Positions 1 to 64,000 of a DNA stretch of 64,000 bases are shown here, piece by piece. The position numbers were made by a program, and so were the translations under genes. Location of the stretch: NCBI GenBank assembly GCA_001051155.2, contig JYIP02000003.1, positions 806,001 through 870,000 of the forward strand. Reading direction: 5' to 3'. Source of the stretch: Chrysoporthe austroafricana (taxonomy: Eukaryota; Ascomycota; Sordariomycetes; Diaporthales; Cryphonectriaceae). The number at the start of each line of letters is the position of its first letter. Position 1 is the first letter of the stretch. Under the pieces are notes generated by a model. The model did not search any database, was not told where the DNA came from, and was given only the letters and a program-made list of their open reading frames with translations.

Positions 1-1195
1 GAGTGAATTCGGCAGACCACCTCTTCGCAGCTTCGATTACTGCAGACTGCATTTCGTCATTACTACCCGCAGGGAAGTGTTTGACGACTACAATCGCTGA
101 ACTGATCGAGTCGCTGCTGAGAACTGCTTTGAAGGCATAGGCATTGCGCGATCGACGTTCCCATTTCGAAGACAGATATCTGAGAGAATACCCAGGCTCG
201 TTCGGGTCTTCGTCTCTGACCTTGAGTTTCTGGCCATTGCTAAATCTATGATCGAACCAGGCCTGGTCATCCAGAGAATAAGCTATGCAAGCTGTCTTTC
301 CTTCCAATGACGACTCTGAATCTGTGAGTGGTGGTGGTACAGCGGGCGTCGATGATAGAAGACGTCCAGATGCGTTTCGTCTCTTCGTGGCTCGCAAAGT
401 AGCCTGTTCCGAACTTCTTTTGCCGAGTATTCTTGTCTCTTCGATCTCAAGCGAGTATCGGCGAGGCCATAGCTGAAATTCCAGAGAATGCTGAGCTGTT
501 GAAATCTTCCAAGTACCTGGGCTAAGGGTAGTGCGACCATTTTTGCCCAGCTCGGATGAGCAGTCTGAATATGACGGGCAACAGACTGTAAGGGTACAAT
601 CTTCTTTATTGCACAAAATTATGTCGTTACAATCCGGGATATAGAAGAGATCGCATTGGATAGTGCCGGCCGCCAAGGAGAACATGGTTTCATTCTTGCT
701 TTGTAAACAGCCCAAGAGATTTACCCAGAGCGGTTGTTCCGAAAGTCCCGGCTTCGGTGAAACTATGACTTCTTGCTGTTCTGCGTAGCTGGTTTTGAAA
801 GCCAGATCCCTTGGTCGTTTGAAAACAAGTCGCACTCGTGGGTCCCAATGCAGATTCAGCTGGTCCAAAGGAACATCCGCGAGCTGATGCCTGGTATGCT
901 GCTGGCTCTGGGCTTTGCCTTGTCCAGAGGCATCAGGATCCTCAACAGGGCTGTGATCTAGCTCCGAGCCGAGCTCCTGATGGAATTCTTGCGGGGCTGT
1001 GAAGAACTCTTGCTCTAGGGCCGAGTCCGGAGTGACCTCCTCCATTGGGACCGGGATCCTCTGCGTACTGTCTTCATCTTCCAATTGGTCCACTTCTGGC
1101 TGGTAGGCGGCTTGGATCTCGGCGAGCCGGGCTTCCAGGAAACTGGAAGGGAACGGCTGCGTGCTCTCCAGGCTCTCTGATCTCGAATCAGTCAT
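1..1195 (-). CDS. Fungal serine/threonine protein kinase-like protein, 3' part beyond the window
   Basis: The frame is open from an ATG at 1195 to the left edge (398 codons, no stop), so only the N-terminal part is visible. The first 130 residues are acidic and polar. Around residues 160-260 there is a compact, strand-rich region containing LSPGTWKIS (about residue 225), which resembles the FHA-like lead domain seen in large fungal kinase families. From about residue 300 the sequence looks like the start of a kinase N-lobe: a beta strand ends in VVVKHF, with K372 as candidate ATP-binding lysine, followed by EAAKRWSAEF as a candidate helix C with its glutamate. The catalytic loop would lie outside the window. 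The family call is by pattern only; a degenerate pseudokinase is equally possible. The gene is divergent from the unrecognised gene starting at 2038. Confidence 0.6.
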   Translation of the reverse strand, partial: MTDSRSESLESTQPFPSSFLEARLAEIQAAYQPEVDQLEDEDSTQRIPVPMEEVTPDSALEQEFFTAPQEFHQELGSELDHSPVEDPDASGQGKAQSQQHTRHQLADVPLDQLNLHWDPRVRLVFKRPRDLAFKTSYAEQQEVIVSPKPGLSEQPLWVNLLGCLQSKNETMFSLAAGTIQCDLFYIPDCNDIILCNKEDCTLTVCCPSYSDCSSELGKNGRTTLSPGTWKISTAQHSLEFQLWPRRYSLEIEETRILGKRSSEQATLRATKRRNASGRLLSSTPAVPPPLTDSESSLEGKTACIAYSLDDQAWFDHRFSNGQKLKVRDEDPNEPGYSLRYLSSKWERRSRNAYAFKAVLSSDSISSAIVVVKHFPAGSNDEMQSAVIEAAKRWSAEFT

Positions 1196-2037
1196 GATGT
1201 CTACGTAGCGAAGAAGCTGGGCGAGCGAGAGGGGGGTTTCGTTTCGAAAAGGCTGAATGACAAAATTTGGGCAAGCAGGCAAGCCTTGTTGAACGTTCAC
1301 GTCAAATTTTCGCTGCAAGGCAAAGGATACATTTTGTCGGCAAGACCAAGAAGACGCTATTATACCAAGTAGTCTCAGAGAGAAGTATATGTGGATACAA
1401 ATGCATCGTTCTGCATGCCAGCTTCAGCAATGCAGACGTGGTGGTGCAACAAGGAATGGATTGGTTGAAGTGGACATGGTGTAAACGTAAAGTGACGTGT
1501 TTACAGAATCCCAGTGTCTCGATCATACTACTCTATCAGGCCGAAGTAAAATGTCCTCACCATAGAACTGTAGGTCAGCCTCGTCGTGGTTGACACTTGA
1601 CTAGAAGGCAAGCAAAGCCCATGATACTATAGTATATAGTATTACGGTAAGGCTGTACTGAGTAAATGCGTTCGTTGAAATACCCCTGCTCGGGCCTCGG
1701 GAGCTACCAGGTTCCTTTCCCCCCTGTCCAGCCACCCAGCTCTTATCTATACATATAGTTAATAATAATAACTACCTGCCTAGCTGCATGCCATCGTTCC
1801 GTTCCCCGCACGGGGAGGGGCGGGTGGGCCCGCGCGGCCCAAGCGGTAATTTTGCACTTTCACAGCAACCCTCGTCGCCGTCGGGTCCTGGGTAGCGCAC
1901 CCAGCCCCTACAAGGCCACAGGCCACAGGCGGTTTCCCGTCGGCGTGCGCCCCTGCTTGGCAGCACGTCTTCGTCCTCTTGCTATCGCTGTCGCCCTTCA
2001 TGCTACATACGTCTGCGCAGCGCTCTCGACCAAGACG
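1196..2037. promoter_or_regulatory. Divergent intergenic region between the kinase-like gene and the 2038 gene
   Basis: No supportable gene is seen in these 842 bases. Positions 1745-1775 are AT-rich with a TATA-like run (atatagttaataataata) about 270 bases upstream of the ATG at 2038. The frame of the next gene stays open back to 1852, but only from a TTG codon, so I treat 1852-2037 as leader. Confidence 0.4.
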
Positions 2038-3489
2038 ATGGATCCGCCCCTAGATTGGTTCGCAATTATTTTCCCTCCCGTGGATGAGGAGACGTATTTC
2101 GACGAGCATCCAGAACATCTTTGGCGACCCCAGAGGTTCGGCATGAGATCAGGCGACCTCTTCACGACTCTTCCCAGACAATTCAACGCTATAACGATAC
2201 CGCTGCTCGATCCCGATGCTTTCAACCACGATGTAGCAGCTATTAGCCGTATGACCGATGACAGGGAAGAATTTCTACGTTTGCTTGGAGAGCGGCGAGA
2301 TCTGAGGCTTAAGGAACTGTACGAGCTTTGGAAGATGGCGCTCGATCCGGTCGAAAACTTGATAAAAATGATGGACGAGCAGAAGCATGGCAACAGGCCT
2401 AATAAACCCCTTAGCGAAGAGGCTTTGAAGTTGAGTTTTTATACTGATCGAATCTGGCATTTCAAGTCTTTCGATACATATGTTCAATACTTTGCTTCCC
2501 TTATGAGATTACCAAACGGCTCGGGTGTAGTCGGCCGACCTGCAACGTCGCGCCCGACTGCAGCTGCTGACGGTAGGACTTTTTCAAAACGAAAAGCAGA
2601 TTCTCCGGCATACGAAGCAAGCCCTTCACCAGACATGGAAGGCTACTCGACAGACGGATCAGGCTATCCGCCAAAGGAATCAAGAGCTGTAAGTCCTGCC
2701 ACAGACGAGGCCGGCCACCCGACAGACGCAAATCCTGCGACAGGCGAGGGAGGCTCTCCGACGGACGAAGCAGGCTTCTTTCGAAACGAAACGCCCTCTT
2801 CCAGATACGCGACACCGCCCGAACACCGGACGAACTCGCCCACGCCGACAGACCGATCGCATCCGAGAGGGCAGCCTCTAGGGGAGGGAACGAAGAAATA
2901 TGGCAGAGCGAACGGTCAGGCGGCAAGCAATGGACAAGCGAAGGCGCCATTTCGTTCGTCGAGCCGTATTCAAAAAAAGACCAAGAGGCAGGATGGCCTG
3001 GGCAAAGGCCGTCGCGGTGCGCGTACCGCTGCCGACACCAGGCTGCCCCAGAAGCATGAGCGGGCTCTTGAGGAGATTCGTGAAGAGCTAGGAAATAGGC
3101 GGGCAGAGAGCCTACCCCCCGGCCGTCTGAGGAACAAGGAGGCTCCTCGACCCCCTTCCCCCCTCAAGCAGCGACGGCAACAGGAAAAGGGATCACCTAG
3201 CCGGGCTGAACGGCCTCCACAACCAGCACGCACGACGCTTGATACAGTTCGTGCGGCTAAGGTATCCAAGGCCCGTAGGAAGCGCGAGCCCCGAAGATTC
3301 GAAGCTGCAACTGAATTGCTTTCTGTTGCCCAGCAATCATCTTCTGGTCTGGAGCCTCCTGTCCATTCCCCGAAAGCCCATCCTGCACCATTACGCAGGA
3401 GCAGACGTCTGGAGAACGCTCGAAGTAGAGCGGCTGCAAGTCCAAACGTCGCAAGTATGGGCGGAATGGCGCCAAAGTCAGGTGGTTGA
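2038..3489 (+). CDS. Unrecognised protein with structured N-terminus and long Ser/Pro- and Lys/Arg-rich tail
   Basis: This is a single-exon frame of 483 codons from the first in-frame ATG (2038). I do not recognise the family. Residues 1-160 look folded: a Trp/Phe-rich start (MDPPLDWFAIIFPP), then helical segments such as REEFLRLLGERRDLRLKELYELWKM and a WHFKSFDTYVQYFASLM patch. From about residue 165 the sequence turns disordered. First comes a stretch with repeated TDEAG/PTD-type motifs (about 200-275), then basic runs with many R/K and P. A nuclear or nucleic-acid-binding role is conceivable from the basic tail but nothing identifies it. The stop is followed within 40 bases by a minisatellite. 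Confidence 0.5.
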   Translation: MDPPLDWFAIIFPPVDEETYFDEHPEHLWRPQRFGMRSGDLFTTLPRQFNAITIPLLDPDAFNHDVAAISRMTDDREEFLRLLGERRDLRLKELYELWKMALDPVENLIKMMDEQKHGNRPNKPLSEEALKLSFYTDRIWHFKSFDTYVQYFASLMRLPNGSGVVGRPATSRPTAAADGRTFSKRKADSPAYEASPSPDMEGYSTDGSGYPPKESRAVSPATDEAGHPTDANPATGEGGSPTDEAGFFRNETPSSRYATPPEHRTNSPTPTDRSHPRGQPLGEGTKKYGRANGQAASNGQAKAPFRSSSRIQKKTKRQDGLGKGRRGARTAADTRLPQKHERALEEIREELGNRRAESLPPGRLRNKEAPRPPSPLKQRRQQEKGSPSRAERPPQPARTTLDTVRAAKVSKARRKREPRRFEAATELLSVAQQSSSGLEPPVHSPKAHPAPLRRSRRLENARSRAAASPNVASMGGMAPKSGG

Positions 3490-3524
3490 AAGGCTGGCCT
3501 TTTCAGGGTTCGGGCTGTTTGATG

Positions 3525-3702
3525 ATGACCCAACCCAGAGCTCCTTCCGACGACCCAACCCAGAACTCCTTCCGACCACGAACCAACCCAGAACTCCTTC
3601 CGACCACGACCCAACCCCGAGCTCCTTCCGACCATGACCCAACCCAGAGCTCCTCCCGACTACGACCCAACCCAGAGCTCCTTCCGACGACCCAGCCCCA
3701 GC
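3525..3702. repeat. Minisatellite, 25/28-bp units, about 6.5 copies
   Basis: The core acccaacccagagctccttc recurs six times with few substitutions, separated by short ga(c/t)(g/cac/tac) spacers. Units are therefore 25 bases (first two) or 28 bases (the rest). It lies immediately after the stop of the preceding gene, in its likely 3' UTR. Confidence 0.9.
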
Positions 3703-3800
3703 ATATGTGGAATGCAGGAAGGACATAGATAGCCGCCAACTCGCAGGGCTGGAGGGGGGGAACGGCCCCGAGGCATTACTATAGCTCCTGAAATTCTTCC

Positions 3801-4085
3801 AGGCATGGTCGTCATCCCGGCAGGGCTGGGTGCAGCGGCGCAGTCTGTATGATATTTCTCGAAGCATTTGAACATCTGAAGGGCATGGTCGTTATCCCGG
3901 CAGGGCTGGGTGCAGCGGCGTAGTCTGGATGATATTGCTAGGAGGCGTCTGAAGGACATGGTCGTTATCCTGGCAGGGCTGGGTGCAGCGGCGTAGTCTG
4001 GATGATAATGATCGGAGACGTCTGAAAGACATGGTCGTTATCCCGGCAGGGCTGGGTGCAGCGGCGTAGTCTAGATGATGCTGCC
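3801..4085. repeat. Minisatellite, 73/80-bp units, four copies
   Basis: The string catggtcgt(t/c)atcc(c/t)ggc begins at 3804, 3884, 3957 and 4030. Each copy is followed by agggctgggtgcagcggcg and a tagtctggatgata-type tail. Spacings are 80, 73 and 73 bases. The last three copies are more alike than the first, as expected from tandem growth. Confidence 0.9.
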
Positions 4086-4483
4086 GGTCTCTGCCCCGGG
4101 AACGGCGGTCCCAGAATCCCCCCTCCACACCCCTTGGGACGAGAAAGAAGAGGTGGAGAGGGCGAGAGTCGAGAAAGGAAGTTCTACTGGGCCGAGAGAT
4201 GAGGCACACATGTTGTTCTTCTCCTGGGCAGATGGGTTTGTATCACATTGGTTCTGATAGTGGCTAGCATGGAGATGCGAGCATATTGAATTACCTCGAG
4301 GCCTGCCAAATGAGCAAAGAGAGCCTCCATGAGGCTTTGATGCTGCAGGGCCATGCACCACGCACAGCCAGTGGAACAGGTATGATGACTTGGATTTATT
4401 GGTGATTGTTGTGGCTAGTAATGTTGAGGGAGAGCGGTGGGTGGGGCTGTTGCGGGTCTTCTTGAGTGGGGCCAAGAAAATAA

Positions 4484-4671
4484 TCCGGGAACAGGCTGGG
4501 AGGAAGAGAAGAGCTCTGCGTAAACAGATCGGACGGCGGAAACATCCCCACCATCGCAATTGAGTACAAGGCACTGCACAAGCTGAGCCGGGACGAGGTG
4601 GTGACCGGCCTGGCCTCCGTACCGAGACCCAGCCGGACCGAAACGTGATCAACAAGGACGACAAGGGCTAA
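4484..4671 (+). pseudogene. Fragment of a fungal-specific kinase-family gene, frameshifted
   Basis: One frame from 4484 reads a conserved-looking stretch containing IPTIAIEYKALHKLSRDEVV and TGLAS, then PRPSR, and stops at TGA 4646. Shifting frame near 4636 continues with RNVINKDDKG to a stop at 4669. The pattern EYKxxHKLxxDEIVTGL...R.VIN.D is one I associate with the lead domain of large fungal kinase-like families. About 60 codons survive, with no start, one frameshift and no catalytic domain, so this is a relic. It lies beside the minisatellites and 3.3 kb from the kinase-like gene at the window edge. Confidence 0.55.
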
Positions 4672-5813
4672 GACCCGACAGCATGGCACGCATGGTTTAC
4701 TAGGGTTAGGAACCGGGGGCTCGTGCAGCGGGCCGCATCCGGCCCGCTAGTTGGTATCCTGGCACCCGGCCCGTGTGCAGATCGGGTATTATTACTAAGC
4801 AGTGTTTCATGAGGCCCAAACGGGAAACCACAAGTCGTGTTAGACATGTGCGACCAAGCATTGTCTAAGAACCTGATGACTCCAAGATGAGACAGCACCG
4901 TTGCACGCAGAGCGATATGAGCCTGTTGCACATAGCGGTTTTGTTTTTTTCAGGAGCGCATCGAGGTTGAGGGCCCTGACTTTGTCGCCTCAAGGCCACG
5001 CAATATTAGGCTGGGATAGGTGGGTGTCGATGAAGATGGCGTCTTCAACTCAACATGTCCGTCCGTCTGAACTGACATTATCCACAAATGTTGCAAGTGC
5101 AACCATTGGAAGGGCGCGAGCCGGTGAGATCATTGTCATGGTACGCAGCAATGGCAGGGACGACTGCAAGTGTACCCAGTGGCCAGGCACGTCTGCGGCA
5201 GACTGGGAGGCGAGCCTTCCTTCCAGCGTTTCTGTAGCTGTACTCAAAATACAGATCTCACCTGCCTCGCTCCCTGATCTCTACTTCCTTCGACTGCCCT
5301 TTCGTCTTCCTTTCTTTCTCCAGTCCAGGTCGAGCACCTCTGCTCCTCGACCGTTCTCCACAGCATCGCACCACCACAAGCATAAACCTCAAGAGCCCCC
5401 TTGTTCCTCTGCGGATGCGTGTGTTAGGCTGGGAATTGAATTTGGCCCCCTTCGCGTCCTGGTTCGAGACAGGCACAGTGGCATCCTACCCCGCCTGCCA
5501 TCTTACAGCTTGTCCTTGTGTGGCAGGCCTTGTCCGCGTCGAGCCGATCTGTGGTTCATCTCGGTTCCGTTTGTCACCCCTGTGGGACGGTCACGCAGAG
5601 GTGGGCAAGCAAACACACGGCAATTTGGCGAGCAACAAGATACGGCTCCAGCAAATCTCCAACTTCTCTTGGTGTGTTAGATTTTCTCTGATCTCCATCC
5701 AACGACCTTGCTGTACCCTTCGCCTGCAAGCAGACAATAACAACTTCGACTGCCAGCACCCACCCCGACAGCCAGCGCTTCGCCGCACGAATTGCTGTCT
5801 GTGACTTTTCACC
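4672..5813. other. Intergenic region and leader of the GH72 gene
   Basis: No gene is seen. Positions 5270-5330 are pyrimidine-rich (cttccttcgactgccctttc and similar), typical of a fungal core promoter or leader. Several short ORFs here have no coding character. Confidence 0.4.
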
Positions 5814-7700
5814 ATGCAGGTAAGTTGGCAGCCAACCGCTTTATTTATTCTCTTTGCCTGGTGTCGTGATTTCCCTCGATTGGTCGCCTGGGCCCAATTT
5901 TCGTGAGGCTTTGCATCTCTCGGCCCTGTACAAACGCGTTCTCTCTACGCGTCTAGTACATAGCCGCAAACCATTTAACATGGGCTCTCCTACATCCCTC
6001 AGGTCGGTATATATTAGACACAGTACCCCGAAAGCTAAGAAGTACGTCACAGCTCACGCGGACTGTCCTGGGCCTCCTCGGCGGCGCGTCTCTGGCCGCG
6101 GCCGTCCCAGCCATCGATGTGAAGGGCAACTACTTCGTCAACAACGTCACTGGCGACCGCTACCAGATTGTCGGAGTCGCTTACCAGCCTGGCGGTAGCT
6201 CCGGCTATAGTCCTACGTCTGGACAGGATGCTCTAACCAACAGGGATGACTGCCTTCGCGACGCGGCCCTCATGCAGGTCCTTGGTGTCAACGCCATTCG
6301 TGTTTACAACATCAACCCCGACCTCAACCATGACGATTGCGCTTCTATCTTTAATGCAGTAGGTCGGACCCTATCCTCGGATCTTGGTGCTGGAGAGGAG
6401 GGGAAGATAGCGGTCGATCGGGCTTGCTGACCTGAGACAGGCCGGAATTTTCATGTTCCTGGACGTCAACGCCCCTCTTGCTGGGAACAGCATCGACTCC
6501 ATGCAGCCATGGGCAAGCTACTACGCCGGCTACCTGAACCGTACGTTTGCGGTCGTAGAGGCCTTCAAGAGCTATCCCAACACGGCCGCGTTCTTCGCCG
6601 GCAACGAGGTCATCTCCGACGTGGCGACCGGGGCCACCGTCCCTCCCTACATGCGTGCCGTCACACGCGACCTCAAAAGCTACATCGCACAGCATTCCGA
6701 CCGCGCCATACCCGTGGGCTACAGCGCCGCCGACGTCCGCTCGATCCTCTTTGACACGTGGGCGTACCTGCAATGCGATGATCCGGACGATGGCACCTCG
6801 AGCGACGCGAGCCACGTCGACTTCTTCGCGCTCAACAGCTACTCGTGGTGTGGCAACAGCTCGTTCACCGAGTCAACCTACAACGAGCTCGTCTCGGGCT
6901 TCAGCAACTCCTCCGTGCCCATCTTCTTCTCGGAATATGGCTGCAACGTCCCTGCACCGCGTGTCTTCACGGAAGTCCCCGAGATCTATAGCAGCGAGAT
7001 GAGTGGTGTGTTCAGCGGCGGCATAGTCTACGAGTTCGTCCAGGGGAGCAATGACTACGGTCTTGTCAACTACAGCTCGGACGGCACCGCCCAGCTGATG
7101 GACGACTTCTACACCCTCAAAGCCCGATACGCCGCCCTGAACTTCACCACCATCCAGGGCATCGCACCCCCGGGAGACAGCCCCTCTGCGCCGACGTGCA
7201 GCTCCAGCCTGATTACGACTCCTGGCTTCTGTACCAACTTCACCGTTCCATCTCCCCCTCCAGGGGCTGAGGACATCATAGCGAACGGCGTCAGCCCGTC
7301 GCCGAGCGGCAAGATCGTTACGATTGGTATGTTGCTATCGCCGAAGACTGACACCCTGAAACATCCTGACTGAGTTGCTTTAGATGACTACTCCGTCACC
7401 GCTACCGTCAAGGACAACAATGGCAATGTCATCTCTGGGCTGAAGGTTGTCCCACTGGCTGAGGACCAGATCAACCAGCCGGGCAGCAACACCGCTGCCG
7501 TCAGCATCTCAGCTACCCCGGCCTCGAGCGGGACGCCGAAGGCCTCTGCGGCCGTCTCTGCTGCCGCCTCTGCGACGTCCACGTCGAAGAAGAGCGCGGC
7601 AGTTAGTATGCGACGCGTTCAGGGCGGGTCGATACCACTGATGGTGGTGTCTGCTGCCGTGGCTGGCTTTCTGGCCGGCTTCCTGGGCTGGACGTTCTAG
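5814..7700 (+). CDS. GPI-anchored beta-1,3-glucanosyltransferase, GH72 family (GAS/GEL type)
   Basis: The exons are 5814-5819, 6053-6358, 6441-7326 and 7384-7700 (504 aa). The first coding exon is only ATG CAG; splicing over a 233-base intron gives the signal peptide MQLTRTVLGLLGGASLAAA. The enzyme cleaves beta-1,3-glucan and transfers the end to another chain at the plasma membrane or wall. The GH72 fold is supported by QPGGSS, NRDDCLRDAALMQVLGVNAI, the acid/base Glu in FAGNEV (E160) and the nucleophile Glu in FFSEYGCN (E269). No CBM43 Cys-rich module follows, so it belongs to the short subclass. A Ser/Ala-rich stalk leads to a C-terminal hydrophobic tail (PLMVVSAAVAGFLAGFLGWTF) after GGS, the expected GPI signal. 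All introns have GT-AG ends and keep frame. Confidence 0.92.
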
Positions 7701-8633
7701 ATCCACACACACACATGGCGAAGCGCCGGACGGCGTCAGTGTTTTGATACGCGGCATCAAGACGGGCCCGACGGGCCGCCTGCATGCTTTTCAGTGGAAG
7801 GACTTTACGAGTATCGGTTTTTGTGATACCATCATGCCATGAGCATTTCTTTTCTTTTGCAGGAATAGGGGCATAGGGGTCTTTTTAGTAGGGAATAGAA
7901 AAAGAAAGAAACTTTTTTTTTTCTTTACATGGACTCTATGGTCCCTTGCGGTGACGTGACCTGTTGAAGAAGCTTAAAAGAGGCAATCCAGTCAAGAGGA
8001 GTTAGTAGAGAGGATGGCTGCACAGACATCATGAGTTTTCCTCCAGATCGATGGTTAGTCCATGCGCTCTAGCTGGTCACCGCCTGGGTGTGCTTTCAGA
8101 CCTTCACGAAAAGAACTAGCTACAAAGCGGTCCACCAATCACCCAACAACCAAAGAGACAGCTTACCTGCTCTGTGCTTGCCCATGTCTAGATAGGTAGG
8201 GTAGAGTACAGTAGATAGTTAATAGCAAGCCTGGGCAGGCCGACAAGGACACAATGGACAACGACACAGCACAGGGGCGAGTCTTCAAGACGGATCGATC
8301 ACATTACAGCCGAGCTCTATATTGGGGTTTACCTCCATGTTTAAGTTTTTTCTTCTCTTCGCTCCTCGACTTCGGCGGCAATCCTCTCCTCGCTCCTCCC
8401 CATCACGCACCGCCGCGGCCGCCGCCTCGGTTGATATCATCGACGTTGAACATCACGCCCGGCAGCTCCCCAAAAAGCGTACATGAGAGGGATATAAAAA
8501 CAAACAAAGAGGGTGTACGTCTCGGTATGCATCTATAAGCCGCGCCGTTCCCGTTTCTTTCCCGCAATAATTTCCGCCTTTCAGCCTTCCTCCGTGTACG
8601 TGCTTACACTACTTCTCCCCCCGCGCGCTCTCT
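7701..8633. other. Convergent 3' intergenic region (GH72 / acl2)
   Basis: The 3' UTRs of two convergent genes meet here. There is an A/T homopolymer-rich patch at 7895-7925. No gene or RNA is seen. Confidence 0.4.
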
Positions 8634-10648
8634 CTAACCGGAGAACTCAGCCACCGTGGACTTCTCGAACTCGCCGGGCTTGAGCGCCAGGGGCACGATA
8701 CCAGACACGTGCATGTCGGGGCCGTAGATGTGGCAGTCCAGGCCGAGCTCCGTGGTCGCGGCCTTCATGTTCTTCAGGCCCTCCTGCCAGTTGGGGCCGG
8801 CACGGCGGACCCAGATCTTCACGTTGTGCTCGTTGAGCGCCTTGGCGTACTCGCGGAGCGCGCGGATCACGCCTTTGAAGGTGGACGCGACGTTGGTGAA
8901 GTTGGCGATACCGCCGCCGATGAACAGGACCTTGCCCTGGTCCGACATCGGGGCGCGCAGCATCAGGTCCAGCACGGTGCGGGCGTAGTGGAACGTCTGC
9001 GACTCGGTCGGCGCGCCGGAGTACTCACTGCTCGGATGTTAGCGTCTTCTTGACGACTACTCTTGGTGGTGAAGGAGCGATTTACCCGTAGTTGGCGAGG
9101 TCGTCGGCGAAGCCAGCAGAGGCAATGGCATCGGCGTACACGACGGACGCACCACCACCAGCAACCAGGGTCCAGATACGGCCGTTGGGGTTCAGGACGG
9201 TCAGCTTCAGGGAGGCACCGGTCTTGGCATCAAGCTCAGCGATGTAGGCCTCCTCCTTGCTCAGCTCACGGCCGAAGGGGGCAGGGAAGTCCATGGGCGG
9301 GCCGGCATCGATATTGATGGCGCCGCTGGCAGGAGCAACATTGGTCAGGCCCAGGGCAGCAGGCGACCGGGCGATGGCCCACTTCACACCGCACTCGAAG
9401 TCGGCAGTCTGGTCCAGCTTGGCAGCAAGATCCAGGAAGTGCACGGAGGCGGAGGTGGCATCCTCGTTGGGGATGACGACGAGGGGGTTGATCTCGAGGT
9501 AGGTGAACTGGCAGTCGACGTAGACGGCGTACAGGCGGGTGATGAAGTCGACCAGGACATTGTGGAGGCCCTTGGGGACCTTGCTGAGGAGAGACTTTGC
9601 GATCTGGTCGTTGGAAGGGTATTCTGACAGGTCGACGGGGATCAAGAGCTTCTCAGCCTTGGCGTCGACATCACCAACATCAACACCACCCTCGTGAGTG
9701 AACAGGATCCAGTCGCCCTGAACAATAAATTAGCAAAATCCATGACCAATGGCGTAATGGGGAAAGACAGTTTTCGGAAGGTCGAAACAAGAGCTGAAGG
9801 TAGGATAGCGGGTGCGGCTGCATGCACAGAAGGCTGGAGGTGGTTGATAACGGCCCGGCGCACCAGCCACTACTCAGCCAAATCTGGCCTTCCGTTCGTC
9901 CGTCAAACCAGATAAATGCAAGAGCCGAAAATTGTCTCAGGTATCCACCACTGTGCAAAACCCTCCAACCTCACAAATTCCCATGACTCCTTCGTCTCAA
10001 TTTTCATTTTCATTCTCATATGCACCATGACAGAAAAGGCGCCTGGGTGATGTTCGGAGACTTTGGCTCCAACAACCTCCTCCCCCTCCTGACCGCGGGC
10101 CACACGCGCACTTGCGGCCGGCCCCACCGGTCTCACCATGGCTGCCTACCCGCCGGAGGCTTGCGAATGCGATGCAGGGTGGGAAGAGAAAGGGGACTGG
10201 TACTCACATCTCGGACGGAGTTGATGTTGATGTAGTACTCGGTGTTGGCGGGGTGAGGCACGAAGGGCTCGACGAGAAACTGGCGCAGGACACCCTCGAC
10301 GTGCTCGACCTTCTGGGGCTTGCCGGCGCGCTCGGCGACCCAGGCCTTGGCCTCGGGCCAGGTCTTGTTCAGGGCCAGCAGGCCGCTCTTGCCTCGCCTC
10401 TTGATGAGCTGGTCAGGCTTCGCGACGAACTTGGCGCCGTCCTGGAGCAGCCAGGGGTAGGTGACCTCGGCCTGGTTCAGGACGTCCTCGACGCTCTGGT
10501 CCTCGGGGAAGTGCAGCGAGGCCAGCCTCGGGGGCGGGTTGTGCTTGGTCGGTGTGGGCAGAGGGGAGGGCTTGATGACGGGGGCGCGGGTGAGGTGGTA
10601 GTTGAGGATGGCCTTGCCATCAGCCTCGAAAATGGACTTGGCGGACAT
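8634..10648 (-). CDS. acl2: ATP-citrate lyase, small subunit (ATP-grasp/citrate-binding half)
   Basis: The exons on the minus strand are 10648-10208, 9717-9086 and 9027-8634 (488 aa). The protein matches the N-terminal half of animal ATP-citrate lyase. It has the start MSAKSI, the ATP-grasp lysine motif [37 protein letters not shown], the metal/ATP segment [16 protein letters not shown]-like [32 protein letters not shown], and the citrate-binding stretch [16 protein letters not shown]. With the larger subunit it makes cytosolic acetyl-CoA and oxaloacetate from citrate, ATP and CoA, feeding lipid and sterol synthesis and histone acetylation. The first intron is unusually long (490 bases, 10207-9718). 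It is head to head with acl1. Numbering follows the Sordaria convention (acl1 large, acl2 small). Confidence 0.95.
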
Positions 10649-13600
10649 GTTGGCGATGTGGAGGTGAGTCGCTCAGGAGATTTTTCTCTTCTGTCGTCCC
10701 TGTTCGTTTTTGTTCGTCTGCTTTCACTGCCAAAAGGACCTCAAATACGGAGTCGCAGTGCGAAGAGGGTCACAAGTCGAAGCAAAGTCGGGCTTGCGCT
10801 CTTGGGATCCTGCGAAGACAGAGAGTCCGGTCAGCCTCGGGGATTTCCAAGTGCGGAAGGTTCCAATTGGAAGAATCCATCCAGACGCCAACCCCTTGAG
10901 CACAGCAGCCGCAGAAGCAGCCGCAGGTGCAGCCGCAGCCGCAGTGGTGGCAGGCTCTCGGCGACCTATGCTCGCGGGTGTCCAGGCCACACAGCGCAGG
11001 GGCGCGGCGAAAGTGCCGACGTGCCCCTCGGGCTCGGGAACGTTGGCGCCCTTCAGCAGATGACGCTGCGGGTGGGAAGGGTCTGGTCTGGTCTGGTCCT
11101 GTCTCTTGGGGCTTCACCAGAGGGGGTATACGCACGGTCAGGCTTTTCGATATCTCGAGGACCAGCAGTGGGTTGTCGGCGCAGAGGAGGCTGAAGGAGA
11201 GGCTACGATTGCGGCCGTGATCACAAAAAATTCGGGGACGAGAGGGCAGAGCAAGGTCGGGGCTTTGGGCTGCTCAAGTGGGCGGGCGGTGGGCTGCAGG
11301 GAGACAGCCAAGCGAGCTTCCAGAAATGTTCGGACGGGGACCTATGGGGGGGTCTCGCCTGATCCAGGCCTGACCTACCCTGGGAGGAATATGCTCGTCT
11401 GCGCTGGCCGGTGCTGAATGGAGGGGCGCGGTGGGAAAATGCTGAGTGGCACTACAGGACCGGGGGGGCACGTATGCAGGGCCAAGCGGGCAGGCAGGCC
11501 AGTGGGCCAATCGAGCTGGCAGGGTACAAGCCACACCCCGGGCCAAAAAGCTTTGGGGGAGATGCAAATTGGTGGGCAGTCGGGGGCGGCTAAGTACCCG
11601 CTACCTCGCCAGTCGGGAACCGGGCTGCCCGGCCATGTCCAGGCCCAGCGGCCTCACCTCAGCAGAGAGAGAGCCCTGTGTCTACCTGCTGTGGTGCTAT
11701 GGTACCTACCCAGAACAGAGGGAGGTCCTCACTGTGAGGGCCGCCTGCTCGTTCGCAACAGCACCCCTCCCCGCCTGGCCTTGTCTCGCAGTGCCTGTCT
11801 GCCACTCAAGTGGGTGGTGGTGGGTGCTGTCCCGAGACTGAGAGGCATAACCCAGCAGTACCCCTTCCACCCTTCCACCCTTCTTTCAATTGTTGGTGCT
11901 AGTGCCTCTGGGCGCCGCCGCGGTTCGGACAGTTTTAGTGAGGTGGAATGCGCCGGCGCCAGGCCAGCCGCCTCGGATTGAGTACCCAGCCGCCCCATCA
12001 CGCCAGCAGAGGGGCCCAAGGCCAGAGCTGCGCGCTGCCCCTCCCCCCATTTCGGGATCCGACCTGCGCCGCTGGATATTCAGGTCCTGGCGTGTTATCT
12101 GTCCAAACCCCCGAGCTATCTTCAAGCCCTCTTGGTCGCCGTCCCTCACCTTCCTTTGCTACACGGGGCCACCGTGATCACCGGCCTCGAAACAGCAGGA
12201 GGTTGTTTCTTTTATCTCCCCGTGCTAGCGGCCTCGTGGGCCGTCCTGCTGGCGCTGGGCCTCCAATGTCCGGTGAACGGAGTTCTCGTTGGGGCGCTCC
12301 GGTCCAGGACTGACATGGCCGCCCTGCCGTGGTAGTGCCTTACGTACCACCTAATATCGACAGCGACCATGGCCTTCTGTCTGCTTCTCCCGCCGCCTGC
12401 TCGTTTATTTCTCACTGTGCACCGTCCCCCCAGGGCCTGTTGACATCGCACTGGCTGCGCAGCCCATCCCAATCTCCTCTTGTCTGCCTATGGGTCTGGC
12501 TGAGCGGTTCGGTGCCCGATCGGAGTACCCATGGTACGTGGGCTATGGGCCGTCCGTATTCCACAGGTAATACCATCGCAAAGCCATTGGTCTTTGCTTC
12601 TTCTTTTTTTGTCTGGTGAGGATCATGCCGCACTCCTTGGAGGGCGTCTCGTCCCCAGGGTCGATCCTTCGTAATTAGGCTCGTGTTGGCTGGTCAGCGC
12701 GGCCTGTCGTGCTGGGGCTGATGGATGGCTGGCTGGCGCCTTGGTTTCTTTTGGCGGTGGGCGATTGTTGAAAAATTGTCGACCGGCGCCCTCAGCTCGG
12801 GGAATTCGGCGGATTGCCTGCCCTGCTCGTACCTGGTACCTGCGCAGCTCAACCGCCGCCGGTGGGGGACAGGGGTCGCCCAGGTACCCGTCAGCCCCCC
12901 TGGCCCTTCCCTCTTCAACAGATCGCCATCCCCCGTACGGGTCACACGGGTCCAACAGACCAGGACACTTCCCCAACTTTTCTGACCTGACCCTGAATCG
13001 GGATCACCACCCTGGCTCGGATCGTCCACGCATTCATTCACTTCACGCAACCATTGTCCAGAGCAGGAAGGGGATGGTCCTCTCTCTATCTCTCCCGCTC
13101 CCCCTCTGTCTCTCTGTCTCTCTCTCTGTGTTGCCTTGGAGCTGAAAACAACTTCCTCGTTTCCCGGTGCCGCCCTCTGGATCCTCGTGGTCCCCGTTTG
13201 CAGCTGCAGCCCGTTCACGCATCCTCCCGACCAAGCTTAAGCTCCCCGCCAACCGGAGGACAGAAGGCGGGCAGACCAGAAGAGGTACCCACTGTTCCTG
13301 CTCCAGTCAGCCCCCCGGCCCTTGTCCACCACTCTACCCAGACCCCCTGATGTCCCACCGGCCTTTCAGTTACTCCCTCCTGAGCAGCTCGGCCACCAGG
13401 GACAAAAAAACTGCCCTCTGTCCCAACTGCACACCGGACACTCCCCCCGACTTCCGTTCATTTGCCATCTCTGACACTCCTCCAGTCTCAGCTCGGGACC
13501 CTGCTGGAAGCGAAGCAATTGCAAAGAGGTTTGTGCTCCCAATTCCTCCCGTCTTGTCCTGCCGAAGGCCCTCAGTGCGGCCGTGGTCAGGAATCGCGGC

Positions 13601-13847
13601 GTTGTGGGGTGGGCAGAAGAGAGAGGTTGTCTGACCTGGCGGAATGATCCGAGCTTCGTTCAGCCAGGCTTACTGCGAACGACGCTCGGGGGAATGGCTT
13701 CGGGGTTGTCTAGGCCTGCAGCAAACAGCATTGAGAACTACTTCAGCTAACGAATTGCTCCCGGCAGGCCTCTTGCTCTCCCTCTCCCCCTCCTAGGTTC
13801 TCCGGCGAGTTCCTCCCCGAAGACTAGATACCCAAAAACCCGTCGCA
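10649..13847. promoter_or_regulatory. Shared divergent region of acl2 and acl1
   Basis: These 3.2 kb separate the two ATP-citrate lyase start codons. No credible coding frame is seen on either strand despite many short ORFs. Positions 13077-13130 form a dense CT tract of the kind found in fungal core promoters and leaders, about 700 bases before the acl1 ATG. A long 5' UTR, possibly with its own intron, is likely for acl1. Head-to-head subunit genes suggest co-regulation. Confidence 0.6.
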
Positions 13848-15913
13848 ATGGCCGCTACCACGAACGGCACCGCGCCGCCGAGCAGCCTGTCTGCCAACGA
13901 CAACATCACCCGCTTCGCCGCGCCCAGTAGGCCCCTCAGCCCGCTGCCCGGCCATGCCCTCTTCAACGACAAGACGAGATGTTTCGTCTACGGCATGCAG
14001 CCCCGTGCCGTCCAGGGCATGCTTGACTTCGACTTCATCTGCAAGCGCTCCACCCCCTCCGTCGCCGGCATCATCTACACCTTCGGCGGTCAGTTCGTGA
14101 GCAAGATGTACTGGGGCACCAGCGAGACCCTCCTGCCCGTCTACCAGGAGGTCTCCAAGGCCATCTCCAAGCACCCCGACGTCGACGTCGTCGTCAACTT
14201 CGCCTCTTCCCGGAGTGTCTACAGCTCCACCATGGAGCTGATGGAGAACCCCCAGATCAAGACCATCGCCATCATCGCTGAGGGTGTGCCGGAGAGGGTA
14301 AGTCCTGCGCGAGCGCGCGCGCGCGAGAGAAAGAGACCCCGGGGATGGATGGTGTAGACAGACGCTGACAGGAGAGACAGCGCGCCCGTGAGATTGCGCA
14401 CGTGGCCAAGAAGAAGGGCGTGACCATCATCGGTCCTGCTACCGTCGGTGGCATCAAGCCCGGCTGCTTCAAGATTGGCAACACTGGTGGCATGATGGAC
14501 AACATCGTCGCCTCCAAGCTGTACCGCAAGGGCTCCGTCGCCTACGTCTCCAAGTCCGGCGGTATGTCCAACGAGCTCAACAACATCATCTCCAACAACA
14601 CGGATGGTGTCTACGAGGGTGTGGCCATCGGCGGTGACCGGTATCCCGGCACCACCTTCATCGACCACATGCTGAGGTACCAGGCCGACCCGGAGTGCAA
14701 GGTCATGGTGCTGCTCGGTGAGGTCGGCGGTGTCGAGGAGTACAAGGTCATCGACGCCGTCAAGCAGGGCGTCATCACCAAGCCCATTGTTGCATGGGCC
14801 ATCGGTACCTGCGCCAGCATGTTCAAGACCGAGGTGCAGTTCGGCCACGCCGGCTCCTTTGCCAACTCGCAGCTCGAGACCGCGGCTATGAAGAACAAGA
14901 AGATGGCCGAGGCCGGCTTCCACGTCCCCAAGACCTTTGAGGATATGCCCTCGCTCCTGAAGCAGGTCTACGACGACCTCGTCCGCAAGGGCACCATCAA
15001 GCCCCAGCCCGAGCCTGCCGTGCCCAAGATCCCCATGGACTACTCGTGGGCCCAGGAGCTCGGCCTCATCCGCAAGCCCGCCGCCTTCATTTCCACCATC
15101 TCCGACGACCGTGGCCAGGAACTCCTGTACGCCGGTATGCCCATCTCCGACGTCTTCAAGGAGGACATTGGTATCGGTGGTGTCATGTCTCTGCTGTGGT
15201 TCCGCCGCCGCCTGCCGGACTACGCCTCCAAGTTCCTGGAGATGGTCCTCATGCTGACGGCCGACCACGGTCCCGCCGTCTCTGGTGCCATGAACACCAT
15301 CATCACCACACGTGCCGGCAAGGACCTGATCAGCGCGCTGGTCAGCGGTCTGCTCACGATCGGCTCTCGTTTCGGTGGTGCGCTGGACGGCGCCGCCGAG
15401 GAGTTCACCAAGGCCTTCGACAAGGGCCTCAGCCCCCGCGACTTTGTCGACTCCATGCGCAAGGCCAACAAGCTCATCCCCGGCATCGGCCACCGCATCA
15501 AGTCGCGGAACAACCCCGACCTGCGCGTCGAGCTCGTCAAGGAGTTCGTCAAGTCCAAGTTCCCCAGCTCCAAGCTGCTCGACTACGCCCTGGCGGTCGA
15601 GACCGTCACCACCTCCAAGAAGGACAACCTGATCCTGAACGTCGACGGCTGCATCGCCGTCTGCTTCGTGGACCTGCTCCGCAACTGCGGCGCCTTCAGC
15701 GCGGAGGAGGCCGAGGACTACCTGTCCATGGGTGTCCTGAACGGCCTGTTCGTGCTCGGCCGGTCGATCGGTCTGATTGCCCACTTCCTCGACCAGAAGA
15801 GGCTGCGGACCGGTCTGTACCGCCACCCCTGGGACGACATCACGTACTTGCTGCCCCAGCTGTCCCAGCAGGGGCGGCCGGGCGGCGAGGGCCGTGTCGA
15901 GGTGTCGGTGTAG
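13848..15913 (+). CDS. acl1: ATP-citrate lyase, large subunit (CoA-binding / citrate synthase-like half)
   Basis: The exons are 13848-14297 and 14381-15913 (660 aa); the 83-base intron falls after PER and rejoins at [13 protein letters not shown]. The protein matches the C-terminal half of animal ATP-citrate lyase. It has the CoA-binding segment [43 protein letters not shown], the phospho-histidine loop FGHAGSF (H306), and a citrate synthase-like domain with [31 protein letters not shown] and a C-terminal YRHPWDDI. It forms the active enzyme with the acl2 product. Its size agrees with the roughly 73-kDa fungal subunit. A second AG at 14370 would add three residues; the chosen acceptor keeps family spacing. 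Confidence 0.95.
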
Positions 15914-16914
15914 GTTCACGAAGAAAAAGGAGACAAGAGGGCGTGTTGTCGGAGGTATACATCTAGAAGGCGACGTGCAGAATGAGAGGGTAGTCCATTT
16001 TTCTGTGATGCCTCGTGTAGTAATGATTAGCTCCAGGCTGGTTTTGCCGCGGTTCTTAGCAAATAGAAGAGATCTTGAAATTGAGCATGTCACGAGTGTC
16101 TTTCCGCCCGTCCGCTGCACGATGAAGAAGGGAATTTTAGAGGTTTCGTCTACAGAATGAGGAGCTCTCATTCACATCTGCCTGGTCCAGCTCCATTTCT
16201 AGAGACCGTCAAGAACCTGCGCCGCCTGTCAACGCGAGGTGACATCGCAGCAGCGGGAGGTGCACAGCACGTGGCACTCCTCCGTCCCTCCACCACAAAG
16301 TCCACCGACGACAAGGTCTAGCGGAGTACCCCATCGCATGTATGTATATATGGGGACTACTCTACGCGCGTGGTGGTCGATCGGGGTGCGCACGGGCCAC
16401 CTTGGGCCGGGTACCGACCGGCAGTGGTGTATGTAGCCTGCCGGGACCTCTTGGGATTTTTTGACGACCGGCCGACCTCCAGCCAGATCCTCGAGACGGC
16501 GAGCGACAACACCGGGTTTTGCCCTCGACTTTTCCTGCCACGCTCTCTCCTACGTGCTGTCCCGCGTTGGCCCAAGAAAGACAAGCACGGCCGCTCACTT
16601 GCGTCTGCGATACGGCCCCCGAGGCAAGAATAGGTATGAACAGAGCCGCGGGGGAGCCTCTCCCTCCGCCATCGTCCCCTCCCCGTCCGGCGCGGCGCTG
16701 GAGAGCCCGCCCTGTGTCCTGTCGTGTCCTGCCCGGCGCTCACACGATCCATTTGTCTTCTTAGATCACCTGTGCCAGCCTGATCCCCCCGCGACCGAGC
16801 CACCGACGGACGAGGCACGCCGTCTACCCCGGGCGGAACGTCCGTCTCCCTCGACGAGCAACCCCGGATCCCACCCACACACACACAACACGACCGACCC
16901 CTCTTCCAAAGACA
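15914..16914. other. Intergenic region acl1 / uL30m
   Basis: This stretch holds the acl1 3' UTR and the uL30m promoter. There is an acacacac run at 16878-16888 just before the next ATG. No gene is seen. Confidence 0.4.
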
Positions 16915-17187
16915 ATGGCCGCCCCAACGTCCTACTTCCGCATCACGCTCCACCGCTCGGCGATCGGCATGCCGCAGCGGACGAGGGACGTCCTCGCGGC
17001 GCTGGGGCTCCACCGCCGCGGCAAGACGGTCTACCACCCGGTGCACCCGCAGTTCGCGGGCATGATCATGCGCGTCAAGGAGCTCGTCAAGGTGGCCGAG
17101 GTCGACAGCCGGCCGACCGCCGCCGAGATGCGCGCCGCGCGGCAGCCGGAGCGCGGGTACTGGGTCGAGAAGAGGGTGGAGAGGTGA
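16915..17187 (+). CDS. MRPL33: Mitochondrial large ribosomal subunit protein uL30m
   Basis: This single-exon gene encodes 90 aa, the usual size for fungal uL30m (yeast Mrpl33). It has the L30 pattern [20 protein letters not shown], then [22 protein letters not shown], ending in the helix RVKELVKV. The ATG at 16915 is the first in frame. The product works in the mitochondrial large subunit. A basic, hydroxylated N-terminus with no clear cleavable presequence is normal for this protein. Confidence 0.92.
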
Positions 17188-18888
17188 AGATGGGGCGGGA
17201 GCGAGGGCGCTGGTGTTTGCGGGAATTAGGGAGGGACGACGGGTGGGAGCGTGAGAGCGAGAGGGGAGGAGAGAGGAGGAGGAGGATTGACTGCTCTGGA
17301 CCGAGGGAAAGCTGGGGGCCGAGAGGAGGAGGGAAGTCGGCCGGCCAGAGGTTTCCGGCGGGCCCTCCTTCGTCTGGGAGCTCAGGGCCGGGCGAGAGTG
17401 CATGTTGTCAACAAGGACGTGCTACATGTGGTTCAGCGATCCGCCGGTCCAGGTGGTCCAGAGCAGGTGCAGACAGGGCGTGCTTCAACCATGTCTGCGC
17501 CAGAGACAGAGAGCAGGGCTGCAAGCATCATCACCACCATTAGACGCTGGGGATGCTGGGATGTCTTTGTAGAGCACAGAGGACTGTAAAAAAACAGAAA
17601 AAGCACTTGCCATACTACTAAACTGGCTGAAATTTCATCAACTCTACAAGTCTTCGTCACGCCGTGCCATTTTTTGGTGAAGATTCACAGGAACAAGCAT
17701 TGCAAGAATGAACTGTTTCGTGTACCTCGTTCATCGTCTATGAAGTAAAGTTCTGGATCCGAAGCCTTCTGATGATTTAGGAAGGCCTAGCCTGAGCACC
17801 ATTGAAAGAGGTGCCTGTGACCAGAACTTCAGAAAAAGGGGAAAAGATAAAGGTCCCTCCACAAGTAACCTCCACCGCCGCAGTCAAACAACATGAAACC
17901 CTCCCCTGAATTTTGAGGCGACAATGATGGCCCATCCAGAAGGGTACGAGGACTGTTCAATGACCCCTCATCTTATGCCAAATTTGTTGCGTTCTTGATC
18001 CATGGCACAGTGGTAGTTCCCCCTCCCCTTCGGCGTAAAGTGCGTAGAACTGCAAGTCGTGATCGAACTGAATCTGTCAGCGAGAGGGCCAGCTTGCCCA
18101 CTCTCATCCTGTGTCGTGCCCGAAATCATGAAGTGACATGGCCTGGAGTCGTAAGGCCACAATTATAAAGTTGATAAGAACTAGAAGCAGACGATCAACT
18201 TTGTTTTGTGGCATGCCTCATCCGCAATGAGCTGGGGCAGAAAGGCTGGTCCGTGGCGCTATCCCAAGCCACAGGACCGAAAGAAACGTAAAAGAAACAG
18301 TAGAAGTACAGATTTTGCGTAATGAATCCGAAAGCTGCACCATTTTGCGATCTCCGTACATCCCAGACTATCGCAGTAGAGGCGAATGAGTCGAGAGCTC
18401 GATGAGTCGTTAAGAGGCAGCCAACTCAATGAACAATTAGTGCCTGGATTCAGAGGGGGAAAAAAAAGGAAAATGAAGGCTTTGCTGTGACAATGATAGC
18501 GGTTCCCATCGAACTTTGAGCAATGGGAAGCGTCCTAGCCTCGAACTTGAGAAGGTAGTCAGTCGAGAACTTCCTTCAGCACCCTCTCGCGCAGTTCGCG
18601 AGCTCTTCATACCGCCATCTTGCGGGTTTTGTGAGGACGGTGTTCCTTCTCGGGCGAGAAGCCCTCATCACCATCGTCTGTATCTTCCTGTAAGCTGCGC
18701 AGGGCTCTCTTGGAGCCAATTCTGCCCTTGCGGTTCAGGAAAATGTTTGCGTCATGGGTCTTCACAGTTCTCTTCGTCTTAGGATTACCCTCGCTCTTCA
18801 CAGTCATCTTAGTGCCAGAAATGTGCTTGTTGCCCGAGGAATCCGCAGCCATGATACTGATCTGCGTGGGCTCAAACGCGTCGAATTC
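17188..18888. other. Convergent intergenic region (uL30m / EAF3)
   Basis: No gene is recognised. One ORF of note is 18852-18607 on the minus strand (81 codons from ATG, Lys-rich). It is in the EAF3 reading frame, 36 bases past the EAF3 stop, and is treated as 3' UTR here and discussed as a finding. The rest (17.2-18.5 kb) is less GC-rich than neighbouring coding DNA and shows nothing else. Confidence 0.4.
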
Positions 18889-21487
18889 CTAACACCGCGC
18901 CTTGTCCACATACTCAGTGTCGGGAGTCATGTATTCGCTGAGGAAGTAGGCTTCGTAGTTCTTGCAGAGCCAGTTTGTGAACTTGACCAGCTCTTCGCGG
19001 AGGCGGTTCACAGACTGTAAGTCCATATTGGTTTGGCTGATCAGCTCTGGCAGGGACACTGAGCGACCGACCAGTCAGAAATGTTCAGTCAAAATAGATA
19101 TCCATCAGGTCAAAACTTACCAAGCAATCGGCTTAGATGCTCAGCTCCATATGTGGTGCTTGGTCCCTGCTCTCCACTCCACTCCTTCAGTTGTTCAGCG
19201 TACTGTAGGCGCTCGAAACTAATGTTAATGTTAGTGAAATCTGTACCATATGCAGGGGCCGCAGTGAGATGAAGGCTCACCGATACAGCAAAACCCTGCC
19301 GAGAGCTTTGTCAAAGTACTCTCGAAGGCCGCCAATGGTCTCCTCCAAGATATCAATCTGTGTGTCATCACCTGCACGGCAGGGCTTCTCATAGTCCAGG
19401 TAGTCTTGCAGAATCTTCTCCACGGTGGCCTTGTTGTGAGGAAGCTCCACAAGCTGCTGGTTCTTGGTAACATTCTCCCAGTCATCGACAAGCAGGCCTT
19501 TGAGGTGGTCGGGGAACCATAGCTTGATCGACGGTTTGCTGTGAAACGACTCTTCCTGTTCCTGATGGTCAACATTCGTCTTTTGTTGGACTTTCTCAGC
19601 CTTCCATCCCAATATGACTTTCAAGACAGCAGCTTCAATGCGCTGCTTGTCTGTCTCTCCAGACGGCAAAAGAAAATCGAGGCCCAAGATAGGGAAGTAC
19701 TCTGGGGTGTATCCTTCTCGGCTTGGGGATCGCAACTTTGCGACCCGAGGGCCATCCTTCTCAGACTCTGCAGGCTGGTCAATCTCTACGGACTGGCCAT
19801 CGGGCTGGGATATCTCTCCAGAACTGTGCGGACTGAGTTTGGTACGCTTGTTGTCTGGGGCACCCATGTTGGCACTAGCAGCATCATTGTGGCGCTTTCT
19901 CTTCCGCCGGCTGGATTTCTCGGCGTCTGGGCCAGCCGTGCTAGCAGCAGACGTTTTGAAGCCAGACGTAGCAGGGCCAGTGGCCGAGGGCGCCTCTTCG
20001 TTAGAGCCCTTAGGCTTGGGATCGCGAGACTGCTTCTTGCCGTCGAAGGGAGCGCTGCCAGAAGGGCCATTTCCAGAAGGACCGCCGCCTTGAGGTCCCT
20101 TACTCTTCGTATTGATCGCCTGGCCGTCATCATACACGCACACAAAGTCGCGCTTTGAACAGGCCTCACAGGGCCTCTCGCCATCGCACTTGGTCTTCTT
20201 GATGCGGCACATGTCGCAAGCTCGATTGATTCGAGGGCGTTTCGCGTGCACCTGGTTGCCATTGTCGGCTTTCCGCTTCTTGGAGGCCAGAGTCTTGGGT
20301 TGGGATCTCTGCGACATAGCAGTCGCTGGCGCCTTGCCCTTGCGATTGGCAACGGCGAGCTTCTTGGTAGCTGTGGTCTTTGACTGAGTCCCCTTGGTAG
20401 CTGCTGATGCTGCTAATTTGGCGCGGGTGCTCTCTGTGGCCTGTTTCTTCGCAGGCTTGACGTCTCCAGCATCCCCAGACGCGTGACGCTTGGTGCCGTG
20501 TTTCTCCCAGCCCTGTAGTGCAGCACGCGATGGACCAGCTTCCGTATGATCCTCGTCATCCACGACAAACAGCGCAGTGTTCGTATTAGTGGTCGTGACT
20601 GCGTTTCTGGACTCGGTCTGAACGGAGACAACCGGATCATTCCGAGCTCGTCTCATTCTATCGATTGAGGCAAGCCACTCCTCTTGGCCCGCTGCCTCTC
20701 TGGCCGCCTCGGTCGTGCTGTCCTCGATTGTGCTGCGCATGGCGCTAATGGGAGGCTGCACGTCCAGTTCTGCCATGACCCTGGGCGTCTTTGGCAAGCC
20801 TCGAGCTTCGTTCTGCTCGGCCTCCTCGCCACTAGCTGGCATGGGACCTTGTCCTCGCAAACGTCTGCTGTTGCGAGGGGGATTGGGGGGTTTTGCCACG
20901 GCCGCAGCCTTTCTAGCGGCCAAGGAGCCGCGCTTCTCCTTGCGCTTCCTCTGGGCAAGAGGATCAGGCAAGGCTCCGAGAGCCCGAAGCCCGTTCTCGC
21001 GCTGAGCATCTCGTATCTCTTTGTTGAACTGAGCGCGGTCCTCGGGTGCAACACCGCCGGTTGGGAGAACCAACTCATGTGGGATGCCGTCGTACCAGTT
21101 GATGACACCGGCGTCAGCGAAGCCATGAGCGTCCTTTGCTGCCTCAATTCGCGGGTGCTCTTTGTCCTTCCTGGCCGCGGCCTTGTCGGCGGCAATCTCC
21201 TTTCTGGTGCGCTTGTGGATCTTGACATCGTCGACGCTCTCGTGGATGCGGGGCGGATTCTGACTGACGGGTACGCCATTGACGATCTTGACATAGCGAT
21301 TGGTAAAGACGCTTGAGTTGTTGATACCAAGTCTCCAAGGAGGCTTGAAATCGTACTTTTCGCCCGCTCGGGCCCATTGGGCCTCCTTCCTCGCAAAGTC
21401 TACATCCATCATCTCGACAGGCCATGATTTATAGCTGACCTCAGACATGATGCCCTTGGGTGACGCTGGGCTAGCAGAGCGAGACAT
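18889..21487 (-). CDS. Zn(II)2Cys6-domain ORF inside EAF3 intron 1, in frame with the MRG exons (possible alternative isoform)
   Basis: From ATG 21487 the frame is open to 19277, crossing the EAF3 acceptor at 19562/19561 in phase. Spliced with the two last EAF3 exons (21487-19281, 19218-19121, 19058-18889) it would give 824 aa. Residues 1-110 look conserved but unknown to me (PPWRLGINNSSVFTNRYVKI, NGVPVSQNPPRIHESVDDVK). Residues 180-420 are low-complexity and basic. At about 420-452 there is a complete binuclear zinc cluster, RACDMCRIKKTKCDGE then RPCEACSKRDFVC. Residues 455-640 are disordered, ending YFPILGLDFLLPSGE and a helix before the MRG domain (from about 642). The 0.9 kb between 21488 and 22405 could be its own promoter and leader. 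Alternatives are an independent nested gene whose last exon I missed, or internal inclusion in EAF3. Confidence 0.6.
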
Positions 21488-22807
21488 GGTGAGAGTGTCA
21501 GGTAGAAGGCGTGGTGAGGTGGTGGTGATTCCAACACGCCGGCACAGATGGCGGCGCCGAAACGATGATATGGATGAGAGACTTGATGCAAATGGTGCAA
21601 GAACTCTTCGTGTGCATGTAGATGAGGAATTGAAGGGTATCTTGCGATGAATGGTGAAGGGTAGATGAAGATGGTTTGGTACAAGAGGGTGTTGCGACGC
21701 GTCCCGACGACAATGAGGTGAACGCGACCGGTGATACGCGATACGAACTCACTAAACCTCCTAGAAGTGAACGGAGGGTATTGTGATATCGATACCGAGA
21801 CGAGTCTGAGTGAAGAACGCGTTGTTGTAGTGCACGCTGCGAACGTTGCCGTTGACAGATGGTTGGTAAGGTGCGCTGAAGATGGAGGTCGCCCGGAGTA
21901 CAGATTGAGTTTGAAGTGAAAATTGTACGATGCGGACTCAGATCATACACAGCAGAAGAATGAACGATTTCACTGAATCGATCCGGGTGCAGGTCGAGAA
22001 AGGAATCAGGAAACTGCCGCTGTGGTTGTGGTTTTTGAAGTGGGCGGTGGTTGTGCGAGTTGGTGGCGAGCGTCGCGTTGGGTGGAAAAGCTGTAGCTAT
22101 TGTCGCGTTGCCCAGACAGTTTTGCACAATGGGTTTTTTGCAGTCCCAGTAGCAGCGATCCAGGCTACCAGAACAGTCCATTGAAGTAGTTCGGCCACAT
22201 TTACAACCAAACTGGTTGAGAAAAACCCAAGTGATGCCGTTGACCGAAGCGATGCCCAGCCCGCCGAAACTTCCAGCCCCAGAGCCCAGAGCATTTCTCT
22301 TCAAACTTGCCCTCTCCAGGCCATCACAAATATTCCAACAGAGTGCACAATGAAACAATGTATATAAAATTGGGGCACAATAGGGAAAAAAGGGCCGGTA
22401 CTCACATGCTCCATATCAAAATCCCTCGTCCGTCGTGGGCCGCGCCCAAGCACGGTCGCAGCACCACCGGTCCGCTCCTCACTACCACGGGCGGAGCTGA
22501 AGTCCGAGCCGTTCTTCAGAGCAGCTTTCTTCGCAGGCTTCGAGTTCTTGTGCATGCTCGCGCGGGCCTGCTCCATAAGCTGTTTAGCAAGCTCCCTGTT
22601 CTCGTCGTTGAACTTGCGGATGCGGTCCTGAGGAACCCAGTCGTCCCAAGAAGCCTTCCACCCCTTGTAGTGAATTTTATACAGGTGCAATCCATCCTCG
22701 CTCGGCTGGACCTCAAGGATCTTAGCTTCGTAGAGCATCTCATGATGGAAGCACAGGACCTTCTCATCCTTGCTGTAGGGCAGGGCGTGTGCCTTAGTTG
22801 GCGCCAT
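18889..22807 (-). CDS. EAF3: Chromatin modification protein EAF3 (chromodomain-MRG), NuA4 / Rpd3S subunit
   Basis: The exons on the minus strand are 22807-22406, 19561-19281, 19218-19121 and 19058-18889 (316 aa, usual for fungal Eaf3). Exon 1 carries the chromo/Tudor-knot domain: KDEKVLCFHHEMLYEAKILE and YKIHYKGWKASWDDWVPQDRIRKF with the aromatic cage residues. It ends RRTRDFDMEH before GTGAGT. The next exon starts EQEESFHSKPSIKL after CAG, phase 0, and opens the MRG domain (LVDDWENVTKNQQLVELP, ILEETIGGLREYFDKALGRVLLYR). This continues through FERLQYAEQL, YGAEHLSRLL, SLPELISQTNMD and NRLREELVKFTNWL. Eaf3 binds methylated H3K36 and tethers acetyltransferase or deacetylase complexes. The oddity is intron 1 (22405-19562, 2844 bases), which hosts a same-strand Zn-cluster ORF. 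It shares a 447-base divergent promoter with NKP2. Confidence 0.9.
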
Positions 22808-23254
22808 CCTTGCTGATTCCCTGAGAAGTCTGTCTCTGCTCGCGTCTAACCAAGCCAAAGAGCAATAGTTTCTAGAGGGGTTCAAGTATTGCAGTTGGGA
22901 GTATCTGACGACGATGTGAGAAAGCGTCGATATCTGACGGTCGCTTGTTGGGGACGGTGGCAGTTTTGAGCACTGGAGTGAGAGTGAGGACAAGGTCAAA
23001 GCAAGTGGTGTCTAGTATTGTATTTGGTGTCACGGGACCAGGCGATTCAGGGGCCCCGAACGCGTCTCGGGAAGGGACGGTTCCTCGCAGCTTCCTCTGT
23101 GTCAAAAGCAAGCAACGGTGAAAAGATCTTCACGAAGGCTTTGATATTATCCCGAGTTGCATCTTGGTCTGCGATTGAATCTTGTCCGTGATTCACGCTC
23201 CGCAATACTTTGCGGGTGGTCCCTCAAATTCCAAATTTACCGCAGGGCAACAAC
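22808..23254. promoter_or_regulatory. Divergent promoter EAF3 / NKP2
   Basis: These 447 bases lie between two start codons facing away from each other and hold no coding frame. No sharp motif is seen. Confidence 0.5.
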
Positions 23255-23895
23255 ATGCCGCCGACTGAAGTGGCGATCCTCACCAACTACCTGCTGGTAC
23301 CGGCGCAGCTACCAGCAATTATTTCACTCAAGGAGTTCACAAAGCTGTTCCCACGCGCCCAGCAGTCGTCACCACGAATCCGAGGGCTGTACCGGGATTT
23401 GCAGATGCAGAGAAACGCGCTCATTGACGATATTGCATCTAACATCGAGCATGAGGCGCAGCGTGGCAAGGTGCTACGTCGCGAAGCTCTAAGGGCAAAG
23501 AGGGAAGCTGAGGGCCAGGAAATGGATGACGAGATAGATATTGAGAGAGCGGTATGTTCTGTTTTATTTTTTCCCCTCAACTTTTAAATGCAATTGGTGA
23601 CTGGGTCTTGGTTGTCTTGCTGACCACAGGACAGCTTTACGGTCCGGCTTCCGGCGCTACAGGCCTGAAGCACAACATCAACTCCATCGTCCCAGAACTG
23701 GACGGCGCCGCAGAGGAGCTGGACGCTGTAGTCAAGAGCCTCGAGGATGAAGAGACCGAGTTGCTACAGTCAATTAGACAGACTGTCGGCAGCATGAGCG
23801 ATCTCCGCTATGGCCGACTCTCAAACGCGCAGTTGAGCAAGCAAGTCCTTGATGGGCTACAGACGGTCCAGGAGACATGCGAAGCAAGGAAATGA
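23255..23895 (+). CDS. NKP2: Inner kinetochore protein, Cnl2/NKP2 family
   Basis: The exons are 23255-23551 and 23635-23895 (185 aa). The Cnl2/NKP2 pattern is clear: MPPTEVAILTNYLLVPAQLP, then AIISLKEFTKLFP, SSPRIRGLYRDLQMQR and a long charged helix (IDDIASNIEHEAQRGKVLRR). A second coiled segment (ELDGAAEELDAVVKSLEDEE) ends the protein. The family is part of the fungal CCAN at centromeres. The acceptor at 23634 keeps frame; an AG five bases earlier would hit a stop. The upstream in-frame extension has only a TTG start, so ATG 23255 is chosen. It is divergent from EAF3 and convergent with the next gene 187 bases away. Confidence 0.85.
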
Positions 23896-24082
23896 AATAT
23901 CCATGGCCCGACGAGGGGCATATCCTATCATGCAAAACAGCTCTATATTACCTATGCCTAGGGCGCCTATGGCCCGCACAGCCAACAATACGCAAATCAG
24001 AGGAGCCTTCCCGCCCATACAGATATCACATCATCACCTCATCCATGCGTCGCTTCTTTTTCCGACCCCCCTCAACGATGCT

Positions 24083-25034
24083 TCACCGAGAGCCCCAAGC
24101 ATCTCCTGCAGGAGCACCACGGCGTGGCGCTGCGCCCTGAGGAGCTGCAGCCGCTTGAGCTGCAGCCGCGGGACGACCTTGCGGAGCCATACGCCGGTTC
24201 CTATTCGGAATTAGCACGTCATTCAATCTAGCTACGGGTGGCACAGGCTACTCACATCATCGTACGGCTAATGAAAGAGACCCCCAACATCATAGCCCAG
24301 CTAGGCACAACACCCAATCCCCAGAGAAGATAGGCGACAGGCACGGCGAGGCCGTACTTGGCAAGCTCGCCATCAAAGGGGTGAAAGTACCCCTCCTTCT
24401 TCTTGAATTGGCTCTTGTCCTCGCGGGTCTTGTATAGCTCCACGAAAGTGTCAGGGGTCGTGGTGGCGGTCAGGTTGATGCGCTTGACGTAGATATCGAT
24501 GGGCGCTGGCTCGGGTAGCATCTCGACGAGATAGATGGTGCCGGCGCCGGCGGACCAGACATTGCAGAGGATAGGCTGATCGTCGCAGTTGATGTAGCCG
24601 ACATGAGGCGCATCGGGGAGGACGGCGAGCTTGGCGGCGGACTGGTTGAAGGCAGTCTCGACGCCCAGGCAGTGGCCTGGAGGGGGGATGTACACTTAGC
24701 TCCAGGAGCAATCGAGGCATTTCTAGAGGGCCAACATACCAAAGCAAGTCTTGTTGCGACCGGTAACAAAGATCATCCACTCCTCCGGCGTCGTAGACTG
24801 GGCAGTGACGGGCGAGTACAGGGTCTCCTTCCAATTGGACAGAGTCAAGACGTGCATCTTCATCTCGCCAACCTTGGCCTCCGCAGCGCCCACGGGATCA
24901 TGTTTGTTGGGGTTTGGTAGATACGATCCGAACTGGCCGAGGAAGTTCTGGAATTGAGCCTGGTACTGCTCGAAGCCCTGCGCCACCGCGAGCGAGGGCA
25001 GGACCGAGAGAACCGAGAATGCCGAGAAGCGCAT
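24083..25034 (-). CDS. Thioredoxin-like ER membrane protein, function unknown
   Basis: The exons on the minus strand are 25034-24740, 24676-24256 and 24200-24083 (277 aa). Residues 1-18 form a signal peptide (MRFSAFSVLSVLPSLAVA). The lumenal part has LPNPNKHDPVGAAEAKVGE, a strand-rich segment NWKETLYSPV and TPEEWMIFVTGRNKTCFGHC. In the last of these C97 and C101 (C-x3-C) sit where a thioredoxin-like fold has its redox pair, and intron 1 splits the codon between them. WSAGAGTIYLVEML and a YFHPFDGELAKYG segment follow, then one membrane span (LAVPVAYLLWGLGVVPSWAMMLGV) and a short basic, Ala/Pro-rich tail. I know this as a conserved fungal protein but not its function. It shares a 494-base divergent region with the CENP-Q-like gene. 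Confidence 0.75.
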
Positions 25035-25528
25035 TTTGCTTGTACGCTATCTGTATATGAAGACAAGGAAAGCCTCGGCGCAGAAGAACAGAAAATGGGA
25101 GATCTCCGGTGTTGAAGGCCTACAGGAGGGGAGGGGAAAAGAAAAGGTTGAGGCCGGAACGGTTCCAGAGCTGTTGGCAGGATTCCCTCCCAGGGTGTGA
25201 GAAAGAGCTAGGCAGATCCCAGGGTGATGTAAACAGGCAAGGGAGCGTGAGGGGACGACATCAGCTGGGAACGGCAGTATTGTCGTCTCTTCTTTTCTCC
25301 GGACAATCTTGGCTCGGCCCTCATATCTACAGCAACATCTTTCCAAATAGCAGCTATATCACCCGACGAGAAATGTCACGACAGCTGGCTCGATGCTCGG
25401 CCTTATCGTGAGGCATTCCAGGGACGCCACCCCTGTCCGCGCGTTGCCTAGGAAGCCAGTAATACTGCTTGTTGTGGTTTAGCCTGCTTGTTTCTCGTTC
25501 CTACGTCGCAGTCCGAGGTCCTGTACCT
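25035..25528. promoter_or_regulatory. Divergent promoter region (thioredoxin-like / CENP-Q-like genes)
   Basis: These 494 bases lie between two outward-facing start codons and hold no coding frame. Confidence 0.45.
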
Positions 25529-27538
25529 ATGGTCCAACCTACCTTCGCTGCCACAGTAAAAGGCGGATTGTGTCTTCCCACAACGCCGTATGAGCCGCAC
25601 AATGGTAAGCGCACTCTTTTCATATACTTGCACGCCATCTGACATGAATATGGGCCTCCAAGCCCCCAGATCAAAAGCGCAAACGCGGTCGGCCATCAGG
25701 CGCGTCCAAGCCCGCTCAAGACGCGTCGAGGCAAGAAGCCGCTGAGGACCATGACAACCAAGACGCTGAGGAGGAGGCGCGGCCCAAGAAACGAGGTCGG
25801 AAGGCTAATCAACGGGAGCCTGCTACCACTTCGGCACCCGAGGAGCAGGATGCCTCTGCGCAACGTAGGGGGGGAGGTCGGCCGCCTAAGGGCGAGAAGC
25901 ACAACGCGGACGCAGAGGCCGAGCACACTTCCGAGACACAGGGCAAGGGCGCCAGACAAAGACAGCATGACATGGCAAATGGCAACATTCGATCCGCGAG
26001 GGGAAAGGGGAAGGCAGTGGAGGTGACAGCGGACGAGACAAGACCAGACCACCCGCCGCAACAGAGCTCGAGCCCTCCTGACGATCCCAGCCAAATGCCG
26101 GCCCCTCCACAGCGATCGCGGAAAGAGCCCGAAGCTGAACCGCCTAGTTCATCACCGAAACGAAGTGGAAGGGGGCGACGGACACGGGATTTGGATACGG
26201 TGTTTGGCAGGTCTCGTCAGAGCCATGGACAAGAGGCGGAGCCTACAACAGCCGCGAAGAAGAATAAGCCTCAAAAGCCGCCAGATGTATCACAGGACAA
26301 GACAGGTACCCCTAATACGCGGAAACAAGGACCTACGGCAAGCGACAGCATGACGAAGAAGCGTCGCGGGCGGCCACGGCTGGAGAGGAACGACAGTCCC
26401 GGAGAGGGCTCGTCTGGGCCGAGAAAGACCAAGCAAGTAAAGAGTCAGCCCAGGACAACAGAAGGGGCGCGGGCCGAAGCTATGGATCGAGCTGAGGAAG
26501 CTACGCAGCCAAAGCGTCGAGGCCGCCCACGGACTTCCAATGTATCAGCACATGTTCCAGACCATGATCAGCCATCCCCGTCCCACGCAACTCCGAAGAA
26601 GGCCAGACGGGGCGCACCACGGACTGAAAGACCAGAGCCGGAGGCTGAAGAATCGACAAGCCCAGAACCCGAGAGAGAACAACAGCTACCATTTCGACAC
26701 CTCAAAGAGATTATACGTAGCATCCCACGGTCCACGATCGAAGACAAGTGGGCCCCTCTTGATCCTCCGTCCATCAACATCGTCAGTGCGATCTTGGCCG
26801 ACGCACAACGACCTGTCCTTCTCAACCTACAAGATACCAATCAGCGCCGCCAGCACGCCTCATCAGCCTTGGCACAGGTATCGCAGCGACTACGTGGCAA
26901 ACTGATGAGAGGCTTTCCTTTTCCAGCTCCCACCGCCGTAACAACCACACGCGGCAACTCCGGCAGCCACGAGGAAGATCTTGACTTCGAGCGGACGGTG
27001 GATGCAACCCAGACCCTTGAGAATACTCTGAACCCGCTACTGCACTCCGTCAGCTTGCTGCAGAAGGAGATCCAAAAGGAGGAGGATGCGCTGGCAAAGG
27101 ACTACGATCATCTGCACAAGCTGGAGGCCAACGCGAAGCGTGAGGCTAAGGAATGGAAGGAGAAGGCGAGGAGGGAGCATGTCCTTGCGCCTGGTGTGAA
27201 ATCGAAGGGCAGAGGTGATGATGATTTCAGGGACACCTCAGAACTTGTGTCGACGCTCGAGGGTGAAATCTTGGGCGGACTCTTTAAGGTACGTTTCCTG
27301 AGCACCGCAGTCGGTCCTGATCAAGCACTAATGATGATTGTATTGGATACAGGACCTGCAACACGAGGAACTCGCCTCCCTCTCTAAACAGATCGGGAGC
27401 CATATGGAGAGCTTGAAAGGCAACCTGCAGCAGATCGGCGGCGTCGTACCTGCTATCACCAAGAGCAAGGCGGCCTTACAGCAGGTGTTGCTAAAGCATC
27501 TGGATGACGAACAGTATGAAAGTGTTCTGCTTGGGTAG
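25529..27538 (+). CDS. CENP-Q / Fta7-like kinetochore protein with AT-hooks
   Basis: The exons are 25529-25604, 25670-27288 and 27353-27538 (626 aa). The N-terminal half is disordered and rich in AT-hook motifs: KRGRPSG at about 30-36, KKRGRK, GGRPPKG, KRRGRPRLE and KRRGRPRTS. The C-terminal half is the CENP-Q part: LKEIIRSIPRSTIEDKWAPL, SINIVSAILADAQRPVL, SALAQVSQRLRGKL, then coiled coils (TLNPLLHSVSLLQKEIQKEE and LQHEELASLSKQIGSHMESL). CENP-Q partners CENP-U in the COMA-type inner kinetochore complex. The start exon is the least certain part: ATG 25529 gives 25 codons that splice in phase onto DQKRKRGRPS, the motif where I expect the family to begin. Two genes away lies another CCAN subunit (NKP2). 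Confidence 0.78.
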
Positions 27539-28831
27539 GGTATTGGCGTTCTCTGGGCTTGTGATACCACGGGTTGATTTTTATGACTGTACGAATTACT
27601 ACTACGTATGTATGATCTGTCACCGATCTGCAAGGTTTCCAAAGGAAGAAGGCTGAGGGCTGTGGCGAGTCAGACCAAGTAAGTCCCTTGCGTGACGATC
27701 CGATTCCGCAGCTACGGAGTACATGGTGTGGGATCATGGTGCCAATGAGGAAACGACCAGGAAAGGAGACATGGGGAGGTGAACATGAACGACAAATCTG
27801 TATGTCGAGCATTAGCCCTGTCCGCCTTCCCTGAGATACTCCGTGAAAGAAGTAAACGCGGAGGGAAGGAAAAAGCCATGCGGCAGAAGGAAGAAAAGAA
27901 ACAGAAAAAGTCTCCGAGCTCTCGAGTTCGGCGACCTGCTGCTCATCGGCTCCGTCGTGGGACTTGAAAGTTCGGCGGGCCGGAGTCCGGAGCAGTGAGG
28001 ACGAGGACCCGCAGTCAGATCCTGCAGGCTGTGGCAGGGCAGAGTGCGGGAGAGAGACGGCGTACTGTATCAATTGCACCATCGTGACGGCGTTTGACCT
28101 CAATCTCGAGCACTATGGTCTTGCGAGTAGGGCCTCGCCAACATGCAACGTGCTCGTCAGCCGCCTCACGGTGCCAGTACATGTGGGATCCCTGCACAGC
28201 TATCGCGCTGAAAAACTCTTTCGCAGCGCAAATGTCACCGGCCGTGCAGGGACTGGCGCACCCGTGGGGAGCCTGAGCTACCCCTCAATCCAGACCCTCC
28301 AGACCCTCCCCCCTGCCCCTCGGCGGCTTTTACCCCTCCACTACTGGTATCTACGCGCTGCTGCACTAGGCTGGGAGCGGGTTCGGACTGTGTGCTGCGC
28401 TGCTCTGACGGTGCTGCTAGTGCTCCCTTGCAAGCTCGAGCTGTCCTATCTCCATACCACACCGCTCGGCCATTTTGGCCGTGTCATGCACACAAGTACT
28501 ACTAATAAGTGGCTTGCCCTTTCTTTTTCCTCCTTCTCTTCCCTTCCTCTCTTCTTCCAACCGTCCATCCCACCCTCACTCACCATTCCTCCCCTCTTCT
28601 CTCCTGCACCTCTCTTATCAAGGACGTGGAGAGTCGAAACAGGCCTGCGCCTCCCCATTTACCTGTATGTGACAGCCCGCTGTGCCCGAGTCTGAGGCCT
28701 CCGTCTCAACATAATCTTAGCTGCCGGACCTAGGCAGAATTTTGCAAGCACATGTGCTGACCCTCTTCCACCCTTAGGCATCCTAAGAAGTGGCCAGTTG
28801 TCCGGTCGGGTCCTCCGCGACGTCAGCAAAG
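27539..28831. other. Intergenic region and leader of MET6
   Basis: No gene is seen. Positions 28520-28620 are strongly pyrimidine-rich (cttctcttcccttcctctct and similar), which fits a core promoter or leader for the highly expressed methionine synthase gene. I found no exact TGACTCA (general amino-acid control) site by eye. Confidence 0.45.
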
Positions 28832-31333
28832 ATGGTTCAGTCCGCCATTCTCGGTTTCCCTCGCATGGGAGTCAACCGTGACCTGAAGAAGGCGACCGAG
28901 GCTTGTCAGTCACCCTTCAGAAAAAATTCTGCTTGCCTGCCTCGATCAGCTCCATCGCGGGGTAGTGAGACATCAGGAAGAGGCTTACTAACGAGGGAGT
29001 ACAGACTGGGGTGGCAAGATCTCTCAAGAGGAGCTCCTCGCCGAGGCCAAGAGGCTGCGGCTCGCCCACTGGAAGATCCAGAAGGATGCTGGCGTCGACC
29101 TCATCCCCTCCAACGACTTCGCCCTGTACGACCAGGTCCTCAGCCACATCCAAGACTTTGGTGTAGGTGCCACCCTCCCCGCACACAACGCTCCGCCGTT
29201 GTGCAAGGGCCGTTGTGCAAGGGCCGTTGTGCAAGGGCTGTGTGCTGACTTTCTTGCTTCCAGGCTGTCCCCGAGCGCTACTCCAGCGCCGGCCTGAACA
29301 CCGTCGATGAATACTTCGCTATGGGTCGTGGCCACCAGAAGGATGGCGTCGATGTTCCTTCTCTGGAGATGGTGAAGTGGTTTGACTCCAACTACCACTA
29401 CGTCAAGCCCACCCTGCAGGACAACCAGAGCTTCAAGCTGGCTGCCAACCCCAAGGCGGTCGTTGAGTTCCTCGAGGCCAAGGAGGCTGGCATCGCCACC
29501 CGTCCCGTCCTCGTTGGTCCCGTCTCCTTCCTGCACCTCGGCAAGGCCGACCGTGGCCAGTCCGTGGACCCCATCGACCTCCTCGAGAAGCTCCTGCCCG
29601 TCTACGAGGAGCTCCTCGCCAAGCTGAAGCAGGCTGGCGCCAACACCGTCCAGATTGATGAGCCCGTCCTCGTCCTGGACCTGCCTGCCAAGACCAAGGC
29701 CGCCTTCAAGACCGCCTACGGGAAGTTCGCCGGCCTGGGCAGCAAGATTCCCCAGCTCGTGTTCACCACCTACTTCGGTGACATCGTCCACAACCTCGAG
29801 GCTGTGCCCAAGGACGTGTACGCTGTGCACGTCGATCTTGTCCGCAACCCTGAGCAGCTGAACACCGTCATTGGCGCCATTGGCTCCAAGACTATCCTGT
29901 CTGCCGGTGTTGTCGACGGCCGAAACATCTGGAAGACCAACTTCAAGCGTGCCATCGAGACCGTCGAGGCCGCTACCCAGAAGCTGGGCGCTGACCGCGT
30001 GATCGTCGCCACCTCCTCTTCCCTCCTGCACACTCCCCACACCCTGGCCAGCGAGAAGAAGCTGGACCCCGAGATTGCCGACTGGTTCTCCTTCGCTAGC
30101 GAGAAGGCCGTCGAGCTGGCAATCATCGCCAAGGCTGTCACTGAGGGCCCCGCTTCCGTTCGCGAGCAGCTTGAGGCCAACGCCAAGTCCGTCCAGGCCC
30201 GCGCCACCTCCAAGCGCACCAACGACCCTGCCGTCAAGGAGCGCCAGGCCAAGATTGCTGCCTCCGACTACAACCGCAAGTCTGAGTTCGCCGTGCGTCT
30301 CGCTCAGCAGGAGAAGAAGCTGAACCTGCCTCTGTTCCCCACCACGACCATTGGTTCTTTCCCCCAGACCAAGGAGATTCGCCAGCAGCGCGCCAAGTTC
30401 ACCAAGGGCGAGATCACTGCTGCCGAGTATGAGAAGTTCATCGAGAAGGAGATCGAGGACAACGTCAAGATTCAGGAGGAGCTTGGCCTTGACGTCTTCG
30501 TGCACGGTGAGCCTGAGCGTAACGACATGGTGCAGTTCTTCGGCGAGCAGCTGAAGGGATACGCTTTCACCACCCACGCTTGGGTCCAGAGCTACGGTTC
30601 CCGTTGCGTGCGTCCCCCCATCATCGTCGGTGACGTCTCTCGTCCCGCCTCTATGACCGTCAAGGAGTCCAAGTACGCTGTGTCTGTCTCCAAGAAGCCC
30701 ATGAAGGGCATGTTGACTGGACCCGTCACCTGCCTGCGGTGGTCTTTCCCTCGTGACGACGTTCACCAGTCCGTCCAGGCCGAGCAGCTGGCTCTGGCTC
30801 TCCGTGACGAGGTCGTCGACCTCGAGAAGGCTGGCATCGACGTCATCCAGGTCGATGAGCCCGCCCTCCGTGAGGGTCTGCCTCTGCGCGCTGGCAAGGA
30901 GCGTGAGGCCTACCTGGATTGGGCCGTCAAGGCCTTCCGCCTGTCCACCACTGGCGTCGAGGATGCCACCCAGATCCACTCTCACTTCTGCTACTCCGAG
31001 TTCCAGGACTTCTTCCACGCCATCGCGGCTCTGGATGCCGATGTCCTGTCCATCGAGAACAGCAAGTCTGACGCCAAGCTGCTGACGGTCTTCGTCGACT
31101 CTCAGTACCCTCGCCACATTGGTCCTGGTGTCTACGACATCCACTCTCCCCGTGTGCCCAGCGAGCAGGAGATCAAGGACCGCATCGAGGAGATGCTGCA
31201 GTACCTGCGCCCTGACCAGCTCTGGATCAACCCTGACTGTGGCCTGAAGACCCGTCAGTGGAAGGAGACCAAGGAGGCGCTCCTCAACATGGTCAGCGCT
31301 GCCAAGCACTTCCGTGCCAAGTACGCGAAGTAA
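28832..31333 (+). CDS. MET6: Cobalamin-independent methionine synthase
   Basis: The exons are 28832-28904, 29005-29162 and 29264-31333 (766 aa, the standard length). It transfers a methyl group from polyglutamylated 5-methyl-THF to homocysteine in the cytosol. The MetE pattern is complete: LGFPRMGVNRDLKKATEA, YWGGKIS, then the C-terminal catalytic barrel starting LPLFPTTTIGSFPQTKEIR, with DVFVHGEPERNDMVQFF, DVIQVDEPALREGLPLR, the zinc ligands in IHSHFCYS (H651, C653) and NPDCGLKTR (C736). The GC-ending codon choice is extreme, as for a highly expressed gene, and produces long antisense ORFs. Intron 2 contains an exact tandem repeat (see 29197). Confidence 0.97.
29197..29238. repeat. Three exact 14-bp tandem copies inside MET6 intron 2
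   Basis: cgttgtgcaagggc occurs three times back to back (29197, 29211, 29225). It fills much of the 101-base intron between donor 29163 and acceptor 29263. Confidence 0.95.
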
Positions 31334-34300
31334 ACAATTCAACACCAAAGTCCGCCCTACGAGGCAGACAAATAGTCACAAGGCGTAACATAAGCCTTGT
31401 CGACGCTCATCATTTCATCGGGTCTTTTTTCATGGCCTTGACGACTTCAACATCGGCGTTCAGGTTCAAGCCACGGTACTAGCGAATATTTGTCTTTTGT
31501 TTTTTGTCAACCAAAAAAGAGGCATTCTTGGGGCAGAAAGGGAGATCCGGCGTCACATTCAACATATACCCATTAAGCATGGTTGGGAAAAGGGGGTGTG
31601 TGGTTCGGAATCATAAGATAGGTTACCCTCAACGGGACTATCGTGGGCATCATCTTGGGATGCTATCGAGTTAAGCAAACAAAATACTCGTCGGCGTTGG
31701 GAAATATGATGATTTGATCGTAATGAGATGCGCTGGTCACCTCGCTCGCTCGCAGGCAGTGATGGATCATGCCTATGTACATCTATCTAGCAGAGACTGA
31801 GAATGAGAGGCGACAGCGCATGAAGAAAAATAGTGTCACTGTGCCCTAGGGTTTTGAGTAAGTCAATCTGCTGACCGCGCTTGAACAGCGTCGACAGCCC
31901 CGTGAGATCCCGCTAGAATCGATCCATCTCATCTCAAGTTTGGGAGACTAGCACACAGGCCCGGCATAAAGTTCCAGGTTTCAGCCAAACGAAACCATTG
32001 ACTCGCCGCGCAAGAAACAATCCGGAGCATGCCACGGGATGCCTGCGAGAACTTGTTTGGACGATTGTCGGCATGGGTCATGGGACTTGGGACTTCGGCC
32101 TATTTTTTCAACTGCGGCCATTGCCTCCGGCTCCGCCCAGCAGTCAATAATACTACGGGCTTCGCAATGCACACCAACCAGCCCTCTCGGAAAGTGGCGG
32201 CCTGGTCGGGACGGCACAGATCACTGCGTCTACCCATCATAGTCTGTCTGCCCGTTCGGCCGATACCCTGTCCCGCGCCTACGTGCTTACGGCCTTTATT
32301 AATGCGGTGAGCATCACTGACCGGGCTGGGTCCGGACTATAGATTCCAAAAACGTCCTCAGGGGCAATACGTAAGTGCCGCTGGGGTATCACCGCGGCGA
32401 GATTGCGTTCGGGATTTTCACGGACCATTATCTCACAGCTGAAGACGCAGGCTCCGAATACCGTGCTGGAGTTGCAATCAATTCCTGCGGTGGCGCACTG
32501 GGACCAAGGCTGGGGTGACCATCGGAATGAGCACGCCGGTCCTCAGGCAGCATCCTAGGAAGAGCACAGCCGGGATGAGCACACAGCCAGAGAGAAATAG
32601 TCCGAGTTCTCACTGGCCCGAAGGCAATACGCAGCATGACGGGCCCATCCAAACCAGGGCGGTCTCGTGAAAGCAGCGGTGGTGGCAGCCGGACCTTGGA
32701 TGGCTGCTGGTTGAAACCGCCATCGAACTGGCCGGCGCTGCAGGAGGAGGGCTCGTGCCCCAGGCGTGGCTTCTGGACAGGAGCGGGTGAACAGGGTGCC
32801 GGCATTCTGTACGTCCGTAGGCTACTGGAGGGAGCACGTGGGTGCAGTGTACTAAAGTTTGGTAATGAGCGCCTCGTCTGGACCGGCGTCGCCCTCGCTG
32901 GTTCCACGTGTATTGGCCTCTGTGGTGGCTGTACGGACGTAGAGCGTGAGGCCTCATCTCATTGGGCGTCGACTATATCGGAGATGGGCCAAGGCTGAGG
33001 CCGAGCTTCTTTTCATAAGACCTGTCTTGGCGCCCAACGGGCGGTCAGAAGTGAGACCTGCATGGAAGCGCGGCCTGAGCGCGTCAGAAGGACGGGCGCT
33101 GTGGTGAGTATTTGACTCGTGCGAGAGGACTTGTGCATCTGACGTAGCACGGGAGGTCTACGAGCCCATGGATACTAAGTAGGAGCCAACATCGCCAGGA
33201 AGGGGACAGGAGAGCCAATGTAAGGCCCCTCCCCCTCGGGGAATTTCAGCGAGAGCGTGGCGATGGTATGCAGAGGGGGGAGCGTTCGAGAGCGTTCGAG
33301 AGTCCTCGCGTCGGGAGCTCGGGACCGGCACCCAGCAGGTATTCGCATCATGAGCGAGAAGCGCGTCACCGGCCCAAGGGCGTGGTCCCTCCCAAGGGTG
33401 CGTAAAGCGAGATGAGGGTTCCTTTTAGACCTTTTCTAGCATCGTCTTACCGTTCGGACAATATTTCTCAAACAGCGCTTGAGCAGGCTGCTGTCATCAT
33501 CTCCGAGGGGGGGAGGACGGCCCAGCTGCCTGGCAAAATGCTGCCGTCGAAGGGGAGGGATCCCATCACCACCTCGGCGGTGCTGTGGACCCTACCAATC
33601 TCGCAACCATGGCATAACACCCGGCGCTGCGCGGCGGGAGGCTGTGCATGTGCAGGCTGGCGGTTTCTACCCAGGGAATAAGGGAAAATAAGGGGAGGGG
33701 CGGGCGTAGGAAAGGGGAGGGGCGTGGGCGGCGAGAATGCACGACGGGGGTGGTTCATCTCGACGTCCACCAATGGCAGGGGACGGGCCCTGGGTCGTGA
33801 AACAGCACACCTCCTTTTCAACCCTGCTAGCCTGGACGCGCTCGGGGGTCCTGGAAATCTCGACAACTCTTCAGCCTGCGCTGGCGAGCGCGTCCTGCGC
33901 GAGGAGGAGGACGCCGGTCTCGTTCTGGTGCGGCTGCGGCTGCGGCAGCCGCCCTCCAGCCGGGACGGGCAGCCTGGCAGCGCCGCGGCGGCGGCAGAGG
34001 CCTCACGATGTCATGGTGCAGCAGGGCGTGCAGATCAGGACTGGCCCGGATCTCGGTGTGTGTGCAGGGCCAAGCTTTTCTCTCTGCTTCTGTCAATCTC
34101 CCGATTCGGGTGGGCCCCCCTACAGGCGATCGGCGCTGGCGAGGACAAAGTTATTCCGTCACAGGCCAGACGGCAGACCGTGGGATCGAGGGCCTACTTT
34201 GTCGATCGAGCTTCTAGACCACCGAATCAGCCATGATCGCAGATCGCGAATCTCCATGGGGCACCCGCGGGGCGGAGAGTATTTCGAAGGTTAAAGTCGC

Positions 34301-34777
34301 TGATCAGCAAGCAGCCTACATTGGCGACAGCGCTATGTTACCAGTTCACATCTCAGCAAAACCCGGGGCGCCGCGACTGATCACATCCGAGCCATGGCGC
34401 TCGAGCAGCGCCGGCGGCGCCACGAGAACCTGAGCCAAGCTCGACAGCCGGACCCCTCCCGCTGTCATCCACTCGCTGGTGCGGCCGTTTTCCAGCCTCC
34501 TGGACGACAGGCACCAGGCTTGCCGGACAGCCTCGGGGCTAGTACCTGCAGAAAGCCTGGAAATAGGAGGGCGACCCACTCATCTCGCTCCCGCGCAAGC
34601 GCCAATCTCGCTCTGCCGGCTTAAGCTCGAGCTGGGGAGGGGACGTGCGCGGCAGCAGGGCAGTCGATTTGCCAAAAGGACATGCAGGCAGGCTGGCAGG
34701 CTGGCAGGAGGCCATCGCAAGCGCCCTCAGCACGATGCCGGCACGCAGGTAGCCGCCCAACGGAGCGCACAGCAGAT

Positions 34778-34780
<3 letters not shown>

Positions 34781-34809
<29 letters not shown>
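34781..34809. repeat. (CA)n microsatellite
   Basis: This is an uninterrupted CA dinucleotide run of about 29 bases in intergenic DNA. Confidence 0.95.
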
Positions 34810-36069
34810 CAGTGCTCAGACCCAGCCGCCTGGCAGCAGAGATCTGCAAGGCACATACATGGGCGCGCGCTAGGGTGCGGGAGCGTGTGATGCGCTGATG
34901 GGATTTCGGACGGATCTGGCCTTAATGATTTGCTGTGCGCGTGGGCCAAACTTTGTTCGGACGTCGCCTGGTTCGCTCGCGCCAACGTTGACCGGCTGCA
35001 AAAGATGGCTGGCTGGCCACGGTTGAGCCACGGATGAGCCCGCTCCCGTTTTTGGGTCCTGTAGCGTCTTCCAGCTCGTCCGAAATACTTGCCGCTAATG
35101 TCGCTGACAACTCCTTCGCGCGCAGAGGGCTCCCGGCTCCCCGTCGGCCTGACGCTCTGTAGCGCGAGCGCTTCAGGCATCTCGACGGCGAGACACAGCG
35201 AGCACAGAATTCTTGGACGATGAAGCAGCTACGACGCCGCGTGCCGGCACCTCATCCGAGCAGAATACTTACGCAGCGCCCTTCCCACTACAGAGATTTC
35301 TCCCCCTCCCCCCATCGGGGTCATCACGCAGATTGGCAGTTGACGAGGGCAGGGGACGGAGACATTACAGACACGCCTCTGGTCGGTTTACCATCTCACG
35401 GCCCCCCTCGGGGATGGGGCCCCTAGGCCCCCAATCCTTGCCCTGCCCTGCCGGATCCTGGCAGCTCTCTCAAGTCCAGGCAGAGGTCGAGGGCGGTGGT
35501 TGGATCGATGCCACCATCTCCAGCGCCCGTACCTGCATCTGCCCCTGAATCTGCTCAAGGGGCCCCCCTGGTCCTCCTATGCGCGGCTACCCATGTTTCC
35601 TTTTTCTGTTTGTTTCCTTTCCTGACTACAGCAGCAGCGGTGCACTGGTCTGTAGGGGGGGAGGATGCTCGCCGACTGGGCCAGCACCGCGCAATCCTGC
35701 CCACCCCCGGTCCAGGCGGTGGATCCTGCGCTTGATTAAGGGCCACTCACCTGTACGGCGCCCGGGCGAGGCGGCAAGCCCCCAAGCAGGCGGTGCAGGA
35801 GGACTCTCTCTGGGCTCTCTGGGTCCTGGATCATGCCCTCCCCTCCCCTCCCCTCCCCCCAATGGCAGGGCGAGGCAGGGCGCGGTGGCTTGCCCGTCCA
35901 GGCCGGCGACGGGCATCATGGGCCACTCACGGGTGGGCGACCTCCCCATCGAATTTACAGGGTGACATCAAATGAGACCATCGCCCGGGTGGTGGGTGGT
36001 CTAGGTCCCACACGACGTCCTGCGCGCGCCTACCTCTAAAAGGGCTGACGGCCTTCCTCGAGCACTTTG

Positions 36070-36075
36070 TATAAT
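36070..36075 (+). promoter_or_regulatory. Candidate TATA element of the Ser/Thr-rich protein gene
   Basis: tataat lies 312 bases before the ATG at 36387 and is followed at once by a CT-rich stretch (tcccttcctctctcctcac). That is the usual order in strongly expressed fungal promoters with long leaders. Confidence 0.35.
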
Positions 36076-36386
36076 TCCCTTCCTCTCTCCTCACACAAGC
36101 CGGAGCCTGACCACTCGATCAACCTCCTCGTCATTCTTTTGAACAGCGTCTCTTTCGGCAAGCCATCCCAGCTTCGCTGCCCTCACTCACTTTTCCAACT
36201 GCCTGACTTTCTTTAACGAACGAGTGTGCAACTGTGTCTGCCCTCCTTCGCGGAATTGACTTCCATTCACTGTCGCTGCTCAGCATACCCACCACGATCT
36301 CTCCTCGAACGAACAACTCCCGACGAGTTAGCCCCCGGAAGAAGAAAACAAGTTTATTGTTGTTGGATCCTGAATAGAAAGACAAG

Positions 36387-37943
36387 ATGAAGTCTGCCGT
36401 CCTCGCATCTCTGGCCCTCGCCACCCTGGCCTCGGCCTCGGCCAACCACCCCCGCCACCCTCACTTCAACTACCGCAGGCAGAATGAGACCACCTCCGCC
36501 GCTGCCGAGGAGGTCACCACCCTGACCGTCATGACCACCTCGGTCCACACCGTCCTCAGCTGCGCTGCCTCCATCACCAACTGCCCGGCCGACTCCTCGT
36601 CCCTGAGTGCCCTCGCCGCCACCTCTCCCGAGGCCGTCGAGACCGTCACCGCCACCGACGTTGTCGAGCTGACCACCACCATCTGCCCCGTGACCGCTGC
36701 CGAGGCCATCTCCTCCAGCGTCATCTCCGCGGCTGCCACTGGCGGTATCACCGGCGTCACCCTCGCGGCCTCCACCACCGCCGCCTCGCCTGCCTCCGCT
36801 GCCACCAGCGGTGCCAGCGCCGCCGAGACCAGCGGCTCCAGCCCCGTCGGCGAGGGCAGCCCCTCCGGCAGCGCTGCTAAGCCCTCCGGGACTGGTGCCT
36901 CCCCCGCCGGTGGCTCGGGCAGCTCTCCCTCTGGTGCCGGCGCGGCCAGCGCCGTCATCCCCTCCGCCTCGGCTCCTTACCCTACCGCCGGCCCTGGCAC
37001 CAACTCCACCATCTCCTCTGCCGCCGCTGTGGGCGCCGCCTCGTCGACTGCCAGCGATGACACCTGCTCGGAGGAGACCAGCACCATCGTCAGCACCATC
37101 CTGAGCACCATGACCTCCGCCGTCCCCGTGACCGTCACCGTCACCGAGGCCGGCTCTGGCTCCGGCGGCTCTGGCAACAACGTCCAGGTCATCACCTCCA
37201 CCTCCATGGCGACCTACGTGTCTTCCATCCCCGTGACCTCCACCATCGTTGTCACTGCCAGCGAGGCCACCTCCACCGAGGGCTCCTCCGCCACCGGCTC
37301 TGACTCCAGCTCCGGCTCCGACTCTGGCTCCTCCTCCGAGGACACCACCACGGAGGGCACCTCGACCACCACCTTCTACTCCACCGGCACCGTCACCGCC
37401 ACCCTGACCTCCGTTGCCGCCGAGGCCGCCTCCACCTCTGGCAACTCTGCCGTCGGCACCAGCGACACTGGCTCTGACTCTGGCTCCTCCTCGGGCTCCT
37501 CCTCGGGCTCCTCCGCCGAGTCTGGCACCTGCGACTGCGCCGCCGCCTCCACCGTCACCGTCACCGAGGCTGCCTCCACCGTCTACGTGACCCTGACCGC
37601 CGCCTCCGCGGGCGAGACCACCGGCGTTGCCGTTGCCGCCGCCTCTGCCGCCGCCACCACCACCGACTCCGCCGCTGCCGCCGCCGCCACTGGCGATGAC
37701 GACACCTGCGACGACGATGGTGAGAGCTCGGACTCTTCTTCCACTGACACCGGTGATGATGACTCCTGCCCCGATGAGACCGTCACTGCTAGTGAGTAGC
37801 ACCTTAAATGCATATCAAGCACTGCAGACCTCGATGCTAACCAGCCCTCTACAGCCGTCGTCCCCGCCTCCACTGCTGGCCTCAACTCCAGCCGTCCCTA
37901 CCCCACCGGCGCTGCCGTCCGCCGCTACGCTCAGCTCCACTAA
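36387..37943 (+). CDS. Secreted Ser/Thr/Ala-rich cell-wall-type protein
   Basis: The exons are 36387-37791 and 37855-37943 (497 aa). A signal peptide (MKSAVLASLALATLASASA) is followed by a short pro-region ending in a dibasic site (Y29-R30-R31), a likely Kex2 cut. The mature chain is dominated by Ser, Thr and Ala, so heavily O-glycosylated. Paired Cys motifs are spaced along it (CAASITNC, TCSEE, TCDCAAA, TCDDD, SCPDE), and TVTVTEA recurs. Gly/Ser linkers (GSDSSSGSDSGSS) separate the blocks. No C-terminal GPI signal is present: it ends RRYAQLH after the small last exon. It is therefore soluble or non-covalently wall-bound. I do not recognise a named family. The long antisense frame over the gene is a codon-bias artefact. 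Confidence 0.8.
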
Positions 37944-40401
37944 GTGGTCTCTGAGACGCGGGTGGAGAGGGAGTAGAGAGGAAGTGTGGATGTAAATACC
38001 CGGGGCCTTGGTACGATGACCATGACAGTGACATTTTTCGGATCTTTGTATCTCGAACCTTTTCCTTTGTTCACAAACCACCTCTGGAAAAAAGGGCGAG
38101 ATACGGGGGTTGGAAAACTCTTTCACCTAAGGGAGCATTTTGGAAACCTTTCTTGCACATAGTCAGTAGTTAAAGTAGACCTTATTCGTGGTGCGGCTTC
38201 AAGGCAGTCAAGTATTTTTCTTGTCCCTTTCGATCCGGCCGAGACGGCCCCCTGTGGCCTTGGAGTGTTCTTATTATACAGACAGATATCGAAAAGATGC
38301 TTCGTCTGTGGTTTTATTTTGATATCCGACTTGTCTTGCTCCTTGCGTGGTGACGAGAGGGGGTCTATCCGCAGTCGAGGGATGAGGTCTTGGGTAAGCC
38401 TGCCAGCGAGTTAGTGCTGCCCCTGACACGCCGCCACCAGCCATGGACAACCTTTGGCCCGCTGCCATCCGTATCCCGTAGCGACCGGACCCGAAAGTCA
38501 ACCGCATCCACCTGGCGCCGCAATGTCGCCCTTGCACGGGGCCCTGTCCTGATCCTTCTTCCTTCCAGCGGGGAGGAAGCTGGGCTCAATCTCGTGTTCG
38601 TCTCCCCTGTCCTCCATCCAAGCCCTCATTCAGGCCCCAAACCTTCTTCGCATCCTGGTTTGGTTTTTCTTGAGTCGGTGCCGGGGCTCGTTGGCTGTAT
38701 GTTGGGTGCTCATCGAGGGCGTGTCCATCGACCGCTTTCGGAAAGCCCCTGTGGTCTTCTTCATAGAGGCAACCGAACCCTCCCCCTAGTTCTGACCTGC
38801 AGTACCCAAGTGTATTGCTGAGGCACGAAGCTTTTGAGGTGTTGCTATACCGCTGGCTAATTTCCTGCAAATGGTCCCATCAGCGTTCCCTGAGGGCTTT
38901 GTCCTCCCCCTGAGGTCTTATGTATTCCATCTTGCACAACTAAGGAATAGACTATTGGACACGCTCTAAATATGAACCAAACTGGTAGCAGGGAGGTTAC
39001 AAAACATTTCCCCTGAGTCGTGATGATCGGGCATCGAGTCATGAATATATTCTCGGCTGAGGGGGGCATAGACGCTCCCTCTAGCATACCTAGATAGCCA
39101 AAGGACACCGGAAACGAGCTGAGAGCTGATGAGAGTCAGTCGATCTCGACCAGTCTCCGGACTCCAGCTGGGCTTTCCAATTGGGCCCTGCACCAAAGTC
39201 TCCCAAGTCTCAAAGGGTCCAGCTTTCCAAGGATACTCTGGTGCCCCAGAGGACCAGTTTCACTCACAAAGCACCCATCGCCATCCTCACCGGCGTCGAG
39301 ATATCCCACGATCGTCGCTGGAGGCGAGCTACGAGATGACATCAAAACTCCAGGAGCCCGGCCAGCGGCTTAGTTCGATGATTTTATCTCCCCTGCTGAC
39401 GTTCTCGCGCAGATGCTGCACCAGGGCCCTTGGAGTGTAGCCGGTCAGACCCTCCTGCTTCAACCCGGCAGCCTCGTAAGAAGCCGGGTTATACCTGGCT
39501 CTTAACTGCACCCGTCCGAATCCGCGGATGGCGGTGAGGGTACGAGGACTTCACAACCGTGGGCTGGTAGGAGGGAGCCCATATGGATGTGGCAGACGTC
39601 GCTCTCGGAGGGCCCGTTTCAAGCATACCCTTTAGGAGGACGTCCCTCGCCCCGTAGATCCCAGGAACAGCGGCCGTCAGGGCGAAGGGGGTGCGGCTCG
39701 GAACCCGTCTCGCCACGGAGCCGGGAGTCTCTTATGGAGTTTACGGCTAAGAAAAGGTCGCGGTGGTGCTCTCCTCGCCATGTCCTGCTCTGTAGCGATG
39801 GGTTCGCGACGGATAACAGGAAAGGTGCAGGGATGTATCTGAGTTGATAGGACCTGACGGTGAGGAAGACTCGAGGAGTAGGGAACAAGAACAAGAAGAC
39901 ACCAGCGTAGTCCTTGAGTTGAAGCTTGGAGCCGTCCGTTAGGTTGGATCAGATATTCACCGTCTCCTAGTATCATATCGATCTGAGCACGAGACAAAAC
40001 AGACGCGTTTCTTAAATATCCCTTTCTATTTCTGCCTGCTTTGAGACCCTCTTTCCGATACACCCGGGGGGACATTATAACTTGAGTCTGGCGGGCAAAA
40101 CGAAGGATCTCGGTGATGAGAGCCAGAAGCAACGGCGCGGGGACCAACGGGCACGGAAGACGCTGGGAGTTTACAAATTCCGGAGTGACTCTTTCACTGT
40201 AGATGACGTGTAGCTCCTCATCTGCATAAAGCTCTCTGGTAGAAACTAGGAGCAGGGAAAGGCACGAGACGCCGCACGCTGGCACACAGCGTTTGGCGGC
40301 TAGAGAATCACAGTCGAGACCCCAGACCTAAAGGCTTGGTCTCTCCCGGTACTGTCATATCGTGGCTCGTACGGAGGATTCTCCAGGTCAGGCCGCAAGG
40401 T

Positions 40402-40552
40402 CGAGAAAGGAAAGAGGATGCTGGAATCGAACCGTTCTCTCTATAGTTATACGAATAGATTAGTCTGTGCTGTCTATGCCCTGCGGCCTTAGCTTCCGCA
40501 TCCTCTCGAGACTTTGAAGTCTATGCTCTAACAGACGTCAAGTTGTTTCTCG
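40402..40552 (-). other. Structured, tRNA-like element (not a standard tRNA)
   Basis: On the minus strand an outer 7-bp helix can form (CGAGAAA 40552-40546 with TTTCTCG 40408-40402), and inside it a 9-bp helix (AGAGGATGC with GCATCCTCT, 40506-40498 and 40421-40413). The enclosed part has a perfect B-box, GGTTCGATTCC, and an A-box-like AAGCTAAGGCC about 60 bases before it. A T-stem beside the B-box does not pair, and no clean anticodon arm forms, so a functional tRNA is unlikely. It may be a decayed tRNA or a tRNA-derived (SINE-like) element. Confidence 0.35.
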
Positions 40553-40978
40553 ATTATTTGCTTGCTTGTCTATAGAGCCGAGACAAAGAATGGCAAACCT
40601 CATGTGCCTATTTCAAGGGCCTTCAACAAATCACTCTTCCCGCTATTAGTGACTAGGTGCCAAAGGAGCGTTCTTGGGGCCCTGGAGCCGTCGCGGATAG
40701 ACCAGTACAACTCCGAAAGAGGAACCAGCGCTTTCTTTCTGGCCGATGCCAGCCTGGCATAAGGACAGCCTATTGGCCTCAGAATCACTTGTGAGAGCAG
40801 CGACCGGGCATTGACCGGCTACAGGTAGGAGGGACTCAGCTGTCATTGTGTGAAGTGCTTGGATTTAAAGGGAGATCGTTCATCATATCCCAGCCTGCCG
40901 GGAGTTTCACAAGCAAAGAAATCATACCAATAACCCCGCCGACAACGGAAGAACACAGAAAATTCTAAACTACGAAAA

Positions 40979-41000
40979 GCTTATAGATGCATCTATAAGC
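40979..41000. repeat. 22-bp perfect palindrome
   Basis: The arms gcttatagatg and catctataagc are exact reverse complements with no spacer. A second hairpin (cttcgc / gcgaag arms) follows at 41002-41022. Confidence 0.9.
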
Positions 41001-41116
41001 CTTCGCTGCTGAGCGGCGAAGCTTCCACCCATGATGCCCGGAATTCCTCCTCGCCTCCAGATCCGAAGAGACGAGACCACGCAGGCGTGACGTGCGGGCG
41101 CTCCCCGAGACGGTGA

Positions 41117-42267
41117 TCACAATGGCGGCGGGGGACCAGTGGGGGAGGGAGGGCGAACTTCAGGGCGAGGGCGCGTATAGCAGGCGTCCGTGCACAGGCG
41201 GAGCACCACGACGGGGTGGACCTCGGGCATGCGCGCGAGCGTCGCCTTCACCCACGGGTGGTCCCACCGCGCGGCGCGGCCCGGGGGCGGCCTCATGAAC
41301 CCGCCGGCGGAGGGCCGCGCGGGCACCGTAACCCAGGTCTGGTCGCGGAGGTGCGCGGCGCCGGGCCGGCCGGCGAAGTAGCGGAGCCAGGTGTGCCATA
41401 GGTCCCCGTGGAAGGCCTCGCGCGTGCGCGCGACGTAGATCCCCTTCCTGGTGCCAGGCCGGGGCGTGTTGAAGAAGGCCGGGCCGCGGATGAAGTCCTC
41501 CTGCCGCCCGCACGCGCGCCAGAACTGGCGGTAGGCGTGGAGGCGCGGGGCGTCGAAGGCGCCCACGAGCACGATGCGCTCCTCGCCCAGCAGGCCCCAG
41601 AGGCCGGAGCGGACGGCGGCGGCCTCGTCGGCGACGTGGAGGACGGCCACGCCCACGCAGACGGTCCAGCGCGGGCGCTCGGCCAGCGTCGTCATGAACT
41701 CGTCCATTTTGTCGGTCGGGTTCATGTCGAGCGGGCCCCCCGTGACGGCCAGGGCGAAGTCCGCCGGCGCAGAGGCGGGCACGGGAGGGGGGCACGTCGA
41801 TGCAGTCGAGCGGCCGGCGGTCCTCGAGCGGGTGCCAGCGCACGTGCAGGGTGTCCCTGGCGCGGTCGAACCAGTAGCTGGGGATGGGCTCGGCGGCCTG
41901 GCGGTCCGTTGCGTGGAACGGCCGCGGCGCTGCTCTGTGCACGCCGCCGGTCAAGAGCGCCACGGCGCGCGCCTCGCGGCAGACCGTCGAGATGACGGGA
42001 GGGGCCGAGTTGGCCCTAGACGTGTGCAGCATTGAGCAGCGCAGGTGATTTAGGTCAACGTCTATATACATTGGCGGGCATCTGTCCGAACAGACCCATG
42101 GTATTTCGGAGTGGTTTGCCTCGATGACGCGGTGAGGGAGGCAGTGTCTCCAGACGGCGTCCCGCAGCTCCCTGGGCAGGTCCGGGAAACTTGTGGAAGG
42201 ACGACAGCGCAGCAGGAGCAGCAGCAGCAGGAGCAGCAGCAGCAGGAGCAGCAGCAGCAGCAGCCAT
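41117..42267 (-). pseudogene. 2EXR-domain (fungal F-box-like) gene interrupted by two frameshifts
   Basis: From ATG 42267 the frame reads an Ala-rich leader (poly-GCT repeat) and SSFHKFP. It must then shift, at the GG of the cccggacc string near 42186, to reach DLPRELRDAVWRHCLPHRV, the core of the fungal 2EXR domain. A second shift is needed at the C6 run near 41795 (minus-strand GTGCCCCCCTCCC), where DCIDVP passes to VPASAPADFALAVTGG and on to the stop at 41117. Both need removal of one base. The downstream part has conserved-looking Trp/Arg-rich text (RKGIYVARTREAFHGDLWHTW), so the gene decayed recently or the errors are in the assembly. The normal length would be about 380 aa. 2EXR proteins are numerous in filamentous fungi and of unknown function. 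Confidence 0.65.
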
Positions 42268-42477
42268 CTTGGAGCGGGCTGGACGTCGAGGCGAAAGACC
42301 GAGGCAGAGGCTGTGAGTCTGGTGGTTGTCAACTTTGTCGGATCCAAGGAGGGCGGGCGACAGAGCTGACCCCGCGTCGGGCTATTTGAAGGTGAACAAA
42401 GGTGACACAGATGAAGGTTGGGGGAGGAGAGGGAGACAAATCAGAAGCAAGACAAAAGCAAGGAAGAAAAAGCAACA

Positions 42478-42530
42478 ACGAGGAAAAAGAAAAAAAAGAA
42501 AAGAAAAGAAAAGAAAAGAAAGAAAAGAGG
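42478..42530. repeat. Purine (GAAAA)n tract
   Basis: Five-base gaaaa units repeat with slight slippage on the plus strand, preceded by aaaaaga and aaaaaaa runs. Confidence 0.85.
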
Positions 42531-42972
42531 GGGTGTGGTGTTTCAACCAGCCCGTCTCCATTCATGTTCACCTTTCCCGCCCATCTTCTCATCAGTCCTC
42601 CTCCCTGATGACATCTACGCTCGCTGCGCAACCTACAGGAATGCGGGCGGGCACGTCAACGTCATCCCACAGGCAGGCCATCCTCGCTCGAGGGTAGCTC
42701 GCAGCTGGCAGCTGGCAGCATCCCTCGAGCCGCCGGCGGTCGCGCGTGGTGTTGGCGTGGCGTGTTGTCGCCGCCTCTGGGAACGAACGGGACAGGCAGA
42801 GAGGCCGCCCTGTGTGGTAGTTTGTAGTAGCGATGTAGTTACAATAGCTGCTGCGACTTATGTAAGCAAGCCAGTAAAGTTATGCCCCAGCAGCGTGTGC
42901 CCCTCCTCGGGTAGGTGGGCAGCAGCTAACCCCTCAGCGCTCCTGCGCCTGGGCAGCAGCAGCAGCACGCTG

Positions 42973-43058
42973 CTGGCCCTGGCCCTGCCCTGCCCTGGCC
43001 CTGCCCTGCCCTGGCCCTGCCCTGCCCTGGCCCTGCCCTGCCCTGGCCCTGCCCTGGC
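42973..43058. repeat. GC-rich minisatellite, 16-bp unit
   Basis: The unit ctggccctgccctgcc is repeated about five times with truncated copies at both ends. Confidence 0.9.
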
Positions 43059-43575
43059 CCCAGCTCCCTCCAACCCTCCTCACCACACGCCAGACGCCCA
43101 ACGCCCCGTCGCTTCGTCCTCCTGTTCCTGGTCCTCACACCACGCCTGCTCCCCGTTCGCGCCCACGCGCCCTCTGCCCTCCCGATTAAATAACCTCGAC
43201 CCCCCCCCGCCGCCGCCGCCGCCCTGATCGTACCAGGCCCCCGCGACCCTGCGCAGCCTCCCAGCCCGGAAGCGTCTGATCCCGCCAGGCCTGCGCCGAG
43301 GTTTACTCAGCACCACCACCACGCAAGCTCTCGCTCGTTGCTTGGCCCACCCGGTCGGATTGCGACATCATCCCCATATCTCCCCCGTTGTTGGGCATCA
43401 CAGCACGGCAGCACGAGGAGCCCGACCCGGACGCCGCGCCTGCGCCTGTCCCCAGCACGAACACGCCACTGCGCTGCCGACACCAGCCGGCCATAAGTTC
43501 TTGAGAGAGACCCTGGAACCCGGCGCTGCGACGGCTCGGTCATATCTCGTGCCCTTCTCTCACGCAGCAGCACGC

Positions 43576-43607
<32 letters not shown>

Positions 43608-43720
43608 TCCTCTCTCTCCCTCCCCCCTCCCCCTCCCTCTCCCTCTCCAACCTCCCTCCCTCCCTCCTACAAACACCAGGAAAACCCATCGCGGGGCCAC
43701 ACCAACCACCACCACCAGCC

Positions 43721-45221
43721 ATGTCGGGACCAGGCTCGCCGGGAGGCGAGGGCCCCACGCAAGCCCCGCCCCACCTCCCTCCGGGCTGGATCGCGCAGTG
43801 GGACTCCAAGAGCAAGAAGTACTACTACGTCCAGCTCTCGACCGGCGTGTCGCAGTGGGACGTCCCCACGGACGCCGCCCCCGTCGGCGGCACCCCGGCC
43901 TCCAACCTCGACCACCCCTACGGCGTCCCGGGCGCCGGCCAGCCCGAGCTCATCACCCACCCGGACGGCACCCAGACCGTCAAGCACGCCGACGGCCGCA
44001 TGGAGCCTGTGATGCCCGACGAGAACGGCGCCACGAGGGGGGTCGCCGACGGGCCCTCCGGCGAGAGGGGCTTGGGGGTAAGCACCACACACCACACCGC
44101 GCCGCGCCGCGCCGCACCACCCTGTCCCCCTCCCCCAACGCTGACCTCGGGCCTCCCCAACAGAGCATCGCGATGAACGCGCTCCTGGGCGGCAAGCAGG
44201 GCGGCAGCCACGGGAACTCCAACAACCTCGGCGGCCTCGCGAGCCAGGTCTTCAGCGGCCTCACACATAGCGGCGGCACCAGCAGCGGCAGCCACGGCTC
44301 GTCCGGACAGTCCGGGTCCAGCGGCCTGGGGGGCAAGATCGTCGGCCAGCTCGCGTCGAACCTCTTCTCCTCCGGGAACAAGCCCCAGCAGCAGCAGCAG
44401 CCGTCGCAGAACTACCACAGCGGCCAGGCCGCCCAGCACCAGAGTTCCGGAGGGCTGGCGGGGTCCGTGATGGGCGGGGTCGCGCACATGTTTGGGGGGC
44501 AGTCGCAGCCATCGGTAAGCTGAAAGCGCCGGACCGTGTGGCCCGGCCGGAGAGGCGCAACCAGGGACGTACCAGGGACATGACTGACACGGGCCACCCG
44601 CGGAAACAGAGCCAAAGCTACGGATACTCGAACTCGGGCCAGCAGGGAGGCTACAACGGCGCCGCGCCGCCAACATCGTACCAGCCGTCCGGGATCTCTC
44701 AACACCAGACCGGGGCCCAGCCACATACCCCCCAGTCGCAGCCGCCCTCGTACCACACGCCCGCCTCCTCGAACGCGCCCTCCCACTCGACACCCTCCTC
44801 CTACCAGCCTCCCCCGCAGCAGCAGCCCCCGAACCCCTACGGCCACGCGCCACAGCAGCACGGCACGCCGAGCTTCCCGCCGCCGCCGGGCCAGTACGAG
44901 GGGGCCCAGCAGCACGGCTACCCGGGCCCGCCGCAGCACGCGCAGTACGGCCAGCACGCGCCGCCGCCGCCGCACCAGTACGGGCCGCCCCAGGGCCCCG
45001 CCAACCCGTACGGCTCCCCGCAGCAGCAGCAGCAGCAGCACCACGGCGGGGGCTTTGGGCACCAGCAGCCGCCGCCGCCGCCGCCATCGTACGGCGGGCA
45101 GCAGCAGGGCGGATACTACCCGCCGCCGCCGACGGCCCCGTACCCGCAGCAGCCGTCGTACAGCCAGGGCCCGCCTGTGAACCACCTGAGCCACCAGTAC
45201 GGGAGCAATCGGCCATACTAG
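43721..45221 (+). CDS. WW-domain protein with Gln/Pro/Gly/Tyr-rich tail
   Basis: The exons are 43721-44077, 44164-44514 and 44610-45221 (439 aa). A WW domain spans about residues 18-51: LPPGWIAQWDSKSKKYYYVQ and TGVSQWDVP, with the two signature tryptophans W23 and W46. It should bind proline-rich or PPxY ligands. The middle (120-235) is Gly/Ser/His/Gln-rich with GGLAGSVMGG-type hydrophobic patches. The last 200 residues are low-complexity Pro/Gln/Tyr/Gly (PQQHG, QYGPPQGPANPYG), prion-like in composition and itself full of proline motifs. Both introns are short with good GT-AG ends. I recognise this as a widespread ascomycete architecture without knowing a demonstrated function. Confidence 0.85.
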
Positions 45222-46043
45222 CCGGACGGACGGGTGGGGGAGCCGCCGGGGCCGGTGGGCCGGGTCGTATGAGGGCGCAGGGCAGGGGTCGGCAAGGACT
45301 GTCTTGTTGGGCGGGCGACGCGTGAGGAGATGGGGCTGGACGGCCGGGTGGCGGATCGGGGCTGCATGGACGCTGTCGGGGGCGGCATGAGTGCACTCCT
45401 CGTTGAAGTTCGAACCGGATCAGGTGCGCGCAGGTGCTACTCTATGGGGTTCAGAGGGCCACCATCCCTCCCCTCACCACCAAGCTTGTCATCATCGTGG
45501 GGGATTCATAATGAGAGTCACGGACTTGAGCTGCGCGGTCACGGAGGGGAGGAGGTCAGCCTGGCTGGTCTCCTTCCGGCTCTGAAAGGGGGCCATCGAG
45601 ACGCTCGAAAAAATCTGCTATATGGCAGCATCTCTTTTGTATCAGCGATTCATAATCGGGGGAGGTTTTTTTCTTTTTTTCTATTTCTTTTTCTTTTCTT
45701 CTTTTTTTATTAGACTACTTGTTCAGCCGGAGCCTGTAGCGGCCTGCCTCCCGAAAAGAAAAACGAATGCCCAGGATGCACCTTAGATACCATGGAAATG
45801 ACACTCAAGCCAGGAATGGAGAGACCTTGCAATCGCGCCCCCAGATGGTACATGCACGGTGAGACGGCAGCACATCCCGATCACGGTGAACATCCGCCGA
45901 CCCTGGCACCGAACAGCTGTGGGTATCTATCTATCCGCCGGCCTCCCTCCCCTCCGTCCTCGGCCCAGACGATGCGCCGAACAACCAACCGAACCACACC
46001 AGGACATCCGCACCCGTCCGGCGCGCCCCCTCACCCCATCCCT
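45222..46043. other. Convergent 3' region (WW gene / PGA1)
   Basis: No gene is seen. There is a T-rich tract at 45665-45712. Confidence 0.4.
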
Positions 46044-46947
46044 CTACTGCACCTTCTTCTCCTCCTTCTCCTCCTCCCCCCCGCCAGCGCCGGCTTCTGC
46101 AGCCGCCAGGCCCCTCAGGAAGGGCGCGACCGCCCTCGTGGCTAGGACCCACGACCCGGCCGCGACGAGCACGACGTACGCGACGGTGGGCACGAGCGTG
46201 CGCGGCAGGACGCCCCACACGAAGGGGTCGAGGATGAGGTCGACGAGGACGGGCTCCGGGCGCTGCATGAGGGCCTCGTCGAGGGTGAAGTAGTCCGCGG
46301 CCGCGGAGAGGCGGAGGAGGAGGACGGAGGAGGAGGAAGAGGCCGCGGCAGGCGGGGGGGAGGAAGAAGAGGAGGAGGAGGAGGAGGGAGGAGAAGAAGA
46401 TGAGGAGGAAGAAGTAGAAGTAGAAGGCTGCCGGGCCATGGAGTAGTTGTACAGCGAGGTGATGAGGGCGGGCGTCTCGAAGACGCGCGGCAGCTCGTAC
46501 GTCTCGAGGTGGAAGGCCGTGGGTTGCTGCGCGGGGGGGAAGGGGGCGGGTCGGCGCATGTTAGTCCTCTTCTGCACTGCCTCTCACACACACTTTCTCT
46601 CCCTTTACACGGTACAGGAATCATCACGGGGCGGCAGGGGGTGAGGGAGAACGCACAGTCGCGAGCCAGCACACGCGCACCTCGTACCTCTGGCCCTCGG
46701 CCAGGCCGTCCAGCAGGAGCCACGTCTCGGCGCCGCGCGGCAGGTCGGCCGTGGGGAAGACGGCGCCGACGTGGGTCCGCAGCGACCAGCTGTCGGGCGT
46801 GAGGACGTCGAGGTGGAGGCCGGCGAGGCTGGGGCCGGACGGCGGGATGTTGACGGGCGCGGGCCCCAGGAAGATGGTCTTCTCTACATTGGCGAGCGCG
46901 AGGGCGATGAAGCCTGCGAGGAGGCAGGCGAGGCTCTGCAGGAACAT
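46044..46947 (-). CDS. PGA1: GPI mannosyltransferase II complex subunit, PGA1 type
   Basis: The exons on the minus strand are 46947-46657 and 46526-46044 (257 aa). A signal peptide ([19 protein letters not shown]) leads to the family pattern [56 protein letters not shown], and across the 130-base intron to [20 protein letters not shown] and LITSLYNYS. After a loop comes [31 protein letters not shown] and one membrane span ([19 protein letters not shown]) before a charged tail. The partner is the Gpi18-type mannosyltransferase that adds the second mannose of the GPI anchor in the ER. The loop at about 120-165 has expanded to a Ser/Pro-rich run coded by GAG/GGA-type repeats on the plus strand. 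The start fits the signal peptide. Confidence 0.82.
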
Positions 46948-47735
46948 CGTCGTGCCTGCGCTTCGGTGTGAGGAGTGGAGGAGGGGGGTTGAGGGTTGTA
47001 AGTGGGTGAGTGAGCGAGTGAGTGAGTGAGTGGTGGGTTGGTGGGAACAGCGCAGTAAGTAGTAGGTGAGTGCCTCCTATACTGAAGTGTGGCTGGAAAG
47101 TGGCTGGAGAGCGGCGCACCGCCCCCAGCCTTGCTGCTTAGGTAATCACGGCAGCGAGGTGGTCTTCCCCAGAATCACATGCCAGTCTGGCCGGGGGGTT
47201 TGTTGCGCCCCCAAGGCCGGCGGCGGGCTGGGGTTGGCCTGGGCCTGGCGTCACTGCGACCTGCGTTCCTGGAACTTCGACCGAGGCCGAGGGACTTGCC
47301 TCAACAGGAACCAAACCCCAGGCTCGCTCACTCAGGCCAGGGCCAGGTCGACCGATCGTCTCTCCTGTTGTCCCCGTGGCCGGATATGACACTGACACCC
47401 GGTGACGGCGACGACGACGACGACGAGGGCTGCACTCCTCTTCTCTTCCTGCTCGCATCCCTACCGACCGTTGCGCGTCGGCCGTGATAGCGCAAGGGCA
47501 GTGCTGCCGAACGCCCAAGACATAGGACTGATTGCCTGACAGCGAGCCTCTTTTTTTATCTTGACCCGAGTCGCTCCGCCCTCCCAGCAGAGGTCTACGC
47601 TGCGCGCCGAGGCTCTTGACAGAGCACGGTGAGGCCCCCGCGCTCTCGTCCAGATCCAACAGAGGCCACGAACGCATCGACATCCTCCCCGCCCCCCAAC
47701 CCTCCCGAAACGCACGACCCGCAGCAAAGCCCGTC
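46948..47735. promoter_or_regulatory. Divergent region PGA1 / ABCD transporter
   Basis: These 788 bases lie between outward-facing starts. They contain gagtgagtg-type tetranucleotide repeats (47005-47030) and a GAC run (47408-47425). No gene is seen. Confidence 0.4.
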
Positions 47736-50027
47736 ATGGCCTCGCAGTCCAAGCTCTCCCTCCCCCCGGGCCACCACGACCGGACCGTCCGCTCGGTCGT
47801 GGCCCGCCTGACCGACCTCTACCTGGCCAACCGCACCCGCATCTCCCGCGCCGTCTACCTGACCCTCCTCGTCGCGCTGGTCAACCGCGTGCGCAACGCC
47901 ATCGCCGAGCAGAAGGCCGCGTCGGCGCGCCACCAGGCTGAGGACGCCGGGAGGAGGAGGAAGAGGGTCGAGCTCGACCGCGAGTTCTTCCGCAGCCTGC
48001 TGCGGCTGCTGAGGGTCGTCGTGCCCGGCTGGCGGAGCCAGGAGGCCCGCCTGCTGCTCAGCCACAGCTTCTTCCTGGTCGTGCGGACCCTGATCAGCGT
48101 CAAGGTCGCCGCCATGGACGGCGCCATCGTGAAGGCCCTCGTCCGCGGCCACGGGAAGGAGTTCCTGATGCGCATCGTGTGGTGGATGCTGATCGCCGTG
48201 CCGGCCACCTTTACGAACTCCATGGTACGTTTGTCGCCGCGCGGGTACCCGGCCCGGGAGAGAGGTGCTAATGCGGTCCTGTCGTGCAGCTCTCGTGGCA
48301 CCAGGCGGAGCTGTCCCTGAAATACCGGACGCGGCTCACGCAGCACATCCACGACAAGTACCTGTCCAAGCTGACTTTCTACGGGATCTCGGCGCTCGAC
48401 GACAGGATAAAGAACCCGGACCAGCTGATCGCCGTCGACGTTGCGAAGTTCTCCAACAGCCTGGCTGAGCTGTATAGCAACCTCGCCAAGCCGCTGCTCG
48501 ACATGGTAGGTCCTGGGGGAACTCCCTAGACACATGCTGAATGGGTCTTACTGACAACATGCAGACCATCTATACATGGTCGCTCTCTAACAGTGTAGGA
48601 GGCGAGGGCGTCATGTTCATGTCCCTGCTCGTCCAGCTGTCCGCGAACGGCATGCGGGCGCTGACACCACCCTTCGGCAAATACGTCGCGGACGAGGCGA
48701 GGCTGGAGGGCGAGTTCCGCTTCCAGCACTCGCGATTGATCGACCACAGCGAGGAGGTGGCCTTGTACGCCGGCCACGAGGTCGAGAAGGACACCCTCGA
48801 CAAGGGCTACTTCACCCTCATCAAGCACGTCAACTACATCCTGCGGCGGCGCTTCTACCACGGCTTCATGGAGGACTACGTCATCAAGTACCTCTGGGGC
48901 GCCCTGGGCCTGATGCTCTGCAGCGTGCCCGTCTTCGTCAAGTTCCCCGGCGCCATCACCCAGAACATGGGCGACAGGACGGAGACGTTCGTGACGAACC
49001 GGCGGATGCTGCTGTCGGCGTCCGACGCGTTCGGGCGCATCATGTTCTCGTACCGGGAGGTCATGGAGCTGGCCGGGTACACCTCGCGCGTGGCCACGCT
49101 GCTGGAGGTCATGGACGACATACAGAACGGCCACTTCGAGAAGAAGCTGGTGTCCAGCGCCGGCACCGAGGGCAACGAGGCCGTGCTCAAGGGCCGAGGC
49201 AAGGTTGTGGAAAGCAAGGATATCGAATTCATCGACGTGTACGTCTCTCCTCCTGGAGCAAGTCCCCCATCCTGGACCGCCCGGCTGACCCCCCACACAG
49301 ACCAATCATCTCCCCCAACGGCGACGTCCTCGTCAAGGCCCTCTCCTTCTCCCTCAAGCAGGGCGACCACCTGCTCGTCGTCGGCCCCAACGGCTGCGGC
49401 AAGTCGTCGCTCTTCCGCATCCTCGGCGGCCTCTGGCCCGTCTACGGCGGCACCGTCCACAAGCCGCCCTTCACCGACATCTTCTACATCCCGCAGCGGC
49501 CGTACCTCTCCCGCGGCTCGCTGCGCCAGCAAATCACCTACCCGGACGGCCTGCGCACGACCCGCGCCAAGGGCGTGACCGACGCCGACCTGCTCGAGAT
49601 CCTCCGGGTCCTCAACCTCGAGAACCTCGTCGGCCTGTACCCCGAGGGCTGGGACGCCGAGGCCGAGTGGCGCGACGTGCTGTCGGGCGGCCTGCAGCAG
49701 CGCGTCGCCATGGCGCGCCTCTTCTACCACCGCCCGCGCTACGCCATCCTCGACGAGTGCACCTCCTCCGTCACCCTCGACACGGAGAAGGTCATGTACG
49801 ACAACGCCAAGGCCCTGGGCATCACCCTCATGACCGTGAGCCACCGCCGGAGCCTATGGAAGTACCACAGCCACATCCTGCAGTTCGACGGCCAGGGCAA
49901 CTACGTCTTCACCAAGCTGGACGCGGACCGGCGGATGAAGCTGGAGGACGAGAGGGAGGACCTGGAGGTGCTGCTGAGGCAGGTCCCGGAGCTGGAGAGG
50001 AGGATGGAGGAGCTGACCTCTGCATGA
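47736..50027 (+). CDS. Peroxisomal fatty-acyl-CoA ABC half-transporter (ABCD family, Pxa type)
   Basis: The exons are 47736-48224, 48290-48505, 48565-49238 and 49301-50027 (701 aa). The product is a half-transporter that would dimerise in the peroxisome membrane to import long-chain acyl-CoA for beta-oxidation. The membrane part has the ABCD text [29 protein letters not shown] [19 protein letters not shown], and [20 protein letters not shown]. It continues with [20 protein letters not shown] and [20 protein letters not shown], the EAA-like loop. The ATPase has Walker [10 protein letters not shown] (about 488-496), signature LSGGLQQ (about 587) and Walker [11 protein letters not shown] (about 607-616), followed by the switch His in [11 protein letters not shown]. 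Fungi have two such subunits; I cannot say which this is, so no symbol is given. Confidence 0.92.
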
Positions 50028-50821
50028 GGCGAGGCGAGGCGAGGCGGTCGAGGGGGAAAGTTGATTGGGGACCCGGGACCCCCCTTTGGGGCTGTATATA
50101 CGCGCAGGCGAAGACAAAACGCTCCGAGAGTCCCTGGCAGGGGACGTTGGCGCAGGATAGGCCCACTCTATACTCAGCTAATAAGCATATAAGCGCAAGG
50201 ATGGATGAGATTTGGCAGCCCGTCTGCTCGCTGCCGCTCTTGTCCTTACTCGTGGCCCGGATCTACTCAACGGCGAAGGCGATCACAGGAAGCGCGGGTG
50301 CGCTGGTCATCCGTCTACCCTTACAGAGCACACTGCACACAGCATGAGACACCACAGGTGAGGGACACAGGAAGAAGGAAGAGAAAAAAAACTACTCATT
50401 CGCGCCGGGGTGACTGGTCCACCGCGGCCACCATGCTTTTCCCGCGGCCACACAGACCACGAGATATGCTCCGCGCCTCTAGCAAAGGATGGAAATGACC
50501 GGTCCCAGGATGTCCGGGGCCGGGATTGTCTGCGCCGCCCAAAGACTATACGTGATCCGTGAAGCAGGATCGAGGAAAGCCGAACACCGTGAGTATGCCC
50601 GCAGCCAGCTAGCCTAGCTAGATCTGGTCCTGTCCCTTGCTCTCTAATTTTTTTTTTTCTTTTTTCGGATTTTTTCATGCCGCCTCGCTGGGTTCCGTTC
50701 CGTCCCCATCGCTGTCGCACTGGGTACCTCTAATCCCAGGTCAAAAAAGACCATACACTACTCACCCTCTATACCGTGAAATGTGACAACCACACCCCAC
50801 TCCTCTCCCAGCCCTCGGGAT
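50028..50821. other. Convergent 3' region (ABCD transporter / GDE1)
   Basis: It starts with a gaggc pentamer repeat (50030-50045). A T-rich run lies at 50648-50680. No gene is seen. Confidence 0.4.
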
Positions 50822-53800
50822 CTAGTTCGCGACCTTCACGCCGCCGTTCACAAAGTCCACGTCATCCACCACCGCACTGCTGCCGTCATCCGAGGCCTCG
50901 CGCGGCGGCGAGGGGGGCAGCGCGCCCGCGGCCTTGCTCTCGTGCTCGGTGAGACCCTTCCGGATGGCGAGCACGCTGTCGACGATGACGGCATCGATGC
51001 CCTCTTTGACTTGGCGCTGTTGGGCGGGGTCAGCATCAGCGCTCGTTCTCGCAAAAACGCAAACTGGAAACTGAACGGGGGGTAGGGAAAAGAAGGAGGG
51101 AAGGGAAGGGAAGGGAAGGAGAGGGGGCCGCGGGATCAAGGCTTACCTGCACCATGAGCGGGTCGTTGTTCTCGGAGCCGTAGCTGACGCACACCAGCCC
51201 GTGCTGCTTGACGACCCGGACCAGCCGCGGCGAGTTGGTGAAGGGCTCCGTGTTGCTCACGATGCCCAGCAGGTTCCAGCGGCTGGCGAAGCGGATGGCC
51301 TCCTGGAGGGAGCTGGCGCGGACGTCGCCGACGGGGCTGGTGCCCGAGTCGGAGAGGAACATGATGGGGAAGTTGGGCTGCTTGAAGCTGAGGCAGAGGC
51401 AGATGTCCGGGTTGAAGCTGCTGAAGATGATGTGCCGCTCGCCGGCGAGGTCGTACACCTTGGTGAGCACCGTGTCGCAGAACGAGTTGAGCTCGACGGC
51501 GTACGCGTCCATCTCGTGCTCCTCGCTCTCATGCAGCATCGGGTACTTCATCTCGATGTTGAACCCGACGCCCTGCGGCAGGTCGCGGAACAGGTCCTCG
51601 AGCGTCGCGAACGGCGCCTGGATGAAGTTGCCCCGCGAGTTGCCCTTGTAGCCCTTCTCCTTGAAGTCGCGCGTGTGCTTCATCCGCTCGTCCGCCACCA
51701 CCGCCCCGCCGTCCCCCAGCGCGCTGCCCACCCCGTACCCGACGGACATGGACCGCTGCCGCGGGCCGGGCGAGCCGCTGCGGGCGCCGTTGGCGCCGCC
51801 CCCCGCCGCCGCCTTGTGCCGCTGCTGCAGCGTCTGGTTGAGCATCTCCTTGCCGTTGAGCCGCCGCACGTCCGGGTTGATGTGCAGGAACTGCTCGAGC
51901 GTCAGGGTGTGCACGGGGGCGTCGATGCCCGTCTCGCTGACGAGGAAGTCGTGGTAGATGACGGGGACGTGGTCCTTGGTCAGCTGCACGTCGAACTCGA
52001 CGTACTGCGCGCCGAGGTTGGCCGCTGCGATGAAGGACTCGACCGTGTTCTCGCCCAGCTGGAGGGAGCGGTTGGTGGTCACGTTCTTGCCGAGGCCGCG
52101 GTGGCCGATGACCATCGTCGAGGCGAGCTTCTTCCAGTAGGTCTGCCGCGAGGTGACCTCCATGTTCGGGTGGGAGAAGGGCGTGACGACAAGGAAGTTG
52201 AAGTTGACGGTGCCGATCACCTCCAGGGTGGCCGACGACATGACCGGCACGCACACGTCACCTTGGAGGTTCATCCGCTTGGAGCCGACGGAGGGCCGGA
52301 CGCTGGAGAGCAGGGCCACACCTCTGCCGATCTTGTTCTTCTCGTTGCCGGAGTAGGTTGGCACGATATCGAAGAGCAGCTTCACCTTCGCGGCGTCCCT
52401 GGTCGTGAACACGATGGGCTCGGTGGAGATGTTCTCGTGGACAGGCAGGTCGATGATGGTCGGCTCGCCCTGCGCACCGTTCGCGGAGACCACGACGGAC
52501 AGCGCTGTGTCCAGCTGCGTGGTGTGGGCCTCGTTGAGCGGAACCCGATCGAGCTTGACGGCGTCGACGTCCTTCCGCATGTCCATAGAGCCAAGGCTGA
52601 CCAGGACTAAGCTCTCGTCCTTCAGGTATCGATGTCCGAACGTCTTGACGGGCTCGGTAGCCCGTGATGACCCATTGGATCGTCGGTCGCCAAGGGACGA
52701 TACTTCTGGAGGCGAAGTACCAGTAATACTGGTAGACTGTCTATCCTCGCCGTTGGCCGACACAATCTCATCCACGCGCGTGTTCTCCTTCAGGAGGTGC
52801 GCGATGGGCAGGTGACCTCTCAGGGCGGCGTGCTCCTTGGCGGTCCAGCCGGACGAGTCGAGCTTGTCCACATCGGCGCCAGCCTCGACCAGCAGCCTCG
52901 CGACCTGCGGGTGCCCATCCACAGCCGCGATGTGAAGCGGCGTCCAGTTGAAGTTCTTCTCCACGAGCTCCAGGTCGGCCTTCTGCTCGTCCGTGCCCTC
53001 GATCAGGATACGCGCACACTCGTCATGCCCGAACCTAGCGGCGATGTGCAGCGCCGTCTCCCCAGAGCTGTCCTGCCAGTTGATGTCCACGCCGGCGTCC
53101 ACCAGCAGCTTCACGATCCGCTTGAAGTTCGCCTTGGTCGCGATGGCCAGGACCGCACTCGATTTGGAGACCGCCCGCCTCTTGGCCGTCTTGCCCTCGT
53201 TCGGCCCCCGCCAGTTCTCGCCCTGCAGGAGCGCCTGGGTCGTCAGCGCGTGGCCGCCGATGACGCTGAGGTGCAGCGGGGCGTTGCCCTCCTTGTCCTG
53301 CCAGTCCGGGGCGTCTATGCCCTCCTCCACGTTGAACTGGCCCCACTTCTGCATCTTCTCCATGATGATCTGGCAGACCACCACAAATCCGAACTGGGCG
53401 GCGTAGTGGAGGGGCAGGCGGCCAAATGAGTCGCTCGTGCTCAGCGCGGGGCGCTGGCTCTCGGGAATCTTGTCCAGGAGGTAGATCAGGATATCGACGG
53501 CCTCATCGCTCTTGTCCAGAAGCCTCTCCTTCGTCTCGGCGCGGGGAGAATTGGCGGGCGATGCCGCGGGGGTGATGTACTGGGACGCGTAGTGACTCCC
53601 CGACGGGAAGGGGTAGGTGGGTGCTTCATTCTCGCCCGCCTTGTTGGACTTGGTGCGGCCGATGTGGATGACCAGGCGGTGGATGCAGTTTCTCTCGTTG
53701 ATGTCGTCCGGCTCGTCGAGCGTGTTGATGCGCGAGAGCAGGTACTCGATCGACCTCTTCGACCGGGCCGAGATGGACCTCTGGAGGAGGTTCAGCAGCA

Positions 53801-54593
53801 GGCCCTGGGCGGGGGCTTCCGACAGGACGAGGTTCGTGTCGCGCAGGCGCGCCTCGAGAACCCCGACGTCGTCGTCCCGGATGGCCTGGTCCAGCTGGTC
53901 CAGGAGCGCCGAGGGGACCGTCAGCATGGCCTTGGCGGACACCCGCCCGAGGGACCTGATGGACCTCTCCGACCTGTTGTCGTCCATGTTCTTGGCGTCG
54001 CCGAGCGCCGACAGCCACTTGTTGATATCGTTCAGCAGTCGCGCGATGGTGTTGTCCTTAGCAAACGGCTTCGGGTCGACCTTGGTGGCGATGTACCGGT
54101 GCTGCGTCGCCGAGTTGGGCACCTTCTTGTCGAGCTTCTTAGTGATCTTGACGAAGCCCCGGCGGTTGATCTCGCCGAACCACTGCAGGTTCCTGAACTG
54201 GGACCGCAGCTCCAGCAGGGCGCCCATCAGCTCCTCGGTCTCGTCGACGTCGAGGTCGCCGACGTCGGGCATCTTGCCGTAGCGGTCCTGCAGCAGCTTG
54301 AGGCGGCGGCAGCTGTCGGAGAACTTCTTGTTGTAGAAGGAGTCGACGTCCTCCAGGTTCCGGTCCAGCGCGAAGAAGAACTCCGCCAGATCTGCCTTCT
54401 CGCCATTCTGCGAGGCCTGGGCTGCGGCCTTGATGAGCTTCTTGAGGCCCTTGTAGTTCAGGTAGGCAGATGCCCACTCGGGCACCTGGTTACGCGGGAG
54501 ACTGTGGGCTTGTGTCAGCCTGGAGTCGAGTGCTGTTGGGAGCTCAGTAGAGGGCGGGGAGGGGGGCAGCTCATACGTCCTTCCGAACTTCAT
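50822..54593 (-). CDS. GDE1: Glycerophosphocholine phosphodiesterase GDE1 (SPX-ankyrin-GDPD)
   Basis: The exons on the minus strand are 54593-54577, 54501-51147 and 51016-50822 (1188 aa). The first exon is only 17 bases; splicing restores the SPX start MKFGRT-LPRNQVPEWASAY. SPX (about 1-190) includes YKGLKKLIKAA and the helix FNDSCRRL-like FSDSCRRLKLLQDRYG, and should sense inositol pyrophosphates. Ankyrin repeats cover about 360-585 (GRLPLHYAAQFG, GETALHIAARFGHDECARIL, FNWTPLHIAAVDGHPQVARL). The GDPD domain starts near 800 with GHRGLGKN (H806), LGENTVESF, YVEFDVQLTKDHVPVIYHD and NIEMKYPML. The HRG, E-x-D and HD catalytic residues are intact, which favours a GDE1 hydrolase over the PHO81/NUC-2 regulator that shares this layout. 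The last exon (RQVKEGIDAVIVDSVLAIRK) replaces a read-through tail. Confidence 0.93.
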
Positions 54594-56906
54594 CTCTGCA
54601 GAATCAGAGAGTATACTTTGGTGCTGGTGGTGTCGAGGCGCGTCTACGTCGAGTTGGTACACGTCGCGTAAGTCCAGACTCGCAACCTACTCACTCCAAT
54701 AGTCGTTCCAGGGTCAATTAACAAGGGCTAGGTGAACAGGAGGTCCCCAGCTTGATCTTGCGAGTTGTGATGGTGATAATGGTCGTCGCGGGGCTCTGGT
54801 CGCTGCTGTGACCTGGCAGAGCCACGGGGGGCCTATCAGAGGGAATCGAGAGCCTGCATCTTTGCTTTGTGAGAAGAAGCCTCGAAGAATCAAAGGTGTA
54901 CTCAGGCAAGTAGGTATGACCCTAAGAAGTTGTGGGTGAATCAATTTCGGTCGCGCGAGGCCGGCAGGATTGGGACTCCAAAGGCGATCAGATAACCGAG
55001 CCGGGCGAGGCACGGGCACAGCGTCTGGGACCCGAGGAGGAGGATGAGAGAGAGGGCGAGCGGCGGGAGGGCTAAAATCGTCTCGTCCGCTTTTCCAGGA
55101 GGCCGGTGCCCACCTAGGCACTGCTAGGTTCGCAGGTTCGCTGAGCTGTCAAGTCGACGGCGCGCAGAGCAGGGCCTTCTTCCCGCTGCTAGGATGTCGG
55201 ATGCGATGAGGATGACGTCGGGCGGTCTGGGAGCTCGGCCATTGAAGTGCAGGTATAAGGACACGTTTTTTTGCTTGGGACCACGCGAGGACCCGCGGAG
55301 GAAACGAGCAGAGAAAGAGGCACAGGACAAATGTGATATCTTTGTATCACTTGCTCTTGTCGTCTCCCTTTCGCAGCTCGTCTTCGTCAGATCTCCCGGT
55401 GATAACCGTCCCCCTGAGACTCTTTGTCCCTCCTTCTCTCTGTCTGGAGGGTGTGTGTGTGTGTGTGTGTGTGCCTGTCTCTCACAGCAGGCGAGGATCT
55501 ACTCGAAGGGACCGAGGAGCCAGGAAGACATGACGGGAGGCGGGCAAGAATGATACGGCGCCCACCTCGAGCTTTATTTTATTTTTGGCACGGTTGCCGT
55601 GACTTTCATGTGGCCCTGCCTCGGACGGGCCACACGCCCACACGCCCACACGCCTAGACTCCCCGACCAGGGACGTGAGCGGGAAGAATAAAAAAAAAAA
55701 GGGAGCCAGGTCTAGATTCACCCCCTCCTCCATCCTTGTCGGCGCGCTCGACGGGCGTGCCAGGTAGCCTCTCAGGGGGGTCCAGTCAGGTTCCAGCCCG
55801 GCCGTCCGTGGTTTTGCAGACGCTCCCTACTGGTCCGATTCAGGGCCCTCGCGCGCGCTGTCTTGACTCCCAGCATGCCATGGCGCCATGGCCGTGTCCG
55901 AGTCTGAACTGCGGTTCCAAGACGTCTTCTGCAGCAGTTCATGCAGTGCCGCTCTCTCTCGAACTGGGTGGTGGGGAGGAGGAGGAGGGGACCTGCAGCT
56001 CGGTCGCGCCTCGGCTGCGCTGGTCGTTGGTCGGCCCACGCCCCCCTTTGCTGACGTCGTGATATGCATACACCAGCGCCTCGTTATCACCAGCATTCCT
56101 GCCAGATGACGCCTCCCCTGCATCCAATGGCCACCCGGGCGCCAGTGAGCACTGTAACCTCCCCGCCAAGGCCTCGTCGGATCTTGCTCGAGGTCCCTTG
56201 ACGAGCTGCTACACACCGCCCGCGGCCTCCTGCAGCGCGCGCGCATTACCAACTACGTAGAACCCAAGACATTTTTCTTGTCAGCACCCCGGGGAAGCGA
56301 GCCGCCGCCGACGGATCCGAGGGGATTGTGGTAGGTGGGTGTGGGGGGCGGGGCAGAGACTTGGCCGGGACAAGATCAGGACCCTGAGATCCAGGGCCCC
56401 GGAGGGAGGCTAGCCACCGCGCGGCGCCCACGCCTGGCCGCCTCTCTCGCTCTCGTTCTTTGCGCCCTGCGCCCGCGGGAAGGATAGATGGCTTTGCGGG
56501 TTTCACGCCCACGTGCTGGGCGCCACCCGGGCTTGCCCACACCTCGTGTCTTTGTCGCCGTCTCTGGTGGCTGCGATGTGTCACCGGGAACCCACCCCGC
56601 CGGGATGGCTGCGGTCGAATGTCGCCCGCCGATTCAGGGTCCTGGCTGCATGGGCCGCGGCATGGCTCCCGGGCGGGGCTGAGGAGCCCGTGGCCGGTGC
56701 GCTGCTGGAGATTCACGAGCGAAACACCGGTCCAGGCACACGACGATGGGGGTCGTCGTTCCAGACTGTATACATTGTGTGTACATATTGCATGTTGGGT
56801 ATATACGAAGTATGGCCTGCGGTGTGTGCATCCTGTGAGCAGTCATTTCTCGCAGCGCAGATCACAACTCCACCATGGAGACCGGCCCGGCGTGGCCTTT
56901 TGCGGA
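54594..56906. other. 2.3-kb intergenic region (GDE1 promoter / PPR-like gene 3' side)
   Basis: No supportable gene is seen. It contains a (GT)n run (55450) and an A-run with flanking TTTATTTTATTT at 55570-55700. The many short ORFs lack codon structure. Confidence 0.4.
55450..55473. repeat. (GT)n microsatellite
   Basis: This is an uninterrupted GT run of 24 bases. Confidence 0.95.
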
Positions 56907-59177
56907 TCAGCCGACCCGCACAGCCGGCCCAGCCGAAGCACCAGCCCAGATGGCCCCCGTCTCCGCCCTGGGCCACAGGCTGCTCTCGTCCGCCGCGTCC
57001 TCGTCCTCCCGGCCGATCTGGCCACGAGCAGCTGCCGGTCCTGAGGCCTCGCTGAGATCTGGGGGCGCCCATCCCGTCGCGGACGACAGCAGCCGCAGCG
57101 AGTCTGTCCGCAGCCTCTGCCCGACGACGAGCGCCAGCTCGGCGTCGAGCATCAGACGGCGCGCGTCGCTCTTGTCGCCTTGGATCTTGCTGATCCTGTA
57201 CTTGAGCCAGTAGTCGGCCACCCCAGTGATCTCTGCAATGTGCTCTGACGCCTCGTAGCCGCCTGCCTTGGCCGGGTACGGCATGTGCCCCTCGAGCATG
57301 CGTACCACGCGGTAGTGAATCGCCTCGATCCTGCCCGGCGCGATGTCCCAAGTCCTGCTCTCCAGAAGCCTGGTTATCTTGAGCAGCGACTGGTGTTTTA
57401 ATAATTTCCCCGCCACCTTCTGGTGGTGTCGCTGGAGCTCGTTGAGCTCGCCGATCCCGCAGAGGGCGATGGCCGTCCTCGCCTCGGGATGCTCAACATC
57501 TAACAAATACGTTGCGCGGCGGATGACTTTGTTCAGCCGGCTCAGCTGGGTCTCAGCCTGCCGTATGAATAGGGCGGTGCTGAGAAGCCGTATCTTGCTC
57601 TTGTCCTGGGGGGTTACCGCCATCGTCACCGAGGACCAGGACATCTGCGCCCGTTCCTCGGAGAAGGGCCAGCTAGGTGGCTTACCCATGTTCAGGATCG
57701 GGTAGAGCTGCTCGGCCAGCCTCTTCGGACAGTTACTCCTGAGCATCAGCGACACGACGATGGGAGTATTGTCGATAAGCCCTCGTAGCAATATATCCGC
57801 TGCGGAGGCATCGAGAGTGTACAGGCACTGCTTCAGCATGTATGTGAACAATTCCACGCTCACTCCTACCTTCTCCTGGAGGGAACCGATGAAGACCTTG
57901 ACAGCGTCCTTGACGCGACCGAAACTCAGCAGCCCCGAGACCAGAGCCTCATATATGTCCTGGCTCCGGGCGGGCCGCTCGATGACCCAGTTCGCCTTCA
58001 GGGACGTGGTCACCTCAGGGTGCTTCGCCCACCTGTGCAGGGCCGATATCTTGACCACATCCTCATACCACCTGCGCCTTATGAGCATGCCCCGGTTATC
58101 GATGGCCATCATGCGGCGGATGATGTTGTAGAAACCGTGCATGTCTCGTTTCTGCCGGTAATGGAGCAGGAGACAGACGATGGTCTGTGTCGTGGGCCGG
58201 AAGCGGCTGTCTCCCAGGAGCGACTCTGCCACGATGTCGACGAGGTTATGCATCTTCTTCCTAATGAAGCCCAGCAGCAGGAGGTTGTAGTGGTGGATGC
58301 TCGGCGGGACGGGACAGACGAGTAGGTTGTAGCAGATCTTGGCGACCTGGAACTTGGGCTTGGCCGCCTTGTCCTTCCCCCACATGTCAAAGAGCGTCCG
58401 GATCATATCGGTCAGCTGGTCTCGCGACTGCCTGCTCGCGGTCGGGTCGACGTCCGGATGGTTGTATCGCGGGTAGCCCTCCGAGCGAAGCATCCGGATC
58501 GCCGTCCAGGCAGAGTCCAGGCTGTTGAGGTTCCGCCGCGCCTTGTCAGGATCGTAGGGGAACTCGTCGTAGTAGGATTGCGCGATCAGCTTGTCGACCA
58601 TGCTATTGATCATACCATGAAATTTCTCGAACTGCAGCCTCGTCATGGGCTCTCTCTTCTCGAGGCTGTTCTCGTCTCTCGCCTCCTGCCTCACGGCGGC
58701 ATCGACGGCCTCGAGGTTCGCGCCCAGGAAGTTGACATAGCGTTTGCCCAGCTTCTCCTGGGGGTCGTAGGTGCGGTGTATATGGCGCAGGAAGACGTAG
58801 AGCTGGCGCTTGCTGTCCCGGTGCCGCGTGAGGGCATCCTCCATCTTGCAGATCGAGTTCAGCGCCTCAACGGCGCTCGTAGGCGCCCGGACGCGCATCA
58901 TGGCGGGCCGCCGGGGGTGCTCGACATGCTGCCGCGTCTGCTCGACCTCCCTCCCGGGTCTCCTGTGGCGTACATCCTTGTAAGGGTCCTCGAGGACGGC
59001 CGCACCACCGAAGTGCGTAGTATACGAGGCCGTGGAGACCTCAGCGTAGTTGGTGTTGGTTTTTCGCCGGCGGTTGGCGGCGGCGGTCCGCCCTATTGCG
59101 GTATCCGGGAAGACGTGTGCGCAGGTCCTGCAGATGCAGACGTGAGCTTGAGCAGCTCGAGACCAGAGCGATCGCAT
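56907..59177 (-). CDS. Mitochondrial pentatricopeptide-repeat-like protein
   Basis: This is a single-exon frame of 756 aa from ATG 59177; the frame stays open upstream to 59297 but without an ATG. The N-terminus MRSLWSRAAQAHVCICRTC is Arg-rich without acids, fitting import into mitochondria, and carries a C14/C16/C19 cluster seen in related fungal proteins. The rest is helical. Paired helices repeat in the style of PPR/TPR arrays: YNLLLLGFIRKKMHNLVDIV, TIVCLLLHYRQKRDMHGFYN, IYEALVSGLLSFGRVKDAVK, LFTYMLKQCLYTLDASAADI. Such proteins usually act on mitochondrial RNA processing or translation. The last 60 residues look disordered. The exact target cannot be read from sequence. It is divergent from the UPF0587 gene. 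Confidence 0.7.
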   Translation of the reverse strand: MRSLWSRAAQAHVCICRTCAHVFPDTAIGRTAAANRRRKTNTNYAEVSTASYTTHFGGAAVLEDPYKDVRHRRPGREVEQTRQHVEHPRRPAMMRVRAPTSAVEALNSICKMEDALTRHRDSKRQLYVFLRHIHRTYDPQEKLGKRYVNFLGANLEAVDAAVRQEARDENSLEKREPMTRLQFEKFHGMINSMVDKLIAQSYYDEFPYDPDKARRNLNSLDSAWTAIRMLRSEGYPRYNHPDVDPTASRQSRDQLTDMIRTLFDMWGKDKAAKPKFQVAKICYNLLVCPVPPSIHHYNLLLLGFIRKKMHNLVDIVAESLLGDSRFRPTTQTIVCLLLHYRQKRDMHGFYNIIRRMMAIDNRGMLIRRRWYEDVVKISALHRWAKHPEVTTSLKANWVIERPARSQDIYEALVSGLLSFGRVKDAVKVFIGSLQEKVGVSVELFTYMLKQCLYTLDASAADILLRGLIDNTPIVVSLMLRSNCPKRLAEQLYPILNMGKPPSWPFSEERAQMSWSSVTMAVTPQDKSKIRLLSTALFIRQAETQLSRLNKVIRRATYLLDVEHPEARTAIALCGIGELNELQRHHQKVAGKLLKHQSLLKITRLLESRTWDIAPGRIEAIHYRVVRMLEGHMPYPAKAGGYEASEHIAEITGVADYWLKYRISKIQGDKSDARRLMLDAELALVVGQRLRTDSLRLLSSATGWAPPDLSEASGPAAARGQIGREDEDAADESSLWPRAETGAIWAGASAGPAVRVG

Positions 59178-59532
59178 GTCGGAGGCATCGCGGAGGGACG
59201 CACAGGCTGCTCGCGGGTCGGGTTGCGGGTCCGGCGGTGTTGGGAGGTGTCGTCGTTGGCCGTGCAAAAGATATCGGCGTGGCGTGTGCTCTCCCAAAAT
59301 TCCGCGTGGTGAGGAATTGATCCGGATGGGGCTGCACTAGAAGGGCTCGAGGCAGACCCCCTGGCCCGCTGGCCCTGGGAGAAATACCCCGCCAAGTAAG
59401 TGGCTGCTAGAAGACTGCCGGCCCTCGGTGGACAGCTTGGGCAAACTGCCTGCTAAGATTCCCAAGACTCGACCAGGATACTTCCACCCTACGGACCTGA
59501 CGTCGACCTACCGATCTGCTCTTCGACTCGAG
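59178..59532. promoter_or_regulatory. Divergent promoter (PPR-like / UPF0587 genes)
   Basis: These 355 bases lie between outward-facing start codons. No clear motif or gene is seen. Confidence 0.45.
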
Positions 59533-60249
59533 ATGTATGCTCTCAGCGTCACCGCTGAGCTGGGCGGGTAGGTGGTCATCCGGAGGGCCATGCGACGTAT
59601 CCTGCTAAAAGCTCTGTCAGGGTCACCAATCTCCGTCCGGACGACTCTGAGGCCAACCCATTCTGGTACACCTTCCAGGTCCAGTGCACGTCATGCAGGG
59701 AGACTCACGCAAACTGGGTTGGAGTGAGCCGGTTTGTACGCTGGCCACGCCCTCGTCTCTCCGCGTCGAGCCCGCTAACGTGGCTGTCAGGAGCAAAATG
59801 AGATGAGCGGCAGCCGGGGCGAGGCCAACTTCGTCTTCAAGTGCAAGAACTGCAAGGTGCGCCTCGAAAGGGAGATCTGATCCGTGAGAAGGTGGCAAAT
59901 AGGTTGCTGAGAGATGGTGCTTCCAGCGCGAGTCCTCTGCGACCATCAAGGCCGCCCCGACCGCATATGAGCAGTCTGAGCCGGCCAAGCCAAGAAACAT
60001 CCTCGAGTTCGACTGCCGGGGGCTGGAGTTCATCGACTTCAAGCCGGATGTAGGTATCCCGCCCATGCTACATCGAGAGCACGAGACTGATCTGTTCTTG
60101 CGCAGGGAGAGTGGCTAGCCGAGGGACTAGAATCTGGCACCAAGTTCACAGGCATCGACCTGACGGAGGGCGAATGGTTTGACTACGACGAGAAGGCCGG
60201 GGACGAGGTGAGCATTAAGGACATCAAATGGGAGATCAAGAGGGCATGA
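59533..60249 (+). CDS. CXXC-motif zinc-binding protein, UPF0587 / DUF866 family
   Basis: There are five exons, 59533-59567, 59621-59735, 59791-59856, 59927-60049 and 60106-60249 (160 aa, the family's size). The start is MYALSVTAELGGVTNLRP, then FWYTFQVQCTSC. Two CxxC pairs (C34/C37 in QCTSCRE and C68/C71 in KCKNCKRE) bind zinc. The tail has RNILEFDCRGLEFIDFKPDG, then FTGIDLTEGEWFDYDEKAG, and ends VSIKDIKWEIKRA, as in other eukaryotic members. The family is conserved from fungi to man with no settled function. Four introns in under 720 bases is dense for this window, but every junction is GT-AG and in phase. Confidence 0.92.
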
Positions 60250-60627
60250 AAGCGTAGGCAGAGGGGAAAATACTAGCGAGGACGTTGAGGGCAACAGAAT
60301 GTGACCGCAACGAATACCGCCCCTCACCTCGGAAGCCATAGCCTCCAGAATGAAAATAAGGGACCTTGCTAAGCCTGTGAGGAAACTTCCGGCGCAGCCA
60401 GAATGCGCGTGCGATAGTCCATCTGGGCGGATCTCAAGACAGCAAAGAGGGAGAATATTTGGGGGTCTGTCTGCACTGTGGCGCGTATCTGCACGGGGTC
60501 GCTAACAAAGCCCATCGGTTCTCCCACGACCCGCCAGCCGACAACGCAGTCACCCTGACTTCCAGATTGCCTCACCAACATCGCCCGCCCCCACGACGCA
60601 GCATACGCCTGGCCACGCAGGACCGAG
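60250..60627. other. Short intergenic region
   Basis: This 378-base spacer between tandem genes holds the UPF0587 3' UTR and the promoter of the Rpr2-like gene. Nothing else is seen. Confidence 0.4.
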
Positions 60628-61239
60628 ATGCTCTTCCAGGACCTGGCCCCGCAGGTTCACTTCCTGAACGATGCCGCCCATTTGCTCTCGCGAGCCGCGC
60701 CCGAGACATCGGCCTTTCTCATGCGCAGGCGCGGCGAGCTGCTCGTGGAAAACGACGTGCCGGTGCCCGACGCCCAGCGACAGCACGTCTGCAGCAGCTG
60801 CGGCCACATCCTGATCCCGGGCCAAGGCGACGCCCTCAGGATCAGCACAGACAAGGTCTTGCGGTCACGGTCCAGGAGGCAGAAGCAGCCCCGCCCTCAG
60901 AAAGCACCCGCCACACCGGCTTCGTCTACAGGGAGGCACGCGCCGCCTGGCGGCATCTCGAAAATCATATCGTGTGGGCTGTGCCACAGAGAAACGGGAA
61001 TCCAGCTGGAAGGCCCAAAGCCCATCTCACGGCACAGGAGACCAGCCCAGCAGAGAGGGCATCAGCAGGGCCCGCAGGCGGAGGTCCCCAGTGGACCGGC
61101 TAAGGTGTCTGCCAACGCGAGCAGCAAGAAGAGGGCAAAGAACCGCAAGGCTGGCCTACAGGCGCTGCTGGACCAGAAGCAGGCCTCCGCGCCCTCTGCA
61201 GGCCTTGGGCTGAGCTTGTCCGACTTCTTGAAGAAGTGA
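60628..61239 (+). CDS. RNase P/MRP protein subunit-like, Rpr2/Rpp21/Snm1 family
   Basis: This is a single exon of 203 aa. The family layout is an N-terminal helical pair (LFQDLAPQVHFLNDAAHLLS) and two zinc half-sites, C55/C58 (VCSSCGHILIPG) and C116/C119 (SCGLCHRET). These would bind one zinc ion next to the RNA. The text between and after is basic (RSRSRRQKQ, KKRAKNRKAG), fitting RNA binding, and the end (LGLSLSDFLKK) is a conserved-looking short helix. Snm1 is the MRP-specific member and Rpr2 the RNase P one; the spacing here does not let me choose. It is tandem with ZPR1 352 bases downstream. Confidence 0.75.
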   Translation: MLFQDLAPQVHFLNDAAHLLSRAAPETSAFLMRRRGELLVENDVPVPDAQRQHVCSSCGHILIPGQGDALRISTDKVLRSRSRRQKQPRPQKAPATPASSTGRHAPPGGISKIISCGLCHRETGIQLEGPKPISRHRRPAQQRGHQQGPQAEVPSGPAKVSANASSKKRAKNRKAGLQALLDQKQASAPSAGLGLSLSDFLKK

Positions 61240-61590
61240 GATGACGTGAGTCACTTGCCGGCCGGCCAGCTCTTCAGAGGCAAGTCTTCATCAGAGTCAG
61301 CCCGGCATGGCCTATTCAGCGAAGACCAGGCTCGTGCTGCCTAGCCTATTCCCTACAGCCCCCTACGGAGTGACGCAGAGCCTGTCCTAGGCGCCGCCAG
61401 AACCTTCCCCAAGCTGCTGGCCCAGCGCCTCCTACTTATGACATAAGCCGGCACTACCCCGCCATCGCCTTTCATTATATCAGCGCTTGCAGTTACCCCT
61501 CCAAAAATTTCGGATCGATAAGGCGCAAGAGATCCAACACAACCCACACACAGCCCAGGGCAGACGATCACTCTCAGACACGATCTCGCC
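61240..61590. other. Short intergenic region
   Basis: This is a 351-base spacer between tandem genes; it holds no gene or repeat. Confidence 0.4.
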
Positions 61591-63164
61591 ATGTCTTCCG
61601 ATCCACCACCACAGACCAACGGCACGAGCAGCCTCTCCTCGTCCGATTACTTCAGGTCCATCGGCCAGCAGGTCGACCAGGTTGCCCCCGCCACCAACGG
61701 CGCGGGCCCCCAGGCCGACGATGACGATGTGAAGCCCGTCGAGGAGATCGAGTCGCTCTGCATGAACTGCCACGAGAATGTAAGTCCGGTCTCCCCCTGG
61801 CCGACCAGGCCCCAGACTCCGCTCCCTGCGCCGCGGGACAAGGCTGACAGACCACGCCACAGGGCATAACCCGCCTCCTCCTCACTAAGATTCCCTACTT
61901 CCGCGAGATCATCATAATGTCCTTCTCCTGCGACCACTGCGGCTTCCAGAACAACGAGATCCAGGCCGCCGGCTCCGTCCAGCCCAAGGGCACCCACTAC
62001 GAGCTCCGTCTGACCGCCCTGCCCGACTTCGCCCGCCAGGTCGTCAAGGCCGACACCGCGGTCGTTAAGTTCATCGAGCTCGACCTCGAGATCCCGCCGG
62101 GCAAGGGCCAGCTGACCAACGTCGAGGGCCTGCTCTCCAGCGTCGCCGACGACCTTGAAATGGGCCAGGAGGCCCGCCGGGAGCAGCAGCCCGAGGTCCA
62201 CGAGCGGATCGCCCAGGTCATCGCGCGCGCGCGCGCCATGCTCGCCGGCGAGGCCTTCCCCTTCCGCGTGTACGTCGACGACCCCGCCGGCAACAGCTGG
62301 ATCACGCCCGACCTGCGCGACGGTGTGGGCAAGTGGGAGAAGCGCGAGTACGAGCGGACGGCGGAGCAGAACGAGGCGCTGGGCCTGAGCGACACGGCGG
62401 CGGCGAGCGGCGACGGCTCGATACCGCTGCAAGGGCAGGGCCGCCTCGACGACAACGACGACATCATCCCCGACGAGGTGTACAGCTTCCCGGCCAGCTG
62501 CCCGGGCTGCATGCACCCCTGCGTCACGCACATGAAGATGGTGGACATCCCGCACTTCAAGCAGGTCGTGCTGATGAGCACGGTGTGCGACGCGTGCGGG
62601 TACAAGAGCAACGACGTCAAGACGGGCGGCGCGGTGCCGGCGAAGGGCAAGCGGATCAGCCTCCGGGTCGAGAAGCCCGAGGACCTGGCGCGGGACATCC
62701 TCAAGAGCGAGAGCTGCGCCCTCGAGTGCGCGGAGCTCCAGCTCGCCGTCAACCCCGGCACGCTCGGCGGCCGCTTCACCACCGTCGAGGGCCTGCTGAC
62801 GCAGGTGCGCGACGACCTGCGCCGCCAGATGTTCCAGGCGGACGGCCAGGCGGACGGCCAGGCCGCCGAGGGCGGCGACAGCCTGAGCGACGAGGAGCGG
62901 GCGCAGTGGACGACTTTCTTCGCCGGCCTAGACGCGGCGATCCGCGGCGAGCGCGTGTTCACCATCGAGCTCTCCGACCCGCTCGCGAGCAGCTACGTCC
63001 AGAGCCTCGCGGACGACCCGAGCCAGCCCGACGCGCAGATGACCATAGAAGAGTACACCCGCACCGACGAGGAGGAGGAGGACCTGGGGCTGAAGGACAT
63101 GCGGGTCGAAGGGTACGAGGCCGACGGGGAGGGGGAGAAGAAGGAGGAGGAGACGGCCCCGTGA
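61591..63164 (+). CDS. ZPR1: Zinc finger protein ZPR1
   Basis: The exons are 61591-61779 and 61863-63164 (496 aa). Two copies of the ZPR1 module are seen, each a C4 zinc finger followed by an alpha/beta-helical domain. The first is CMNCHEN...IPYFREIIIMSFSCDHCG, then NNEIQAAGSVQPKGTHYELR. The second is CPGCMHPCVTHMKMVDIPHF, with STVCDACGYKSNDVKTGGAV. The 84-base intron falls inside the first finger, between the two Cys pairs. ZPR1 binds eEF1A and acts as its folding chaperone. The C-terminus is acidic (TDEEEEDLGLKD), as usual. Confidence 0.96.
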
Positions 63165-64000
63165 TAGGGGCAGGCCCCCCTACCTCCCCGCCCCATAACC
63201 GACACGCAGAAATGATGAGATGCAAAGGGGCACAGGAGAGACGGAGAGTTGGAAAGCTTGCATAATTTCGTGATTGATGCATTATAGAGATACCAAGGAA
63301 TATGAAAAGTGGCACTTCTGATGAACGTTCTATTATTATTACCTTGCAATCTAAACTCGAGAGACGGGCCTGATCACGGCGGACTGCCCCCGTCGCATTC
63401 CGTCTTGCTCGAGACGAGCTCCTCAACACTCCGGCGATCGCACATCAGCCAAGAAAAACCAGAGAGAAAGGTACACGATCACACTTTTGTCATTGACTGC
63501 TGGTAGGTCCAGAGCGGGGCTAAGCTATCCATCGACCGTCCGCCCACCCCATCGATTTTTCTCCGTTGTCGCACACATCATCTATTAACATCGATACCAT
63601 AGCCCCCCCGAGCCTGCCACGTTCCGTCGTCATTCACAATCTTCAAGGTCCCACAATGCTTTCCATGCCATTTGCCTGCCAGGTAGACCACCAACTGCAG
63701 ACAGCCCACCCCGCCCGTACTATCTATCGTATAGGCGGCAGGGCATCCACTTGAACTACACAAGCAGACACAGCACGAAGCCTTTTTCCATCCATTGTAT
63801 TTGCCGTTCATTCCGCGCGTTCGGTCCATCAGCTACCCCATGGAGCAGCACAGACGCGGCAAGGCCCACAGCCCGGACCATTGGTCCGCCAGGCAGAACA
63901 GGGCCACCGCGAGCTCGAGTGTTTGTATTCTTAAAGAGGGTCGCCTCTCGAGAGGCGATGGTGAACCGGTACCATTCCAAGTCAAATAAAGCCTCCTGCC
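63165..64000. other. Right-edge region without recognised gene
   Basis: This holds the ZPR1 3' UTR and unassigned DNA to the edge. Short ORFs on both strands, for example minus 63980-63756, have no recognisable features. A gene end entering from the right cannot be excluded. Confidence 0.35.

Follow-up and report, generated by a model that had tools for sequence, protein, structure and literature searches.

The chromo barrel is a reader of H3K36 methylation, and Eaf3 is common to a deacetylase complex (Rpd3S) and an acetyltransferase complex (NuA4); it has long been asked how complexes that share Eaf3 are distinguished from one another and directed to their targets. One and the same MRG surface docks both Rco1 and Eaf7, according to a published study (PMC10220053). 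The described Eaf3 is one-headed, and in the locus presented here, exon 1 and the MRG exons likewise encode an ordinary chromo barrel–MRG protein of the Eaf3/MRG15 kind, whereas a second, zinc-cluster head lies in the first intron. This second head resembles the Gal4-type Zn2Cys6 factors in that all six cysteines of the cluster are present and the match exceeds the Pfam cut-off, and differs from them in its C-terminal effector, which is an MRG domain. The fungal_trans middle homology domain is frequent, though not universal, in classical Zn2Cys6 transcription factors; as this domain (PF04082) is not matched in the zinc-MRG protein at E <= 1, we do not claim the label of a classical Zn2Cys6 transcription factor for it.

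Zinc clusters are also found in proteins that act with chromatin complexes. Ume6 is a Zn2Cys6 protein that brings the Sin3-Rpd3 deacetylase complex to its DNA site, and by analogy the zinc cluster protein proposed here would likewise recruit a deacetylase complex; in contrast, Ume6 is the product of a separate gene and contacts Sin3, rather than being an alternative form of one of the subunits. Rsc3 and Rsc30 bring zinc clusters into a chromatin complex, the RSC remodeller, and match the zinc region of our profile weakly (E 0.00075 and 0.0068), but they come from separate genes and are not known to have a module in common with a histone-mark reader. With respect to gene structure, the closest comparison is with hybrid internal-terminal exons and with GNAS XL-alpha-s, a case of an alternative first exon: a second promoter makes an internal exon part of a first exon, as we propose here, with the difference that a 642-codon, domain-bearing frame alters the targeting domain in our case. 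The Trichoderma Xlr2 switch differs in that it uses microexon splicing, and the passage that describes it mentions neither a chromodomain nor MRG. A start site within a coding intron, used mainly in the exponential phase, is described for a Cryptococcus locus in another report (PMC11302930). A Zn2Cys6-MRG protein is not named in the part of the literature surveyed.

Anatomy of the EAF3 locus

The locus lies in a window of 64,000 nucleotides, the whole stretch of Chrysoporthe austroafricana DNA that was analysed, and comprises the following features (slashes mark splice junctions):

22406..22807 (-): EAF3 exon 1, with the start ATG and the head that encodes the chromo barrel; phase 0 end, followed by a GTGAGT donor at 22405
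19562..22405 (-): first intron of the transcript for chromodomain-MRG, GTGAGT...TTGAC...CAG; length 2844 nt, or 2850 nt with an end at 19556
21488..22110 (-): putative promoter and 5' leader of a Zn2Cys6-MRG transcript; upper bound set by eye
19562..21487 (-): alternative head, 642 codons from ATG 21487 in the MRG frame, with a conserved N-terminal region, zinc cluster and linker
20126..20224 (-): binuclear zinc cluster of the Zn2Cys6 type (Pfam match over residues 421-453 in the query of 735 aa)
19556..19580 (-): dual-use junction, with branch-like TTGAC and tandem acceptors CAG/GAACAG/GAAGAG; the zinc frame reads NVDHQEQ
19281..19561 (-): MRG exon 2, shared (PF05712, E 3e-28); begins at 19555 with the second acceptor
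19121..19218 (-): MRG exon 3, shared, placed by spliced translation and alignment with Eaf3 orthologues
18889..19058 (-): MRG exon 4, shared (PF05712, E 1.8e-11); contains the Eaf3 stop TAG at 18891-18889
18607..18888 (-): coding-like in-frame extension of 93 codons directly after the TAG; possible alternative C-terminus

As the earlier note had proposed, the chromodomain exon and the MRG exons join phase 0 to phase 0 into a normal Eaf3, with a spliced coding sequence of 951 nt that specifies 316 aa, or 314 aa with the second tandem acceptor. An N-terminal chromo barrel is thereby followed by a C-terminal MRG domain spliced in frame, the protein terminates with ...EYVDKARC at the same end point as its orthologues, and the best full-length Eaf3 among the best 120 of 1832 matches has 69% identity with 100% query coverage. 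Introns 2 and 3 measure 62 nt apiece. In its own genome, this locus is the sole match to MRG, and Eaf7 is encoded there as well. Exon 1 matches the Pfam families MSL3_chromo-like (E 1.7e-22) and Tudor-knot (E 6.2e-10), has a coding score of z 5.4, and in a region-wise comparison its residues 10-80 are 73-79% identical to those of six Eaf3s. As exon 1 is conserved at least as well as MRG relative to these six proteins, the first head is not decaying.

The same note had placed the end of the locus at 18889. The Eaf3 stop is indeed there, but coding-like sequence continues in frame to 18607. This extension has a coding z of 4.5, with none of 5000 shuffles scoring as high and the frame remaining open in 87 of the 5000; it has no Pfam match at E <= 1 and occurs once in the genome. 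Both predicted products may acquire an additional tail, 83 to 94 residues long, either via sexual-stage A-to-I editing of the UAG, with the A at 18890, or via a 57-nt alternative intron at 18913-18857. The A of the UAG is placed in a hairpin loop in RNA folds of 43 and 61 nt, and in a one-by-one internal loop in the 101-nt fold, but as none of the three folds exceeds its shuffles in stability (z 0.21, -0.13 and -0.23), the structure gives weak support for editing.

The intronic frame: coding character and conservation across the junction

The 2844-nt intron 1 contains a same-strand open reading frame with a complete zinc cluster, whose length, put at about 640 codons in the earlier note, is 642 codons from ATG 21487. 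From stop to stop, the frame extends from 21748 to 19277 (823 codons) and stays open in the MRG frame across the acceptor, also as claimed before, and across both tandem acceptors; spliced with the MRG exons, it is predicted to encode 824 aa. The assertion that such a long open frame is unlikely by chance stood up well, as 729 codons are open to the acceptor, whereas in 2000 dinucleotide-shuffled versions of the intron this run averaged 33.6 codons and never exceeded 213. By codon score, the zinc frame exceeds the other sense frames in all six successive blocks and is the best of all six frames in five of them, the exception being the first block, where an antisense frame scores higher (+0.100 vs +0.064). 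The coding score of the whole frame (z 7.0) was not reached in any of 1000 shuffles, while the zinc-linker part has a lower codon score than the Eaf3 exons.

The zinc cluster itself is assigned by PF00172 (Zn_clus) with an E of 2.6e-9 and 37.5 bits vs a cut-off of 21, and matches GAL4 chains in the PDB. In the query of 735 aa, its cysteines occupy positions 423, 426, 433, 439, 442 and 449 and are spaced C-x2-C-x6-C-x5-C-x2-C-x6-C. For the N-terminal 215 residues, no PDB profile match was obtained at E <= 1, and an AlphaFold model based on a 4-row alignment was poor (mean pLDDT 41).

A search of 5.77 billion proteins yielded three relatives (P0001-P0003) that can be aligned end to end and group beside Diaporthe and Cytospora. 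They are 38-49% identical over the whole alignment, and their local BLASTP matches cover 100, 43 and 72% of the query at 44, 42 and 34% identity. All three continue from the zinc cluster into MRG in one frame (PF00172 and PF05712), and the six cysteines are invariant in the four sequences, two of which have two zinc clusters. The N-terminal region is highly conserved (z 25-44 in all six pairs), as is the zinc region (z 15-20), whereas the middle region (residues 216-412) shows no conservation across the two subclades (z -0.5 to 1.4). The linkers between zinc cluster and MRG are unequal in length (194, 206, 183 and 154 residues), yet in frame in all four sequences. Within the clade adjoining Diaporthe and Cytospora, the frame is therefore conserved through the junction. 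A stand-alone relative of the zinc head was not found with a single query or with an alignment query (about 8000 candidates scored per query), and neither a chance frame nor a separate zinc gene with its own stop, both of which the earlier note had weighed, is favoured by these data.

At the junction, the zinc frame is predicted to read NVDHQEQEESFH. A further sequence, P0113, is 90% identical to the query, has intron-side residues where a chromodomain would be, and reads MWTNIDKQ/EQEDSFH... through to the MRG end. It lacks introns 2 and 3 and is therefore probably RNA-derived. P0113 begins at an internal Met, and since the protein search yielded no long zinc ORF of this type, a stop, a truncated contig or the choice of the gene caller may each be the reason. 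All five sequences have N-[VI]-D-x3-Q ahead of E[DE]SFH and MRG, which here matches the branch-like TTGAC and CAG, as would follow from retention of the chromodomain-side acceptor within the coding frame. The residues EQ that are added by the first acceptor are missing in all 15 other fungal Eaf3s that were aligned, picked from the best 120 of 1832 matches, whereas the second acceptor, with the exon starting at 19555, gives ...DFDMEH/EESFH as in other Eaf3 proteins and is 13 nt away from the branch-like TTGAC (7 nt for the first). The second acceptor thus fits the other fungal Eaf3s better.

Upstream of the zinc frame, the codon score is negative in all six frames from 22399 to 21488. The putative leader is pyrimidine-rich, with a C+T content of 0.61, a value attained in 2.3% of 2536 stretches of equal size, and poor in ATGs (two within 22100-21501), and the ATG at 21487 has a good start context (CTCACCATGTC). 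Together with P0113, the ATG context and the leader composition point indirectly to a second start inside intron 1. A strong donor-like GTGAGT is present at 21752 within the putative leader; if used and joined to the MRG acceptor, it would remove the zinc head by splicing.

The origin of the intronic sequence was also considered. A mobile-element origin was rejected, since only short and mostly imperfect repeats of <= 24 nt surround the ORF and the non-zinc part has no second copy in the genome; the 14 other matches in the own-genome search are confined to query residues 386-531, the stretch surrounding the zinc cluster. Searches for related DNA gave 35 pattern matches in prokaryote contigs and 37 in viral contigs, none of which was confirmed, and Rfam had no match within 18000-24000.

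Two proposed heads for one MRG module

Judged from these sequence features, EAF3 is probably a two-headed gene, with a lineage-specific second promoter that gives rise to a Zn2Cys6-MRG isoform. In transcripts from the upstream promoter, exon 1 would be spliced across the 2.8-kb intron to the MRG exons, resulting in ordinary Eaf3. From the second promoter within intron 1, a transcript would begin upstream of ATG 21487, and its zinc-head first exon would read straight across the splice acceptor to give a product of roughly 824 aa, with the long N-terminal region and the Zn2Cys6 cluster, instead of the chromodomain, preceding the shared MRG module.

It is unlikely that the zinc head is instead a nested separate gene, whose transcript ends or splices before the MRG exon and gives no fusion protein. 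Introns that harbour a gene on the same strand are known, and the 42 residues directly preceding MRG show weak conservation from one subclade to the other (z 0.5-3.4), as such a gene might permit, but the frame has no stop until 19277, three of three relatives are in frame into MRG, and the zinc head has no stand-alone relative among the candidates scored. The single donor-like GTR[AGT]G[TC] in the 1926-nt zinc ORF, vs 2.5 expected from codon shuffles, is neutral in this respect, as 561 of 2000 shuffles have as few. We also consider it improbable that zinc-MRG is the main product in the clade and that the chromodomain exon gives a minor or chromodomain-only product. Full-length Eaf3s among the best 120 of 1832 matches all have <= 69% identity, yet P0113 has 90%, which would agree with this idea; however, database coverage of the clade is thin, exon 1 has an intact donor besides being conserved at least as well as MRG, and the acceptor-like junction is kept in all five sequences. 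A single long chromodomain–zinc cluster–MRG protein, with exon 1 spliced to an acceptor near the zinc-frame start, is very improbable: the phase 0 end of exon 1 is the phase that the zinc frame requires, but among the listed acceptor-like sites with a branch-like motif, none in phase 0 is upstream of the conserved N-terminal region, the first in-phase one being at 20951, and the ATG at 21487 not only has a good start context but opens with MSR, a start that is shared with P0001. A chance open frame or dead insertion has next to nothing in its favour except that sense frames of up to 526 codons occur somewhere in the shuffled introns (mean of the longest 163.6 codons, 2000 dinucleotide shuffles), and it is contradicted by the end-to-end alignment with three relatives and by the codon signal.

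For the two-headed gene, the identity of the domains suggests DNA binding by the zinc cluster and an MRG that is still able to dock its partners. As MRG docks Rco1 of Rpd3S and Eaf7 of NuA4, the zinc product would recruit these complexes, or one of them, and would carry them to a DNA sequence instead of a methyl mark. Standard gene models would miss the zinc head because the intron is spliced out, and the in-frame ORF within a host intron would create a new domain architecture. More tentatively, we suggest a conserved two-headed gene in which promoter choice aims the MRG module either by mark or by DNA, with a doubly constrained acceptor and possibly a tail. If this is true, it predicts a recruitment that is sequence-specific and independent of H3K36, and nature would have provided a separation-of-function tool in which the docking module is kept and the methyl reader is exchanged for a zinc cluster.

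EAF3 and the frame inside its first intron

The chromodomain exon of EAF3 joins the MRG exons phase 0 to phase 0, as the earlier note had claimed, and the spliced frame of 951 nt encodes a normal Eaf3 of 316 aa. Intron 1 comprises 2844 nt, introns 2 and 3 62 nt each. The exons and the neighbouring inner kinetochore frames are as follows.

22807-22406, minus strand: EAF3 exon 1, chromo barrel, ending in phase 0 with donor GTGAGT
19561-19281, minus strand: EAF3 exon encoding MRG
19218-19121, minus strand: EAF3 exon encoding MRG
19058-18889, minus strand: EAF3 exon encoding MRG
23237-23587, plus strand: Cnl2/NKP2 frame, inner kinetochore (E 8.5e-27), divergent from EAF3
25648-27384, plus strand: CENP-Q frame, inner kinetochore (E 1e-26)

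The two kinetochore frames lie about 2 kb apart, both on the plus strand; elsewhere, a 2EXR-family ORF (E 2e-13; 41163-42440, minus strand) overlaps the most GC-rich kilobase of the window (0.74, 41-42 kb). Among the best 120 of 1832 matches, the closest Eaf3s come from Diaporthe vaccinii, at 69% identity, and from three Cytospora, at 65-67%. Across the 22 contigs of the genome (48.15 Mb), the EAF3 locus is the sole MRG match at E <= 0.001. Compared by region with six Eaf3s, chromodomain residues 10-80 are 73-79% and the MRG part 64-68% identical, and exon 1 is, judging by its sequence, free of decay. The chromodomain-MRG junction has a tandem acceptor with two sites 6 nt apart (19555-19561, CAG|GAACAG|GAAGAG), by which Glu-Gln is added or dropped. 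The first AG, at which the earlier note had placed the acceptor, is indeed in phase 0, but the second AG gives the usual fungal Eaf3 junction (...RDFDMEH|EESFH...), and the EQ pair added by the first is missing in all 15 other Eaf3s aligned, which we chose from the same 120 matches.

It had been proposed that a second transcription start inside intron 1 would yield a Zn2Cys6-MRG isoform beside the ordinary Eaf3; as both acceptors are in phase 0, this argument is not altered by acceptor choice. The postulated intronic ORF of about 640 codons with a zinc cluster begins at ATG 21487 (context CTCACCATGTC) and runs for 642 codons to 19562, and it does cross the MRG acceptor in the MRG frame without a stop, continuing through exon 2 to a TGA at the very beginning of intron 2. 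Within this one frame, PF00172 (E 2.6e-9) is followed by MRG (E 3e-28); spliced to exons 3 and 4, the frame encodes 824 aa. That such a frame would hardly stay open by chance is borne out by shuffling, as the open run up to the acceptor is 729 codons long versus a maximum of 213 in 2000 dinucleotide-shuffled introns. With a codon usage score trained on 11 other long frames within the window, the zinc frame is the top-scoring of the three sense frames in all six successive blocks, one antisense frame outscoring it in the first block, and over its whole length it reaches z 7.0 (0/1000 shuffles as high). The 912 nt upstream of the zinc ATG (22399-21488) have negative codon scores in all six frames. 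In the 623 nt preceding the ATG, a stretch whose upper limit was set by eye, C+T is 0.61, a value reached by 2.3% of 2536 stretches, and ATGs are few, which matches our expectation for a fungal leader. A donor-like GTGAGT lies at 21752 (minus strand) inside this putative leader; joined to the MRG acceptor, it could, if used, remove the zinc head.

Relatives of the zinc-MRG frame

Used as a query against 5.77 billion proteins, the zinc-MRG frame had four matches. Three of them (P0001-P0003, each from one contig, 25.4-33.5 kb in size) can be aligned from end to end, with 38-49% identity (BLASTP local identity 44, 42, and 34% over 100, 43, and 72% of the query), and in each of the three, zinc cluster and MRG share a frame. 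The fourth, a Penicillium Zn2Cys6 protein that has fungal_trans, matches 15% of the query. The one match added by an alignment query was to a zinc cluster and covered 7% of the query. With neither query was a stand-alone relative of the zinc head seen among the approximately 8000 candidates scored in each case, namely those sharing most words, so that rare or distant forms could escape. In a regional comparison of the window with P0001-P0003, the N-terminal 215 residues gave z 25-44 in all six pairs, the zinc region z 15-20, and the linker z 2.1-10.8. The middle region of the zinc head (z 7.1 and 14.6 within subclades versus -0.5 to 1.4 between them) and the final 42 residues ahead of MRG (7.0 and 8.2 versus 0.5-3.4) are more divergent between subclades. 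Linker lengths differ (194, 206, 183, and 154), and the frame is nonetheless preserved in all four sequences. The zinc head contains two clusters in P0002 and P0003 and one in the window and P0001, and a cluster was therefore gained or lost within the clade.

A further relative, P0113 (190 aa, on a 4448-nt contig), starts at an internal Met with intron-1-side residues in place of the chromodomain (MWTNIDKQ), followed by MRG to the normal end. P0113 covers 58% of Eaf3, with 90% identity to the window in this part. As neither intron 2 nor intron 3 interrupts it at the corresponding positions, the sequence probably derives from RNA. No long zinc ORF of the P0113 kind was among the matches in the protein search (approximately 8000 candidates scored). 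In all five sequences (the window, P0001-P0003, and P0113), N-[VI]-D-x3-Q|E-[DE]-S-F-H stands ahead of MRG with constant spacing, within a stretch that otherwise shows little conservation between subclades. The codons of the window at this place, AAT GTT GAC ... CAG, combine a branch-like TTGAC with the acceptor. The simplest reading would be that all five retain a working chromodomain-side acceptor inside the zinc-MRG coding frame. In a tree of 30 rows of our choice, in which P0001-P0003 and P0113 are represented by their MRG parts alone, these four and the window form one group (98/90) that adjoins Diaporthe plus Cytospora (100/99). From this position, the host most probably belongs to the Diaporthales or their vicinity.

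An open extension behind the EAF3 stop

Directly 3' of the EAF3 TAG (18891-18889), the frame remains open for 93 codons (18888-18610).

18888-18607, minus strand: in-frame open extension, 93 codons

Its coding signature (z 4.5; 0/5000 shuffles as high) compares with z 4.7 for exon 2, and the frame is open in 87 of 5000 shuffles. Nine proteins compared end at the position of the EAF3 stop or at most 2 residues away, and the gene is thus not broken. The tail could be expressed via a candidate in-frame intron of 57 nt (18913-18857, GTATGT...ATCAG), or via A-to-I editing of UAG to UGG. Such editing is described as a sexual-stage feature of Sordariomycetes that yields C-terminal extensions, with stop-loss events in 323 genes of Fusarium graminearum (PMC4817773, PMC11156358, PMC11087585). 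When 61 nt centred on the stop-codon A are folded, the span used in the 2016 paper, the A falls within a hairpin loop, and when 101 nt are folded, within a one-by-one internal loop; neither fold around the UAG was stronger than those of shuffles.

Two proposed heads for one MRG module

At the sequence level, the interpretation of EAF3 as a locus with two heads is largely supported, and this through the relatives. Alternative promoter, Eaf3, and zinc cluster are kinds already known; in a superficial survey of the literature, we found no description of a Zn2Cys6-MRG product. A start within a coding intron, used mostly in exponential phase, is reported for one Cryptococcus locus (PMC11302930). 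The chromo barrel is described as a reader of H3K36me2/3, and Rco1 and Eaf7 as docking on one MRG surface (PMC10220053); Eaf7 is encoded in the genome of the window. DNA binding, start site, and partner choice of the zinc-head isoform are inferred here. If it arose once, the arrangement is as old as the ancestor of the window, P0113, and P0001-P0003. As the zinc-head isoform would retain MRG and lack the methyl reader, it may be expected to bring Eaf3's MRG partners to a DNA site or to compete for them.
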